Source: Thermoanaerobaculia bacterium
Lineage (GTDB): Bacteria; Acidobacteriota; Thermoanaerobaculia; Multivoradales; JAHEKO01
Reading direction: 5' to 3'
Length of the DNA: 57,777 nt
Assembly (NCBI GenBank): GCA_945787635.1
Contig: CALZIK010000172.1
Span: 1 to 57,777, forward strand
In this document: positions 1-57,777 of the stretch, in pieces
Numbering within the stretch: position 1 is the first letter of the stretch
Layout of the letters: every line of letters starts with the position of its first letter
Position numbers and translations under genes: made by a program
The notes under the pieces: generated by a model
Told to the model about the DNA's origin: nothing
The model's database searches: none
The model's input: only the letters and a program-made list of their open reading frames with translations

Positions 1-366
1 ACCCGGCGATTCCGCCGTCCGATCGGCTCCCGAACGGATCGAGAGGAGACCCGCCATCGTGCCCAGCGCCAGCAGTCCCCCGACCGCGGCGGCTCGCCAG
101 CCCCGGCGTACCGGCGCGATCGCCCCCTCGATCTCGCGAAGCCGGCCGGCGTCACCGAGACTGCGCTCGAGCCGGGCAATCTCGGCGGCCGTGAACCCGG
201 CGTCCGGCAGGCGGCGCACCGCCCAGCTCGGATCGAGCAGGAAGGCCCGCTCGGCGCAACTCGCGCAGGTCGCAAAATGCCCCTCGGCACGGGCCCGTTC
301 TGGGGAACCCTCGCGCAAGAGGGCTTCTCCCGAGGCGGCCAGCTCCCTCCAGATCGCGCAGCTCAT
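1..366 (-). CDS. Anti-sigma factor with zinc-finger (zf-HC2-like), partial
   Basis: The first 122 residues lie in the window and the gene runs off the left edge. Cys3, His30, Cys34 and Cys37 form the C-x26-H-x3-C-x2-C pattern of zinc-binding anti-sigma domains, and a hydrophobic stretch near residues 90-110 looks like one membrane span. The start ATG overlaps the stop of the sigma-factor gene (ATGA at 363-366), the usual coupling of an ECF sigma factor with its inhibitor. By family knowledge the cytoplasmic domain would bind and hold the sigma factor at the inner membrane until an envelope signal releases it. The missing C-terminus would hold the sensor part. Confidence 0.8.
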   Translation of the reverse strand, partial: MSCAIWRELAASGEALLREGSPERARAEGHFATCASCAERAFLLDPSWAVRRLPDAGFTAAEIARLERSLGDAGRLREIEGAIAPVRRGWRAAAVGGLLALGTMAGLLSIRSGADRTAESPG

Positions 367-1001
367 TTTCCGGCCCGGGCGAGCGCCGCGTATTCGGGGT
401 ATCTCTGGCTCAACTCCTCGCGCAGCTTCCGGCGCGCCGCGAAAAGGTGGTTGCGAACCGTGGACTCGCTGCAGGCCAGGACCTCGCCCACCTCTCTCGA
501 GCTCAGGCCTTCGACCTCCCGCAGCCAGAATGCCTTGCGCTGACGAAGGCTGAGATCGCTCGCGAGATCTCTCAGAATCGCGAGGGCTTCGTCCGCCATC
601 AACTTCTCGAGTCCCACTCCCGGGCGGCTGTGTACGGAGCGCAAATGGTGCCGGACGGGCTCGGCCTTCTCGCGTCTGGTGTTGCGCGCCCGCAGATAAT
701 CGATGCCGAGGTTGGTCGTGATCCTGTAGAGCCAGGTGTTGGCGCTCCACCGGGCGTTGTAGCGAGACCGATGCTGCCAGGCGCGAAGAAGCGCGAGCTG
801 CACGAGATCCTTGGCCTCCTCACGATCCCCGATCAGGCGGTAGGCCAGGTTGAGCAGAGGACCGGTCTTGCGCGCCACCAGGTCATCGAACGCTCGGCGA
901 TTTCCCTGGCGAATCTCGACCAGCAGCTCGGTATCGGTCAAAGCCGAGACATCCGTGGCCCGCTCGGGTCGGGTGGGATCGCTGGAAACCGGGTAGGGCA
1001 T
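363..1001 (-). CDS. ECF (sigma-70 family) RNA polymerase sigma factor
   Basis: A 212-residue protein with region 2 at about residues 25-95 (aliphatic helix, then a DLVQLALLRAWQH segment that binds the -10 element and core polymerase) and region 4 at about 145-200 (LSSREVGEVLACSESTVRNHL helix-turn-helix). There is no region 1 or 3, which defines the ECF group. It is followed with a 4-base overlap by a zinc-finger anti-sigma gene, so activity is probably controlled by release from that membrane protein. The N-terminal 20 residues are extra and poorly structured. A GGAACTT motif at 1063-1069 on the same strand resembles an ECF -35 box, hinting at autoregulation. Confidence 0.92.
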   Translation of the reverse strand: MPYPVSSDPTRPERATDVSALTDTELLVEIRQGNRRAFDDLVARKTGPLLNLAYRLIGDREEAKDLVQLALLRAWQHRSRYNARWSANTWLYRITTNLGIDYLRARNTRREKAEPVRHHLRSVHSRPGVGLEKLMADEALAILRDLASDLSLRQRKAFWLREVEGLSSREVGEVLACSESTVRNHLFAARRKLREELSQRYPEYAALARAGK

Positions 1002-1171
1002 GCTGGTCCTCTAGGGCTTACGGACACCGCGATGAGGACGTCTAGCCGCCCGCTCGCTCGGCAAGTTCCGTAGAACAAACAATTATACTGCCGGTCGCGA
1101 CTCGCCCCGCGGGCGACAGACAGTTTTCTCCGGCATCGACCATCGCTCCGGCCCGGCAACGGCGCATCCGA

Positions 1172-2440
1172 ATGTGGCTCCTCTACCAGACCCTGCTCGC
1201 CGTTCTGACCCTGCTGGCCGGCCCGTGGCTGTTGATTCGACGTGGACGCCACTACCTGACAAGCCTCTCGGCGCGACTGGGCAACGTGCCGGTCGCCGGG
1301 GACTCGGTGCTCTGGATCCACGCGGTCTCGGTCGGCGAGGTCAACGTCGCAACCAGCCTCCTGCCCATCCTTCCTCCCGATCGCCGGCTGCTCGTGACCA
1401 CGGTAACGCCTAGCGGGCAGGACAACGCCCGCGACCGTTTTCCTGACGCTCTGGTCACCTATCTGCCGTTCGAGCTCTCCTTCGCCGTGCGGAGGTTCTT
1501 CGAGAAGCTGACACCCTCCGCTCTCATCTTGTGCGAGGGCGACCTCTGGCCTCTGGTGCTGCGCGACGCCCGGCGCAGGGGCATTCCGGTCGTGGTCGTC
1601 AATGGGCGAATCGGGGAACGTAGCTTCCGGCGAATGAAGCTCCTGCGGCGGTTCTTGAGCCCGATACTGCAACCGGTGGACGGCTTTGCCGTGCAGACCC
1701 GTGACGACAGCCGCCGGCTCCAGGAGCTCGGCGTCGAACCGAGCCGGATAACCGTAACGGGGAACCTCAAATTCGAGATCGCGGCCCCGACCGACCTTCC
1801 ACGGCTCGAGGCGGCGATCGCGCGGCTCGCCCGCGGACGGCCGGTTCTGGTGGCCGGTTCGACCATGCAAGGCGAGGAGGATCTACTCCTCGCGGCCTTC
1901 TCTCAAATCGGCGGCGGCGAGCGCGCCTTGCTGATCCTTGCACCCCGGCATCCCGAGAGGTGGCCTCGAGTGGCCGCCTGGCTGAAACGGCAAGGCGCTA
2001 TCGCGATTCTGCGATCAGAGCTCGACGACAACGGCTCGAATCCGTCCGGAGACCCACCGCCCGATGTTCTGCTGCTCGACAGTCTCGGCGAGCTCGCATC
2101 GGTCTACCGGCTCGGCCAGGCGGTCTTCATCGGCGGTACTCTCGTGCCGACCGGCGGCCACAACCCGCTCGAGGCCGCCCGACACGGAGTACCGATCGCC
2201 GCCGGACCCTCGATGCATAACTTCCGGGAAATCGCGGATCGGTTCGACGCCGATCATGCCTGGGAGCGTGTCGCCGACTCTCGCGAGCTCGGCGCGATCT
2301 GGGATCGCTGGTTGGATGATCCGGCAGCTGCGCAGGCAGTGGGCACTCGAGGCCGACGGGTGGTCGAGAGCAATCGCGGAGCCCTGGCGAAGACCCGGGC
2401 CTTCCTGCAGGAACGCCTCGGAGGGGCACTGGGCCCGTGA
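1172..2440 (+). CDS. waaA: 3-deoxy-D-manno-octulosonic acid (Kdo) transferase
   Basis: This 422-residue GT-B glycosyltransferase adds Kdo from CMP-Kdo to the lipid A precursor at the inner membrane. The N-terminal membrane anchor spans residues 1-22. His50 and Glu56 lie in the HAVSVGEVN motif, whose Glu is the proposed catalytic base in this family. The C-terminal half has the FIGGTLVPTGGHNPLEAA nucleotide-sugar loop. Length is normal for WaaA. It is the first gene of the overlapping waaA-lpxK-lpxL-waaF run, which fits LPS core assembly. Whether it adds one, two or more Kdo units cannot be read from sequence. Confidence 0.95.
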   Translation: MWLLYQTLLAVLTLLAGPWLLIRRGRHYLTSLSARLGNVPVAGDSVLWIHAVSVGEVNVATSLLPILPPDRRLLVTTVTPSGQDNARDRFPDALVTYLPFELSFAVRRFFEKLTPSALILCEGDLWPLVLRDARRRGIPVVVVNGRIGERSFRRMKLLRRFLSPILQPVDGFAVQTRDDSRRLQELGVEPSRITVTGNLKFEIAAPTDLPRLEAAIARLARGRPVLVAGSTMQGEEDLLLAAFSQIGGGERALLILAPRHPERWPRVAAWLKRQGAIAILRSELDDNGSNPSGDPPPDVLLLDSLGELASVYRLGQAVFIGGTLVPTGGHNPLEAARHGVPIAAGPSMHNFREIADRFDADHAWERVADSRELGAIWDRWLDDPAAAQAVGTRGRRVVESNRGALAKTRAFLQERLGGALGP

Positions 2441-3480
2441 CCCGCAACGACCTGCTCGAGCCGCCGAGGCCACCTCGCTCTCCCTGGCAGCTCTTCTACA
2501 ACGCGGTTCACCGGTGGCGCCGAAACCGTTACCGTCGGCGGGCGCGGAGGCTGCCTCGCCCCGTGGTGAGCATCGGCAATCTGCACTGGGGCGGAACCGG
2601 AAAGACTCCCCTCACCGCGGCAGTGGCACGCCACCTTCTCGCCAGCGGGCGTCGGGTCGCGGTGCTGTCTCGCGGCTACGGCAGCAAGGGCGAGGGCGTT
2701 CGAGTGGTCTCGACCGGCGAGGGTCCGCTTCTGGGTCCGCGACTCGCGGGCGACGAGCCGGTCGCCCTCGCCGGTGAGCTGCCCGGCGCTGCCGTGATCG
2801 TGGGCCGGGATCGATACCAGGCAGGTCGCCACGCGATCGAGCGGCTCGCCGAACCGCCGGATTGCTTCGTCCTGGATGACGGGTTCTCGCACCTCGGGCT
2901 CGCCCGTGACCTAGATATCCTGGTCTTCCCGGCCCAGGACCCCTTCGGCGGGGGGCGGCTCGCTCCTTCAGGCAGGTTGCGTGAGCCCCTGGAGTCGGCT
3001 ACTCACGCCTCGGCCGCCCTCCTCTCGAGCGACGAGACCTCGACTGTCGACCCAGAGAGCGGGCCGAAGCTGGCCGCGGCGCTCGCCGGCTTCGGTTTTC
3101 GCGGACCCGGCTTCGCGAGCCAGACGAGAAGCCTCGACGTAGTGACCGAGCGGGGCGACGAGCTACCCGCCGGCTCCAGGGTTCTGTTGGTCACCGGCAT
3201 CGCGCGCCCGGCGCGTTTTCTCGCGACCGTCGAACGCCGGCCGCTCGAGATCGCCGGTCACCTCGAGTTCGGCGATCACCACGACTACTCGGCCACCGAT
3301 CTGGGCGAAATCGGCTCGCAGGCGAGAGCGGAGGGAGCGGCATGGGTTCTGACTACCGCCAAGGACCACGTCAAGCTCTTCGGCCGCCTCGAGGTACCTC
3401 TTGCCTACGTGCCGATTCGAGCCGAGCCGGAAGCCGCGTTCTGGAACTGGCTGGACCTTGCTCTGGACGGCGTGGAATGA
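2437..3480 (+). CDS. lpxK: Tetraacyldisaccharide 4'-kinase
   Basis: LpxK phosphorylates the 4' position of the tetraacyl disaccharide to form lipid IVA, using ATP at the inner membrane. The 347-residue protein has the Walker A motif GGTGKTPLT at about residues 52-60, preceded by the family signature VVSIGNLHWG, and a DDGFSHLGLARDLDI stretch near 147-161 that carries the catalytic Asp region. The N-terminal 35 residues are basic and amphipathic and may sit on the membrane. It starts with GTG overlapping the waaA stop (GTGA at 2437-2440), so translation is coupled. Confidence 0.95.
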   Translation: MTRNDLLEPPRPPRSPWQLFYNAVHRWRRNRYRRRARRLPRPVVSIGNLHWGGTGKTPLTAAVARHLLASGRRVAVLSRGYGSKGEGVRVVSTGEGPLLGPRLAGDEPVALAGELPGAAVIVGRDRYQAGRHAIERLAEPPDCFVLDDGFSHLGLARDLDILVFPAQDPFGGGRLAPSGRLREPLESATHASAALLSSDETSTVDPESGPKLAAALAGFGFRGPGFASQTRSLDVVTERGDELPAGSRVLLVTGIARPARFLATVERRPLEIAGHLEFGDHHDYSATDLGEIGSQARAEGAAWVLTTAKDHVKLFGRLEVPLAYVPIRAEPEAAFWNWLDLALDGVE

Positions 3481-4319
3481 CCGCGCGCGGCGTCGCTTCA
3501 CACGCTCTCGCCGGCCGGCTCGGCGCCGCCGCAGGGTCGTTCTACTACGAACTTGCCGGCTCGCGACGCCGGGTAGCTCGCCGCAACCTGGCACTGGCTT
3601 TTCCCGCAGACACGGAGCGTCGGCTCGATTCGCTCGCCCGATCGTCGTTTCGCCACTTCGGCCGCGCGGTCTTCGAGTCGGTTTCGGCCAGCCGCCTGCC
3701 GGCGGAGTCCATCTGCGACCTCTTGAGCTTTGAAAACTGGCACGAGTTCGTTCAGGCAGAGAAAGGGGACCGCGGGGTGATCGTGCTGACCGCTCATCTG
3801 GGAGCTCACGAGATGGTCGGCCCGACGGTGGCGCTCTATCGCGGCCCCATGCACATGGTCGCCCGCCCGTTTCGCTATTCCCCGCTGGAGCGACGCGTAC
3901 GCGCCATTCGCGAGCGTTTCGGCAATCGTTCGCTGCTCAAGAGGCAAGCCGCGCGCGGCATGCTGCGGGCTCTGTCTCAGGGTGAGCGGGTGGCCATCCT
4001 GATCGACCAGCGAGTGCATCCCTTTCAGGGGGTTCGCGTGCCGTTCTTCGGCCGCTCCTCGTGGACCAGTCCGCTGCCCGCTCAAATCTCGCTGCGCAGT
4101 GGCGCTCCCGTGCTGCCGATCTTCGCCTACAGCCTCTCGAACGGCCGCTACCGGATCGCGGTCCAACCAGCCATCGAGCCGCCCCCACGATCCAACTCCG
4201 GGTCGTTCGATGACGATGTCGTCGCGCTCACCGCCCGCTACGCGCAAGTCACTGAAGCGGCGATCCGGCGAGAGCTCGTGCAATGGCTGTGGATGCACGA
4301 CCGCTGGAGGCGCCATTGA
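3477..4319 (+). CDS. Lipid A biosynthesis acyltransferase (LpxL/HtrB family)
   Basis: A 280-residue member of the lysophospholipid/Kdo-lipid A late acyltransferase family, which moves an acyl chain from acyl-ACP to lipid IVA. The catalytic HX4E motif is HLGAHE at residues 107-112, followed by the conserved R-rich and DQRVHPFQGVRVPFFGR segments. I chose the ATG at 3477, which overlaps the lpxK stop (ATGA); an upstream in-frame start at 3342 would lie inside lpxK. Only one late acyltransferase is seen here, so whether it acts as LpxL or LpxM is not decided by sequence. Confidence 0.9.
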   Translation: MTARGVASHALAGRLGAAAGSFYYELAGSRRRVARRNLALAFPADTERRLDSLARSSFRHFGRAVFESVSASRLPAESICDLLSFENWHEFVQAEKGDRGVIVLTAHLGAHEMVGPTVALYRGPMHMVARPFRYSPLERRVRAIRERFGNRSLLKRQAARGMLRALSQGERVAILIDQRVHPFQGVRVPFFGRSSWTSPLPAQISLRSGAPVLPIFAYSLSNGRYRIAVQPAIEPPPRSNSGSFDDDVVALTARYAQVTEAAIRRELVQWLWMHDRWRRH

Positions 4320-5350
4320 CCTCGTCGCGAACCCTGGTGATCGCTCCCAACTGGGTTGGAGACAACGTCATGGCGCTTCCAGTTTTCGAGGCGTTGGCCG
4401 AGTCGGGACGATCGCTGTCGATCCTGGCCCGCCCTCACCTCGAGTCGCTATTCGGCCTGGTCAGCGCCGTCGATGAAGTGCTGGTGCGCGACTCTTCGGA
4501 TGCAGCGGTCATTCGGACGGTCAAGTCCCGCGGCTTCGAGGAGGCCATTATCCTGCCGAACTCGTTTCGCAGCGCATGGATCGGCTTTCGCGCCCGGATC
4601 CCGATGCGCTGGGGCTATCGAAGCGATTTTCGCGGGCCGCTCCTCGAACCGGCCGTGAAACGACCGGCCGGGGTCGGCCATCAGGTCGCCGACTACGACG
4701 TCCTGCTCGAACGGCTCGGCGCGGCGCTCCCGAGCGGACGCCCCAGACTCGATCTCAGCGAGGCTTGCCTCGCCGCTGCGGAGGGCGTCCTCGGCGCTGC
4801 CGGACTCGGATCCAATCCCGGTGTCAGGAAGGTCGGCGTGTTTCCAGGCGCCGAGTTCGGTCCCAGCAAGCGCTGGCCTCTTGACTCGTTCGCCGAGCTC
4901 GTGCGAGCCCTGCTGCAGCGTCCGCAGGTCGAGGTCGTGATCGTCGCCGGACCCGGCGAGGAAGGCTGGGCCGAGACGGTTCAGGGATCCGCCGGTCACG
5001 ACGCGCCGATCATCGGCCCGAGTCTCGATCTCGGCCAACTCGCGGGAGTCCTCGCTCATCTCGACGTGCTGGTAACCAATGACTCGGGACCCATGCACAT
5101 CGCCGCCGCCACAGGAACCCCATGCGTCGCACTCTTTGGACCCACCAATCCGACTCGCACCGCTCCCCTCGGAGAACGCCATCGGGTGCTCTATACCAAC
5201 CGGTGGTGCTCGCCGTGCTTCAAGAAGCGCTGCCCGCTCTTTCATCAGCGCTGCCTGCGCGATCTCGGCGTGGACCAGGTCCTCGTGGCGGTCACCGAGA
5301 TTCTCGGGCACGACCGGCCGACTCGCGATGCCGATCAGCCGAGTTCGTAG
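4316..5350 (+). CDS. waaF: ADP-heptose--LPS heptosyltransferase (WaaF type)
   Basis: A GT9 family enzyme that adds L-glycero-D-manno-heptose to the LPS inner core. The N-terminal NWVGDNVMALP motif binds the acceptor side and the C-terminal TNDSGPMHIAAATGTP motif binds ADP-heptose. A Cys-rich segment (WCSPCFKKRCPLFHQRC) near the C-terminus is typical of the heptosyltransferase II subgroup. I favour the TTG at 4316, which overlaps the lpxL stop and has GGAGG about 8 bases upstream; an ATG at 4283 is possible. The 3' end overlaps the convergent biotin carrier gene by 16 bases. Confidence 0.92.
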   Translation: MTSSRTLVIAPNWVGDNVMALPVFEALAESGRSLSILARPHLESLFGLVSAVDEVLVRDSSDAAVIRTVKSRGFEEAIILPNSFRSAWIGFRARIPMRWGYRSDFRGPLLEPAVKRPAGVGHQVADYDVLLERLGAALPSGRPRLDLSEACLAAAEGVLGAAGLGSNPGVRKVGVFPGAEFGPSKRWPLDSFAELVRALLQRPQVEVVIVAGPGEEGWAETVQGSAGHDAPIIGPSLDLGQLAGVLAHLDVLVTNDSGPMHIAAATGTPCVALFGPTNPTRTAPLGERHRVLYTNRWCSPCFKKRCPLFHQRCLRDLGVDQVLVAVTEILGHDRPTRDADQPSS

Positions 5351-5838
5351 AGCGGGTCGCCGCCCTCCACGGCCTGCCCCTCGGTGACGAACAGCCGCCG
5401 CAGAACACCGCTTCGCTCGGCCTGGATCTCGTTTTCCATTTTCATCGCCGCCAGCACCAGAATCCCCTGACCGGCCTCGACCGTTTCGCCTTCGCCGGCG
5501 AGTACCTTGACCACTCGGCCCGGCATGTAGGCCGTGACTTGCTCCGTGCCCATGCCGGCCTGGGCATCGTGGGCGGTTGCCGCCAAGTGCGTTAGCGGAT
5601 CCAAGACCTCGACGACCTGCGAACCGAACGAGCCGGACACTTCGTAGCGGTCCGCGCGAATGTGGCGCACGGTGACCTCGTAATGATTGCCACCCCAGAG
5701 AATGCTGCGCGCGCCATCGCCGAGTGGCTCGAACTCGAGCTCGACAGACTCGCCGTCGAGCTCGATCTGTGCGGTATTGCCGTCCCGCTCGAGCCGCACC
5801 TGCTTTTCGTCCTCGCCCTGCCGAACGATCAACCTCAC
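5335..5838 (-). CDS. Biotin carboxyl carrier protein of an acyl-CoA carboxylase
   Basis: About 167 residues. The C-terminal 75 residues form a biotinyl domain with the biotinylation site AAMKMEN, and the N-terminal half resembles the BT/linker domain that joins the carrier to the carboxylase in propionyl/acetyl-CoA carboxylase alpha subunits. I chose the GTG at 5838: it overlaps the stop of the biotin carboxylase (GTGA) and has GGAG about 8 bases upstream. The pair thus looks like a split alpha subunit. The matching carboxyltransferase is probably the gene at 26570-28141, about 20 kb away. Confidence 0.88.
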   Translation of the reverse strand: MRLIVRQGEDEKQVRLERDGNTAQIELDGESVELEFEPLGDGARSILWGGNHYEVTVRHIRADRYEVSGSFGSQVVEVLDPLTHLAATAHDAQAGMGTEQVTAYMPGRVVKVLAGEGETVEAGQGILVLAAMKMENEIQAERSGVLRRLFVTEGQAVEGGDPLYELG

Positions 5839-7358
5839 GACCTGTCTCCGATTGCCTCGCGGCGCGCGGCCTCTCGCCACTGCTGACGACCGCCGTCGGA
5901 GACAACGTTCGCGGCTCGACGCTCGTGCCGTTCGGCGTATTCGAGCGCCGCGGCAATGGCAACCAGTGGCGCGACGCCGCTCTGGGCCGCCAGCGCCAGC
6001 TCTCCCGAGCTCAGCTTGCGGTCGAGCATTCCGATGTCGAGCACACCGGCTAGAAAGTCCGGGTCCACGAGCAGTTGGGTAAACAGAGGCACGTTGGTCT
6101 TGACTCCCTCGATCCTCAATTCGGAAAGCGCGCGGCCCAGGCGGTTGAGCGCTGTAGTTCGGTCCGGCCCCCAGGCGATCAACTTACCCAACATCGGATC
6201 GTAGTGAATCGTGACCTCGCAACCCTCATAGACGCCGCAGTCGTTGCGAATACCCGGACCTTCGGGCAGCCGAAGCCGGGTGATGCGTCCGGGTGATGGA
6301 ATGAAGCCGTGGAAAGCGTCCTCGGCGTACAGGCGCACTTCGACGGCATGTCCTCGGGGCTCGATGTTCTCGAACTCCGCTCCGAGCGGCCGTCCCTCGG
6401 CGACCCGGATCTGGGTGACGACGAGATCCAACCCGGTCACCATTTCGGTCACCGGGTGCTCGACTTGCAGCCGAGTGTTCATCTCCAGGAAATAGAACGC
6501 GCCGTCGCTCGCCAGAAGAAACTCGACCGTGCCGGCGTTGGTATAGCCGACCGCTTCTGCCGCGCGCACCGCGGCCTCGCACATGCTCGACCTCATGTCC
6601 GCGCTGACCGCCGGCGAAGGAGATTCCTCGAGCACCTTCTGGTGACGGCGCTGGAGCGAGCACTCGCGCTCACCGAGCGCAACCGTCTTGCCGTGCTCAT
6701 CCGCCATGATCTGCACTTCGACATGGCGCGGCCGCTCGATGTACTTCTCGAGGTAAACGGAGGCATCGCCGAAACTCGCTTCGGCTTCGGAGGTCGTCGC
6801 CCGAAACGCGCTCGCGAGCTCGTCCGGGCCGTGTACCAACCGCATGCCCTTGCCTCCGCCGCCGGCCGAGGCCTTGAGCATGACCGGATAGCCGATCGCC
6901 TGAGCCTCGACCGCCGCGGCAGCCGCCGATTCGACCGGCCCTTCGCCGCCCGGCACGATCGCGACTCCGGCCGCTTTCATCAGCCGACGGCTTTCGAGCT
7001 TCGAGCCCATCAGCGACATCGCCTCGGGAGACGGACCGATGAAGCAGACACCTCGCTGACGACACCGCCGGGCGAATTCGGCGTTCTCGGCCAGGAAGCC
7101 GTAGCCTGGATGGAGCGCGTCGGAGCCGATCTTCTCGGCCAGATCAACGATCGCCCCGGCCTTGAGGTAGCTCTCCGAAGACGCGGCCGGCCCGACCCGA
7201 TACGCCTCGTCAGCCAGAAGCACCGGCAACGACTCCCGATCGGCGTCGGAGTACGTCACCGCCGTCCTGATCCCCAGGTCCCGCGCGGCGCGAATCACCC
7301 TGACCGCAATCTCGCCTCGATTGGCTACCAGGATCTTTTGAAATTTCTTGAACGTCAT
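5835..7358 (-). CDS. accC: Biotin carboxylase subunit (acetyl/propionyl-CoA carboxylase)
   Basis: A 507-residue ATP-grasp enzyme that carboxylates biotin with bicarbonate and ATP. In order: the N-terminal biotin carboxylase fold (KILVANRGEIAVRVIRAA, residues about 8-25), the glycine-rich ATP loop KASAGGGGKGMRL, HVEVQIMAD, and the catalytic EMNTRLQVEHPVTEM. The start at 7358 is supported by family alignment and by the ATGA overlap with the YfhO-like gene; the long upstream extension of the open frame belongs to another gene's antisense frame. Whether the complex serves acetyl-, propionyl- or another acyl-CoA cannot be decided; the PccB-like partner at 26570 favours propionyl-CoA. Confidence 0.93.
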   Translation of the reverse strand: MTFKKFQKILVANRGEIAVRVIRAARDLGIRTAVTYSDADRESLPVLLADEAYRVGPAASSESYLKAGAIVDLAEKIGSDALHPGYGFLAENAEFARRCRQRGVCFIGPSPEAMSLMGSKLESRRLMKAAGVAIVPGGEGPVESAAAAAVEAQAIGYPVMLKASAGGGGKGMRLVHGPDELASAFRATTSEAEASFGDASVYLEKYIERPRHVEVQIMADEHGKTVALGERECSLQRRHQKVLEESPSPAVSADMRSSMCEAAVRAAEAVGYTNAGTVEFLLASDGAFYFLEMNTRLQVEHPVTEMVTGLDLVVTQIRVAEGRPLGAEFENIEPRGHAVEVRLYAEDAFHGFIPSPGRITRLRLPEGPGIRNDCGVYEGCEVTIHYDPMLGKLIAWGPDRTTALNRLGRALSELRIEGVKTNVPLFTQLLVDPDFLAGVLDIGMLDRKLSSGELALAAQSGVAPLVAIAAALEYAERHERRAANVVSDGGRQQWREAARREAIGDRS

Positions 7359-9754
7359 GGCTCGGTGCGACGGCGCCCCCTGGGAATCCCCGCAACGTAA
7401 AGCAAGCCGGCGATCGCAGTCAACACGGCCACACTCGCCGCGAGATGCAGCGGGCGGCGATCCACCCAGAGCCGCACGACGTGGCGGCCCCGATCGAGGG
7501 GAACCGCCATGCGATGCAGATTGGCGACCAGCGGCTTGACTTCCACGCCATCGACGTCGATCCGGTAGATCGGGAGGTGCGCTCTCTGGATCAGAAGCGC
7601 ACCGGCCCCGTCGGCGTCCACCGTCCAACCCCAGGACTCCGGTCCCTGCTCGCCCACGGTTTCGCTGACAATCGAGCCACCCTTGCCCGAACCCTGGTGC
7701 TCGGAGCCCGCGATCACGATCTGTTCGCGGGGGCGAAACTCGGCGGACGTAACTTTCGACAGGGCTTCGTTGAGCGAGTCCGAAGGCAGCAGCTCGCCGA
7801 CGAACTGCACGGGCTCGGCCGCGCGGGAAAGGCGATAGAGGACGAGATCCTCCCCGAGTGACGGGAACCGGCCGGCGACCTCGACACCGTCGAGCTCGGC
7901 AAGCTCCCGTTTCATGTAGAGCCAGCTGACGCCCGAAGCTTCGAGAAATCGGATCCGTTGGACATCGCTCAGCACTTGAAACGCTTCGGTGGCGGCACGA
8001 GTCAGAAACGCATCCAGCCCTTCCGGCGAGAGCGCGAACTCGAACCGCCGCCGTGCCATCATTCCGACATAGGGGCTGGCCTCGTAGTGCAGCTGCCGCT
8101 GCATCCAACGGGGATCCGGCGACGGATACTCGGTGACCGGGACCGGAACCCGGCCGAAGAGATCGCCGGATGCGCCATGGGCGGCGAGAGCCTCTTGAGG
8201 CACGGCGAGCGCCGGTGGCGGCGCCAACCGATAGTTCGAAACGTCCTCGCTCCGGTAGAGCGGTGCCAGCAGAGCGAGCTGAAGGAGGAGATGAACGCCG
8301 AGAAGCACCGGCAGAAAGCCCTCGAAGACGCGCGGGCGCACCAGCGTCACCACGGCGACCAGCAGGGACAAACCGGCCGACTGAGCCAGCAGGCCTGCCC
8401 ATCGGGCTCTCTCGACCGCGACCAGACCGCTGTCGGCGAACCCTGGCGGCATCCATCCAGCGAGCAGTCCCTCTAGGGCACTTCCAGCGACAGCCACCAA
8501 GAACCAGGCGCTCGCATAGGCCGACAGCAGGATCAAAGCGGCCCGGCGCAAGCGGGCCGGTCCTCCCTCTCCGGAGCAGAGCTCGAAGCCCCGGCCCGCC
8601 ACCAACGCCGCCGGGATCGCGACGAGCGGCCAGAATTTCACCGGCAGTCGGAGCACGCTAAGGCCCGGCAATCCCATGGCCAGGGAAACGATCGGGTTGT
8701 GCCCCCCGAGAGCGAGAAACAGACCCAACGCGATCAAGGCCAGGGACCAACCCAGGAGCCGGCTGCGCCTGGGCATCGACGCGACCCCGACGCCGAAGCA
8801 GGCGAGAGCGAGCCAACCCGGGTAGAACGAGTAGAACAGCGGTTGGGTACCCGAGTGGAACCGTTGCCCCCAGAACGTCAGGTCCGGCCCCCCGAAAGCG
8901 AAGGGGATAAACCACTCTAGAACCGTCGCCGGATGCCAGCTCCCGACCGTGGCGCCTGCCGCCGAGTATCCCTGGTGGCCTCGAAACGACAGCTCTACGA
9001 TGCGCAGGAACTCGACCCATTGAGGCGCCGCCAGCAAGGTGCCGAAGCCCAGAGCCATGGCGAGTCGGCCCAGGCCGACCCTCCCGGGCCGAGCCAGCCA
9101 GAGCGTCGAGAGGCCCATGCCCAGAGCCAGTGCCGCGGTCATTGGATCTCCCGCGAGGAGCAGGAGGCACCAGATGCCGCCGACCGCCGCCAGGCGCCAC
9201 CGTCGCTCGGGATCCACCGAAAGCCCGAGAATCGCGGCCAGGAAGGCCGGGATCAAAGCGGCGCCGGCCACCAGGTTGTACAGATTGAGAGTGGAAAAAA
9301 AATAGCCGCTCGCGCCATAGAAGACTCCGGCCGCCCAAGCCGAGCGGGCCTCGAGCCCCAGGCGCCTGCCGAGCCAGTACGCGCACGCCGGAGCCAGCAG
9401 GAGGTGGACCCAGAAATGGGCGTTGAAGGCCCAGAAAAGAGGCGCCAGCAGGTAGAGCAGATTGTCGGGATAGAGCGCCACGGTATTCGGGTTGCCAAGG
9501 TGCGGCTGCCCGCCCGATCGGTAGGGATCGACCAACGGAAGGAATCCCTCGCCCATCGACTCGGCCTGCCACCACTTCATCTCGAGGTGAGTATTGAAGA
9601 CGTCGCGAAAAAACAGCGTGTCCGTTCCGGTGGCCAGTGACCAGATCACAAACAGAAGCAGCGCAAAGGTCGGCAGGACGTAGAACGCAAGCAACCGCTT
9701 CCTCGACGGGCTCTCTGGGTTTCCGGGCGCGCCCTGTTCGGGAAGCTCCACCAT
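7355..9754 (-). CDS. YfhO-like polytopic membrane protein, probable GT-C transferase
   Basis: A 799-residue protein with about 10-12 membrane spans in its first two-thirds and again one span near the C-terminus, with a soluble extracytoplasmic domain between. The segment after the first span (FFRDVFNTHLEMKWW, then DPYRSGGQPHLGNPN) matches the YfhO family, whose members modify surface polymers with lipid-linked sugars. The acidic residues of the first external loop are the expected catalytic site of a GT-C fold. It is translationally coupled to the downstream accC-like gene (ATGA), though a functional link is not obvious. Substrate unknown. Confidence 0.8.
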   Translation of the reverse strand: MVELPEQGAPGNPESPSRKRLLAFYVLPTFALLLFVIWSLATGTDTLFFRDVFNTHLEMKWWQAESMGEGFLPLVDPYRSGGQPHLGNPNTVALYPDNLLYLLAPLFWAFNAHFWVHLLLAPACAYWLGRRLGLEARSAWAAGVFYGASGYFFSTLNLYNLVAGAALIPAFLAAILGLSVDPERRWRLAAVGGIWCLLLLAGDPMTAALALGMGLSTLWLARPGRVGLGRLAMALGFGTLLAAPQWVEFLRIVELSFRGHQGYSAAGATVGSWHPATVLEWFIPFAFGGPDLTFWGQRFHSGTQPLFYSFYPGWLALACFGVGVASMPRRSRLLGWSLALIALGLFLALGGHNPIVSLAMGLPGLSVLRLPVKFWPLVAIPAALVAGRGFELCSGEGGPARLRRAALILLSAYASAWFLVAVAGSALEGLLAGWMPPGFADSGLVAVERARWAGLLAQSAGLSLLVAVVTLVRPRVFEGFLPVLLGVHLLLQLALLAPLYRSEDVSNYRLAPPPALAVPQEALAAHGASGDLFGRVPVPVTEYPSPDPRWMQRQLHYEASPYVGMMARRRFEFALSPEGLDAFLTRAATEAFQVLSDVQRIRFLEASGVSWLYMKRELAELDGVEVAGRFPSLGEDLVLYRLSRAAEPVQFVGELLPSDSLNEALSKVTSAEFRPREQIVIAGSEHQGSGKGGSIVSETVGEQGPESWGWTVDADGAGALLIQRAHLPIYRIDVDGVEVKPLVANLHRMAVPLDRGRHVVRLWVDRRPLHLAASVAVLTAIAGLLYVAGIPRGRRRTEP

Positions 9755-9809
9755 CAGCCGAGTCTACGTCGAGTCACGGTCGCCTGATTCGGTCCACTAA
9801 GATACAACC

Positions 9810-10682
9810 GTGCTTGCCGCCCTGCTTCAACTCTCACGTCCCGCGCATTGGCCGAAGAACGTATTCGTTCTGGCTCCTTTGGTGTTCGCGCAGTTGCTCC
9901 ACGTTCCGTCCGCGCTGGTCAAGACCCTGGTCGCCTTCGCCTGTTTCTGCGCGGCCTCGAGCGTCGTCTACATCTTCAATGACTATCGCGATCGAGACCT
10001 CGATCGGCGTCATCCGATCAAGCGGCTTCGCCCGCTCGCGGCCGGCACGATCTCGCCGACAACGGCTCTCACCTTCGCGAGTCTCCTGCTGATCGCGGTC
10101 GGAGCGACGGCGGTATGGCTCGGCATTGGATTCGCGATCATCGTCTCGGCCTATCTCGTCCTCAACGCCCTCTACAGCCTCGGACTCAAGCACGTGGTGA
10201 TTCTCGACGTCATGATCGTGAGTCTGGGCTTTGTGCTGCGCGTGCTCGGCGGCGGAGCGGCCATCGCCGTCGAGATCTCCGCCTGGCTGCTCTTGTGCAC
10301 GATTTTCCTGGCCCTGTTCCTCGCCTTTTCCAAACGGCGCCACGAGCTCATGCTCCTGGCGGAGGAGGCCGCCGGACAGCGCGTCGTCCTCTCGCACTAC
10401 AACGCCGCGTTTCTCGACCAGATGATCAACGTGGTAACCGCCTCGACGGTCGTCTCCTACGCCCTCTACTCGGTGTCGCCGGAAACCGTGGAGCGGTTTG
10501 AGACGACCTTCCTGGTCTACACGATTCCGTTTGTCCTGTTCGGCATCTTCCGCTACCTGTATCTCATGTACCAGGCGCCGGATCAGATCAACCCGACCGA
10601 AGCGGTAGTGCGTGACCTGCCGTCGCTGGTGAACGTCCTGCTCTGGGGAGTGGCCGTGTTGGGAATCGTCTATCTGCTCTAG
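9810..10682 (+). CDS. UbiA-family prenyltransferase (DPPR synthase-like)
   Basis: A 290-residue protein with about eight membrane spans. The aspartate-rich motif FNDYRDRDLDRRHPIKRLRP at about residues 56-75 is closest to decaprenyl-phosphate phosphoribosyltransferases, which put 5-phosphoribose on polyprenyl phosphate; the second motif is around SLGLKHVVILDVMIV. This would give a lipid-linked pentose donor. The GTG start lies 55 bases from the divergent YfhO-like gene. The epimerase pair that usually follows in arabinose-donor synthesis is absent here, so the product could stay as a ribosyl or another prenylated compound. Its stop overlaps that of the convergent aminotransferase. Confidence 0.85.
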   Translation: MLAALLQLSRPAHWPKNVFVLAPLVFAQLLHVPSALVKTLVAFACFCAASSVVYIFNDYRDRDLDRRHPIKRLRPLAAGTISPTTALTFASLLLIAVGATAVWLGIGFAIIVSAYLVLNALYSLGLKHVVILDVMIVSLGFVLRVLGGGAAIAVEISAWLLLCTIFLALFLAFSKRRHELMLLAEEAAGQRVVLSHYNAAFLDQMINVVTASTVVSYALYSVSPETVERFETTFLVYTIPFVLFGIFRYLYLMYQAPDQINPTEAVVRDLPSLVNVLLWGVAVLGIVYLL

Positions 10683-11782
10683 AAGAACTCGCGCACCGCG
10701 GCAATCGTCGCGTCGAGCTCCGCGGCGGTCAGCTCGGGAAACATCGGCAGACAGAGGACCTCCGAAGCCGCCCGCAGGGCCACTGGAAAGTCGGACGCCT
10801 CTTCGGCAAATCGCGCGAAAGCCGCCTGATCCGGCAGCGCCGCCGGGTAGTGAACCGTGCTGCCGATGCCGCGCTCGGCCAGGAAGGCCTGGAGCTCGTC
10901 GCGCCTCGAGGTAGTGACGGTCATCTGATGAAACACGCCTCGGCTTCGCTCGTCTATGGCCAGGCAGGCAAGGCCGTCGAGCCCTGTGAAGGCTTCGCGA
11001 TATTGGCCGGCGATCTTGCCCCGGCGCTCGTTCTTCTTGTCGAGAAGCGGCAGCCGGCAGTTGAGAACCGCCGCTTGAAAGGAATCCAGCCGACTGTTGA
11101 TCCCAATCTCGAGATGCTCGTAGCGAGTCTTCGCGCCGTGATTGGCCAGAAGCCGGACGCGCTCGAGCAGCTCGAGGCTGCGTCCGGTCACTGCGCCGCC
11201 ATCACCGAAGCACCCCAGATTCTTCGACGGATAGAAGCTCCAGGTCGCGAGGTCGCCGAACGAACCAACGCGCCGGTCGCCGAAACGGGCACCGTGGGCC
11301 TGCGCGGCGTCCTCGATCAACCAGAGCTCCGCGCGCTTGCAGATCTCGGGGATCCGATCCAGATCGCAAGGCTGGCCGTAGAGGTGAACGCCTATCGCGC
11401 CTACCGTTCGATCGGTAATCGCGGCTTCGAGCCGCTCGGGGTCGAGGTTCAAGGTCGCGGACTCTACATCCGCGAAGACCGGGCGGGCGCCGACCCACTC
11501 GACCGTCGCGGCGGTCGCGGCGAAGGTAAAAGCCGGCACCACGACCTCGTCGCCCGGGCCGGCGCCGAGAGCCTTCAACGCGAGGATCAAAGCGTCGGTG
11601 CCGTTGCCGACGCCGACGCAATCGGGTGCGTCCAGGTAGCCCGCGAAGGCACGCTCGAACTCGCCCACCTCCGGTCCTCCGACGAATTGCTTCGATTCCA
11701 GGATCGCTCGCCAACGCGCGTCGAGTTCGCCACGAATCTCCGCGAGCGCTCGGCCGAGGTCAAAGACGGAGACCGAAGTCAA
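10679..11782 (-). CDS. DegT/DnrJ/EryC1/StrS aminotransferase
   Basis: A 367-residue PLP enzyme of the sugar aminotransferase family, which converts keto-sugars on nucleotide carriers to amino sugars. Lys187 in the SFYPSKNLG motif should bind PLP, and Asp158 in LIEDAAQAHGA should contact the pyridine nitrogen. The start is TTG at 11782, overlapping the stop of the upstream glycosyltransferase (TTGA), with AGGA upstream. Between two membrane glycosyltransferases and a lipid-phosphate sugar transferase, it probably supplies an amino sugar for a surface glycan. The exact sugar is unknown. Confidence 0.9.
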   Translation of the reverse strand: MTSVSVFDLGRALAEIRGELDARWRAILESKQFVGGPEVGEFERAFAGYLDAPDCVGVGNGTDALILALKALGAGPGDEVVVPAFTFAATAATVEWVGARPVFADVESATLNLDPERLEAAITDRTVGAIGVHLYGQPCDLDRIPEICKRAELWLIEDAAQAHGARFGDRRVGSFGDLATWSFYPSKNLGCFGDGGAVTGRSLELLERVRLLANHGAKTRYEHLEIGINSRLDSFQAAVLNCRLPLLDKKNERRGKIAGQYREAFTGLDGLACLAIDERSRGVFHQMTVTTSRRDELQAFLAERGIGSTVHYPAALPDQAAFARFAEEASDFPVALRAASEVLCLPMFPELTAAELDATIAAVREFF

Positions 11783-13395
11783 CGGGATTCCTGTCCGGGT
11801 GCGCCCGGAACCTCCCGCAGGGGAAACCGCGTCCAGGGCGTCTTATACAGCACGATACGGCTCTCACCCAAGGCGATATTCGCCTGAATCTCGAGCTCGT
11901 AGAGCGGTGCAAACCCACTGTTCAACTGCTCCAGTCCGGGGTACCAGCCCGGGAAGATCACCAGGTAATCCGGCTTCGTTTCGTCGAGAATGCGCAGCAC
12001 TCCCTGCCGCCAGTCCTGCCCCGATTCCCGAGCCTCGGCAACGTAGCGCGCAACCCTCGGGTGAATGATCCCGGCAAGATCGACAACTCGATTGGGAAGC
12101 AGATACTTGAGAGCTCCGACGTCGTTGACGGCAAGCACCGCGTTCGGATCCAACCTCGGCTCGAGCCATTCGGCCATCCGAACATCGCCGTCCTCGATGT
12201 TGCCGACCGACTGAAGATAGCTCCCGGCGCCGAGCACCGCCGCCGACACCGTTGGCCATAGAACCAGCAGAACGATGATTCCTCTGAGAGGCAGCGACGC
12301 CCGTCCGACAGCGAGCCGCGGACCGATCGCTTCGGCGGCCCGGGAAAGAGCCAGCGTACCGAGTACCACTATCAGCGGAAACAGCGGATAGTAATAGCGA
12401 CCGAAGTTTCCGGCCAGAAGAGCCGTCCATGGGCTTCCGAGGGTGGAGTATGCCAACGGCAGAGCAACCATCCAGAGGCCGGGCAAGAGCCCTCGATCCC
12501 GTCTCGTTCCCAGCCGCTCAGCGAGTACGAGAACGCCGCCCAAACTCAGAAAGAGCATGTAGGGCTGAGATCTCACAAAAATGCTCATCACCTCGTAGAT
12601 GTAGCGCAGGTTGGGAAGCAGACCCTTCATGCCGCCCGATTTGGCGGCGAAGGTGGTCGGTAGCAACGAACCGCTGAAACTCCAGTTGAGAATCGCCACC
12701 GGGACCACCAGTACCGCACCGGCGAGGCACCCATTGGCCACCGCTCTCCACGAGCCCAGCTCGAGAGCGAGCCCTTCGCTCGATCGACGCCAAACCAGCA
12801 GCCGATCCACCGCCGCGAGGACAAAAAGCAGCGCGCCCTCGGGCCGTGCCAGGATCGAGAGAGCCAGCACCGGCAGTGCCCACGAGCTCGAGCTCAAGGC
12901 CCCGCGCTCGCGCACGTGCAGGATGATGCCCCACAGAGAGAGCAAGATGAAAAGCGGGATCTCCATACCCGAGACCGCCGACCAGACGATCCAACTGGTC
13001 AGAGCCGTGAGCAGGCAGGCAAAGGCCGCCAGGCCGACCGAGAGACCAAGCTCGCGGCCCAGAACGAAGACCGCGTAGAGCGCAGCCAGGGTCGTCGAGA
13101 TTCCCAGCAGCTTCACCCAGGCCACCGCCGGCCCCGGCAAAAGAAACAGAACCGACAGCAGAGCCGTCCAGAGCGGAGCGGTCGAGCCGGCGACGAATTC
13201 CCCCGGGTTGTAGGTCAGGCCATCGCCGCTCGCCAGGTTCCGCGCGAACTGAAGGTGGATCCACGAGTCGTCGAGCGGAAAGCCGAGAGCGCCATCGAGA
13301 AAGAAGAGCTCTCCTCCGACGTAGCCAAGGCACGCGACGGCGGCGACTGCCAAAGCCGCCAGGACGTGCCGGCGCTCGCGCGAGATGAGTGACAT
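11779..13395 (-). CDS. GT-C membrane glycosyltransferase (GT39/ArnT-like)
   Basis: About 538 residues with 9-11 predicted membrane spans and a soluble C-terminal domain of about 120 residues. The first loop has the acidic motif LDDSWIHLQFARNLA followed by GLTYNPGE, the arrangement seen in GT-C enzymes that use polyprenyl-phosphate sugars. I prefer the ATG at 13395, just before the first span; an ATG at 13461 is also in frame, and neither has a clear ribosome site. It is translationally coupled to the aminotransferase. Likely role: moving a lipid-linked sugar onto a surface acceptor. Substrate unknown. Confidence 0.75.
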   Translation of the reverse strand: MSLISRERRHVLAALAVAAVACLGYVGGELFFLDGALGFPLDDSWIHLQFARNLASGDGLTYNPGEFVAGSTAPLWTALLSVLFLLPGPAVAWVKLLGISTTLAALYAVFVLGRELGLSVGLAAFACLLTALTSWIVWSAVSGMEIPLFILLSLWGIILHVRERGALSSSSWALPVLALSILARPEGALLFVLAAVDRLLVWRRSSEGLALELGSWRAVANGCLAGAVLVVPVAILNWSFSGSLLPTTFAAKSGGMKGLLPNLRYIYEVMSIFVRSQPYMLFLSLGGVLVLAERLGTRRDRGLLPGLWMVALPLAYSTLGSPWTALLAGNFGRYYYPLFPLIVVLGTLALSRAAEAIGPRLAVGRASLPLRGIIVLLVLWPTVSAAVLGAGSYLQSVGNIEDGDVRMAEWLEPRLDPNAVLAVNDVGALKYLLPNRVVDLAGIIHPRVARYVAEARESGQDWRQGVLRILDETKPDYLVIFPGWYPGLEQLNSGFAPLYELEIQANIALGESRIVLYKTPWTRFPLREVPGAPGQESR

Positions 13396-13548
13396 CGATT
13401 GGTGTCGCGCGGCGGCATCGCCGGTCGCGATCACCGAGGATTCTACCCGGCGCGGCAACAACGGGCTGCGCTCTCGCCGTCAAACCAGCGCCGATGCGCT
13501 GTAGGTCACCTCCCCTGTCCGTGCCGGACTGCTAAACTGCGCCGTTCG

Positions 13549-14973
13549 ATGGGCTCGCCAAACCACCGCAAGCCGCTTTCCGACACTCAAAAACGCCTGC
13601 TTCTCTACGGCATGCCCACCCTGGCCGTGGCGGCGGTGCTGCTGCTCATCTGGGTCCTGGGACGGATCGCCCCGCTGGATAAAGACCAGGACTGGACCCA
13701 GATCGACTACGCCGCCAAGCCCGAGGTCGATCTCCTTCGCCGCTACATTCGGATCGATACAACTCCGACGACCGGCAGCGAGATAGCCGGGGCCGAGTTT
13801 CTCGCGGCGGAGCTGCGCAAGCTCGGCCTGGAGCCGACGGTCGAAAGGCTGGGGGAAAAACAGGCGAACGTCTGGGCGGTGCTGGAAGGTGAACGACCCG
13901 AGGCGTTGGTGCTCCACAGTCACATAGACGTCTACCCCATCCGCGATCCGGAGGACTGGGACTTCGACCCGTTCGCCGCCGAGATCGACCAGGCGTGGCT
14001 CTATGGTCGCGGAGTCTTCGACATGAAGAGCGTGACCGTGGTGCAGCTCCTGGCGCTCAAGGCGTTGATCGACAGCGGCCGTCGCCCCACCAGATCGGTG
14101 ATCTTTCTGGCCACCGGCAGCGAGGAGGTCGGAAGCGAGCTCGGCACGCGCTGGATCCTGGATCGGCACCCGGAGCTCGCCGAGAGATTCGAAGTCGTGC
14201 TCACCGAGGGCGGAGCCGTCGAGCCCATCAACCGAAACGAGATCAAGTACTGGGGCATCGAGTTCGCGCAGAAGCGATTCGCGGACGGCTTTTTTTGTTC
14301 CGACTCGAAAGAGCAGCTGGAGGGCCTGGTACCTCTGCTGTTCGAGCGCAACGAGTCCCAGGTCGCCGAGGTGCTAGTGCCCGAGGTGCGTCGGTTCGTT
14401 CAAAGCTACGGCAAGTCGCGAGATCGCGATCTCTACCGCGAGAGTCTGACCGATGCCGAGAGCCTCCTCCACCTCCCGAACGAGTTTCGCCAGCTTCCAC
14501 TTTATCTGCGGGCCCTGTTTCGCAACGAGATCGTTCCCTTCCGGATCGAAGCGAACCCGGCTGGCGGTTTTCTGATGCCGTTCAAGGTCCATCTCTTGCC
14601 CGGCCAGTCCTTCGAGGAGGCACGCGAGGTCCTCTTGCCGGAATGGCTCACTCACGGAGTCACCTTCCAGCTCGATCCGCCGCTGGGAGCCGACCATGGC
14701 AGCGACGTTGATCTCCCGGAGTTCGGCGCGCTCGAGGAGGCCGTCCTCGACGTCTTCCCCGACTCCACGGTCGGACCCCTGTTTCTGTCCTGGAGCGCGA
14801 CCGATTCTCGGTTTTTTCGCGAAATGGGAATCGAATCCTACGGCTTCTCGCCGTTCGTGATCTTCTCGACGGACTCCTTCAGAGTCGATGGCCCCAACGA
14901 GCGCATGTCGTTACCCGGATACATGTCGGGCTTCGAGATCTACCAGAACGCGGTCGCCCGCATCGCCGGCTGA
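13549..14973 (+). CDS. M20-family peptidase homolog, membrane-anchored, active site altered
   Basis: 474 residues, with one membrane span at about 18-38 and an M20 catalytic domain outside the cytoplasm. The first metal site is intact (HSHID at 123-127, GRGVFDMKS, then EEVGSE). Two things are odd. The lid-domain segment that carries GHGS in the sister gene at 15832 is missing after QKRF, and the last metal-ligand His (GIHSADERI in the sister) is Asp here (RVDGPNERM). It may therefore bind metal differently, or no longer act as a peptidase. The ATG at 13549 is chosen because the open frame upstream is shadow sequence. Confidence 0.85.
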   Translation: MGSPNHRKPLSDTQKRLLLYGMPTLAVAAVLLLIWVLGRIAPLDKDQDWTQIDYAAKPEVDLLRRYIRIDTTPTTGSEIAGAEFLAAELRKLGLEPTVERLGEKQANVWAVLEGERPEALVLHSHIDVYPIRDPEDWDFDPFAAEIDQAWLYGRGVFDMKSVTVVQLLALKALIDSGRRPTRSVIFLATGSEEVGSELGTRWILDRHPELAERFEVVLTEGGAVEPINRNEIKYWGIEFAQKRFADGFFCSDSKEQLEGLVPLLFERNESQVAEVLVPEVRRFVQSYGKSRDRDLYRESLTDAESLLHLPNEFRQLPLYLRALFRNEIVPFRIEANPAGGFLMPFKVHLLPGQSFEEAREVLLPEWLTHGVTFQLDPPLGADHGSDVDLPEFGALEEAVLDVFPDSTVGPLFLSWSATDSRFFREMGIESYGFSPFVIFSTDSFRVDGPNERMSLPGYMSGFEIYQNAVARIAG

Positions 14974-15003
14974 CGGCCGGCGGCAGCCCGACTGTCAATA
15001 ATT

Positions 15004-15017
15004 GGCGGCCAGCCGCC
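15004..15017. repeat. Palindrome GGCGGC-CA-GCCGCC upstream of pilin
   Basis: A perfect 6-bp inverted repeat with a 2-base centre, 43 bases upstream of the sigma-54 promoter. It is not followed by a T tract, so it is a poor terminator for the M20 gene. It could be an operator or activator site, but a single palindrome in GC-rich DNA is weak evidence. Confidence 0.35.
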
Positions 15018-15059
15018 GAAACTGCCGGAAAACCCTTTATCTAACGGGCGTTTCTTCTC

Positions 15060-15075
15060 TGGCACGAATGCTGCT
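15060..15075 (+). promoter_or_regulatory. Sigma-54 (RpoN) promoter of the pilin-like gene
   Basis: TGGCACG-AATG-CTGCT matches the -24/-12 consensus TGGCACG-N4-TTGCW at every position but one (C for the first T of the -12 box). The GG and GC doublets have the right spacing. It lies 75 bases before the pilin start codon, which has an AAGGAG ribosome site. Type IV pilin genes are classically driven by sigma-54 with the PilS/PilR pair, and a matching kinase and GAFTGA-type activator lie 3-6 kb downstream. Confidence 0.8.
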
Positions 15076-15150
15076 CAATAGCAAGCCGGAACGGAAATAC
15101 GCGTTTGTAGCGCTTTTCAAATCATAACCAAGGCAAAAGGAGCCAAACAC

Positions 15151-15708
15151 ATGATTTCAAGACTTAACCGCCGCCGGGGCCAGAAGGGTTTCACCCTCAT
15201 CGAGCTCCTGATTGTAGTCGCGATCATCGGCATCATCGCCGCCATCCTGATTCCCAACCTGCTGGACGCGCTCCAGAAGGCCAAGCAGAAGCGTACGGTT
15301 GGCGACATCCGCAACGTCGGTTCGGCGTGGTTTTCCTGGCTTCAGGACCAGAACGGTGCAGCCGCCGCCGGCTCGAGCACCTACACCTGGAGCGGCCTGA
15401 CCGAGAGCATCGACGCCGCCGGCCTCAAGGCCACCCTGTTCATCAGCAACACCATGTTCTACCTCCAGGAAGTCCAGTCGAAAGACGCCTGGGGTAACAC
15501 CTTCGATTACGCCCACGGCGACCGCCTCGATGATCCTCAGTACATGGGTATTCGCAGCCCCGGTCGAGGTGATTCATTCGAAGGCACGACCTACACCATG
15601 GGCCCGTTCATCGCCACGGACTACAACCGTGACATCGTCTGGGCCGACGGCTTCTTCGTGCAGTACCCGGCTGGTGTCGAGACCGTCACCGGCGGCAGCA
15701 CTCCGTAA
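15151..15708 (+). CDS. Type IV pilin / GspG-like major pseudopilin
   Basis: 185 residues with a class III signal: a short basic leader (RRRGQKG), cleavage before Phe of GFTLIELLIVVAIIGIIAAI, Glu at +5, then the hydrophobic helix. The motif DAWGNTFDYAHGD matches the calcium-loop region of GspG pseudopilins, and the length is a little above GspG's. There is no Cys, so no pilin disulfide loop. A strong AAGGAG site precedes the ATG, a sigma-54 promoter lies at 15060 and a terminator follows at 15733, so the gene is transcribed alone and probably highly. It could be a T4P major pilin or a type II secretion pseudopilin. Confidence 0.92.
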   Translation: MISRLNRRRGQKGFTLIELLIVVAIIGIIAAILIPNLLDALQKAKQKRTVGDIRNVGSAWFSWLQDQNGAAAAGSSTYTWSGLTESIDAAGLKATLFISNTMFYLQEVQSKDAWGNTFDYAHGDRLDDPQYMGIRSPGRGDSFEGTTYTMGPFIATDYNRDIVWADGFFVQYPAGVETVTGGSTP

Positions 15709-15732
15709 GCCTCCTACGAGATCCTGTTCTCG

Positions 15733-15765
15733 AAGGCGCCGCTCATCCGAGCGGCGCCTTTTTTT
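15733..15765 (+). terminator. Intrinsic terminator after the pilin-like gene
   Basis: A perfect 12-bp stem (AAGGCGCCGCTC / GAGCGGCGCCTT) with a 4-base loop is followed by seven T. It begins 25 bases after the pilin stop codon. This is the strongest terminator in the window and marks the pilin gene as a single-gene unit. Confidence 0.93.
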
Positions 15766-15831
15766 GAGCCTCGCCCGGCTCCTTTGGAGGAACCAAAACT
15801 GCTGTTCCCAGGGCTGTTACACTCACTCGGC

Positions 15832-17247
15832 GTGCCTGGCCGCTCGACGACAAAGCGCCTCTCCCGTTTCCTGCCAGCGGCACTCGGACGAGGGCTCGCA
15901 GCCTGGTTGCTGGTCTGCCTGGCTCCGCTCGCGGGGTGCGCCCGCGAAGGACGGGCAGAGGCTCCCGAGGCACTCGCCTGGTTGTCGGGCTACCTGAAGA
16001 TCGACACCACGAATCCGCCGGGACGAGAGGAAGTGGCGGCCCGCTTGCTGCGCGAGATCCTGCATCGCGAGGGGATCTCTACCCGGCTTCTGGTGTCGCC
16101 CCTCGGCAGGACGAATCTCTACGCGCGCCTGGAGCCTGCGGTCCTGGGAAAGGGAGCGCTGGTTCTCACCCATCACATGGACGTCGTGCCGCCTGGCCCC
16201 GGCTGGACGGTCGAGCCGTTCGCGGCGCTCGAGTCGAAAGGCTGGATCTGGGGTCGCGGGGCGCTGGACGTCAAGAGCCTCGGCGTCGCGCAGCTGGCCG
16301 CCTTCATCGACCTACATCGTCGTGGAGGGCCACTCGAGCGACCGGTCGTCTTTCTCGCGGTCGCAGACGAAGAGAGCGGCGGCGCCGAGGGCACCCGATG
16401 GTTGCTGGAAAGCCACCCCGACCTGTTCACCGATGCCGCCGCGGTGCTCGGAGAGGGCGGCGCCAATCGCGTAGTGTCCGGGGTACAGCTGTGGTGGGGG
16501 ATCGAAACCGCTCAGAAGCGACCGCTCTGGCTCCGAGCCAGCGTCCAGGGACGCGGAGGGCACGGCTCCATGCTGAATCCCGCAAGCGCCCCACACCAAC
16601 TTACCCTCGCCCTTGCTCGCCTGATCCAACGCCCACGAGATTTCCGAGTGACGCCTGAGGTGCGACGCTATCTCGAAGCTGCGGCTCCCCAGCAAAGTCT
16701 GGTCTTCCAGGACATGGTCGACCACCTCGACGAGATCGTCGCTGACGAGGTGCCCGAGCGCAGACTGTTCCCCGGAATAGCGAACTATCTCCTAGACACG
16801 ATTCAGGTCAATGTCCTCGAGACCGGCGAACGGATCAATGTTGTGCCGGAAGAGGCCTCGGCGATGATCGACATCCGACTGCTGCCGGATACCGACGAAC
16901 GGGCCATGCTCGAAGAGGTTCGAGCGCTTCTGGGACCGCGGATCGAAGTCGAGACGCTACTCAACGCCTCGCGCTCGGCCCCGTCAACGGTCGACAACGA
17001 GATTTACGCCTGCCTCGAGCAAGTGCTGGCGCCGACCGCTCCCGTTATCCCGGCTTTCATAGCGGGCGTTACCGATTCTCGCTATTACCGAGAGCGGGGG
17101 ATCCCAGCCTACGGCTTTTCGCCTTTCTCACTCGGTGGCGACGCGACCCGCGGCATTCACTCTGCGGACGAGCGCATCTCGAAGGCATCCTTCTCGGCTG
17201 GGGTAAAGCTGTACTCGGACCTCGTGCGACGCTGCACGGGTCCCTGA
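15832..17247 (+). CDS. M20-family metallopeptidase, predicted lipoprotein
   Basis: About 471 residues. A lipoprotein signal peptide ends in LAPLAGC, with the Cys near residue 36 if GTG 15832 is the start; a TTG at 15784 is an alternative and neither has a clear ribosome site. The M20 fold is complete: HHMDVVPPGPGW and GRGALDVKS (metal site), DEESGG (catalytic Glu), GRGGHGSMLNP (lid His) and GIHSADERI (last metal His). It probably cleaves peptides or acyl-amino acids in the periplasm. It is a paralog of the gene at 13549; the pair flanks the pilin gene. Confidence 0.9.
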   Translation: MPGRSTTKRLSRFLPAALGRGLAAWLLVCLAPLAGCAREGRAEAPEALAWLSGYLKIDTTNPPGREEVAARLLREILHREGISTRLLVSPLGRTNLYARLEPAVLGKGALVLTHHMDVVPPGPGWTVEPFAALESKGWIWGRGALDVKSLGVAQLAAFIDLHRRGGPLERPVVFLAVADEESGGAEGTRWLLESHPDLFTDAAAVLGEGGANRVVSGVQLWWGIETAQKRPLWLRASVQGRGGHGSMLNPASAPHQLTLALARLIQRPRDFRVTPEVRRYLEAAAPQQSLVFQDMVDHLDEIVADEVPERRLFPGIANYLLDTIQVNVLETGERINVVPEEASAMIDIRLLPDTDERAMLEEVRALLGPRIEVETLLNASRSAPSTVDNEIYACLEQVLAPTAPVIPAFIAGVTDSRYYRERGIPAYGFSPFSLGGDATRGIHSADERISKASFSAGVKLYSDLVRRCTGP

Positions 17248-17330
17248 CCGGCCCCCGGCGTCGCCCGTTCGACTCGGGTCCGCCACGGGCGACCGGACGC
17301 GAGAACCGCAACCAGTAGAATCACGACGGC

Positions 17331-18101
17331 ATGCCCTCCTCGTTTCTGATTCTGTACAGCGGTCTTTTCGGCCTCGCGGTTGGCAGTTTTTTCAACGTCG
17401 TCGTCCATCGATTGCCCCGCGGCGTCTCGATCGTGTTTCCCCGCTCGGCGTGCACCTACTGCGGCGGCGCTTTGAAGGCACGAGACAACATTCCGGTCTT
17501 GAGCTATCTGGCCTTGCGCGGCAGGTGCCGGTGGTGCGCTGCCCCGATCTCGATCCGCTACCCTCTGGTCGAGCTCACGACCGGAATCCTCTTCGCACTC
17601 TGTGCCTGGCGCTTCGGATGGAGTTGGGAGACACTCGTCATGGCGCTTTTCTGCGGCGTGCTGCTGGTTTTGGCGCTCATCGACCTCGATCACTTCGTGC
17701 TGCCCGACAAGATCACCCTGCCTGGAACGCTCGGCGGCCTCGCCGTGCAGCCGTGGCTGCCGCGAGTCGATCTCCTGGACGCCTTGCTGGGAGTCGTCGC
17801 GGGCGCCGGCGTCCTCATCCTGATCGTCAACTTCTGGTACTGGCTTCGCCACGAGGAAGGCATGGGGCTGGGCGACGTCAACATGCTGGCGATGGTGGGC
17901 GCGTTCCTGGGCTGGCAAGGAGCGGCTGTCACCCTGGTGTCGGCAACGGTCGCCGGAGCGTTGACCGGGCTCATCCTGATCGCCTCGCGCCGCCTGGGCA
18001 CCAAGTCGCGCCTGCCTTTCGGGGTCTTCCTGTCGCTAGGCGCCTTGATCGCTGTTTTCTTTGGAGAGCAGCTCACCAGCGTCTACGCAGGCTGGCTATG
18101 A
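17331..18101 (+). CDS. pilD: Prepilin peptidase / N-methyltransferase
   Basis: 256 residues with about eight spans. The N-terminal domain has two CxxC pairs (CTYCGG and CRWCAAP) for the zinc-linked methyltransferase part. The peptidase part has the two catalytic aspartates in LIDLDHFVLPD and GMGLGDVN; the usual Lys of GxGDxK is Asn here. It cleaves the leader of class III signals and methylates the new N-terminus, so the pilin-like protein encoded at 15151 is a natural substrate. The gene overlaps the sensor kinase start by 4 bases (ATGA). Confidence 0.93.
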   Translation: MPSSFLILYSGLFGLAVGSFFNVVVHRLPRGVSIVFPRSACTYCGGALKARDNIPVLSYLALRGRCRWCAAPISIRYPLVELTTGILFALCAWRFGWSWETLVMALFCGVLLVLALIDLDHFVLPDKITLPGTLGGLAVQPWLPRVDLLDALLGVVAGAGVLILIVNFWYWLRHEEGMGLGDVNMLAMVGAFLGWQGAAVTLVSATVAGALTGLILIASRRLGTKSRLPFGVFLSLGALIAVFFGEQLTSVYAGWL

Positions 18102-19879
18102 CCGAACCGACGCGCAGGGCCGGAATCGGTCTGCGGCGAGAGGTCGCGATCGTTCTGCCGTTCGTCTTGCTGCTCCTGGTGGTTCTTTCCACGTATACCC
18201 TGTTCAGCTACCGCTCCGGTCTGTCTGTAATCGTTGATGCGCGTCGAGGAGAAGCCGCGCGTCTGGCGGGCCGGCTCGCCGAAGCGATCGCCGACGGACG
18301 AATTCGAGATGCCGCCGGGCTGCACGAGCGGGCTTTGACCGCGGACTATTTCGTCTTGTTGTCAGCCACCGGAGACCCGGTCTTTCAAGGCGGCTCGATC
18401 CCGACCGGGAGTCCGCTCAGCGACTTTGACGGCATCGCCCTCGCGGGCCCTGTCGCGATCGGTCCGCCGGCAGCGGGCAGCGGCCACATCGCCGCGATCG
18501 CGCCCACCCGTTGGAACGCGGAGAAGCACTACGTGCGGGTCGACGTTCGCGCCAACGAGTTGGCCGGCCAGCTGCGCAACCTGCGCGCTCTCATCTGGGT
18601 GGTATTGCCAATCAACGCCGCTCTGTCGGTTCTGGTGCTGCTGTTTCTGCGCCACCTGCTGGCCCCGTACGACCGACTGCTGGCTACCGCGCGGAGAATC
18701 CAGGGCGAGTCCGACGGCTCGCAAGACGAGGTCGCGTTCTTGATCGCTTCCTTCGAGAAGGCGGTCCTGGCGCTCGAACAGGACCGATCCGGCGAGGGTG
18801 ACCTGGAAACGCTGGAGCTAGCCCTCGGCCCCAACCTCGAGAGCGGATTCTTGCTGCTCGGCCATCGAGGCGAAGTGCTCTCGCTCAATCCCGCGGGCCG
18901 CGAGCTCCTGGGCTGCGAACCTTCGGCGGCCGGCACGCCGGTGACAGAGCTCCTGACCCGTCATTCCGAGCTCTCCGAGCTGATCGCCGGTGCGCTCGAC
19001 ACCGGCGAGCCGATCCAACGCCACGAGGTCGGAATCCAACGGGACGGCCGCAGGCTGACCCTCGGTCTGAGTGTTCATCCGCTGCGCCGCGACGACGGCG
19101 AGGTGCGCGGCTACCTGGTCCTGTTCGCCGACCTCACCGAGACTCGTAGGCAGGCGGAGGAAGAGCGCCTCTCCGTCAGCCTCGCGCAAGTCGGCGAGCT
19201 CGCCGCCGGCGTGGCTCACGAGATGCGCAACAGCCTCTCGACGTTCCGTGGGTACTTGACCCTGGTCGAGCGAGCTCCCGAAGAAGAAGCCCTCGGCGAC
19301 TACCTTTCGGAGCTGCGCAGGGAGACCGACCATCTGCAACGCGTCCTCGAGGACTTTCTTTCCTTCGCCAGACCGCAGAGCTCCCGCCCCGAAGTCCTCA
19401 ACCTGGAGACCGTGGTTCGCCGAGCGGCGGTGGACCCAGCGCTGACCCAGGGCGCCGTCGAGATCGAAGGCCGGCTCGAGCTGCCGGTCAAGGGCGATTC
19501 TCAACTGCTCGAGCGAGCTCTGCGCAACCTGCTGCACAACGCCTGTCAGGCTCAGCAGTCGGTGGGAGTGAATGAACCGGTGCTGGTCAAGCTATCCACC
19601 CGTGACGGCGGTGCCAGCGCAGAGATCCTGGACCGGGGTCCGGGGCTTCCCCAAGACGTGCGCGAGCGGCTCTTCGAGCCCTTTGTCACCGGGCGGCCGG
19701 ACGGGGTCGGTCTTGGGCTGTCTCTAGCGCGCCGGATCGTCGACCTCCACGGCGGCCATCTGCATCTCGAAGATCGCGTCGGAGGTGGAACCGCGGCACG
19801 GCTCTGGTTGCCACCGATCGAAGGCGGCGACCCGTCTAACCTCGATACTTCGGGAAGCCCTCGAGATCATACTCCTTGA
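18098..19879 (+). CDS. PilS-like membrane sensor histidine kinase
   Basis: 593 residues: span at about 15-35, an extracytoplasmic region of about 125 residues, a second span near 160-180, a HAMP-like stretch, a PAS domain at about 235-350, then HisKA and HATPase_c. The H-box is GVAHEMRNSLSTF, the N-box NLLHNACQA and the G-boxes GPGLP and GVGLGLSLARRI. It is coupled to pilD by an ATGA overlap, which supports a role in pilus control. Its 3' end overlaps the convergent response regulator gene by 44 bases, an unusual arrangement for a cognate pair. A stimulus cannot be inferred. Confidence 0.9.
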   Translation: MTEPTRRAGIGLRREVAIVLPFVLLLLVVLSTYTLFSYRSGLSVIVDARRGEAARLAGRLAEAIADGRIRDAAGLHERALTADYFVLLSATGDPVFQGGSIPTGSPLSDFDGIALAGPVAIGPPAAGSGHIAAIAPTRWNAEKHYVRVDVRANELAGQLRNLRALIWVVLPINAALSVLVLLFLRHLLAPYDRLLATARRIQGESDGSQDEVAFLIASFEKAVLALEQDRSGEGDLETLELALGPNLESGFLLLGHRGEVLSLNPAGRELLGCEPSAAGTPVTELLTRHSELSELIAGALDTGEPIQRHEVGIQRDGRRLTLGLSVHPLRRDDGEVRGYLVLFADLTETRRQAEEERLSVSLAQVGELAAGVAHEMRNSLSTFRGYLTLVERAPEEEALGDYLSELRRETDHLQRVLEDFLSFARPQSSRPEVLNLETVVRRAAVDPALTQGAVEIEGRLELPVKGDSQLLERALRNLLHNACQAQQSVGVNEPVLVKLSTRDGGASAEILDRGPGLPQDVRERLFEPFVTGRPDGVGLGLSLARRIVDLHGGHLHLEDRVGGGTAARLWLPPIEGGDPSNLDTSGSPRDHTP

Positions 19880-21143
19880 CCCTGCGCTGAAGCGCCCGGT
19901 AGCTGACGCCCAAAATGGCGGCTGCCTCCTTCTTGTCTCCGCCGGCGGAGCGCAGAGCCTCCTCGACCTCCCGCCGACCCTCTGATTCGGCCCCCTGGGC
20001 CAGCAGTCCCTTGAGGTCGGCCACCGTTAGCGTGTTGCTTTCGCAGAGAATCGCCGCGCGCTCGAGCAGGTTGGCCAGCTGTCGAACGTTGCCCGGCCAC
20101 TCCTGCTCCTGGAGCACCTCGCCGGCTCGAGGCGTGGGCACCAGCAGGGGCCGCCGCAGCCGGGCACAGATACCTTCCAGGAGGTGAGCGACGAGAAGAG
20201 GAGTATCAGACGCACGATCTCGTAACCGCGGCAGTTCAATCGGGAAGACCTCGAGTCGAAAGTACAGATCGGAGCGAAATTCGCCTCGCTCGACCATCAC
20301 CTGGAGATTGCGATTGGTGGCCGCCACCAGCCGAACGTCCGCATGCAATGTCTGGCTCCCTCCGACCCGCTCGAACGCGCGCTCCTCGAGAACCCGGAGG
20401 ATCTTGCTCTGAATTCCCAACCCGAGCTCGCCGACCTCATCCAGGAGAAGAGTGCCTCCCTGCGCCACCTCGAAACGCCCCCTCTGACGCTTGTGGGCGC
20501 CTGTGAAGGCACCTTTTTCGTGCCCGAAAAGCTCGTTCTCGAGTAGCTGCTCCGGTAGAGCCGCCGAGTTGACCGCCACGAACGGACCGGCGGCGCGCGC
20601 CGAATGGGCGTGAATCGCTCTGGCGAAAAGCTCTTTGCCGGTGCCGCTCTCACCGGTCAGAAGCACCGTGCTCTCGGTGGCCGCAACGCGCATCGCGAGC
20701 TTGGCAGCCGCTCGAATCAACGGGTGCCGGCCCACGATCGGCGGAACCCCGGGCGCTTCGAGCAGCAATGCCTCGGTCTCGCCTCCGAGGTGCGATTCGA
20801 TCAACGCCGCCAGATCGTCCAGTTCGACCGGCTTTTCCAGAAAGTCGCTCGCGCCCATCTTCATGGCGTCCACGGCCGTCTGCACAGTGCCGTGCGCGGT
20901 GAGCACGATCACCGGAACATCCGGGCGAGCCCCGCGGCTGGCCTCGAGAACATCGAGCCCCGAGGCGGCGGGAAGCTTGAGATCGGTGACCACCAGATCG
21001 AACTGTCCGGTGCCTGCCAGGGTCACGCCCTCGGCGCCGTCGGCGGCAGCGGTGACCGCATAGCCATGCTGCTCGAGCGCCGTGGCGAGCAGTCGCCGCA
21101 ATGCGCCACGGTCCTCGACGAGGAGAATGGTCGATGGCCGCAT
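19836..21143 (-). CDS. NtrC/PilR-family sigma-54-dependent response regulator
   Basis: 435 residues with three domains: receiver (1-120; phospho-Asp in VVTDLKLP, Lys in LEKPVE), AAA+ sigma-54 interaction domain (about 140-375; Walker A GESGTGKE, the GAFTGA loop in HEKGAFTGAHK, Walker B TLLLDEVGE, R-finger area), and a Fis-type helix-turn-helix at the C-terminus (KKEAAAILGVSYRALQRRVK). The GAFTGA loop marks a true sigma-54 activator. It is encoded 8 bases after selA on the same strand and meets the sensor kinase gene tail to tail. The two sigma-54 promoters in this window are plausible targets. Confidence 0.94.
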   Translation of the reverse strand: MRPSTILLVEDRGALRRLLATALEQHGYAVTAAADGAEGVTLAGTGQFDLVVTDLKLPAASGLDVLEASRGARPDVPVIVLTAHGTVQTAVDAMKMGASDFLEKPVELDDLAALIESHLGGETEALLLEAPGVPPIVGRHPLIRAAAKLAMRVAATESTVLLTGESGTGKELFARAIHAHSARAAGPFVAVNSAALPEQLLENELFGHEKGAFTGAHKRQRGRFEVAQGGTLLLDEVGELGLGIQSKILRVLEERAFERVGGSQTLHADVRLVAATNRNLQVMVERGEFRSDLYFRLEVFPIELPRLRDRASDTPLLVAHLLEGICARLRRPLLVPTPRAGEVLQEQEWPGNVRQLANLLERAAILCESNTLTVADLKGLLAQGAESEGRREVEEALRSAGGDKKEAAAILGVSYRALQRRVKEYDLEGFPKYRG

Positions 21144-21151
21144 CTTTGGAG

Positions 21152-22531
21152 CTATCCTCGGGCCTGCCCGATCCGCCGTTGAGCCGCCGCGGCCGCGGCG
21201 ATCAACGAGGCGTCGTCCTCGGGGTCCACGGTGCGAAGATCCAGAATCATGCGCCCACCCTTGGAGTAGCCGACCACTGGCGGCGTGCCCGCCCTCATCT
21301 GTGCCGCTAGCTCGGCACTGTCCGGCAACGCCAGAACCTGGCCCGAAACCGGCCGGTCGGGAGCGGACCCGCCGCCGAGGAAAGCGTCCGCCGTCACGAT
21401 CTCCGCTCCCAGCCCGGCCGCCGCCGCCTCCAGGCGCCGCCGGTGCGATTCCGGATCCGGCCACAACCGATCCAGGGGCAGCGCCTCTCCGGCGAGATGC
21501 AGTCTCAAAACGCCCTCGAGGGCGGCGAGCACGGTTCGATCCGGGCGCAGGGCCCGGTACAGCGGGTGGCTTCGGCAGCGGTCGACGAATACCTCCTCTC
21601 CGACCAGGATGCCCGCCTGCGGGCCTCCGAGGAGCTTGTCGCCACTGCCACATGCCAGGTGACATCCGGCTGCGACGAGCTGCTCGAGACTGGGATGACC
21701 CTTGAGCTGCTCCCGCTCCGGTCCGACCCGCAGCAGTCCACTGCCCTCGTCCACGAGAACCGGGACTTTGCGCCTGCGGCCCAGCTCCACGAGATCGCCG
21801 GGCGTAACGCTGGCTACGTAGCCCGACTGCCGGTAGTTGCTTGGATAGACCTTGAGCAGAAGCGCGGTGTCGGGACCGATCGCGCCCTCGTAGTCCGCCA
21901 CCGTCGTCCGATTCGTGGTTCCGACCTCAACCAGCCTGACGCCCGCCGACTCGAGCAGTTCCGGGATCCGGAACGAGCCGCCAATTTCCACCAGCTCTCC
22001 ACGCGAGACGACGACCTCCCGACCGAGAGCCCAGGCCTTGAGCACCAGCACCATCGCCGCTGCGTTGTTGTTGACCACCAGCGCCGCTGGGGCGCCGGTG
22101 AGCGCCTCGAGCAGGCGGGCGCTGCGGTGGTTCCGATCGAGCCGGCTTCCGGAGTCGAGGTCGAACTCGAGATCGCAATAGGCGTCCAGCAACAGCGGCA
22201 AGCGGCGCGCGATCGCGCGAGGCAGGGGTGCCCGCCCGAGGTTCGTGTGCAGCAAGATTCCCGTGGCGTTGAGTACCCGGCGCAGCGGCGCTCCAAACTC
22301 TTCTTCCAGCGCTCGTACCACTCGGCGCGGTTGCGCTGCCAGTTCCTCGTCGAGCGAGCCGGCGTCACCCGCTCGAATCCTCTCTCGCAAACCGTCGAGC
22401 TCACGCCTGACTTGGACGCGGACCAAGCCCCTTCCGTATAATTCCTGAGCGCGGACCAGATCGGCATCCCGCAGCAAGGCGTCTACCGCCGGGAGCTCGC
22501 GCAGAAGGTCCGATTGTGGGTCAGCCGCCAT
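21152..22531 (-). CDS. selA: L-seryl-tRNA(Sec) selenium transferase
   Basis: SelA converts Ser-tRNA(Sec) to Sec-tRNA(Sec) with selenophosphate, using PLP. The 459-residue protein has the N-terminal tRNA-binding domain, the signature RVLNATGILLHTNLGRAPL (about residues 84-102), and the PLP lysine in GSGDKLLGGPQAG. Length is normal. It means the host makes selenoproteins, although selB, selD and the tRNA(Sec) gene are not in the window. The response regulator follows after 8 bases, so the two may share a transcript. The start lies 22 bases from the divergent gene at 22554. Confidence 0.95.
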   Translation of the reverse strand: MAADPQSDLLRELPAVDALLRDADLVRAQELYGRGLVRVQVRRELDGLRERIRAGDAGSLDEELAAQPRRVVRALEEEFGAPLRRVLNATGILLHTNLGRAPLPRAIARRLPLLLDAYCDLEFDLDSGSRLDRNHRSARLLEALTGAPAALVVNNNAAAMVLVLKAWALGREVVVSRGELVEIGGSFRIPELLESAGVRLVEVGTTNRTTVADYEGAIGPDTALLLKVYPSNYRQSGYVASVTPGDLVELGRRRKVPVLVDEGSGLLRVGPEREQLKGHPSLEQLVAAGCHLACGSGDKLLGGPQAGILVGEEVFVDRCRSHPLYRALRPDRTVLAALEGVLRLHLAGEALPLDRLWPDPESHRRRLEAAAAGLGAEIVTADAFLGGGSAPDRPVSGQVLALPDSAELAAQMRAGTPPVVGYSKGGRMILDLRTVDPEDDASLIAAAAAAQRRIGQARG

Positions 22532-22553
22532 TCCAGTCCGATTCTAGAGAAAC

Positions 22554-23102
22554 GTGAGCTTTGACGGCCAGATCGCCTCGATCGAGAACGACATGCGGTT
22601 GCTTCGAATCGAGTTCGACAAGTACATGGCCGGCGCCCTGCGAATCCCCCCGGAGGAGTTTCGGCAGCGAATCGAACGGCGAATCCGCCGGATGCGCGAG
22701 AGCAAGCTGCGCTCCTTCGCTCAGCGTTTTCGAATCGGCACTCTGGAAGCCTCCTTCAACACGCTTTGCGAACTGCATAGCCGGCGGCTGCGCGACATCG
22801 AGCGCGGCAAGATCCCTCATCCGAGGCGCACGGAGGTCCGAGCCCAACCGGATCCCACGAAGGGCTTTGTCATGGGAGAGAGTTCGGATCATGCCGCACT
22901 GGAAGCACTGTACAAGAAGCTCTATGGGGCGTCGGGTCGAGGTTCCAGGACCGACTTCGGTAGCTTCGAAAAACACGTCGCCCAACAGATCGCCAAGCTG
23001 CGGCGAAAAACCGGCTGCCAACGGGTACACCTACGGGTCGCCGAAGAAGGCGAAACACTGAAGCTCAAAGCCAAACCAGTCCGCGATGAGAAGACGTCAT
23101 GA
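22554..23102 (+). CDS. Conserved hypothetical, coiled and basic
   Basis: 182 residues, no signal peptide or membrane span. Residues 1-100 are charged and helical with several Arg-rich heptads (FRQRIERRIRRMRESKLRSF), likely a coiled coil. The C-terminal 60 residues (FEKHVAQQIAKLRRKTGC, then VHLRVAEEGETLKLKAKPV) resemble what I remember as the MXAN_5187 C-terminal domain of myxobacterial proteins; this is recall, not a search. It starts with GTG and its end overlaps the TPR gene by 4 bases (ATGA), so the two are probably one unit. Function unknown. Confidence 0.7.
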   Translation: MSFDGQIASIENDMRLLRIEFDKYMAGALRIPPEEFRQRIERRIRRMRESKLRSFAQRFRIGTLEASFNTLCELHSRRLRDIERGKIPHPRRTEVRAQPDPTKGFVMGESSDHAALEALYKKLYGASGRGSRTDFGSFEKHVAQQIAKLRRKTGCQRVHLRVAEEGETLKLKAKPVRDEKTS

Positions 23103-23794
23103 AAACAATCCGAATCGCCATTGCTCTTGCGGTCTTCCTCGCTCTGGCCCCGGCTCCGTGGAAACCCGCCGGCGCAAAGGTCGCTCCCCTGAACCTGCCT
23201 GACGCGATCGCGGCCCAGCACCGGCTCATTGAGCAGAGCCCCGAAGACGCCGGCCTCTACAACGACCTCGGGAACCTCTTCTACCTCGCCGACCGGACCG
23301 AGGAAGCTGAGGACGCCTATCGCGAGGGCATCCGCTTGGACCCCGAGTTCATCCCGATCCGCTACAACCTGGCGCTACTTCTCCACCAATCGAACCGACC
23401 GAGACGCGCTGAGCAGGAGTACCGCTGGGTGTTGAAGACCATGCCCGATCACGCGTGGTCCCACTATCAGCTCGGCGTGCTGTTCTACGAACGGGGCCGG
23501 CGGGCGGCGGCCATCCGCAGCTACGCCCGCTCGATGCGTCTGGACCCCAGACTTACCGACCCTGCCTTCAATCCTCACATCGTCGAGAACTCGCTGGCCT
23601 CGAGCGCGATTCTCATGGCCTACTCCGATCTCTCGGCCGCTGCTCTGGCTCCCCGGGAGTACGAAAATCCCGGGCACGTAACCGCTATTTTGATTCAGGC
23701 CCCGGACGGCCGCGGCATGCTCGAGCAGAAGATCGACAAGAGCCGTGAACGCAAGCAGCGCAGGAAGGCGAAGCAGCAGGATCCTGGAAACTAG
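23099..23794 (+). CDS. Exported TPR-repeat protein
   Basis: 231 residues with a signal peptide (MKTIRIAIALAVFLALAPAP, cleavage likely after AGA at about residue 28) and three or four TPR units at about residues 40-150 (for example YNDLGNLFYLADRTEEAEDA). The tail is basic (KSRERKQRRKAKQQ) and may bind an acidic partner. It overlaps the coiled hypothetical gene upstream by 4 bases. TPR proteins of this kind scaffold envelope complexes; the partner is unknown. Confidence 0.8.
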   Translation: MKTIRIAIALAVFLALAPAPWKPAGAKVAPLNLPDAIAAQHRLIEQSPEDAGLYNDLGNLFYLADRTEEAEDAYREGIRLDPEFIPIRYNLALLLHQSNRPRRAEQEYRWVLKTMPDHAWSHYQLGVLFYERGRRAAAIRSYARSMRLDPRLTDPAFNPHIVENSLASSAILMAYSDLSAAALAPREYENPGHVTAILIQAPDGRGMLEQKIDKSRERKQRRKAKQQDPGN

Positions 23795-23842
23795 TGGCCG
23801 GGTTTCTTCGGAACCTCCGGCCACCAATCGCCACAGGCAAAG

Positions 23843-25153
23843 TCAAACGCCGTTGATTTCGAGTCCCTCGACGAGGAGACTGGGCGAACCCAACAGGCCC
23901 GCGATCGGAACGAAGGCCAGATCTCTGGCTACGGCCTGCACACCCATCAAGAGTCGGCTGACCTTGCCCGCCAGGCGGGCTCCGGCCACCGCCGAGGTCG
24001 GGCGCCCAGCGCGAACCGCGAACCCGCCGACGGTCAGCTGAAAGTAGTCGCCCTCGAGATCGAAGTGGCCCGGGCCCTGGGCTTCGAGCAAATAGTGCCC
24101 GCGAGACATCCCGGCGAGCAGGGCGCCGGCCGGGCTGCGCCGGTCGGGCTCGATGAACAGATGCGACGGAGCGATCCCCGGCACGTCTCGGTAGCTGGGC
24201 CGGCGTACGCAGCCGAAACCCCGATCGCCGCCCCTTCGATCGGCGGGCACCCAGCCCAGCGGCGAGCGCAGCTCACCCCTCTCGACCAGCACGGTCCGTC
24301 CGGTGGGCATCCCTTCGCCGTCGACGGGAGCGGAAAACAGGCCGTCCGGCAACCGACCGTCGTCAACGATTGTGAGCAATGAAGAGCCCAGGCGACCGGA
24401 GGAACCGACCAGAGCCCGGGACCGAGTTCGGCCGCGCTCGGAACCGTGATCCAGAAACAGCGGCAAAAGCGACGCGAGTATCCGCGTGGCGACTGGCGGC
24501 GCCAAGAGAAAGACGCCACGGTCGCGTTCTCCGGTCGAACCGTCGCGCCGAATCAGCAGCCGGTCAGCGAGCCGCCGCGCCAACGCCCTCGGGTCGAACG
24601 CTTTCACGTCGCGGGCACCCACCAGCTCGGTGACGGCATCGCTCCCCAAGGCGGCTTCGAGATGCAGTGTGGCGGTACGCTGGCGCAGGCTCGCCTCCAC
24701 GCCCCGAGTGCTGACGATACTCGAGCTCGACTCGCCGTCCTCGAGCGCCGCGCGTAAGAGACGGGATGCCGGCAACTCCCGATCGAGCTCTCGAGCGCAG
24801 GCTTGGAGAATCTCCAACGCCTCGTGCTCGACCGAAAGCGGCGCACCGAGGCCCGCGGGCTCGCGCCACGCCGAGACCGGCCTTGGGCTAGGCAGTTTGA
24901 TCGGAAACCCGTCGGGAGCCGGCCACCGCCCTCGCGGGGCCAACCGGCCGCTGCCGCAGCAAAACAGTGAAGCGTGATCGCCGCTCGCGCGCACTGCCCA
25001 GCCGCGCTCATGGTGCAGAGAAACCAACTGGCCCTCAGAGCCCAAGGATGCCTTTCGGCTCCGGCCTTCTTTCAGGAAGAGCTCGACCGTGTCGAGCCCC
25101 GAGGGCAGGAGCGCTTCGGCGACGTCGGCGAGGCTGGCCTCCGGAGATTTCAT
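23843..25153 (-). CDS. TldE/PmbA-like protein (TldD/PmbA family)
   Basis: About 436 residues with the family's overall layout: the N-terminal domain with a GRSRKASLGSEG motif and the C-terminal domain ending in GDYFQLTVGGFAVRAG and LLGSPSLLVEGLEING. TldD and TldE form a heterodimeric metalloprotease that trims peptides and activates some modified peptides; the TldE partner lacks the zinc motif, as here. The ATG at 25153 overlaps the tldD-like stop (ATGA). Both members of the pair are diverged from the enterobacterial proteins, so the substrate may differ. Confidence 0.82.
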   Translation of the reverse strand: MKSPEASLADVAEALLPSGLDTVELFLKEGRSRKASLGSEGQLVSLHHERGWAVRASGDHASLFCCGSGRLAPRGRWPAPDGFPIKLPSPRPVSAWREPAGLGAPLSVEHEALEILQACARELDRELPASRLLRAALEDGESSSSIVSTRGVEASLRQRTATLHLEAALGSDAVTELVGARDVKAFDPRALARRLADRLLIRRDGSTGERDRGVFLLAPPVATRILASLLPLFLDHGSERGRTRSRALVGSSGRLGSSLLTIVDDGRLPDGLFSAPVDGEGMPTGRTVLVERGELRSPLGWVPADRRGGDRGFGCVRRPSYRDVPGIAPSHLFIEPDRRSPAGALLAGMSRGHYLLEAQGPGHFDLEGDYFQLTVGGFAVRAGRPTSAVAGARLAGKVSRLLMGVQAVARDLAFVPIAGLLGSPSLLVEGLEINGV

Positions 25154-26475
25154 CGACCGACCTCGAGGCCACCCAATCGAATGCCGGGACATGTGGCCCA
25201 GACCGGCAACAACTGCCCTGCCTTCGCACACCAACCGGCTCCCTCGAACTCCGCTTGACTGCCGACCGCCTCGACCGCACTCAGGATGTCGGAAGCCTTA
25301 CCTCGAAGAGCCGACGCCCCGACCCAATCCAGGAGCTCTCCCGATCGGAACCGTCGGCCGTAGGGAAACTCGACGACCAACTCTCCGGACAACGGATCCA
25401 ACCGGCCCCGCGAAATCTCGGGAAGGTAGACACCGGCCCCGGCGAGGAGATCCTGCCGACCGCTCGAGCCGACCACCATCTCCAGATGTGTCGACCGGGG
25501 TACCGGCGGCAGGTGCCGGCTGCTTCGTCGCGCAGCCCCGGGCAGCAGATGAGAGGAAAGACCGGCGTAGAAGCGGTCGGCGAGTGGCTGGCTGACGCGA
25601 CCGCGCTGAAGCAACCACCGCCGGAGCACCGGAAGCCCCTCGTCGTCGGTTTCCCGCGCAAGCCCGCGCGGCAGGTCGCCGGGGCTGTCGACCACGTCGA
25701 GTAAGGGACTGCCCACTGGGACTCCGATCGCGGCCTCGGGACGGCCGCTCAAGATGAGCGTATCGGCCTCGAGCGCATGGGCAACGGCTTCGTGAAGAAG
25801 AACCGCCGTGGCCGCAGCGCCGAGCACCAGGGGCCCGGCGCAAGTGGGCAGGTGTTCGCTGGCGCGCGCATGGAAACGGCCCACCAGGCGGTCGACAAGC
25901 CGAACCGCGGTGGCTTCGCCCAGGTTGTGAGTCAACGCGCCGAGCCGTCCCCAGGGAGTCGAGGCTCCGAGGCTGAAAAAGGTCTCACTCTCCTCGCCCG
26001 GCACCAGCCGGCGCCCGACCACCTGGATCGATCGCCGGAAGCGACCGACCCGCAAGCGAAACTCGAATGCCGAAAGCCGCTCGCGAACCAGCCGCCGAAC
26101 CAACGGCGGAAACTCGGCCAGCTCCTGCAATTCCGGCTCGAAGCGAGCCTCCGCGGCCTCCGACATGGGTGAATCCGCCCACTCCGGCACGCGATACGGT
26201 GTCGCCGGCGACACTCGGGCGACCTCGCGCAAGGCCGACTCGAGAGTGCCCTTCTCGAAGTCGTCGCGAGCCGCCAGATAGGTGTGTCCATCGCGCACCA
26301 ATCGCACGGCGAGCCCCTCGTCGAGGCGCTCCACGACCCCGGGCCCGGGCTCCTCCGATCGAAGCTCCAACTCCTCTTTCTGTTCGAGAAACAGGTCGAT
26401 GGCGTCGGAGCGCGAGTCGGCGATCTGCGCCAGGCAGCGTCCCAGTGCCCCCGCGTCCGACTCCGAGAAGAACAT
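25150..26475 (-). CDS. TldD-like zinc metalloprotease
   Basis: 441 residues. The zinc motif HEAVAHALEAD (HExxxH form, TldD consensus HEAVGHGLEGD) lies at about residue 229, in the order expected for TldD, and the rest of the C-terminal domain matches the family loosely. The Gly to Ala changes in the motif mark it as diverged. It is the first gene of the two-gene unit with the TldE-like partner. No peptide precursor that it might process was recognised nearby. Confidence 0.83.
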   Translation of the reverse strand: MFFSESDAGALGRCLAQIADSRSDAIDLFLEQKEELELRSEEPGPGVVERLDEGLAVRLVRDGHTYLAARDDFEKGTLESALREVARVSPATPYRVPEWADSPMSEAAEARFEPELQELAEFPPLVRRLVRERLSAFEFRLRVGRFRRSIQVVGRRLVPGEESETFFSLGASTPWGRLGALTHNLGEATAVRLVDRLVGRFHARASEHLPTCAGPLVLGAAATAVLLHEAVAHALEADTLILSGRPEAAIGVPVGSPLLDVVDSPGDLPRGLARETDDEGLPVLRRWLLQRGRVSQPLADRFYAGLSSHLLPGAARRSSRHLPPVPRSTHLEMVVGSSGRQDLLAGAGVYLPEISRGRLDPLSGELVVEFPYGRRFRSGELLDWVGASALRGKASDILSAVEAVGSQAEFEGAGWCAKAGQLLPVWATCPGIRLGGLEVGR

Positions 26476-26569
26476 TGAAAAATTGTTTCACAGCGCGCAC
26501 TCTGGGCCTGAAAGATAAGATACCCGTGAAGCCGGCTCTGACGTCTTGCTTCGCGCTCTTTCATCCTTC

Positions 26570-28141
26570 ATGCCCGATAGCCCTCATCACACGGACCGGG
26601 AGGCACCACGCCAAGAGCTCAGGAGCCGACTCGAGAAGGCTCGGATCGGGGGCGGCACGGACCGCATCGAGCGTCAGCACGCATCCGGAAAGCTCACGGC
26701 GCGGGAACGGGTAGAGCTGCTCCTCGACCCAGGCTCCTTTGTCGAGCTCGACGCTCTGGTGACCCACCGCTGCCACGACTTCGGCATGGAAGAAAAGACC
26801 GTTCCGGGTGACGGAGTGGTTTCCGGATCGGGGACCGTGGACGATCGCACGGTCTATGTCTTCGCACAGGACTTCACGGTTTTCGGCGGCTCACTCTCCG
26901 AGACCAACGCACTCAAGATCTGCAAGATCATGGATCTGGCTCTCGAGAACGGTGCCCCGGTGATCGGCCTCAACGACTCCGGAGGCGCGCGAATCCAGGA
27001 GGGCGTCGCCTCGCTCGGCGGCTACGCAGACATCTTCCTGCGCAACACCCTGGCGTCGGGAGTCATCCCCCAGATCAGCGCCATCATGGGCCCATGCGCT
27101 GGCGGCGCGGTCTACTCCCCTGCGATCACCGATTTCACGTTCATGGTCGATCGCACCAGTTACATGTTCGTCACCGGACCCGACGTCATCAAGACGGTCA
27201 CCCACGAGGAGGTCACCAAGGAGGAACTGGGTGGGGCGAAGACCCACGGCAGCAAGAGCGGAGTCAGCCATTTCACGCTGGCGAACGATGCCGCGTGCTT
27301 GCTGGCGATTCGCGAGCTTCTCTCCTACCTGCCCAGCAACAACCTCGAGGACCCACCTTCGACTCGCAATGAAGACCCGACCGACCGCGAAGACGAGTCC
27401 CTGGACGGCCTGGTCCCGGTCGATCCCAACAAGCCCTACGACATCAAGGAACTGATTACCCGCGTCGTGGACGACCAACGTTTCTTCGAGGTCCATGCCG
27501 ACTACGGCAAGAACATCGTCGTCGGCTTCGCCCGATTCGGCAACCAGAGCGTCGGCATCGTCGCCAACCAGCCCGCTTACCTCGCCGGCGTCTTGGACAT
27601 CGACGCCTCCCTCAAAGGCGCGCGCTTTGTCCGCTTCTGCGACGCGTTCAACCTTCCCCTGGTGACCTTCGAAGATGTCCCGGGCTTCCTACCCGGCACC
27701 CAGCAGGAGTTCGGTGGCATCATCAAGCACGGCGCGAAGCTACTCTACGCGTTCGCCGAGGCGACGGTCCCGAAGATCACGGTCATCACCCGCAAAGCCT
27801 ACGGCGGGGCCTATTGCGTGATGGCCAGCAAACACCTGAGAACCGACGTCAATCTCGCCTACCCGACAGCCGAGATCGCGGTCATGGGACCCGAAGGTGC
27901 GGTCAATATCCTCTACCGCCGCGAACTGGCCGCCGCCGAGGATCCGGAAGCCGCCCGCGCCCAGAAGGTGGACGAGTACCGCGGTCGCTTCTCGAATCCG
28001 TTCATCGCCGCCGAGCGCGGATTCCTCGACGCCGTGATCGAGCCGCGCAGCACTCGAAGCCACATCATCCGTGGCCTGAGGCAGCTGCGGGGCAAACGTC
28101 AGACCATCCCCAACAAGAAGCACGGCAACATTCCGCTATAG
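26570..28141 (+). CDS. Acyl-CoA (propionyl-CoA) carboxylase carboxyltransferase subunit
   Basis: 523 residues of the PccB/AccD5 type, with two crotonase-like halves. Conserved stretches are [53 protein letters not shown] in the first half and [38 protein letters not shown] in the second. It moves the carboxyl group from biotin to an acyl-CoA. ATG 26570 fits the family N-terminus; a TTG at 26546 is upstream, and no clear ribosome site is seen. Its partners are probably the biotin carboxylase and carrier at 5335-7358. Confidence 0.93.
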
Positions 28142-28188
28142 ACATCTGCGCCACGGCCGGCGGCCGTTCGTCTCGCGGCGCCGCTTCG

Positions 28189-28201
28189 CTTGACAGTCAA
28201 G
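28189..28201. repeat. Dyad CTTGAC-A-GTCAAG before the H1-like gene
   Basis: A perfect 6-bp inverted repeat with a 1-base centre, 81 bases before the H1-like start codon. It includes a consensus TTGACA -35 box (28190-28195), but no good -10 box follows at 16-18 bases. It may be an operator or part of a promoter; support is slight. Confidence 0.3.
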
Positions 28202-28281
28202 GGATCGTGGGACAAGCTCCAGTGCCTGAAAATTCGGCGCGATTCACGCGCATTTGAGCCGGAAGCTCCCCAAGGAGAGAC

Positions 28282-28677
28282 ATGCGAGAAAAAGACAGAT
28301 CGCTGCGACGGAGGCGCCAGCGCCGCCTGAAGCGGCTCAAGAAACGCCGTAGCGAGCTCATGGCACAGGTCAAGACTACCCGGCGCGAGGCATCGAAACG
28401 GACCAAGGCGAAGGCCGCCGCATCTGCTGCCGAGCCCGAGGCGGAAACCGTCGCCAAGAAGACCGCAAAAAAGAAGACCACCACCAAGAAGACCACCAAG
28501 GCCGCCGCCAAGAAGACCGCCAAGAAGACCGCCAAGAAGACCGCCAAGAAAAAGACCACTACCAAGAAGAAAACCGCCAAGAAAAAGACCACCACCACCA
28601 AGAAGACCACCAAGAAAAAGACCGCCGCCAAGAAGACCGCGAAAAAGACGGCAAAAAAGACCACCAAGGCTGATTGA
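28282..28677 (+). CDS. Histone H1-like / AlgP-like Lys-Ala-Thr repeat protein
   Basis: 131 residues. The N-terminal 30 are very basic and helical ([20 protein letters not shown]); after a short linker, residues from about 55 to the end are almost only Lys, Ala and Thr in KKTAKK and KKTTTKK units. The opposite strand reads as a long Gly/Leu/Phe-rich frame, a shadow of the repeat. A good ribosome site (AAGGAGAG) precedes the ATG. Proteins with such tails (AlgP, H1-like Hc1) bind DNA without sequence preference and compact it; the tail length usually varies between strains. It precedes glyA by 13 bases. Confidence 0.85.
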
Positions 28678-28690
28678 GCGGTCACCCTGC

Positions 28691-29935
28691 ATGGTCGATC
28701 AGCGAAGCATCGCCGAGGTAGACCCGGAGATCCACACAGCGATCTCGAACGAGAAGCTCCGTCAGAATCAAAGCCTGGAGCTCATCGCCTCCGAGAACTT
28801 TGCCAGCACCGCGGTCCTGGAAGCCGCGGGCTCGGTTCTGACCAACAAGTACGCCGAAGGCTACCCGGGCCGTCGCTACTACGGCGGCTGCGAGTGGGTG
28901 GACGAAGTCGAGCGATTGGCGATCTCCCGCGCCAAACAGCTTTTTGAGGCGGAGCGCGTCAACGTCCAACCGCACAGCGGCACCCAGGCGAACGCCGCTG
29001 TCTACTTCGCGATGCTCGAGCCCGGCGACACGCTGATGGGAATGGACCTGTCCAGCGGAGGGCATCTTACCCACGGTCATCCGCTGTCGTACTCGGGTCG
29101 CGACTTCGAGGTCGTCGCCTACGGCGTCGACCCGGAGACCGAGGTCATCGACTACACACAGGTAGCCAAGATCGCGCGTAAGCACCGGCCGAAGCTGATC
29201 GTTTGCGGAGCCAGCGCTTACAGCCGAACTCTGGACTTCGAGAAGTTCCGCGCCATCGCCGACGAGGTGGGCGCGCTTCTGATGGCCGACATCGCGCACA
29301 TCGCCGGCCTCGTCGCGGTCGGCCTTCACCCGTCGCCGGTGCCCCACTGCCACTTCGTGACCACCACCACGCACAAGACTCTGCGAGGCCCTCGCGGCGG
29401 CATCATCATGTGCACCAAGGAGCACGTCAAGGCGATCAACCGATCCGTCTTTCCCGGCATGCAGGGCGGACCCCTGATGCACATCATCGCCGCCAAGGCA
29501 GTAGCGTTCGGAGAGGCCCTGCGGCCGCAGTTTCGTGACTACCAGGCCCAGATCATTCGCAATGCCAAGGCGCTGGCCAAAGCTCTCGGCGACCAGGGAC
29601 TGCGGATCGTTTCAGGCGGCACCGACAACCACGTCTTTCTGCTCGACGTGACCTCCGTCGGGATCACCGGAAAGGTCGCCGAGGAGGCGCTCGAGCGCGC
29701 CGACATCACGGTCAACAAGAACACCATCCCTTACGACCAGAATCCGCCGCTTGTGGCCTCGGGGATTCGCATCGGCACTCCCGCCCTGACCTCCCGTGGA
29801 ATGACCGAGACCGATATGGAGACGGTCGCTTCCTGGATCGCACAGGTCCTTTCGACGCCCGACGACGAAGCGCTTGCGCGCACGGTCCGCGATCAGGTTC
29901 ACGAACTCTGCGAGCGCTTTCCTCTCTACGCCTGA
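28691..29935 (+). CDS. glyA: Serine hydroxymethyltransferase
   Basis: GlyA converts serine and tetrahydrofolate to glycine and methylene-THF. The 414-residue protein matches the family end to end: the N-terminal [12 protein letters not shown], the tetrahydrofolate-binding [14 protein letters not shown] segment, and the PLP lysine in [15 protein letters not shown]. Length is normal. The gene follows the H1-like gene closely and is followed by a MITE-like element, after which folC, another folate gene, lies on the other strand. Confidence 0.97.
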
Positions 29936-29959
29936 TTCTCGCCCGGCGCCCAGCCTAGA

Positions 29960-30143
29960 AGCTTGCTGAAGAACCCTGGCGGGTCGCGCCCGCCAAGGCT
30001 TGTTGTGCAGTTTGCAGGGCGCGAGGAGGAGTCGATGCGGTGGCGTCAACGACGACCAGTAGCGCCGCAGATGCGCCGCAACCCCTTGGCGCCCGTCGGG
30101 TTGCGGCGGCGTGGGCCGATCTGCCGGGGTTGTTCAGCAAGCT
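29960..30143. mobile_element. MITE-like element with terminal inverted repeats (type A)
   Basis: 184 bases with 23-bp ends in inverted orientation: AGCTTGCTGAAGAACCCTGG at the left and AGCTTGCTGAACAACCCCGG at the right read on the other strand, matching at 20 of 23 positions. Inside are two strong hairpins: TGGCGGG/CCCGCCA (29977-29995) and GCCGCAACCC/GGGTTGCGGC (30075-30107). No gene is encoded. The right end overlaps the last codons of folC and supplies its TGA. The shape fits a non-autonomous transposon or large REP-type repeat. A flanking target duplication was not clear. Confidence 0.65.
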
Positions 30144-31447
30144 CCCAGAGGCTCGGCGGCGCTCGGCGGAACCCCAAAGCGCTCGCGCAGGGCTCCCCGC
30201 ACCCACCCCACCAGATACAGGGAGCCGCACACGACCAGCGGCAGATCCCCTTCCAGAGCACGATCGAGGGCGGCGTCTAGATCGGGCTCGACGACGACGC
30301 CGGGCTCGGGCAGCCACGACGCCAGCAGAGCCGGGTCCAGTGCCCGATCACTCGGGGGCTTGGTCAAGACGCTTCTACTTGCGCTTCGAGTGACGGCTTC
30401 TAGCACCGGTCGAGCGTCCTTGTCGGCGAGCACTCCGAACAACACGTCGTGATCGCCGAGGTGTTCGTCGAGAAAGGCCGCCAGCGCGCTTGCCCCCTGC
30501 GGGTTGTGGGCGGCGTCCAGCCAGAGCGTCTTGCCGCCAGGGAGGACGACGGTCTCCAACCGCCCGGGCCAGCGGCAGGCTTTCACCCCCCGCTCGATGG
30601 CGAACCGATCGAGCTGGCTCCAACCATCCTCCGCCAACTCTTCGGCGGCGGTAACCGCCAGGGAGAGATTTCGAACCTGATGCTCCCCGAGCAGGGGAAG
30701 GTCAAGCTCGTAGGTCTCGATCGAGGTCCGAAGTCGGACTCGCTGGCCGTCCTCGCGAAGCTGGGCAGAGACACTCCGAACGCGGTCGCGCACATCCACG
30801 AGCGGAGCTCCGATCTCCGCCGCGCGGGCACGAAGCGCCGCGCAAGCTTCCTCAACGGTTGCACCGCAGATGGCGACAACACCGGACCGAAAGATTCCGG
30901 CCTTCTCACGTGCGATAGCGGTCAGTGTATCGCCCAACTGCTTGGCATGATCGATCCCAATCTCGGCCACCACCGAGAGCTGCGGTTCACACGCATTGGT
31001 CGCGTCCAGGCGCCCTCCCATGCCGACTTCGACGACCGCCAGGTCGATTTTCGAACGCGCGAACCAAAGACAGCTCGCCAGGCTCAGAGCCTCGAAGTAG
31101 GTCGGCGGCTCGAGATCGGTCGACCTCGCTTCCTCCAGAATCTCGTCAAGCAATCCGGCCAGCTGGTTTCTGGCGATCGCGCGGCCGCCGATCCGGAGAC
31201 GCTCTTCGACACCCTCGAGGTGGGGAGAGGTGAACAGGCCGGTTCGGTAGCCGGCCGCGGCGATCATCGATGACAAGAGCGACGCGGTCGAGCCCTTGCC
31301 GTTGGTCCCAGCGACTAGAACCGTCGCATAGGCGCCCTCCGGGTGCCCGAGGTGCGCCAGCAAGCGATCGACGCGCCCCAACTCGAGCCGGGCGCCCCAG
31401 CTTTCGAGGCTCTCGAGAATCTTGTCCGGGTCGCGCGCGAGCGACAT
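30134..31447 (-). CDS. folC: Folylpolyglutamate synthase / dihydrofolate synthase
   Basis: A Mur-ligase family enzyme that adds glutamate to folates. The 437-residue protein has the ATP loop VLVAGTNGKGSTA at about residues 41-53, TSPHLEGVEERLRI, the VEVGMGGRLDATN motif and the C-terminal WLDAAHNPQGASA. ATG 31447 is preferred to the in-frame ATG at 31468, which lies at the edge of a hairpin. The last three codons and stop are formed by the terminal repeat of the adjacent MITE-like element, so the native C-terminus may have been replaced. Confidence 0.93.
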   Translation of the reverse strand: MSLARDPDKILESLESWGARLELGRVDRLLAHLGHPEGAYATVLVAGTNGKGSTASLLSSMIAAAGYRTGLFTSPHLEGVEERLRIGGRAIARNQLAGLLDEILEEARSTDLEPPTYFEALSLASCLWFARSKIDLAVVEVGMGGRLDATNACEPQLSVVAEIGIDHAKQLGDTLTAIAREKAGIFRSGVVAICGATVEEACAALRARAAEIGAPLVDVRDRVRSVSAQLREDGQRVRLRTSIETYELDLPLLGEHQVRNLSLAVTAAEELAEDGWSQLDRFAIERGVKACRWPGRLETVVLPGGKTLWLDAAHNPQGASALAAFLDEHLGDHDVLFGVLADKDARPVLEAVTRSASRSVLTKPPSDRALDPALLASWLPEPGVVVEPDLDAALDRALEGDLPLVVCGSLYLVGWVRGALRERFGVPPSAAEPLGAC

Positions 31448-31468
31448 TGTACGATCTCGCCGGAACAT

Positions 31469-31494
31469 CTAGCCTGGCTGGTTCACCAGGCTAG
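31469..31494. repeat. 9-bp perfect hairpin between accD and folC
   Basis: CTAGCCTGG and CCAGGCTAG pair perfectly around an 8-base loop. The accD stop codon (31491-31493) is inside the stem and folC begins about 20-25 bases later. No T tract follows on the minus strand, so it is unlikely to end transcription; it could slow ribosomes or protect the mRNA between the two genes. CTAG at both ends recalls the type B element at 35167. Confidence 0.6.
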
Positions 31495-32345
31495 CTCCGG
31501 TGCCGGAGATGCCGCAGGCACGTGGCGAGCGTTCCTTTGAGCTCGCTTCGTTCGACGACCATGTCTAGAAAGCCGTGCTCCAGGAGAAACTCGCTGGTCT
31601 GAAACCCCTCGGGCAGGCTTTCTCTGATGGTCTGCTGGATTACCCGCGGTCCGGCAAACCCGATCAGCGCTCCCGGCTCGGCGATATTCAAATCTCCGAG
31701 CATGCCGAACGACGCCGTAACGCCGCCGGTGGTGGGATCGGTCAGCACCGACAGGTACGGAGCGCCACGCTCACGCAGTCGAGCGAGCGCCGCCGAAATT
31801 TTCGCCATCTGCATGAGCGACACGACGCCCTCCTGCATACGGGCTCCACCCGAGGCCGAGACTACGACCAAGCCACACCTTCGCTTCGCAGCCTCTTCCG
31901 CGGCGCGGGTGATCTTCTCTCCCACGACCGATCCCATCGATCCGCCCATGAAGCGGTACTCCATGCTCGCTACGATCGCCGGCACGCCGCCGATATGTCC
32001 CTCGACGACGATCACCGCTTCCTCTTCGCCGCTCTGGCGCGCGTAGTCCTTGGCTCGATCCCGATAACTTTTGCGGTCTCTGAACTTCAACGGATCGGCG
32101 GGCAGCAGACCTCGATACAGCTCGCGCGGCTCGTCCTCGTCGACCAGGAGCCGGATCCTCGCGCGACTGTCGATACGGAAATGAAATCCGCACTTGGGAC
32201 AGATCTGCAGGTTGCGGTCCAGTTCCTTGGAATAGATGATCTCGCGACAACCGTCGCAGCGTACCCACAGTCCCTCGGGCACGGTGCTTCGCGGCCGGTC
32301 CGAGGCGGCGCTTCGCGGTCTCTTTGATTTGCGGAACCAGGCCAT
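31491..32345 (-). CDS. accD: Acetyl-CoA carboxylase carboxyltransferase beta subunit
   Basis: 284 residues. The N-terminal zinc ribbon has CDGC and CPKC, then the crotonase-like domain with SASGGARMQEGVVSLMQMAK, DPTTGGVTASFGMLGD and GFAGPRVIQQTI. This is the fatty-acid type AccD, which needs an AccA partner that is not in the window; it is distinct from the PccB-like gene at 26570. ATG 32345 gives the usual start (MAWFRK). The accD-folC order is common in bacteria, which supports an operon. Confidence 0.96.
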   Translation of the reverse strand: MAWFRKSKRPRSAASDRPRSTVPEGLWVRCDGCREIIYSKELDRNLQICPKCGFHFRIDSRARIRLLVDEDEPRELYRGLLPADPLKFRDRKSYRDRAKDYARQSGEEEAVIVVEGHIGGVPAIVASMEYRFMGGSMGSVVGEKITRAAEEAAKRRCGLVVVSASGGARMQEGVVSLMQMAKISAALARLRERGAPYLSVLTDPTTGGVTASFGMLGDLNIAEPGALIGFAGPRVIQQTIRESLPEGFQTSEFLLEHGFLDMVVERSELKGTLATCLRHLRHRS

Positions 32346-32427
32346 AAGACAAGCCGGCAGGCGGCCGGCGAGTGATGCTAGCAAATGCCGCTAGCCTGAA
32401 ATTGACACGCCCGGCAGTCAGCCCGGC

Positions 32428-35022
32428 TCAGCCGAACAGCAGCTTGATGCCGCCAGCAACCAGACCGGCGGCCAGCAGGCCCGCGGCGACCCCCCACCAG
32501 AAGCGGACAACCTTGCTGCGCGCCGTGGGTGCGACCCCTACCACGCTGCGGGTGTGCAGATCGGACTCGACGGCACCTGGCGTCGAGACGGCCTCGAGAT
32601 CAGCCTCGCCGGCTGGACTTTCAACCGGCGCCTCGGAGAACAACCCGCTGGCGAACCCACTTAGCGTCTGCTCGCTGGGAACCGGATCCAGGGTCCGCAG
32701 GAGAGTGGTGAGGTTCTGTCCCATCGCGCCGGCGGTTTGATAGCGAGCGGAAGGTCGCTTGGCGAGAGCCTTGATCAAGATCCGGCGAACTTCTTGAGGC
32801 AGACCGGGGCAATGCTTGCGCGGATCATCGAAAGCGCCCGCCCGCACAGCATCCAGAAGAGAAATCTCATTGTCCGCCTCGTAGAGACGACGGCCGGTGA
32901 TCATCTCGTACATGACGCTGCCCAGCGAGTAGATATCACTTCGAGCGTCCACGGGTTTGCCCGACGCCTGCTCGGGCGACATGTATTGGAGCTTTCCCTT
33001 GAGGGCCCCGATCTCGGTCTGAATGACCGAAGAAACCGCCTTTGCCACACCGAAGTCACAGAGCCTGACCCGACCGTCATGGCCGACAAGAACGTTGCGA
33101 GGAGAAACATCTCGATGGACCAGAGCCATCGGATTGCCATCGCCGTCCTGTCGCGTGTGGGCGTACTCGAGACCTCTCGACACTTCCGCGCCCACCAGCA
33201 GGGCCAGACCGATCGGCATCTGTTCTGAGCGCTGCCGCAGACGATTCAGCAAACTGCGCAGATCTCTGCCATCGACGTACTCCATCGCGATGAAGTAGCT
33301 GGCGCCGATCCTCCCGAGGTCGTAGATCTCGACCAGGTTCTCGTGGGTGAGCCGAGCAGCAAGCTTGGCCTCCTCGATGAACATCGTCACGAACTCACTG
33401 TTCTCGGCGAGATGCGGCAGGATCTTCTTGATCGCGACGGTCTTGCGAAAGCCCTCCATCCCGAGCATGCTCGCGCGCCAGACCTCGGCCATCCCTCCGA
33501 CGGCGATTCGCTCGTCGAGCCGGTACTGCCCAAAGCGCGTCTCCTCGCCGTCGGTCTGCGGTTCGATCAGCACCGGAGGCGCGACCGATGCCTCGGCAAG
33601 ACTCTGCTCCTCGGAGACCTCCGCGATCTCTAGTGGCAAATCCTCCGGCGCGTCCGACTCGGCGCGGGCTCCGGCACCCACCGACGACTGCGCTGGCTCA
33701 GCTGACTGCGCTCCGGCCTCCGAATACGTTTTTGCTTCTTCCCCTTCCTCGTCCGACCCGTCTTCCGCCGCGCTCTCGACCAGAGTCTCGGGGTCCGCAT
33801 CGTCTATGGAGGGCTTGAGCTGCGCAACCAGCTGTTCGACCGACGGGTCAACGATGAATCCCGCGGCGGGCGCCCGCTGTTCGATCCGGGGCTCTACCCC
33901 TTCAATCAGCAAATCCGTCTCGGCCTCCCAGGAACTCGACACCGGGGGCTCGATTCCCGCCGAGTCGGCCGGGTCCGAAAGCGCGATGCCGCTCCACGAG
34001 CCTTCCTCGAGTTCTGCGACCTCGGCCTCCGTGTCGATTCCGGTTTCGATTTCGGCTCCTTGGACTTCGACTTCGGTGTCGATTCCGGTTTCGATTTCGG
34101 CTCCTTGGACTTCGACTTCGGTGTCGATTCCGGTTTCGGCTTCAACCTGGACTTCGGCTTCGGCAACCTCAGCGTCGGCTTCAACAGCAGCGTCGCCTTC
34201 GGCTTCGGCCTCAGCTTCGACCGCGGCTCCAGCGACCTCGGCATCGACCTCAGCTTCGACGTCGGCTTCCTCGTCGGCTTCCTCGTCGGCCTCCGCTTCG
34301 ACTTCGGCGTCGGCGTGGAGTCCGGCTTCGACCTCGGCGTCGCTGTCAGTATCGGCTTCGGGCTCAGCGTGAGCCTCGGCTTCGGCTTCAGCATGGACTT
34401 CGGCTTCGACCTCGATGTCGGCGACTTCGACCTCGGCATCGGCGTGAATTCCGGCTTCGACCTCGGTATCGGCGTCGACTCCAGCCTCGGTGTGGGCTTC
34501 AGCTTCGACCTCGGCGTCGGAGACATCAGACATCGCCGAGCCTGGCTCTTCGGGCTGCGCCGCCGGTGGCACGGCGGTCTCTCCCAACTCGACGAGCAGA
34601 TCGCCGAAGATATCGTCGGAGCTCAGCTTCTGTCCTAGGTTCAAGGCCCCGGCCGCGCTCGACTGATGCGGCAAAGACATCACCCGGTCGGCCGCTTCGA
34701 TGAGTTCCTGGGCGCGTGGTGGCTTGCTGAGAATCTGATCGGCCCCCGCTTCGAAGGCGCCGAAAGCACCGTCGCCGCCATCGGCGGACTCGAGCAAGAG
34801 CACTCCGGGGCCGCCGTTCTTCGAGCCGAACGCGCGCACCAGCTCCCCGGCCCCTTCGACTTCGCAGTCCACGATGACCAGCGCAGGCTGGTGGTCGGCG
34901 CTGGCGCGAAGCGCCTCCTCGCGGCCCGCGGCGGTGGTCACCCACCAGCCCTGCGAGCCAAGGACGCTTCGGACATGACGTCCGATTCGCCCTTCGCCGG
35001 AAACCACCAGGATCACGATCAT
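32428..35022 (-). CDS. Ser/Thr protein kinase with N-terminal receiver-like domain
   Basis: 864 residues in four parts. Residues 1-120 look like a CheY receiver: the phospho-site Asp is present (LVIVDCE) and so is the Lys (ILSKPP), but the acidic pair near residue 8-10 is replaced (VVSGEG), so it may not be phosphorylated normally. Residues 150-480 are a very acidic linker of Glu, Ala, Val and Asp, with three near-identical 15-residue repeats. Residues 500-770 are a kinase domain with all key motifs: GGMAEVW, VAIKK, HRDVSPRNVLV, DFGVAK. One membrane span lies at the end. No PASTA domain is present. Confidence 0.9.
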   Translation of the reverse strand: MIVILVVSGEGRIGRHVRSVLGSQGWWVTTAAGREEALRASADHQPALVIVDCEVEGAGELVRAFGSKNGGPGVLLLESADGGDGAFGAFEAGADQILSKPPRAQELIEAADRVMSLPHQSSAAGALNLGQKLSSDDIFGDLLVELGETAVPPAAQPEEPGSAMSDVSDAEVEAEAHTEAGVDADTEVEAGIHADAEVEVADIEVEAEVHAEAEAEAHAEPEADTDSDAEVEAGLHADAEVEAEADEEADEEADVEAEVDAEVAGAAVEAEAEAEGDAAVEADAEVAEAEVQVEAETGIDTEVEVQGAEIETGIDTEVEVQGAEIETGIDTEAEVAELEEGSWSGIALSDPADSAGIEPPVSSSWEAETDLLIEGVEPRIEQRAPAAGFIVDPSVEQLVAQLKPSIDDADPETLVESAAEDGSDEEGEEAKTYSEAGAQSAEPAQSSVGAGARAESDAPEDLPLEIAEVSEEQSLAEASVAPPVLIEPQTDGEETRFGQYRLDERIAVGGMAEVWRASMLGMEGFRKTVAIKKILPHLAENSEFVTMFIEEAKLAARLTHENLVEIYDLGRIGASYFIAMEYVDGRDLRSLLNRLRQRSEQMPIGLALLVGAEVSRGLEYAHTRQDGDGNPMALVHRDVSPRNVLVGHDGRVRLCDFGVAKAVSSVIQTEIGALKGKLQYMSPEQASGKPVDARSDIYSLGSVMYEMITGRRLYEADNEISLLDAVRAGAFDDPRKHCPGLPQEVRRILIKALAKRPSARYQTAGAMGQNLTTLLRTLDPVPSEQTLSGFASGLFSEAPVESPAGEADLEAVSTPGAVESDLHTRSVVGVAPTARSKVVRFWWGVAAGLLAAGLVAGGIKLLFG
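34031..34138. repeat. 45-bp tandem repeat (2.4 copies) in the kinase linker
   Basis: Two identical 45-base units (34031-34075 and 34076-34120) and an 18-base start of a third encode copies of a 15-residue unit with the sense TEVEVQGAEIETGID. The exact DNA identity points to recent slippage or unequal recombination, so copy number may vary between strains. Confidence 0.9.
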
Positions 35023-35166
35023 GGCCCGAGAGTCTTAGCAGGCCGGGTCTGGCCGAGTCAATGCAGCCGTTCGATCACGGGCGCAGCACGGCCACGAGAC
35101 GGCCCGGGGCGACCGGGGGTGCCGAGGGCCCGGGGTGACTGAGGTACGCGCGGAGATCCATGCGAG

Positions 35167-35334
35167 CTAGTGGCCTACAACACTCGAAGCGGTGCTGGAT
35201 CGCCGAGCCATTCGTCGTCGAGGTCAAGGTGCGCCGACGCAGTCATAGCGGTGCCTATGACGAGGAGGCGCAACCCAGAGATCGGCGACCAGAGCCGGCC
35301 AGGTAGTATCGCTTTGGGTGTTAAAGGCCACTAG
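35167..35334. mobile_element. Palindromic MITE-like element (type B), full copy
   Basis: 168 bases that fold as one long imperfect hairpin. Left end CTAGTGGCCTACAACAC and right end, on the other strand, CTAGTGGCCTTTAACAC; similarity continues inward to the centre, where TCATAG/CTATGA close on a 6-base loop. Both ends carry CTAG, the kind of target (TA within CTAG) used by IS630/mariner-type transposases, which suggests a non-autonomous relative. It fills most of the 333-base gap between the kinase and yebC. A second, truncated copy is at 42256. No other gene was seen in this gap. Confidence 0.7.
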
Positions 35335-35355
35335 TATTGGAGGGGTGGAGGAAAC

Positions 35356-36099
35356 ATGTCTGGACACAGCAAGTGGGCATCGATCAAACGCAAGAAAGCG
35401 GTCACCGACTCGCGTCGCGGCCAGCTCTGGACTCGCCTTTTGAAAGAGATTACGGTTGCCGCCAGGCTCGGCGGGGGCGATCCGAACGGCAACGCCCGAT
35501 TGCGTGTGGCCATGCAAGATGCCAGGGGCAGCAACGTTCCGAGCGACAACATCGAGCGGGCCATCAAGCGCGGTACGGGCGAGCTCGAAGGCGTTTCCTA
35601 CGAGGAGCTGTCGTACGAGGGATACGGCCCCGGCGGAGTGGCCATCCTGGTCGAAACCGTGACCGACAACAAGAACCGCACTGTCGCCGAAGTCCGCCAC
35701 CAGTTTTCCAAGCACGGAGGCAGCCTTGGAGAGAACGGCTGTGTGGGATGGATGTTCGAGAAACGCGGCTACCTGGCGTTCGAAGCCGACTCCATGGGCG
35801 AAGAGGAGTTCATGGAGCTGGCTCTCGAGCTCGACGTCGAGGATCTGGCCTCGGATCCGGAGGGACACGAGCTGTTTACCGCGCCCGAACGCTACCTGGA
35901 GATCCGTGAGCTCGTCGAGGCGAAGGGAATCGAGCCGATCGCCAGCGAGATCGCGATGATACCCACCAGCTATGTCGATCTTCCCGATGAGCACGGTGGG
36001 ACCATCCTGAAGTTGATCGAAGCACTCGAAGAGCTCGACGACGTCCAGAACGTGTGGACCAACGTCAATGTCGAGACCGCGGTCGCAAGCGCGAGCTGA
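35356..36099 (+). CDS. yebC: YebC/PmpR family protein
   Basis: 247 residues, matching the family from the signature MSGHSKWASIKRKKAVTDSRRG onward, with NGNARLRVAMQDARG, SYEGYGPGGVAILVE and the C-terminal domain. YebC proteins have been described as DNA-binding regulators and, more recently, as factors that help ribosomes through proline stretches. A GGAGG site lies upstream. It precedes ruvC closely, a common pairing. Confidence 0.96.
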   Translation: MSGHSKWASIKRKKAVTDSRRGQLWTRLLKEITVAARLGGGDPNGNARLRVAMQDARGSNVPSDNIERAIKRGTGELEGVSYEELSYEGYGPGGVAILVETVTDNKNRTVAEVRHQFSKHGGSLGENGCVGWMFEKRGYLAFEADSMGEEEFMELALELDVEDLASDPEGHELFTAPERYLEIRELVEAKGIEPIASEIAMIPTSYVDLPDEHGGTILKLIEALEELDDVQNVWTNVNVETAVASAS

Positions 36100-36100
36100 C

Positions 36101-36616
36101 TTGCCGTCCACGACGGTACGCATCCTCGGATTGGACCCCGGCAGTCGGCACACCGGATTCGGCGTCATCGACACGTGCGCAGGCCGGCTCACGCCGGTGC
36201 GGTTCGGTCGCATCTCGACCCGACCCAAGGCCGAGCTCGCGGTCAGGTTGGCCGAACTCGCCACGCAGCTCGACTCCCTTCTGGACGAGCTGCGGCCTTC
36301 CCACGCCGCGCTCGAGACGCCGTTTCAGGGTCTGAATCCACGATCCCTGATCGTCCTGGCGCAGGCGCGCGGCGTCCTTCTGGCCGCGCTGGCCCGCAGG
36401 GGACTCACGATCCGTGAGTACTCCCCTACCCAGGTAAAGAGCGCCGTTTCCGGCTACGGGAGAGCCGCCAAGGCCCAGGTGGGCCACATGGTGCGCCAGA
36501 TCTTGGCGCTCGGCCCGGAGGTGCCCTCAGAAGATGCCGCCGACGCCCTGGCGGTCGCAATCTGCTGCGCCAATCGCAGCCGACTCGAGAGCCTGACCGA
36601 GACAGCGCGAGACTGA
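36101..36616 (+). CDS. ruvC: Crossover junction endodeoxyribonuclease RuvC
   Basis: 171 residues from the TTG at 36101; an ATG at 36068, inside yebC, would add 11 residues. RuvC cuts Holliday junctions with two metal ions held by four acidic residues, seen here as ILGLDPGSRHTG (Asp), ALETPF (Glu) and SEDAADALAVAIC (two Asp). The ends fit the family, with a short C-terminus. No ruvA or ruvB follows in the window; the next gene is exbB after a long leader. Confidence 0.93.
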   Translation: MPSTTVRILGLDPGSRHTGFGVIDTCAGRLTPVRFGRISTRPKAELAVRLAELATQLDSLLDELRPSHAALETPFQGLNPRSLIVLAQARGVLLAALARRGLTIREYSPTQVKSAVSGYGRAAKAQVGHMVRQILALGPEVPSEDAADALAVAICCANRSRLESLTETARD

Positions 36617-36634
36617 TCAAGCCAGCCCACGCGC

Positions 36635-36663
36635 TTTTCATGTCTTGCCTATTGTGCTAGTGT
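36635..36663 (+). promoter_or_regulatory. Possible sigma-70 promoter of the exbB operon
   Basis: TTTTCA (36635-36640) and an extended -10 TGC-TAGTGT (36655-36663) are 17 bases apart. The match is partial. It is the best candidate upstream of the folded leader at 36718, and the transcript would start near 36670, giving an untranslated leader of about 165 bases. Confidence 0.3.
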
Positions 36664-36717
36664 CTCCGCTCGTCTCAGTACGGTGATCGTTGTCAGATAA
36701 GTCATACGGAATGAAAG

Positions 36718-36811
36718 GTTTTTCGCCCGCAAGCGACAGCTGGGGCAGCCCTTCGGGCGGTTCCTGCTGTCAGCGAAAAACTTGGAACTGGAATCTCGGA
36801 GCGAGAGTCCA
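36718..36811 (+). promoter_or_regulatory. Structured leader (two hairpins) upstream of exbB
   Basis: Hairpin 1: an outer 9-bp stem GTTTTTCGC (36718-36726) with GCGAAAAAC (36773-36781), an inner stem GACAGC/GCTGTC (36735-36740, 36766-36771) and a top stem GCCC-TTC-GGGC. Hairpin 2: TGGAATCTC (36789-36797) with GAGAGTCCA (36803-36811), 8 of 9 paired. They are followed by an AGAGGAGGAA ribosome site and the GTG of exbB. It does not match any riboswitch consensus I know. A role in translation control is inference. Confidence 0.5.
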
Positions 36812-36834
36812 ATTCAATGTAGAGGAGGAATAGC

Positions 36835-37512
36835 GTGGCTGAATTCGGCGGTACTTTTGTGAAGATTTTTCGGGACGGTGGTTTCGTAATGTGGCCGCTT
36901 CTACTCTTCTCGGTGCTCTCGGTGGTGTTCATCATCGAGCGCTGGCTGGCGCTCCGGCGGGCCAAGATCAACGTCAACGAGTTCCTCGCCAAGACCCGCA
37001 AGGAACTGATCGTCAATCGTTCGGTCAAAAACGCCATCAAGGTCTGCGAGGACTACCGCGGTCCCGTGGCCTCGATCCTCAAGGCCGGCCTGCTCAAGTA
37101 CGGACATCCCCGCGAGGACGTCGAGAAAACCATCGAAAACGCGGCCCTCTATGAGATGGGTCGACTCGAGCGCAACCTCGTGTGGCTGGCCAGTATCGCC
37201 AACGTGGCGCCCCTGCTCGGCTTTTTCGGAACGGTGGTCGGCATGATCAAGTCCTTCGAGGCGCTTGCCGAAGCCGGCCTCTCCAATCCGGGCTTGGTCG
37301 CGGCCGGCATCTCCGAGGCCCTGATCACGACCGCGGCAGGCCTTTTCGTCGCGATTCCCGCGCAGTTGGCGTACAACTTCTTCATGAGCCGGATCAACAC
37401 GTTCGTTCGCGACATTGAAACGTCCTCGAACATGCTGCTCGAAACCTTCAACGAGATGGAACGGAGTGGAATCGCCGGCGACGCCGCGCCTGGTCAGCCG
37501 GGCCGCGCCTAG
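36835..37512 (+). CDS. exbB: MotA/TolQ/ExbB proton channel protein
   Basis: 225 residues with three spans (about 20-40, 120-140 and 165-185). The conserved region LVWLASIANVAPLLGFFGTVVGMIKSFE and SEALITTAAGLFVAIPAQ gives the channel residues. With ExbD it turns proton motive force into movement of TonB. The gene starts at GTG 36835 with a strong AGGAGG site. It could be called TolQ by homology alone; the tonB gene downstream favours an ExbB role. Confidence 0.92.
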   Translation: MAEFGGTFVKIFRDGGFVMWPLLLFSVLSVVFIIERWLALRRAKINVNEFLAKTRKELIVNRSVKNAIKVCEDYRGPVASILKAGLLKYGHPREDVEKTIENAALYEMGRLERNLVWLASIANVAPLLGFFGTVVGMIKSFEALAEAGLSNPGLVAAGISEALITTAAGLFVAIPAQLAYNFFMSRINTFVRDIETSSNMLLETFNEMERSGIAGDAAPGQPGRA

Positions 37513-37533
37513 GCTCTTGATAGGAAGCACGAG

Positions 37534-37986
37534 ATGAGGCTCAAAGCCCGATCGGTTCAAAACACCGGAATACCAACGGCATCGATGGCGGACATCGCCT
37601 TCCTGCTGATTATCTTCTTCATGGTGACGATCTCGTTCGAGGTCGACAAGACTTCCGTAACGCTGCCGGAAACCAACATCCGTCTCGAGATTCCGAAACA
37701 GGCCGCGTACGTCTCGATCACCGAGAATGGCCAGATCCGAGTCTCCAGCGGAGAGGAGATCAGCGTTCCGGTCCCGGGACCGGACGAAGTCCTGTCTTTT
37801 GCGGCTGGCGTGGTTCAGGCCGACCCGACCAAACCCTTCGTACTCAAGGCTGACAAGGAAGTTCCGTACCAGTACGTCGATGGCGTCGTGGATTCGCTGA
37901 AGCAAGCCAAGGCTCAGGTCATCTACCTGCTGTCGATGCAAGACACCGTCGATGACGGCGGCGACGGCGACGAGTCAGGAGGCTAG
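37534..37986 (+). CDS. exbD: ExbD/TolR-family protein, copy 1
   Basis: 150 residues: a short cytoplasmic N-terminus, one span with the conserved proton-path Asp ([18 protein letters not shown]), then a periplasmic domain of about 100 residues with a KPFVLKADKEVPYQYVDGVVDSLKQA motif. The tail is rich in Asp and Gly. It sits between exbB and a second exbD, with spacing of about 20 and 5 bases. Confidence 0.92.
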   Translation: MRLKARSVQNTGIPTASMADIAFLLIIFFMVTISFEVDKTSVTLPETNIRLEIPKQAAYVSITENGQIRVSSGEEISVPVPGPDEVLSFAAGVVQADPTKPFVLKADKEVPYQYVDGVVDSLKQAKAQVIYLLSMQDTVDDGGDGDESGG

Positions 37987-37991
37987 GGCAA

Positions 37992-38429
37992 ATGAAGATC
38001 AAGAAGCCGCCGGTCAGTGACGAGATCCCCACGTCTTCGATGGCGGACATCGCCTTTCTGTTGATCATCTACTTCATGGTCACGACCACCTTCGCGGCAA
38101 CGCGCGGACTCGACTTTTCGCTACCTCCCGAAGACGACACGCCGCCGATGGTCGAAAAGGAAGAGGCGGTGCTCATCGAGATTCAAAGCGGGGGCGTGTT
38201 CGTGGTCGATCAGCAGACCATGCAGCTGTCCGAGATTCTCGACTATCTCAAGCCCAAGCTCGAACGAAACCCCAAGAAGCCCGTCATCATTCGCCCGCAG
38301 CCGGATGCTCAATACGGCTACATGGTGAACGTCTTCGACGAGCTGCGCCAGGCGGAAAGCAAGATCGGGATGAAGGTGGACAACATTTCGATTCCCACCC
38401 AGCGTGAAATCGAAATGTTCTGGTTCTAG
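37992..38429 (+). CDS. exbD: ExbD/TolR-family protein, copy 2
   Basis: 145 residues with the same layout as the gene before it: span and Asp in [21 protein letters not shown], then a periplasmic domain with [26 protein letters not shown]. The two copies are clearly diverged, so this is an old duplication and they may form a heteromer with ExbB. The tonB gene follows after 8 bases. Confidence 0.92.
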
Positions 38430-38437
38430 GAGTCCAT

Positions 38438-39151
38438 ATGGCGAAGAAAGAAGAGACTCAGTCCCAAACGCTTCAAGAAACCGACCTGGCGGCCGGCGAC
38501 TTCCTGACCTTCGCGCAGGAATACGACGAGGACCGCAAGACTATGCGCTGGGCCGCCATTGTCGCGGTCATCCTGCATATCGTCTTCTTCATCGTCCAGT
38601 TCCCGGAAATGGTCGCCGCCGAGCGAGAAACCAAGAAGGCCAAGGTCTACGTCGTGCAGCAGGTACGGTTCAAGCCGCCGCCGCCGAAGCAGCAGCAGGA
38701 AATCCCCAAACCGAAGTCGAAGAAGGTCCCGATTCCGGATCCCACTCCTGACGAACCGGAACCGATCCGGTTGCAGGAAGACATCGAGCCCGAAGTGGAG
38801 ATGCCCGATACCGACATCATCATGGGTATCCCCGACGGGCCGCCGCCGATGGAGCCATCCGGTCCGATTCGGGTGGGCGGTGACGTCAAACCTCCTCAGA
38901 AGACGTTCTTCCCCTCGCCCCAGTACACCGAGATCGCGCGCAAGGCGCGAATCACCGGAGTCGTTATCGTCGAGGCGATCATCGACAAAGAGGGCAGTGT
39001 CACCAACGTCAAGGTACTGAAGGGTCTGCCGATGGGACTCGACCAGGCAGCTGCGGATGCGGTGAAGCGCTGGAAGTTCGAGCCGGCAACGCTCAACGGC
39101 AAGCCCGTGGCGGTGATCTACAACCTCACCGTCAACTTCCAGTTGCAGTGA
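38438..39151 (+). CDS. tonB: TonB-like energy transducer
   Basis: 237 residues: about 35 cytoplasmic residues, one span (about 35-55, with a His in AVILHIVFF as in TonB's SxxxH anchor), a Pro/Lys/Gln-rich linker ([18 protein letters not shown], then [11 protein letters not shown]) and a C-terminal TonB domain (residues about 150-237, [34 protein letters not shown]). It passes energy from ExbB/ExbD to outer-membrane receptors. No TonB-dependent receptor is in the window. Confidence 0.93.
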
Positions 39152-39208
39152 GCGCGAGCCCAACGAGGAGCGGCATGGCCGGCAGCCGACCTCGGGGGCA
39201 AGCCCATC

Positions 39209-39230
39209 GTCGTCCGCAGATGAGGACGAC
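39209..39230. promoter_or_regulatory. Dyad GTCGTCC-N8-GGACGAC upstream of a sigma-54 promoter
   Basis: A perfect 7-bp inverted repeat with an 8-base spacer, centred about 100 bases upstream of the sigma-54 promoter at 39319. That is the usual place and form for an NtrC-family activator binding site. It may also be a chance dyad; the same motif was not found upstream of the pilin promoter. Confidence 0.45.
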
Positions 39231-39318
39231 ATGCAGCAGGCCCGCGACCGGGGAGCCGCCGAACGACGTTGGACTTCCGGTCCCCTCAGACGGCACCGTA
39301 GCAGCGCCAGTTCACTCG

Positions 39319-39334
39319 TGGCACGTTGCTTGCT
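39319..39334 (+). promoter_or_regulatory. Consensus sigma-54 promoter of the TPR gene
   Basis: TGGCACG-TTGC-TTGCT matches the full -24/-12 consensus TGGCACG-N4-TTGCW, with no mismatch. It lies 53 bases before the start codon of the TPR gene, which has an AAAGGAG ribosome site. Transcription would start near 39345, so the gene is probably expressed separately from the exbB-tonB operon under control of an NtrC-type activator. Confidence 0.85.
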
Positions 39335-39387
39335 CAACTACAAGATTGCGTGAGGGTGGCTAGACACCGATTGAAAGGAGACTCGAA

Positions 39388-40560
39388 ATGAAACGCAAAA
39401 CCACGACAGCGATCGTCGCCATGCTGGCCATGGTCCTTTCCGCCGGCCTGCTGAAGGCAGAGTGGGCGGACGGCGTTGCCGCCTTCAAGGCCGGAAACTG
39501 GGCCAAGGCCGAGGCCGAGTTCAAGGCTACGGTAGACGCCCAACCGGAATGGCCCGGGGGCCACTTCATGCTCGGCTGGACCTACCTCAAGCAAAACAAG
39601 GGCAAGGAAGCGGTGCAGCACCTGCGCAAGGCCTATGATCTCAACCCCGAAGACGCAAATACCCAGCTGCGGCTTGGCGAAGCCTACGTCGAGACCGGTC
39701 GCCACAGCGACGCGGTCGCGTTTCTCAGCAAGATCAAAGTCACGTCGCTGCCCAAGGATGCCCAGGGCTATCTGGCGCAGCTCAAAGCGGTCGCCCTCAC
39801 CAAGAGTGGCCAAGCGGATCGCGCGGTGTCCGAGCTTAAGAAATCCGCCGAAGCCAACCCCAACAACGGCGACATCTGGTATCAATACGGCTCGACGGCC
39901 TACAGCACCGGAGACACCGCGACCGCGATCTCGGCGCTGGCCAAGGCGGTCCAGCTCGACGGCGGCGATCTCACCAAGCAGAAGGTCTATGCTCAGGCCC
40001 TGGTAAGCCAGGCGGCCCGGATGCCGAAGGGCTCGGCCAAGGAAGGCCAGTACCGCAAAGCCGCTAGCGCAGCTCAAAAGGCAGTTGCCGGAAACGCGTC
40101 CTTCGACAACCTGATGCTCCTCGGCGACGCCGAGCTCGGCAGCAAGTCCTATGACAATGCGATCGCTACCTACAAACGCGCTTCCGCCAAGAACACCAAT
40201 GACTGGCTGCCGGACTTCTATGTCGGCCAGGCTTTCACCGCCAAGGGCCAGTACAAATCCGCTGAGTCCTCTCTGAAGACTTCTCTCAACCGCGCCAAGA
40301 ACGCCGCCGATCAGGCGAGGGTTTGGAAGCAGCTCGGCTTCGTCTACGAAAAGCAGAGGAACTTCACAGAAGCGATTACCGCCTACAATCGGGGCGGTGA
40401 CAGCGCGGGCGCGACTCGGGTCGCCGAAAACAGGAAGACCGAAGAAGAAAACAAGCGAATCGAGGCCGAGAACACCGAGATCCAGCGGATCAAAGAAGAG
40501 CAGGCCAAGATCGAAGCGGAGCTGAAGAACCTGCCCGGCGCGGCACCGCCCCGCAGTTGA
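39388..40560 (+). CDS. Exported TPR protein under a sigma-54 promoter
   Basis: 390 residues with a signal peptide (MKRKTTTAIVAMLAMVLSAG, cleavage likely before EWADG) and eight or more TPR units from about residue 28 to 350, the first being AAFKAGNWAKAEAEFKATV. The tail (about 350-385) is a Glu/Lys coiled coil. It probably acts as a periplasmic scaffold. It follows tonB after 236 bases that hold a sigma-54 promoter and dyad, and a terminator closes the unit. A pilus or envelope role is possible because the pilin shares the promoter type. Confidence 0.88.
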   Translation: MKRKTTTAIVAMLAMVLSAGLLKAEWADGVAAFKAGNWAKAEAEFKATVDAQPEWPGGHFMLGWTYLKQNKGKEAVQHLRKAYDLNPEDANTQLRLGEAYVETGRHSDAVAFLSKIKVTSLPKDAQGYLAQLKAVALTKSGQADRAVSELKKSAEANPNNGDIWYQYGSTAYSTGDTATAISALAKAVQLDGGDLTKQKVYAQALVSQAARMPKGSAKEGQYRKAASAAQKAVAGNASFDNLMLLGDAELGSKSYDNAIATYKRASAKNTNDWLPDFYVGQAFTAKGQYKSAESSLKTSLNRAKNAADQARVWKQLGFVYEKQRNFTEAITAYNRGGDSAGATRVAENRKTEEENKRIEAENTEIQRIKEEQAKIEAELKNLPGAAPPRS

Positions 40561-40586
40561 CACCAGAACGAGAGTCTTCTTTTCGA

Positions 40587-40614
40587 GAGGCCGTGATACG
40601 CGGCCTCTTTTTTT
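40587..40614 (+). terminator. Intrinsic terminator after the TPR gene
   Basis: GAGGCCG and CGGCCTC pair perfectly around TGATACG and are followed by seven T (40608-40614). It starts 26 bases after the TPR stop codon and separates it from the convergent ftsX gene. Confidence 0.92.
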
Positions 40615-40630
40615 GCCCTACGGCCGAGGA

Positions 40631-41524
40631 TCAGCCGAAAACGCCGGTTCGCTCTCTCAGCGGGATCAGGCCTCCCACCAGTCCCGCCAGGCCTCCCAGC
40701 GCCAGCAACCCGCTGGTCTGACCGCCGGAAAGAAAAAAGTCCAGCAGCGCGCCTCGTGCGAACCACGGCAGCTCCAGACCTCCCAGGCCGTAATAGCCAA
40801 GCCAAAGCGCCGCGAGAGCGACGACCGAGCCAGCGACGCCCTGCACCAGTCCCTCGACCACGAACGGACCGCGAATAAAGAACTCGGTGGCGCCGATCAG
40901 TCGCATTGCCGCGATTTCCTTCCGATAAACAAAGGTAGACAAGCGCACCACACTGGCAATGCTGATCGCGGCCGCGATCATCAGGATGCCTCCGATCAAC
41001 AAACCGAGAAGACTCGCAACGGACGCGGCCGCCTCCATCTTCTCGAGCCATTCGCCATCGTCGTCAATCTCCGCCACCGCGCCCTGCCGAACCAGCTCTG
41101 CGATTTCGGCCGCGACCTGGACTCGAGAGCCCCGAGACCTGAGCTCGATCGAAGCGGGCAGCGGATTGCGCTCGAGATCACCCGCCACCTGTGCGAGGTC
41201 CGGGAATCGCTGCTTGAAGCGGATCTGAGCCTGCTCCGGCGAGACCTCGCGTACCTGGGTCCACACGGATGAGTTCTCCAGACCGGAGCGTAGAGCCGCG
41301 AGCTGGTCGCTTGAAGCATCTTCGGCGAGATAGATAACGACCTGTGCATCCGCTCGCCACTGATCCACAGCCCGGGTGAGATTGGTACCCAGCAAGACCA
41401 ACGTTCCGCCGATGAAGAGACTGAGCGCGGTCGTCGCGACCGCAAGAGAGCTGATCCGCCAGCCACGAAGCAGATTTCGTACTGCCTCCCAAAAGAAATA
41501 GGCCAAGGCCTGAAGCAGACTCAA
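40631..41524 (-). CDS. ftsX: Cell division permease FtsX
   Basis: 297 residues with four spans: one near residues 20-40, then an extracytoplasmic domain of about 130 residues, and three spans in the C-terminal half (about 170-290). With FtsE it controls peptidoglycan hydrolases at the division site. It starts with TTG overlapping the ftsE stop (TTGA). The protein ends shortly after the fourth span, as usual. Confidence 0.93.
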   Translation of the reverse strand: MSLLQALAYFFWEAVRNLLRGWRISSLAVATTALSLFIGGTLVLLGTNLTRAVDQWRADAQVVIYLAEDASSDQLAALRSGLENSSVWTQVREVSPEQAQIRFKQRFPDLAQVAGDLERNPLPASIELRSRGSRVQVAAEIAELVRQGAVAEIDDDGEWLEKMEAAASVASLLGLLIGGILMIAAAISIASVVRLSTFVYRKEIAAMRLIGATEFFIRGPFVVEGLVQGVAGSVVALAALWLGYYGLGGLELPWFARGALLDFFLSGGQTSGLLALGGLAGLVGGLIPLRERTGVFG

Positions 41525-42219
41525 CCTTGCACCGCGGCCTCGGTTTCCATCACGCGGAGAGGGCGATCGGCGACCAGGCGACCATGGTCAAGCACGAGGA
41601 GTCTCTGGCCGAACTCCTTCTGCGCCTCGGGATCGTGAGACGCCAGCACGATCGTCGTCCCCTCGAGATGGATCTCCTCGAACAAACGCATGATCTCCCG
41701 CGAAAGGTCAGGGTCGAGGTTCCCAGTCGGTTCGTCCGCGAGCACCAGGTCGGGACCGTTAACGATCGCCCGCGCGATGGCCACACGCTGCTGTTCTCCA
41801 CCGGAGAGCTCCGCAGGATAGGCATCGATATGGTCCAGCAGGCCGACTCGCTTTAGGGTCCGCTCGGCGAGTTCCCTTCGAGTCCTGGCATCGACCCCTA
41901 GAATGTGTGGCAAAAAGGTCACGTTCTCGAAGACTGTCTTGCGCTCGATGAGAGAGAAATCCTGAAACACGATTCCCATGGTGCGACGCAGGAACGGAAC
42001 CTTCTTCGCCGGAAGTGAAGCGACGTTGCGGCCGTTGACAAGAATCTGCCCCCTGCTCGGCACCTCGGCTCGATAAATCAGGCGCAGAAAGGTCGATTTT
42101 CCCGCGCCACTCTTTCCGGCCAGGACCACGAACTGGCCCCTCGGAATGCGCAAGCTGATTTCCGACAACGCGACCTTGTCGCCCGGATAGACCATCGAAA
42201 CATTGAAGAACTCGATCAC
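41521..42219 (-). CDS. ftsE: Cell division ATP-binding protein FtsE
   Basis: 232-residue ABC ATPase: Walker [10 protein letters not shown] (about 36-44), Q-loop FQDFSLI, signature [14 protein letters not shown], Walker [13 protein letters not shown] and switch His in LASHD. It is the partner of FtsX and lies upstream with a 4-base overlap. The C-terminus is a little longer than in E. coli FtsE. Confidence 0.96.
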
Positions 42220-42255
42220 AGTTGGTATCCGTCCAAAGGAGTCGCACCGAGGGCG

Positions 42256-42311
42256 CTAGTGGCCTGTAACACAAAAAGCGATGCTACCTGGCCGGCCCTC
42301 GTTGCCGAGCT
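42256..42311 (+). mobile_element. Truncated copy of the type B palindromic element
   Basis: These 56 bases match the right arm of the element at 35167-35334 (read on the other strand) at about 46 positions: CTAGTGGCCTGTAACAC, then AAAGCGAT-CTACCTGGCCGG. The other arm is missing. It lies in the gap between the divergent ftsE and pgeF genes, so it could affect either promoter. Confidence 0.7.
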
Positions 42312-42392
42312 AAGTGTAGCGAACGGCGAGCTCACGGTGGCGCCACGCAGCCGCCCAGCTGGTCCCCCGCCTTCCGTGCTAGCGTCGCGTCG

Positions 42393-43100
42393 GTGACTGA
42401 ACCTGGCGGCCAAACACAGGGTCTCGACGCGCTCGAGTTGCAGCCGTTCCCACACTGGAGCTTCAGCTCGCCCGGCCTCGAGGTGCGCTTCGTCGGTCGC
42501 GTGCCGGGAGAGCCGGCTCCCCAGGTAGAGTGCGTTCTCGCGGCGCTGGAAGGCGCGCCGGAGCGCCTTGGCTGGCTCCGCCAGCGACACTCCGCGACCG
42601 CTCGCGTTGCGCGAGACGGACCCTGCGGCGAAGGAGACGGGCTATGGACCGCTGAGCCCGGCCTCGCGCTTTGCATCGTCACCGCCGACTGCGTGCCGAT
42701 CGTATGCGGCTCTCAACGCCGTCTGGCCGCAATTCACGCGGGCTGGAGAGGGCTCGTAAGCGGTGTCGTCGAGGCGACGATCGACTCCCTCGAGGGCTCG
42801 GTTGGTGAGCTCGAGGCGTGGCTGGGGCCGGCCATCGGTTCATGCTGCTATGAGGTCGGCGAGGACGTCGCCGCCAAAGTCTCTGCGTCGGTATCGAAGA
42901 ACGTCACCGTTCACGGTGGCACCGGGCGGCCGCATCTGGATCTACACCGCGCGGCCGAGGACCAGCTCCGCTCGCTCGGCGTCGGCCGCGTAAACAAAGT
43001 GAACGCGTGCACGAAGTGTCACCCCGACTTGTTGTGGAGCTACCGCGCGAGCCCGGGCGAGAACGGACGCAACCATGCCCTGGCGTGGTTGCAGTCCTGA
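42393..43100 (+). CDS. pgeF: Laccase-domain purine nucleoside phosphorylase / polyphenol oxidase (PgeF)
   Basis: 235 residues of the YfiH/YlmD family. Metal-site motifs are RQRHSATARV (His), VTADCVPIVC (Cys) and AAIHAGWRGLVSG (His). The family has been assigned purine nucleoside phosphorylase activity and a role in peptidoglycan editing. The GTG at 42393 gives a normal N-terminus. The C-terminal CTKCHPDLLWSYRA segment is also typical. Confidence 0.92.
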   Translation: MTEPGGQTQGLDALELQPFPHWSFSSPGLEVRFVGRVPGEPAPQVECVLAALEGAPERLGWLRQRHSATARVARDGPCGEGDGLWTAEPGLALCIVTADCVPIVCGSQRRLAAIHAGWRGLVSGVVEATIDSLEGSVGELEAWLGPAIGSCCYEVGEDVAAKVSASVSKNVTVHGGTGRPHLDLHRAAEDQLRSLGVGRVNKVNACTKCHPDLLWSYRASPGENGRNHALAWLQS

Positions 43101-43154
43101 TTCGTACCGGATTCGCCGGCTCCCGCCGAGGCGATCCCCTGCCCACTTGCGACG

Positions 43155-43439
43155 CTAGCGCCGACGTCGTGTCGAGCGGGTCGGATCGATGCCGAGGCTT
43201 CGCAAGATCGAGAGGTCCCGGCCGTCGATCCTGAAGACCGGTGTCGCCTCCAGCTCGCACTCCAACCCCGCGGACTCGCCGGGCTCATCGCCGTTCACAC
43301 GTCGGTTGACCACGAAGTAAAGCGAGTAACCCTCTTCCCGAATCTGCTCGAACAGATCGCGCACCTCATTCGAGGTGGAAAGTGCGCGCACGATGGCGGC
43401 GCGAAGATCCTTCAACAGATGACTGGTGCGAGAGTTCAT
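43155..43439 (-). CDS. Small conserved-looking hypothetical protein
   Basis: 94 residues, no signal peptide. Residues 1-40 look helical (NSRTSHLLKDLRAAIVRALS, with EVRDLFEQIREEG), then a short beta-rich part (YSLYFVVNRRV; VFRIDGRDLSILRSLGI) and a basic tail. The ATG at 43439 was chosen because the frame upstream loses protein-like character. It lies between pgeF and a kinase-like gene, on the opposite strand. The amino acid pattern and third-base use look like a real gene, but I do not recognise the family. Confidence 0.6.
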   Translation of the reverse strand: MNSRTSHLLKDLRAAIVRALSTSNEVRDLFEQIREEGYSLYFVVNRRVNGDEPGESAGLECELEATPVFRIDGRDLSILRSLGIDPTRSTRRRR

Positions 43440-43542
43440 TGTGATGGCAATATCCGCTCGTTCGGTCCGGTGATTATGCGGTGGCGTACAAGTGCTGTCA
43501 AACGTCGCCGACCACGGGTGTGTTACGGTTCGACGCATCCCG

Positions 43543-44541
43543 ATGGACGGCGCTGAGGCTCGAATTTTGCCCTGGCTCACCTCTCTAGGAGTAGAGCCCC
43601 GAGCCCTGATCCCGCTTCGCGGCGACGTTTCGGCGCGCAAGTATTTTCGCCTCGCAGGCTCGGATGGGGTGGTCGCCATGTACCCACCCGAGCAGGCGGA
43701 CCAGTGCAAGCGGTTTCTCGCGACGACCCAGCTCTTCGAGGGCGCCGGCATCCGAGTGCCCCGGGTGCTCGAGGCCAATTGCGGGCTCGGTCTCCTCCTG
43801 CTCGAGGATCTCGGCGACGTTTCGCTCTTTGATGTCGGCGCCCGCGGCTGGGGGAGGCAGGAGCCTCTCTACCTGCAGGCGATCCGGATCTCGGCTGCGC
43901 TGGCTGGTGGTTCCAAGGCCGACTTCAGTCTCAATCCTCCGCTGGACGCCCACCGGCTCGCGGACGAGCTTGCAGCCGCCCACGACATCTTCCTCGGCGA
44001 GCCTGAATTCTCGGGCTCCACTCTCGAACGCGATGCACTGGCTTCGTCTCTCGACGCCTTGTGTGGGGCGCTCGAGCTCGAGCCGCTGGTGCCCAGCCAT
44101 CGGGACTTCATGAGTCGAAACCTCATGCTCAGAGCTGACGACCCGGAGCGCCTGGTGGTCATCGACCATCAGGACGCCTGCCTGGCGCCCCGCTACTACG
44201 ATCTCGCTTCCCTACTGAACGACAGCTTTTTTCCGACCGCCGATCAAGAGCGAACGCTCTTGACCGGAGTCTGCGGGACGACCGAAGAACTGTGCGGCTA
44301 CCGCCGCTGCGCGGTTCAACGAGCCATCAAGGCCTCCGCCACTTTCATCCGCTTCGCCCAGGCGGGCTTCCCCCGCCACCTTCCCCTGGTCGCTCCGACA
44401 CTCGAGCGGGCTGCCATCCACCTCGAGCGTCTGCCCGAGGGTGCCTCCATACCGAAGTCTCTTTTCCGACGGTGGCGCAGCCCCGCCGCCATTGACCGGG
44501 GCCTGCGCCGAACGGCGGCGGCGCCCAGGGTGCTAGACTGA
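43543..44541 (+). CDS. APH-fold sugar kinase (AmgK-like)
   Basis: About 332 residues of the aminoglycoside phosphotransferase superfamily. The catalytic loop is SHRDFMSRNLML (HxDxxxxN) and the metal-binding loop is VIDHQDACLAPRYYDLASLL. The N-terminal RGDVSARKYFRL matches cell-wall sugar kinases such as AmgK, which phosphorylate MurNAc/GlcNAc at C1 in peptidoglycan recycling. The usual MurU partner is not adjacent, so the substrate is unproven. ATG 43543 is chosen; a GTG at 43492 is also in frame. Confidence 0.8.
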   Translation: MDGAEARILPWLTSLGVEPRALIPLRGDVSARKYFRLAGSDGVVAMYPPEQADQCKRFLATTQLFEGAGIRVPRVLEANCGLGLLLLEDLGDVSLFDVGARGWGRQEPLYLQAIRISAALAGGSKADFSLNPPLDAHRLADELAAAHDIFLGEPEFSGSTLERDALASSLDALCGALELEPLVPSHRDFMSRNLMLRADDPERLVVIDHQDACLAPRYYDLASLLNDSFFPTADQERTLLTGVCGTTEELCGYRRCAVQRAIKASATFIRFAQAGFPRHLPLVAPTLERAAIHLERLPEGASIPKSLFRRWRSPAAIDRGLRRTAAAPRVLD

Positions 44542-44586
44542 TGAGGTCAGCACGGCTCTTCGGCCGGCTCAAAGGAGGTTGCGATC

Positions 44587-44763
44587 ATGCCCACACTCGG
44601 TGTCCAAGAGCTCTTGATTATCTTGCTCATCGTTCTGGTCATCTTTGGCGCCTCCAAGCTGCCACAGCTCGGCAAAGGCCTGGGAGAAGGCATCAAGAAC
44701 TTCAAGAAGGGCGTGAAGGACGACTCGTCCGACGGCCCGGACGCCTCCGGGGGCGCCAGCTAG
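44587..44763 (+). CDS. tatA: Sec-independent translocase TatA
   Basis: 58 residues, too short for most gene screens. A short N-terminus (MPTLGVQE) leads into one span ([13 protein letters not shown]), the conserved FG hinge, the amphipathic helix [20 protein letters not shown] and a short acidic-Gly tail: a complete TatA/E. It has a perfect ribosome site (AAAGGAGGT, 44571-44579) 7 bases before the ATG and follows the kinase gene. TatC is not in the window. Its stop overlaps that of the convergent transglycosylase gene. Confidence 0.93.
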
Positions 44764-45506
44764 CCGGTCTCCGAAAGCGGAACCAGAGCTTCCCCGAAGA
44801 TATCGGCTCGACCCGACCTGCGCCAGAGGTCCTGGTGGTGCCCGACGTAGCGCGAGAGCACTTTGCGCACGTAGGAGCGCGTCTCCCGAAACGGCGGAAC
44901 ACCGTTGAAGCGCCGGACGTTGCCCGAGCCGGCGTTGTAGGCCGCGAGAGCCAACTCGAGATCACCGTTGTAGGAATCGAGCAGCCGGCTCAAGTGCCGC
45001 GCTCCAACTTCGACGTTGGACGCCGGGCTGAGAGCCTCGTTGTAGCCATAGAGCTCCGCAGTCGACGGCATCACCTGCATGAGACCCAAGGCGCCCACGG
45101 GAGATACCGCCCCGGCGTCGAAGGCGGATTCGACCTCGATAACTGCGGCCAGAAGAAGCTCGTCCAACCTGTGCCGTTCCGCCGCGCGTTGAATCAAGCT
45201 CGCGTACGGCAGATCGTTGAGTAGCTCCAAGCGCTCTTTGCGCGGATTGACCGAGCGAAACAGCTGAAACGAAGTCGAGTGCGAACGAACCGCTTCGGCC
45301 ACGTCTGCGGGGCGCACTGCCATGAACTGGCGATCCTCAGGTCCGATCCACTGCGCCAGCTCTTCCAGAATGGCGATCTCCTCCGGCGAAGGCGGAGCCG
45401 CGCGGTCCTCAGAGATAAACGGGGTGGTGGGCGGCGAGTTGAGGGTGACCACCACGAACAAAGCAGTGGCCATCGTGACGCGGGATGCGCGGTTTCGGAT
45501 CGACAT
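44760..45506 (-). CDS. SLT-family lytic transglycosylase
   Basis: 248 residues with an N-terminal signal or membrane anchor (about residues 10-25) and a goose-lysozyme-like SLT domain at about 110-230. The catalytic Glu is in [11 protein letters not shown], followed by [17 protein letters not shown] and [16 protein letters not shown]. It cleaves the glycan strands of peptidoglycan in the periplasm. About 75 residues between the signal and SLT domain match nothing I know. Confidence 0.92.
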
Positions 45507-45628
45507 TGGAGCTGTATTTGTGGTGATCCCGGGCGCGACAAACGCGCTGGAATCCTATCTAAGTGCAAAGGCGGTACCACTCGGGACCACCTGGAAAGAA
45601 ACTGGGTAAAAGCCTAAGTCTATTGGAG

Positions 45629-45907
45629 TTACGTACGTGCTCGGCGGCCCGACTGACGGCCGGGCCGCCGACGCGACGGTGCCAAATAGTCCGCGGGCTC
45701 GATGCCAAGACTGCCGACTTTGTTGCGCAGCGTGTTGCGGTGAATACCCAGTCGCTCAGCCGACCTCGACAGGTTGCCGTCGTTGCTCCGTAGGGTGGCG
45801 AGAATGAACTGCTTCTCGAACTCTTTGGAGACCTGGCTGAGAGTCAGCCCGTTGCCCACAAGATCCTCGACCAACCTGCCCAACTGGTGATTCAGTTTGC
45901 GTTTCAT
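45629..45907 (-). CDS. Fis-family helix-turn-helix protein
   Basis: 92 residues from ATG 45907 (GAGG sits directly before it; in-frame starts upstream up to 45982 are possible). Residues about 28-72 match the Fis-type DNA-binding domain (FEKQFILATLRSNDGNLSRS, AERLGIHRNTLRNKVGSLGI), as found at the end of NtrC-type activators. There is no AAA+ or receiver domain. The C-terminus is a basic Arg/Gly tail. It may bind DNA as a nucleoid or local regulator. Confidence 0.85.
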   Translation of the reverse strand: MKRKLNHQLGRLVEDLVGNGLTLSQVSKEFEKQFILATLRSNDGNLSRSAERLGIHRNTLRNKVGSLGIEPADYLAPSRRRPGRQSGRRART

Positions 45908-45997
45908 CCTCACACGCTCGCGCTGTTCGAAGAGCGAAAGGATAACAGAACCGCCGCCGCCGGGGCTAGCGGCGCGGAGCAAAAAGTCAGGCTTTTT

Positions 45998-47164
45998 TCA
46001 GCGCTTCAAATCGACAAGATCGCCGACGTAGACGGCATATCGCGATTCGAGTACCTTGGCGACCGAAGATCGTTCGCGGACCGAAAGAATGCCCAGTTCA
46101 CCAATCACAACCGGAGGGTGGCCCTTCGGGTTGGCTCGATAGATCGAGAAGATGTCTCCGGGAGTCACGCCCGTATCGTGACCCAGGTCGAGGTACACGA
46201 GGTGATCTCGGCCGATCGTGACGAGCCGCCGCTCCGAGCGCACGATCATCGGTGCATCTTTGAGCGCGTTCGCGCCCACCGGATCGTTGACGCCGGTCTG
46301 CGGTGTGCGTCGGGCCAGCGGCACGGGCTCGGGAACGTAAGGCGTCAACGCCGCACCGACTTGCACAGGCATACAGCCGTAAACGATCTCGGCAATGGCG
46401 GTCTCTTCCTGCACGGACAGAACCCGCACTCGACCGACGTAGCTGTAGAACCGTCCGAGGGGTTTTCTGGTTCTCGGGTGCTCCACCGCCTCTCTGGGAA
46501 TCACGACCGTGAACAGGTCGCCCGGGAGAAGCCCTGCCTGATTCCCGCCGTCGACGTAGACGATGTCACCCAGGGACAGGTCGATCTTGACCGTCCCCAA
46601 CTCGCCGAGATCGGAGTCGAGACCCGCAGCCCGAACCGCCACCAGGGTCGGCGAGAGGCTCTCGAACTCGGACCCGATGATGTGGCGGGGAAACTCCTCT
46701 TCGAGCCCCCCGATGTAGCCGGAGCACTGAATGTCGTCCTCACTGCCGAGGGGGGCGGGGGCGGACGCCGCGGTCGTCAATCTGAGGCCTCCCTCGTCGT
46801 CGTCCTCGTCCGCCGAACGCCCCGCGGCCTGAACGGCCTCGATCGGCGTCACTTCGAAGCCCACCACCAAGGGGTCGCCGGGGTATATCCAGTGGGCATC
46901 GAGGATGTAGCGGTTTTGCTCCCAAATCTGAGGCCACAAGTACGGATTCCCGTAGAAACGCCCCGCCAGATCCCAGAGCGTGTCACCGGTTTGAATCGTG
47001 TGGACCTGGGCTCCTTCCGGAGCCGCGGCAGGCGGGTTCCATGCCGTCCAATGGTCACCGACCTGATGGAGGTCTTTGGGTGGCTCGTGGGCCACCAGGC
47101 CTGCGAGGCAACCGAGGACCAGAAAAGTATAGATTGCGGCGGTTTTCCGGGAGTTCATGGACAT
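45998..47164 (-). CDS. LysM-domain envelope protein
   Basis: About 388 residues: a hydrophobic N-terminus (about 10-27), then one LysM domain at about residues 55-100 (VHTIQTGDTLWDLAGRFYGN and PYLWPQIWEQNRYI, ending in IYPGDPLVV), an acidic linker and a long beta-rich C-terminal part with repeated GD(I/L)F...V segments. LysM binds glycan strands. ATG 47164 has a GGGGG run upstream; ATG 47158 is next. A TTGACA/TATAGC promoter lies at 47216-47243. A role in wall or outer-membrane anchoring is inference. Confidence 0.85.
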   Translation of the reverse strand: MSMNSRKTAAIYTFLVLGCLAGLVAHEPPKDLHQVGDHWTAWNPPAAAPEGAQVHTIQTGDTLWDLAGRFYGNPYLWPQIWEQNRYILDAHWIYPGDPLVVGFEVTPIEAVQAAGRSADEDDDEGGLRLTTAASAPAPLGSEDDIQCSGYIGGLEEEFPRHIIGSEFESLSPTLVAVRAAGLDSDLGELGTVKIDLSLGDIVYVDGGNQAGLLPGDLFTVVIPREAVEHPRTRKPLGRFYSYVGRVRVLSVQEETAIAEIVYGCMPVQVGAALTPYVPEPVPLARRTPQTGVNDPVGANALKDAPMIVRSERRLVTIGRDHLVYLDLGHDTGVTPGDIFSIYRANPKGHPPVVIGELGILSVRERSSVAKVLESRYAVYVGDLVDLKR

Positions 47165-47215
47165 TTCGGCCCCCACTCTGGACAAGCAACGGAATAGGAT
47201 GCTTCCTGCGGGCAA

Positions 47216-47243
47216 GCTATAGCCTTTTCTTTACACCTGTCAA
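47216..47243 (-). promoter_or_regulatory. Sigma-70 promoter of the LysM gene
   Basis: On the minus strand TTGACA (47243-47238) and TATAGC (47221-47216) are 16 bases apart, in an AT-rich island. Transcription would start near 47209, about 45 bases before the LysM start codon. This is the best housekeeping promoter seen in the window. Confidence 0.65.
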
Positions 47244-47335
47244 GTTTTAAGGTCACAAGCCTCAAGCAGAGCTTGAAGTCTAGCAGCCCGTGCCGACTCA
47301 ACGCCGATCCGGTCGGCGAGGTGGACCGGCCCGGG

Positions 47336-48151
47336 TCAGCGCAGGCTTGCCAGGCGCTCGTCAGCGATCGCGGCCGCCGCCGAGCTCGGGTGGCTCTCGA
47401 TGACCTTCCGGTAGCTACGCCGAGCGCCTTCGATATCGCCGAGGTCTCGCAGGCAGTCTCCGATGTTGAGCTCTGCGTCCGAGGCCTTGTTGCCCTCGGG
47501 AAACCGCGTCACCGTCTCCCGGAACGCGGCCAGAGCGCCACTCACGTCGCCGCGAGCGTACCGAGACTCGGCGATCCAGAACTGGGCGTTGTCTCCCAGC
47601 ACGGTCGCATCGAATCGTTGCAGGAACTGCTGGAAGGCCGTCTCCGAGTCGACGTAGCGGCCCTGATGAAAAAGGGTGTAGCCACGATCGTAGAGCGCCT
47701 GGGCCGAAGCCGACAGGGCGTCCTCGGAGTCGCTCGGCTCCCGAACCGGGGCGCTCTCGGCAGTTGGAGCGGAGAGCTGTTCAGTCTCGGCGGAGAGGTC
47801 CGAGACCTCGATCTTGGTAGGGCTCGAATCCGGAGCGCGAGCGGGCGCCGCATCGGCCGGTCGCTCCCGAGGGCGGGACGAATCGCCCCCCTCTGATTCC
47901 AGAGGTGACGCAGCGCTGACCGGGGTCGTTTCGCTCTCGAGCTCGCTGAGTCTCTTGCGCAGCCTCTTGACTTCTACCTCGACCATCGCAGCGCGACGCT
48001 CGAGCGCCACGATGTGCTCTTTTAGCTCGTCAATCTCGTCGCTCGCGGGCTCCGCCTTCGAGGCCTTCCGCCCGCCCACGGTGCCCAGTGAGCAACCGCT
48101 CGTGAGAAGGAGAACCAGGGCAAATCCGAACCCGAGATGGCGCATGCTCAT
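47336..48151 (-). CDS. CpoB/YbgF-like lipoprotein with coiled coil and TPRs
   Basis: 271 residues: lipoprotein signal (LVLLLTSGCS, Cys near 20), a coiled coil at about 38-75 (DEIDELKEHIVALERRAA), a Ser/Glu/Pro-rich linker and three TPRs at about 150-265 (ALYDRGYTLFHQGRYVDSET). This is the layout of CpoB, which links peptidoglycan synthesis to Tol-mediated outer-membrane constriction. It follows bamD closely, which fits an envelope unit. E. coli CpoB has no lipid anchor, so this one differs. Confidence 0.87.
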   Translation of the reverse strand: MSMRHLGFGFALVLLLTSGCSLGTVGGRKASKAEPASDEIDELKEHIVALERRAAMVEVEVKRLRKRLSELESETTPVSAASPLESEGGDSSRPRERPADAAPARAPDSSPTKIEVSDLSAETEQLSAPTAESAPVREPSDSEDALSASAQALYDRGYTLFHQGRYVDSETAFQQFLQRFDATVLGDNAQFWIAESRYARGDVSGALAAFRETVTRFPEGNKASDAELNIGDCLRDLGDIEGARRSYRKVIESHPSSAAAAIADERLASLR

Positions 48152-48156
48152 CCTCG

Positions 48157-48894
48157 TCAGCTCGATCCCTGGTTGAGGTACGTGCTCTGTGGGTACTCCT
48201 CGCTCAGCCGCTTGCGGGTCGCCTCCGCCTTGTCTTCCTCCTTCAGAACCTCGAACGACGCCACCAGGTAGAACAAGACCTTGTCGGCTTCCGCATAGTC
48301 CGGGAACTCCTCCAGCAAGGCCTCGTATCGGCTCACCGCCGCCTTGTGCAGGCGCAGCTTCTGATTGAATCTTCCCTTCAGAAACTCTGACTCCGCCATC
48401 CTCTGGCGAACCGCTCCGATGCGCTCACGCGCCTGAGGGGCGTACTCGCTGGTCGGAAACACCCGGATCACGTCTTCAAACGCCTCCATCGCTTTACGGG
48501 TGATCGACTGATCCCGATCGGGCGGTCGCATCCGCTTCTCGAGGCTGGCAGCGATCTGGAACTGGACGTAGTCGGAACGTCTACTGGTGGGGAAACGGTT
48601 CTGAAAATCCCGGTACTTGGCCTCCGCCTTGAGAAAGTTCTGCGAGCCGCCTTGCAGAAAAAGGGCATCGGCGACGAGCAGAAGCGCCTCCCGGCCGATC
48701 GCCGAGTTCGGCTCGACCTCGAAGGCGTGCTGGAAGTACTCGCGGGCCTGACCGAACTTGCCATCCTCGACCAGCGCCTTACCCTTCTCCATCGATTCCT
48801 CGGCGGATAGCCTCAACAGGGGATCTTCTCGCTCGCCACCGCCACACGCCGAGGCCAGAGCGATCAGGATCAAGATGAATAGACTGCGCTTCAC
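48157..48894 (-). CDS. bamD: Outer membrane assembly lipoprotein BamD
   Basis: 245 residues: a lipoprotein signal (LILIALASACGGG) and five TPR-like units, the first being AEESMEKGKALVEDGKFGQAREYF. The YRDFQNRFPTSRRSDYVQFQIAAS segment is typical of BamD. It helps BamA insert barrel proteins. It starts with GTG overlapping the rpe stop (GTGA). Another YfiO-like TPR lipoprotein is a possible alternative name. Confidence 0.87.
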   Translation of the reverse strand: MKRSLFILILIALASACGGGEREDPLLRLSAEESMEKGKALVEDGKFGQAREYFQHAFEVEPNSAIGREALLLVADALFLQGGSQNFLKAEAKYRDFQNRFPTSRRSDYVQFQIAASLEKRMRPPDRDQSITRKAMEAFEDVIRVFPTSEYAPQARERIGAVRQRMAESEFLKGRFNQKLRLHKAAVSRYEALLEEFPDYAEADKVLFYLVASFEVLKEEDKAEATRKRLSEEYPQSTYLNQGSS

Positions 48895-49544
48895 TCGATG
48901 TCCTCCGCCAGTCGCCGCAAGCGTGAAATCGCTTCCGCCGGCTCGGCACTCTTGAGAACCGAAGAACCGGCGACTGCAAGGTTCGCGCCGGCCTCGGCCA
49001 CCATTCGAATGTTGTCGGGCCCAACACCTCCGTCAACGCCCATCGAAACCGCGAGTTGCGTCCGATCCAGGATCGCCTCGAGGCGACCCATCTTCTCGAG
49101 CACCTCCGGAATGAAAGCCTGCCCCGCAAACCCAGGATTGACCGTCATGAAAAGCACGAAGCTCGTCAGGTGCAAGCTGTCGGTCAGTCCCTCGACGGCG
49201 GTAGCAGGGTTGATCGCGATTCCGGCCTCGACTCCCGCCTCGCGAATCCTGCGCAGGACTCGATCCATGTGCGTGACAGCCTCCCAATGCACCGCCAGCC
49301 GGGCCGGACGCACCGCGAGGTAGTCGTCCAGCAACACCTCGGGATCGGAGACCATCAGGTGGATGTCGAAGGGCACGTCGGTGTGCCTGGCGAGGTCCGC
49401 GATGACCGGAGCGCCAAATGTGAGGTTGGGCACGAAGTGACCGTCCATTACGTCCAGGTGCAGAAAATCAGCTCCCCGGCAGCGCTCCGCCTCCAGAGCC
49501 ATCCGTGACAGGTCGCCCGCGAGCAATGACGGCGCTATCTGCAT
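48891..49544 (-). CDS. rpe: Ribulose-phosphate 3-epimerase
   Basis: 217-residue TIM barrel interconverting ribulose 5-phosphate and xylulose 5-phosphate. Motifs: APSLLAGDLSRM, HLDVMDGHFVPNLTFG (metal His and Asp), FDIHLMVSDPE, TVNPGFAGQAFIPE and MGVDGGVGPDNI. The ATG at 49544 overlaps the stop of the PASTA gene by one base (TGATG); a GTG at 49547 directly precedes it. Confidence 0.96.
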   Translation of the reverse strand: MQIAPSLLAGDLSRMALEAERCRGADFLHLDVMDGHFVPNLTFGAPVIADLARHTDVPFDIHLMVSDPEVLLDDYLAVRPARLAVHWEAVTHMDRVLRRIREAGVEAGIAINPATAVEGLTDSLHLTSFVLFMTVNPGFAGQAFIPEVLEKMGRLEAILDRTQLAVSMGVDGGVGPDNIRMVAEAGANLAVAGSSVLKSAEPAEAISRLRRLAEDIE

Positions 49545-50311
49545 CACCCCTCTGCGTCTACCTGTGTGACCACCAGGGAAACGACGTCCGACCTGCGCAG
49601 AGGGTGCCCCGGCAGCGGGTGTTGCCTCAAGATGATTCCCGGCGAAATGCCTTCGTAGGACTCGAACTTCACGCTCCCCAATCGTATGGCACGCCGGTCG
49701 AAATAACGCCGCACGTCCGAGTAGCTCCGATATACGAGATCCGGCATCAGAAATAGGTTCTCGCGATCCTCGAGGTTCAGATACAGATCGACATCGCTGC
49801 CGCGGCTGACGTTGGTTCCAGCCGGAGGGTCCTGGGTCACCACGGTACCGGGCCGACTGCTGCTGCCAAACACGCTGGCCACCCGGCCGAGGGCCAGTCC
49901 GGCCGCGGCAAGCGTCACCTGCGCAGCCTGGAGGGCCCGCTCGGAAACGTCGGGCACGATTGCGACCTCCTGCCCAAGCGATACGACCGCCTTGACCGCG
50001 GCCCCGCGCTTGACCAGGGAGCCCGCTCGCGGCTCCTGTCTGACGACGTGTCCCTCGGGGACCGACTCGTCATACCGGGCTCGTTCGTCCCACTCGAGCG
50101 TCAACCCCTGATCTCTGACCTGGGCTTCGGCCTCAGCCTGTGAAACGCCCCCCAGGTCCGGCACCGCGGTGACTCCGCTGCGAACGAAGAAGCTGAACGA
50201 AAAGTAGCCGGCGGCGACGAACACACCCGCGAGCAGCCCGGCGTAGGCCAGCCACGCCAGCCATCGCGCCGGATGCGCCGAGGCGCTGCGCAGTTTCTTG
50301 ATACGACTCAC
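49544..50311 (-). CDS. PASTA-repeat membrane protein without kinase domain
   Basis: 255 residues: a short basic N-terminus, one span (about 17-40), then three PASTA domains in the periplasm (VTAVPDLGGVSQAEAEAQVR; VAIVPDVSERALQAAQV; LFLMPDLVYRSYSDVRRYF). PASTA domains bind peptidoglycan fragments and are usually found at the end of Ser/Thr kinases or penicillin-binding proteins; here they stand alone. The GTG at 50311 is chosen as the only good start before the span. Upstream frame is shadow. Confidence 0.88.
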   Translation of the reverse strand: MSRIKKLRSASAHPARWLAWLAYAGLLAGVFVAAGYFSFSFFVRSGVTAVPDLGGVSQAEAEAQVRDQGLTLEWDERARYDESVPEGHVVRQEPRAGSLVKRGAAVKAVVSLGQEVAIVPDVSERALQAAQVTLAAAGLALGRVASVFGSSSRPGTVVTQDPPAGTNVSRGSDVDLYLNLEDRENLFLMPDLVYRSYSDVRRYFDRRAIRLGSVKFESYEGISPGIILRQHPLPGHPLRRSDVVSLVVTQVDAEG

Positions 50312-50366
50312 GAGCCAGCATCCGCCGGTTCGAGCCCCCGGGGGATCTCGAACCGCCAGGGACAGG

Positions 50367-50882
50367 TCAGTTGACCCAGCGATCCACCAGTCGGTTGATG
50401 ACCTTGCGGGGATAATTGATGGTGGACGACACGCGGGGAAGCGCCGACAGCGCGGCCCGGGCTCCCTCACCGGCCGAGGGCGCCGGATTGGCGATCCACA
50501 CCACTCTCTGGTCGCGCGCCACCAGGACCATAACCGCGGTTTCAGAGGCTCCTTCCCCCTCCGCCACACCATAGGAGGAAGAGAGCTTACGGTCGTCGCG
50601 CAGCAGCGGAAAGCCCAGACCGAGCTCGCGCTGCAGAGCCTTCAGCCCGTCGAGCGCAGCCGGCGAGACTCCCAGCAGCTTGACTCCAGCCTTGGCAAGA
50701 TCGAGCTCGAGGCCCTTCAGCTCGAGCAGGTCCGCTCGCGCTCGCTCGGATTCGGCATCGCCAAAAAAGTAGAGCAAAACCGGTGTCCGCGGCACCTCAT
50801 CGCGGAGCATCAGGATCACGTCCTCGGTGGAAGCCAGATCGAAGTTGGGAGCGTGATCTCCCACTTGAAGGACTCGACGCAT
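50367..50882 (-). CDS. AhpC/TSA-like redoxin fold protein lacking cysteines
   Basis: 171 residues with the thioredoxin-like order of peroxiredoxins: GDHAPNFDLASTEDVILMLRD, then VLLYFFGDAESERARADL, GVSPAALDGLKAL and FPLLRDDRKLSSSYGV. The place of the peroxidatic Cys (after VLLYFF) reads GDAESE, and the whole protein has no Cys, nor an in-frame TGA that could encode Sec. It cannot be a standard peroxiredoxin. ATG 50882 has GGAGG 7 bases upstream. A binding or structural role is inference. Confidence 0.82.
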   Translation of the reverse strand: MRRVLQVGDHAPNFDLASTEDVILMLRDEVPRTPVLLYFFGDAESERARADLLELKGLELDLAKAGVKLLGVSPAALDGLKALQRELGLGFPLLRDDRKLSSSYGVAEGEGASETAVMVLVARDQRVVWIANPAPSAGEGARAALSALPRVSSTINYPRKVINRLVDRWVN

Positions 50883-50898
50883 CACAGAACCTCCAAGA

Positions 50899-52221
50899 TC
50901 AAGAACCGGGGAGTAGGCCTTCCGGAATGACCTTGCGCAGATCGAAGTAAATCACCATCACCATGAGCATGATGATCAGAACGAAACCGACCTGGTTGAA
51001 GCGCTCCTTCAGAGTCAGCGAGAGATCCCGCCGGAACAAACTCTCGACCAGGAGAATCGCGATCTGCCCGCCGTCGAGCACCGGAACCGGCATGAGATTG
51101 AGTATCGCGATGCTGATGCTGATTAACCCCATCAGATGAAGGAGGTTGCGAAATCCCGAACGCGCCGCGGCGCCGCTCAACGCGGCGATCTGGATCGGGC
51201 CGGACAACGCACTCTTTGCCGCCAGCCGCCCGGAGAAGATCTTGCCCAGCACCGAGAAGGTCTGACGGGTAACGTCCCAATTGAAACGGCAGCTCTGAAC
51301 GACGGACTCGAACGGTCCGTAGCGCTGGAAGGACGTCGAGGCCAGGCTCACTCCGATCCAGCCCTTGCCTTCGTTGTCTCTGGGCACCACAGTCAAGGTC
51401 AACGGCTCGCCGTCTCGAAGGACCTCGAGCACGATCGGTTCACCAGGCCGTTCGGACAGGTACTCCACAAAATCCCGCTGGCCGCTCAAGGGCCGGCCGT
51501 CGACGACCCTGACCTCATCGCCCACGAGGAGCCCGGCGGCCTCGGCGGGATCGCCCGCAAAAAGCCCCGCGACTCGCGGCAGCATCTCCGGAAAAACGCC
51601 GGCGTCGCCGAACTCGTACTTGGGGACGGTATCCGGCACCACGGTCGCGGTCCTTAGCTCGCCCTGGCGCTCGAACTCGAGCTCGAGCGGCTTGCCGGGC
51701 GAGGTCAAGACCGCGAACCGCACCTCCTCCCAGCGCGTCACCGGCTCCTGGCCGATCTTCTTGACCACATCGCCGGGCTCCAGTCCCGCGAGATCGGCCG
51801 GTGACTCGGGACGGACGCTGCCAACGACCGAAGGAAGATCGGGAGGCGCCGCGACTTCGATTCCGACCATGAACACCACGGCGACCAGAGCGATCGCAAG
51901 AACGATGTTCATCGCCGGTCCCGCGAGGTAGACCACGATCCGCTGCCAGCGGGGCTTGTTCAGGAACTCTCCCGGATCGTCACCCACCTCGCCGGGATCT
52001 TCGCCACTCAGCTGCACGTATCCCCCAAGAGGGACCAGAGACACCCGATATTCGGTGCCGCCTCGCTCGAAACCCCAGAGACGCTTGCCGAAGCCGAGCG
52101 AGAACACGTGCGCGTGCACCTTGAAGAACTTCGCGGCCAGCAGATGACCGAACTCGTGCACGAAGATGATCACCCCCAAGGCGAAGATGAACGCGGCCGA
52201 GTTACTGAGAAAGGTGATCAT
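50899..52221 (-). CDS. rseP: RIP metalloprotease RseP (site-2 protease)
   Basis: 440 residues with four spans and two PDZ-like domains (about 120-200 and 210-290). The zinc site is FVHEFGHLLAAKFF in span 1 and the third ligand is in NLMPVPVLDGGQIA in span 3. It cuts membrane anti-sigma factors and signal peptide remnants; the anti-sigma factor at 1-366 is a possible target. ATG 52221 places the first span at the usual distance. The order with cdsA and uppS is standard, but dxr is missing between them. Confidence 0.95.
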   Translation of the reverse strand: MITFLSNSAAFIFALGVIIFVHEFGHLLAAKFFKVHAHVFSLGFGKRLWGFERGGTEYRVSLVPLGGYVQLSGEDPGEVGDDPGEFLNKPRWQRIVVYLAGPAMNIVLAIALVAVVFMVGIEVAAPPDLPSVVGSVRPESPADLAGLEPGDVVKKIGQEPVTRWEEVRFAVLTSPGKPLELEFERQGELRTATVVPDTVPKYEFGDAGVFPEMLPRVAGLFAGDPAEAAGLLVGDEVRVVDGRPLSGQRDFVEYLSERPGEPIVLEVLRDGEPLTLTVVPRDNEGKGWIGVSLASTSFQRYGPFESVVQSCRFNWDVTRQTFSVLGKIFSGRLAAKSALSGPIQIAALSGAAARSGFRNLLHLMGLISISIAILNLMPVPVLDGGQIAILLVESLFRRDLSLTLKERFNQVGFVLIIMLMVMVIYFDLRKVIPEGLLPGS

Positions 52222-52363
52222 CGGATTTTCGGGCCGGACGGCCCGCAGAGGGCGCCCATAATACACCGGAGGGCATCCGACGGCTCACGGCGCGGGCCAA
52301 GTCGTGTCCGCCGGGCTTTTCGAGGCCCGGTCGCCTCGCCGCCATGAAGCCTGGTGCTGAGTG

Positions 52364-53176
52364 CTAGTCGAGCGCCAAGCGAACCACGAGCTCGAGGACC
52401 GGAGCCGCCAAGAACAGGGAATCCAGCCGATCGAGCATGCCTCCGTGACCCGGAAGCAACGTGCCGGAGTCCTTGACTCCGGCCGCCCGTTTGAACAGGG
52501 ACTCGACGCCGTCGCCGATCTGGCCTGCGGTCGAAATCAAGGCGCCGGTGAGAAGAAGGCTCGGCGCCACCGCCTCCAGACGCCACCAACTCCACACGCC
52601 CGCCGCCGCGACACCCAGCAGAAGGCCCCCGATCGCGCCCTCCCAGGTCTTGTTGGGGCTGATTCGAGGAGCGAGCTTTCGTCTGCCCCATCGGCCTCCG
52701 ATCAGAAAGGCTCCTGTATCCGTAAGCCAAAGGACCGCCAGGAGAAAAACCACCCACCAGGGATCGCGGCTCCGGAGCTGGTCGATGGCGAACACTGGAG
52801 CAGACAAGTAGATCGTCCCGAAAACCAGCAGCCATAACGACGTCGCCCGTTCGCGCAGATCTCCCCGGCTCCGGAGCGCCACGAGGGACGTCGCGAGAAC
52901 CAGAGCGACGGCGAGAAGCAACAACCGCCCGGCGGCGTCCAACCCGAGGCGTGGCGCGATCGCGGGCTCGGCAAGAAGCAGCGCGGCCACTAGAACGAAA
53001 ACCGGCAGCCACCCGACGGCCTGCCCGGCGCCGCAGCCGGTACCCAGCTTCGCCAACTCGACGGCCGAGATCAGGCACAGGACGAGAATGACCGCGAAGA
53101 AACCGACCCGGGACAACAGAAACAGAGCTGCCAGAGCCAGCGGCGCGCCGACCGCCGCCGTCAGGACGCGCTGCAT
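52364..53176 (-). CDS. cdsA: Phosphatidate cytidylyltransferase
   Basis: 270 residues, about eight spans. The C-terminal signature SLFKRAAGVKDSGTLLPGHG then GMLDRLDSL holds the metal-binding Asp residues. It makes CDP-diacylglycerol for phospholipid synthesis. It lies 30 bases after uppS. Confidence 0.94.
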   Translation of the reverse strand: MQRVLTAAVGAPLALAALFLLSRVGFFAVILVLCLISAVELAKLGTGCGAGQAVGWLPVFVLVAALLLAEPAIAPRLGLDAAGRLLLLAVALVLATSLVALRSRGDLRERATSLWLLVFGTIYLSAPVFAIDQLRSRDPWWVVFLLAVLWLTDTGAFLIGGRWGRRKLAPRISPNKTWEGAIGGLLLGVAAAGVWSWWRLEAVAPSLLLTGALISTAGQIGDGVESLFKRAAGVKDSGTLLPGHGGMLDRLDSLFLAAPVLELVVRLALD

Positions 53177-53206
53177 TCTTGTCGCCGGCCCGAAACGCTC
53201 ACAAGC

Positions 53207-54010
53207 CTAGACCGAGCGGGTGTCGCAGACGTCGTCCTCCGAATCGGATTGCAGTCCGCCGAAGCGGCGATTGCGAGTCTGAAAGTCGAGAATCGCCTGG
53301 ATGAGATGTCCGCGGCGAAAGTCCGGCCACAGGGTGTCGATCACACAGATCTCGGAATAGGAGATCTGCCAGAGGAGAAAATTGCTGATTCGCATCTCCC
53401 CGGAGGTCCGAATGAGCAAATCGGGATCAGGCAGACCTGACGTATACAGGTAACGACCCAGCGTTTCCTCGTCGATGTCGGTGCCCTTGCCCTGCGCCCA
53501 ATCGGCCACGATCTGCCGGCAGGCGTCCACGATCTCCATGCGTCCCGAGTAGTTGAGCGCGATATTGAGCCGCAAGCCGCGACAATCACGGGTTGCCTGC
53601 TCCGCTCGCTCGATCAGGGACACCACCGAGGGATCGAGCTCGCGCCAACGCCCGAGCACCGTCAGGCGAATGTCGTTCTCGACCAGGTTGGAGAGCTCCT
53701 TGAGAAGGTACTCCTTGAGGAGATTCATCAAGGTCCAGACTTCGTAACGCGGCCGTTTCCAGTTCTCGACCGAAAAGGCGTAGAGGGTCAAGACCTCGAG
53801 CCCCAACTCGGCGGCCCCTTCGATCGTGTCTCGAACCGCGGCGACGCCCGCTCGATGGCCCTCGACCCGCGGCCGACCGCGCTCCTGAGCCCATCGCCCG
53901 TTGCCGTCCATGATGACGGCGACATGCCGGGGCAGGACTTCCGAATCCAGCTTGCGCGCCAAACTCTCGTCGGCAGATCCCGGCTCTGCCAGTTGCACCA
54001 GCTTCTTCAT
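53207..54010 (-). CDS. uppS: Undecaprenyl (polyprenyl) diphosphate synthase
   Basis: 267 residues. The cis-prenyltransferase motifs are present: HVAVIMDGNGRWAQERGRPR (catalytic Asp), LTLYAFSVENWKRP, and DLLIRTSGEMRISNFLLWQ with a C-terminal LWPDF. It makes the lipid carrier for peptidoglycan and O-antigen, and so also feeds the UbiA- and GT-C-type enzymes in this window. Confidence 0.96.
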   Translation of the reverse strand: MKKLVQLAEPGSADESLARKLDSEVLPRHVAVIMDGNGRWAQERGRPRVEGHRAGVAAVRDTIEGAAELGLEVLTLYAFSVENWKRPRYEVWTLMNLLKEYLLKELSNLVENDIRLTVLGRWRELDPSVVSLIERAEQATRDCRGLRLNIALNYSGRMEIVDACRQIVADWAQGKGTDIDEETLGRYLYTSGLPDPDLLIRTSGEMRISNFLLWQISYSEICVIDTLWPDFRRGHLIQAILDFQTRNRRFGGLQSDSEDDVCDTRSV

Positions 54011-54060
54011 AGGGAGGAAAGACTCGCTTACCGAGCCCTTAATCTAGCACACCCGGGGTA

Positions 54061-54837
54061 CTACTCCGATGCGAAGCCCTCGTAGGAAACCCTCTCCAGG
54101 ACCAGGCCCTGGGGCGGAGCGGTGGGGCCCGCCAGCGACCTCGGTCCACCGCTGAGGAGCTCGCTGAACCGAGCCGGATCCCGCTTTCCCACACCGACCT
54201 CGACAAGGGTGCCGGCCAGGGCTCGCACCATTCCGCGCAAGAAACCTTCCCCTTCGATCTGGAAAACGAGCCCGTGAGGGCCCTCGAGCAACTCGGCCGC
54301 GAAGATTCGTCGCCGCGGGTCGGTGTGAGCGCCGCCGCTCAGCGCAAACGCCGAGAAGTCGTGACGTCCGATCAGGGCGAGGGCCGCGGTTCGCATGGCC
54401 CCGACGTCAATTCTCGGGTCGACTTGGATCGCGAACAAACGCTCGAGCGGTGACAGAACGGACACCGGAACCATCCGATAGGAATAGAGCTTGCGGCTCG
54501 TGCTCTTGCGGGCGTGGAAGCCTTCAGGCATCCACCGGGCCTTCAGTACTCGTATGTCCGGGGAAAGATGCCGATTCGTGCCGTGGACCAGCGCCCTTTC
54601 CGGAAGCTCGAGGACCGCCGAGGCATCCGTTTCATCGGCGGACGCCACGAGATGGGCGACCTGCCCTCGCGCGTGGACTCCGGCGTCCGTGCGACCGGCC
54701 CCGACAACTCGAATCTGCTTTCCTGCCAATCGAGAGAGCGCCTCTTCCACGCGCTGCTGGATGGTGACCGCGTTGGCCTGGCGTTGCCAGCCGGCGAAGT
54801 CGGTTCCGCGGTAGCAGAGGGTCAGGATCCGGACCAT
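54061..54837 (-). CDS. truA: tRNA pseudouridine(38-40) synthase TruA
   Basis: 258 residues. The catalytic Asp is in GAGRTDAGVHARGQVAH (about 49-65), and the N-terminus MVRILTLCYRGTDFAGWQRQ is typical. ATG 54837 gives the right length; the frame upstream runs into the neighbour. The start overlaps the end of the glycosyltransferase gene by 16 bases, so the two are coupled. Confidence 0.95.
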   Translation of the reverse strand: MVRILTLCYRGTDFAGWQRQANAVTIQQRVEEALSRLAGKQIRVVGAGRTDAGVHARGQVAHLVASADETDASAVLELPERALVHGTNRHLSPDIRVLKARWMPEGFHARKSTSRKLYSYRMVPVSVLSPLERLFAIQVDPRIDVGAMRTAALALIGRHDFSAFALSGGAHTDPRRRIFAAELLEGPHGLVFQIEGEGFLRGMVRALAGTLVEVGVGKRDPARFSELLSGGPRSLAGPTAPPQGLVLERVSYEGFASE

Positions 54838-56135
54838 CGCCTCTCCACCAGCCGAATCGACGCATATGGAGCCCAGAGCGCCAGGAAGATCCAGGGCATC
54901 AATGGAATATCGGTGAATTGCGGAACGTAGGCCAGAATCGCCGAACCGCAGAGCACCAGCCAGGCCGCGCGGCACTCGAGCGCGGCGAACGGCAGGAGCC
55001 AGAGCAGATACCAGGGGTACACCGTCGCCGAGCACAGCAGCATGGCTTCGAATCCGAGCCCAGTCGCCGTCTCCGGTTCTTGCCGGCGCCAGGCCCTGAT
55101 CAGCAAGACCGCAAGCAGCACCGCCAGCAACAGACGTGCATGCATTCGCGGGTAGTTCCAGAGATAAAACCGGTTCCAGTAGTCATGCTCGCCGGTGCGC
55201 TCTTTCAGCCGCTCGAGCACACTCTCCCCGATCGCGCGAGAGCCCGCGGCATCGAAAACTCGCCAGAGCGGCTCGTAGATCGGGCCGTTGAACTCCCACG
55301 ACGAGCCGAAACGAACATAGCCCGACGGTACGCCCCCGGCCGGCACGAACACAGGGGCGAAGGCGAAGCCCAGAACCACCGCCGCGAGACCGCCGAAAAG
55401 CCACGGCCGCCCGCTCTGCCTGAGCCAGGCCGGAATCATGATCAAGGGGACCAACTTGGCCAAAATCGCCGCCGCGGCAGCCAGCGCGGCCGTGGCGGCG
55501 TCTCGCTTGACCGCCAACGCCCAAACCACAACCAGCACCAGGCACACACCCAGGGCGTCGACATGCCCCATTCCAGCTGTCTCGAGCACGACGAGGGGGT
55601 TCCACGCGTACCAGAGCGCCGCGCCCCGGCCTTGGCCCCGAGCGACCGCGATCCGGCAGAGAACAAGGCAGCCGACCAGATCGGCGCCGATCAGGATGAG
55701 CTTCCACGCCAGAACCGGCAAAGGGAATCTCGAGGCGAGCCCGAACAGCGTGAGGGCCAGCGGCGGATATACGGTGGCGACGTCGCGATGGTCGAGGTCG
55801 TTCCAGCCGTCGTCGCGCAATGGCTCGAGTTGCGGGGCAGCGGGCGCGAGCTCATAGGGGTTGAAACCCGCTCCCGCGACCTTGCCGTCCCAGACATACC
55901 GGAGGACATCGCCGGAAAGGGTTGGAGGCAGCAGCAGCAGGAGCAAGCGCAGTGCGGCCGCGGTCACGAGGATCGCCAGAGTCGAGGGCACCGGCCGCCA
56001 GCGGCGCGCCCATCCCAGCAGCAGCAGGGCCAAAGCGAACCAGAACAGCGTGGCACCAAGATTCGCGGCCAGATCCCAGGTCGCCAGAAGGCCCACGTAC
56101 GGCAGCAGCAATCCGAGATAACGTAGCCGGTGCAT
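54822..56135 (-). CDS. GT-C mannosyltransferase-like membrane protein (GT87/MptB type)
   Basis: About 437 residues with 10-12 spans. The first external loop has LSGDVLRYVWDGKVAGAGFNPYELAP, the pattern of polyprenol-phosphate mannosyltransferases of the GT87/DUF2029 kind; GMGHVDALG and FVPAGGVPSGYVRFG follow. It probably moves a sugar from a lipid carrier to a surface glycan. ATG 56135 is used; a GTG at 56150 is possible. It is divergent from the GT2 gene at 56231, with 95 bases between. Confidence 0.8.
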   Translation of the reverse strand: MHRLRYLGLLLPYVGLLATWDLAANLGATLFWFALALLLLGWARRWRPVPSTLAILVTAAALRLLLLLLPPTLSGDVLRYVWDGKVAGAGFNPYELAPAAPQLEPLRDDGWNDLDHRDVATVYPPLALTLFGLASRFPLPVLAWKLILIGADLVGCLVLCRIAVARGQGRGAALWYAWNPLVVLETAGMGHVDALGVCLVLVVVWALAVKRDAATAALAAAAAILAKLVPLIMIPAWLRQSGRPWLFGGLAAVVLGFAFAPVFVPAGGVPSGYVRFGSSWEFNGPIYEPLWRVFDAAGSRAIGESVLERLKERTGEHDYWNRFYLWNYPRMHARLLLAVLLAVLLIRAWRRQEPETATGLGFEAMLLCSATVYPWYLLWLLPFAALECRAAWLVLCGSAILAYVPQFTDIPLMPWIFLALWAPYASIRLVERRWSGS

Positions 56136-56230
56136 TCCGGAATCGAGGTTCACCTCGGACAACCCGGGAAATCCGCCCCGATCCCAACCCCAAGCCCGAA
56201 CCCGTCCTCGACCCAGACACAGGCCCAGAA

Positions 56231-57760
56231 ATGCCGAGCGCCCTCGCACAGCTGATCTTGATCGCCTATTACTCGACGCTGGGGGTGCTCGCGTTGTACG
56301 GAGGGCATCGGCTGGTGCTGGTCGTCCTCTACTATCGTACACGCCGCCTCGAGGTTCCACGGCCTGCCCCGCCGAACGAATGGCCCAGGGTTACGGTCCA
56401 GCTCCCGCTCTACAACGAGATGTACGTCGCCGAGCGGCTGATTCGGACGGTCAGTGCTCTCGACTATCCCGCCGACCGGCTGCAGATCCAGGTCCTCGAC
56501 GACTCCAGCGACGAGACCCGCGAGATCGTCGCTCGGACGGTCGCCGAGCTGCGCGCCTGCGGAGGCGACATCCAGCACATCCGTCGCGCGAATCGGATCG
56601 GCTTCAAGGCCGGCGCTCTCGAGCACGGCCTCGACTCCGCCACCGGCGAATTGATCGCGATCTTCGACGCCGACTTCGTGCCTCACCGGAGCTACCTCAA
56701 GGAGATCGTGCCCTACCTCGCCGACCCGAAGACCGGCTCGGGGCTGGGCATGGTGCAGGCGTGCTGGGAGCACCTCAATCGCGATTACTCCCTGTTGACC
56801 CGCATCCAGGCGATCTTCCTGGACGGCCACTTTCTGGTCGAACACGCGGCTCGCCATCGTAGTGGTTGCTTTTTCAACTTCAACGGCACCGCCGGAATCT
56901 GGCGCAAGCAGGCGATCCTGGACGCCGGCGGCTGGCAGCACGACACGCTGACCGAAGACCTCGACCTCTCCTACCGGGCGCAGCTGGCCGGCTGGCGCTT
57001 CTTGTTCCTGCCCGACCTCAAGGTCTCGGCCGAGCTGCCGGTCGATATCAACGGCTTCAAGCGCCAGCAGTTCAGATGGGCGAAGGGCTCGATTCAGACC
57101 GCCCGCAAGCTCCTGCCTAGGATTCTGCGGGCGCCGGTGGCGTGGAAGATCAAGGCCGAAGCCTTCGTACATCTCACCAACAACGCGAGCTATCTCTTGA
57201 TGGTGCTGCTGTCTTTGCTGGTGTTCCCGGCAATGGTCTTGCGGCGAGGCTCACCGATCACGACCCTGCTTGTCTTCGACCTGCCGTTGTTTCTGTGCGC
57301 TACGGCCTCGGTGCTCGCCTTCTACGCCACCAGCCAGATCTCGGGGCGTGCCGGTGCCTCCGGACGACTCGGTCAGCTGGTGCCTTTGATGGGCGTTGGA
57401 ATCGGACTCGCGATCAACAATTCGCGCGCGGTTCTTCAGGGCCTTTCCAAGGACGTCGGCGTCTTCGAACGCACGCCCAAATACAAGATCGAGTCACGGC
57501 GAGACAACTGGCGCAGCAAGAAGTACCGGGTCAGGACAAACCTCGGCACTACGCTCGAGGGCGCCCTGGCGGCCTGGTTCATCGTGGTCTTCCTGCTCGC
57601 CTTGCAGTGGGGAATGTGGTCATCGCTTCCCTTTCTCTACTTGTTTCTCCAGGGCTACTGCTACATGTACTTCCTGTCGTTGCTCTCGGGCGGCCTGGGA
57701 AGCGGTGCTCCGGCGCCGGCCGTGCGCCAGGCGCCGGCCGACAGCGGCGGAGAGGCCTAG
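56231..57760 (+). CDS. GT2 family glycosyltransferase, cellulose synthase-like
   Basis: 509 residues: a first span (about 8-30), a cytoplasmic GT-A domain (about 55-310) and three or four spans after it. Motifs are [24 protein letters not shown] (D), IFDADFVPH (DxD), TEDLDLSYR (ED) and QQFRWAKGS (QxxRW), the set of processive GT2 enzymes. ATG 56231 replaces a much longer open frame that begins in the divergent gene. The product may be a beta-glucan or mannan. No partner BcsB or c-di-GMP domain is visible. Confidence 0.9.
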
Positions 57761-57777
57761 CGCCATGCAGCCCGACC

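Follow-up and report, generated by a model that had tools for sequence, protein, structure and literature searches.

A predicted membrane-anchored Ser/Thr kinase with a degenerate receiver domain, and its relatives across Acidobacteriota

The fusion gene and its surroundings

The window analysed here (57,777 nucleotides of contig CALZIK010000172.1, from the Thermoanaerobaculia assembly GCA_945787635.1) carries on the minus strand, at 32428-35022, a single intact open reading frame that starts with ATG and encodes 864 residues. In the encoded protein, a receiver-fold head, an acidic disordered linker, a PknB-like kinase and a C-terminal transmembrane helix follow one another, and the product is predicted to be a membrane-anchored Ser/Thr protein kinase that begins with a degenerate receiver domain, probably not phosphorylatable. 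The individual domains are already known, and for the fused architecture and the conserved locus no description was found in the open-access literature. Scans of the window protein and three relatives gave no whole-protein NCBIfam model above cut-off, the only NCBIfam match that passes being the TonB C-terminal domain model in the relatives. An earlier note on this DNA had allowed for the head and the kinase being separate genes in relatives and joined here by an error. They are, however, one gene in relatives, and a frameshift or assembly artefact can be ruled out because two congeners (and other families) carry the fusion and its head and kinase are under purifying selection.

Downstream of the fusion gene, at a distance of 43 bp and on the same strand, lies accD (31491..32384), encoding acetyl-CoA carboxylase carboxyltransferase beta, followed, again on the minus strand, by a folC-like Mur ligase gene (folylpolyglutamate synthase; 30134..31468). 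On the other side, the conserved neighbours are divergent: yebC (35356-36099) and ruvC occupy 35356..36616 of the plus strand, and beyond ruvC the same strand holds a conserved exbB-exbD-exbD-tonB-TPR cluster (36835..40560). The head was used to search 99 related genomes, and the surroundings of the matches were then examined. At 35 of the 40 order-level loci and 15 of the 20 class-level loci, ruvC, yebC or exbB lies divergently on one side, with accD and folC usually on the other, in the strand of the fusion gene, where the contig reaches that far. Among 13 loci from other classes, accD and folC are found downstream in five and folC alone in two more. In two genomes of family f3, both the fusion gene and accD are missing from the conserved spot; in genus g5, accD adjoins yebC with nothing between them; and in genera g6 and g9 the fusion gene is present, but away from the conserved locus. 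The f3 genomes tested (L164 and L165) yielded no accD ortholog, and another carboxyltransferase remains in them. Further along the window, between a carboxyltransferase gene and glyA, the plus strand encodes a Lys/Ala/Thr-rich repeat protein of 131 residues (28282-28677) that has no Pfam match and resembles histone H1-like bacterial proteins.

The kinase, the membrane tail and their distribution

The fused architecture occurs widely across Acidobacteriota; its chromosomal position is usually conserved, and it usually includes a TonB-type tail. The same fusion gene is present in each of the three genomes of the window's genus and in most families of its order, the sister orders of the class also carry it, and the 13 loci from other classes share the architecture. 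In a kinase-domain tree, the 62 rows of the fusion family form a group, with support 98, that excludes ten own-genome paralogs; their branching follows taxonomy, and the window's genus forms a long branch.

The kinase domain (about residues 497-790; 32653..33534, minus strand) matches PF00069 above the Pfam cut-off (E=4.2e-36), and the catalytic residues expected of a Hanks-type kinase are kept (K532, E551, HRD636-638, N643 and DFG656-658), with HRDVSPRN as the catalytic loop. Together with the transmembrane helix described below, this bears out the earlier description of a Hanks-type kinase with a C-terminal membrane anchor, apart from the lysine of HRDxK, which is replaced by Ser640. Intact kinases of the fusion family read HRD-V/I-SP, as against HRD-L/I-KP in nine of ten own-genome paralog kinases examined. 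Since this catalytic-loop lysine is a serine throughout the fusion family, kinase activity is not certain. The nearest solved kinases in the PDB are PknB, PknA and StkP; the score against the PknB_PASTA_kin model (NF033483) is 265 bits, below its cut-off of 450, and a profile scan of the window protein gave no match to PASTA repeats. The full-length AlphaFold2 model has a pTM of 0.37, a confidence too low for contacts between head and kinase to be read from it.

The protein has a single predicted transmembrane helix (residues 837-863; 32434..32514, minus strand), also a helix in the AlphaFold2 model. The window protein and its genus end here, without the PF03544 domain by which a TonB protein is recognised, whereas many relatives have, beyond the helix, a further periplasmic region that leads to a TonB_C domain (PF03544, with E-values down to 1.4e-20). 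Because sister orders and other classes also have this domain, the TonB_C tail is likely the ancestral state, lost in the window's genus.

Other parts have also been lost. The kinase is absent from genus g7 and apparently from genus g8, where a locus cut by the contig end shows the transmembrane helix and the tail but no kinase; genus g4 holds a kinase domain without HRD, that is, a pseudokinase; and genus g5 and family f3 lack the fusion gene altogether. These losses, the missing TonB_C domain and the long branch of the window's genus could be taken as decay, with the protein being kept in the window's family mainly as a membrane scaffold, for which catalysis and sensing are dispensable. Such an explanation seems improbable, as the kinases of the window's genus are 86–92% identical between species, keep their main catalytic residues and have a dN/dS of about 0.05 (about 0.1 for the head; some dS values are near saturation), unlike the linker and the tail, which drift. 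Head dN/dS rises to 0.35-0.45 in g7, where the kinase is gone, and to 0.20-0.27 in g4, with its pseudokinase; few species pairs enter this co-variation of head constraint with kinase state, which nevertheless provides the strongest evidence for a joint function of the two domains.

Sister genera of the window's family (L037-L040, L041 and L060) thus offer a natural series in which the kinase is lost or becomes a pseudokinase. Two further loci that have no kinase in frame with the head were not counted as natural kinase losses, one having masked bases and then running out of frame (L066) and the other joining the head to seemingly unrelated sequence (L064). L181 and L182, whose matches were just ordinary receivers with no kinase attached, were left out.

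The receiver-like head, its helix motif and the acidic linker

The head (residues 1-118; 34669..35022, minus strand) was characterised with Pfam, phmmer, AlphaFold2, Foldseek and an alignment of 77 heads. It matches PF00072 with an E of 1.4e-5 and 25.6 bits, slightly below the Pfam cut-off of 30.2 bits, which the head of a congener (L035) exceeds, and the solved receivers of KdpE and MtrA match it by sequence (phmmer, E about 1e-5). With 17 sequences as input, AlphaFold2 folds residues 1-150 into a structure whose (beta-alpha)5 core has a pLDDT of about 90, and all the Foldseek matches listed are receivers or receiver-containing proteins, the best among those listed being 1nxt (E 8e-8, TM 0.81 by target length). 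The claim of a receiver fold, for which the earlier note had proposed a fold check, therefore stands.

The active site is another matter. As first read, the phospho-Asp (D52) and the Lys (K100) are present and the acidic pair is not. S8-G9 stand in its place, E78 occupies the Thr/Ser site, and E10 is retained. The fold of a phosphorylatable receiver thus comes without its full set of active-site residues, and none of the 77 aligned related heads has a complete active site. Asp occupies the phospho-site in 15 of the 77, mostly from the window's family, where 13 of 17 heads have Asp and four Asn. The rest of the order has Asn (10), Ser (9), Ala (3) and others, the sister orders have Ser (13), Thr (7) and Cys (1), and the other classes have Ser (6), Arg (2), Ala (2) and a single Asp, Tyr and Glu. 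The most parsimonious history on the kinase tree has the Asp state changing four times. As a conserved phospho-site, D52 was rejected as a family trait, the Asp position being variable across the 77 heads.

A pseudo-receiver has been defined as a domain recognised as a receiver that is without one or more of the five active-site residues (PMC12632262), and by this definition the sequence of the window head makes it one. Phosphorylation of D52 is unlikely because no head is complete and the Asp position holds Ser, Asn, Thr or Ala in most other lineages. The earlier note had offered two readings, a pseudo-receiver that binds a partner or a junction of two-component and Ser/Thr signalling, and these data favour the former and weaken the latter. 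The junction would require a working, if unusual, receiver, in which a histidine kinase phosphorylates D52 and thereby switches the Ser/Thr kinase. The co-occurrence of D52 and K100 in three congeners and five other heads, the retained E10 and the Asp of the window's family speak for it, and in that family the Asp could have regained a role. Against it stand Ser-Gly in place of the metal-binding acidic residues, Glu in place of Thr/Ser, the lack of a complete set in any of the 77 heads and the rarity of the Asp outside the family; FrzS of Myxococcus xanthus, with a similar residue loss, neither binds Mg2+ nor depends on phosphorylation of an Asp (PMC1974792). On balance, we regard this explanation as quite unlikely.

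The receiver fold is followed by a short helix motif, LSSDDIFGDLLVEL (residues 133-146; 34585..34626, minus strand), seen in the head alignment and in AlphaFold2. Its pattern L(S/T)S-D-(I/L)-F-G-D-L-L is conserved in relatives: F139 is invariant among the aligned heads that reach the motif, and F139, D141, G140 and their neighbours, in IFGD, are the most conserved columns of the head region in the 77-head alignment. The full-length AlphaFold2 model places a helix at 135-145. As a signature in other proteins of the genome, IFGD proved uninformative, the short DNA pattern being too common.

The linker (residues 151-493; 33544..34572, minus strand) is predicted to be disordered in the full-length AlphaFold2 model (pLDDT about 30). 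Its 343 residues include 109 Asp and Glu and only five Lys and Arg. The earlier figure of about 330 residues of Glu/Ala/Val/Asp repeats is somewhat too high for the repeat, which is clear over only about 180 residues (164-345; 33988-34533, minus strand), with 70 acidic residues, no basic ones and an exact 45-bp DNA repeat. The charged brush proposed for it is confined to the window's family, as linkers elsewhere are Pro/Ala-rich. That such a brush is the functional core of the protein, binding basic partners or setting a distance from the membrane, is very unlikely despite the length, the predicted disorder and a net charge of -104 (-116 in a second congener), given that the linker of the third congener has only 172 residues and a net charge of -23, that linkers of most relatives outside the family are near neutral, and that linker identity between congeners is 27–37%. 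The linker is best read as a lineage-specific, fast-evolving spacer, whose acidic repeats were gained in the window's genus. Many order-level relatives (L049, L055, L059, L067 and others) hold one or two recurring T-L-S-(G/S)-(L/V) motifs between head and kinase, possibly kinase targets or docking sites; these motifs were not found in the window's genus.

A proposed mechanism and known systems

Domain content, fold, conservation, locus, TonB_C loss and selection pattern were all established by computation. The explanation towards which we lean, if only slightly, is that the window protein is an envelope kinase of ancient Acidobacteriota origin in a local, shortened form, with a pseudo-receiver regulating a PASTA-kinase-like enzyme independently of phosphorylation. 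The ancestral form would comprise the pseudo-receiver, the IFGDL helix motif, a flexible linker, the PknB-like kinase, one transmembrane helix and a periplasmic TonB_C domain, the last of these, by neighbourhood and domain analogy, likely serving as a sensor or a force-coupled periplasmic end. PASTA repeats play this part in PknB/StkP. The cytoplasmic kinase would phosphorylate Ser/Thr on its targets, and the pseudo-receiver and the IFGDL helix may control it, by docking or allosterically, with no phosphorylation of the Asp. The protein of the window's genus would be reduced to the cytoplasmic half and the anchor, the acidic linker being a spacer; as the periplasmic domain is gone, the cytoplasmic head would have to receive the input. 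By the same kind of analogy, accD suggests a link to lipid synthesis. A bolder version, which we hold to be rather unlikely, is an undescribed phylum-wide class of envelope-spanning kinases, bracketed by pseudo-receiver and TonB_C, that work with the ExbB/ExbD/TonB motor and couple the state of the envelope to AccD-dependent lipid synthesis.

This fusion is a candidate envelope kinase that is widespread in a little-studied phylum and has no name. According to a 2025 review (PMC12632262), the switching of bacterial pseudo-receivers is a mystery. Numerous species carry the fusion, and the Asp, the kinase, the sensor domain or the entire gene has been lost naturally in various lineages, which makes the coupling of head and kinase directly testable.

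Like kinases of the PknB/StkP type (PASTA), to which its kinase domain is nearest among solved structures, the fusion has a cytoplasmic kinase and one transmembrane helix, to which relatives add an extracytoplasmic domain. However, this domain is TonB_C (absent in the window) rather than PASTA, the pseudo-receiver and the long linker are added at the N-terminus, and the catalytic loop reads HRDVSP instead of HRDLKP. FrzS likewise begins with a receiver fold that has lost its metal-binding and phospho-site residues, and a long extension comes after it; FrzS has a coiled coil, and the available part of its description mentions no kinase or membrane anchor (PMC1974792). Fungal Rim15p kinases combine a protein kinase and a receiver or pseudo-receiver in one protein, although they are eukaryotic, the pseudo-receiver is C-terminal, and a membrane or TonB_C part is not mentioned for them (PMC12632262). 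A term search of the main text of papers on aspartate-less receivers and bacterial pseudo-receivers returned none fused to a kinase or TonB. Aspartate-less receivers are frequent in Acidobacteria (PMC4395418). Elsewhere in the window, on the minus strand (20808-21128), another receiver-like match lies inside an open frame of 696 residues.
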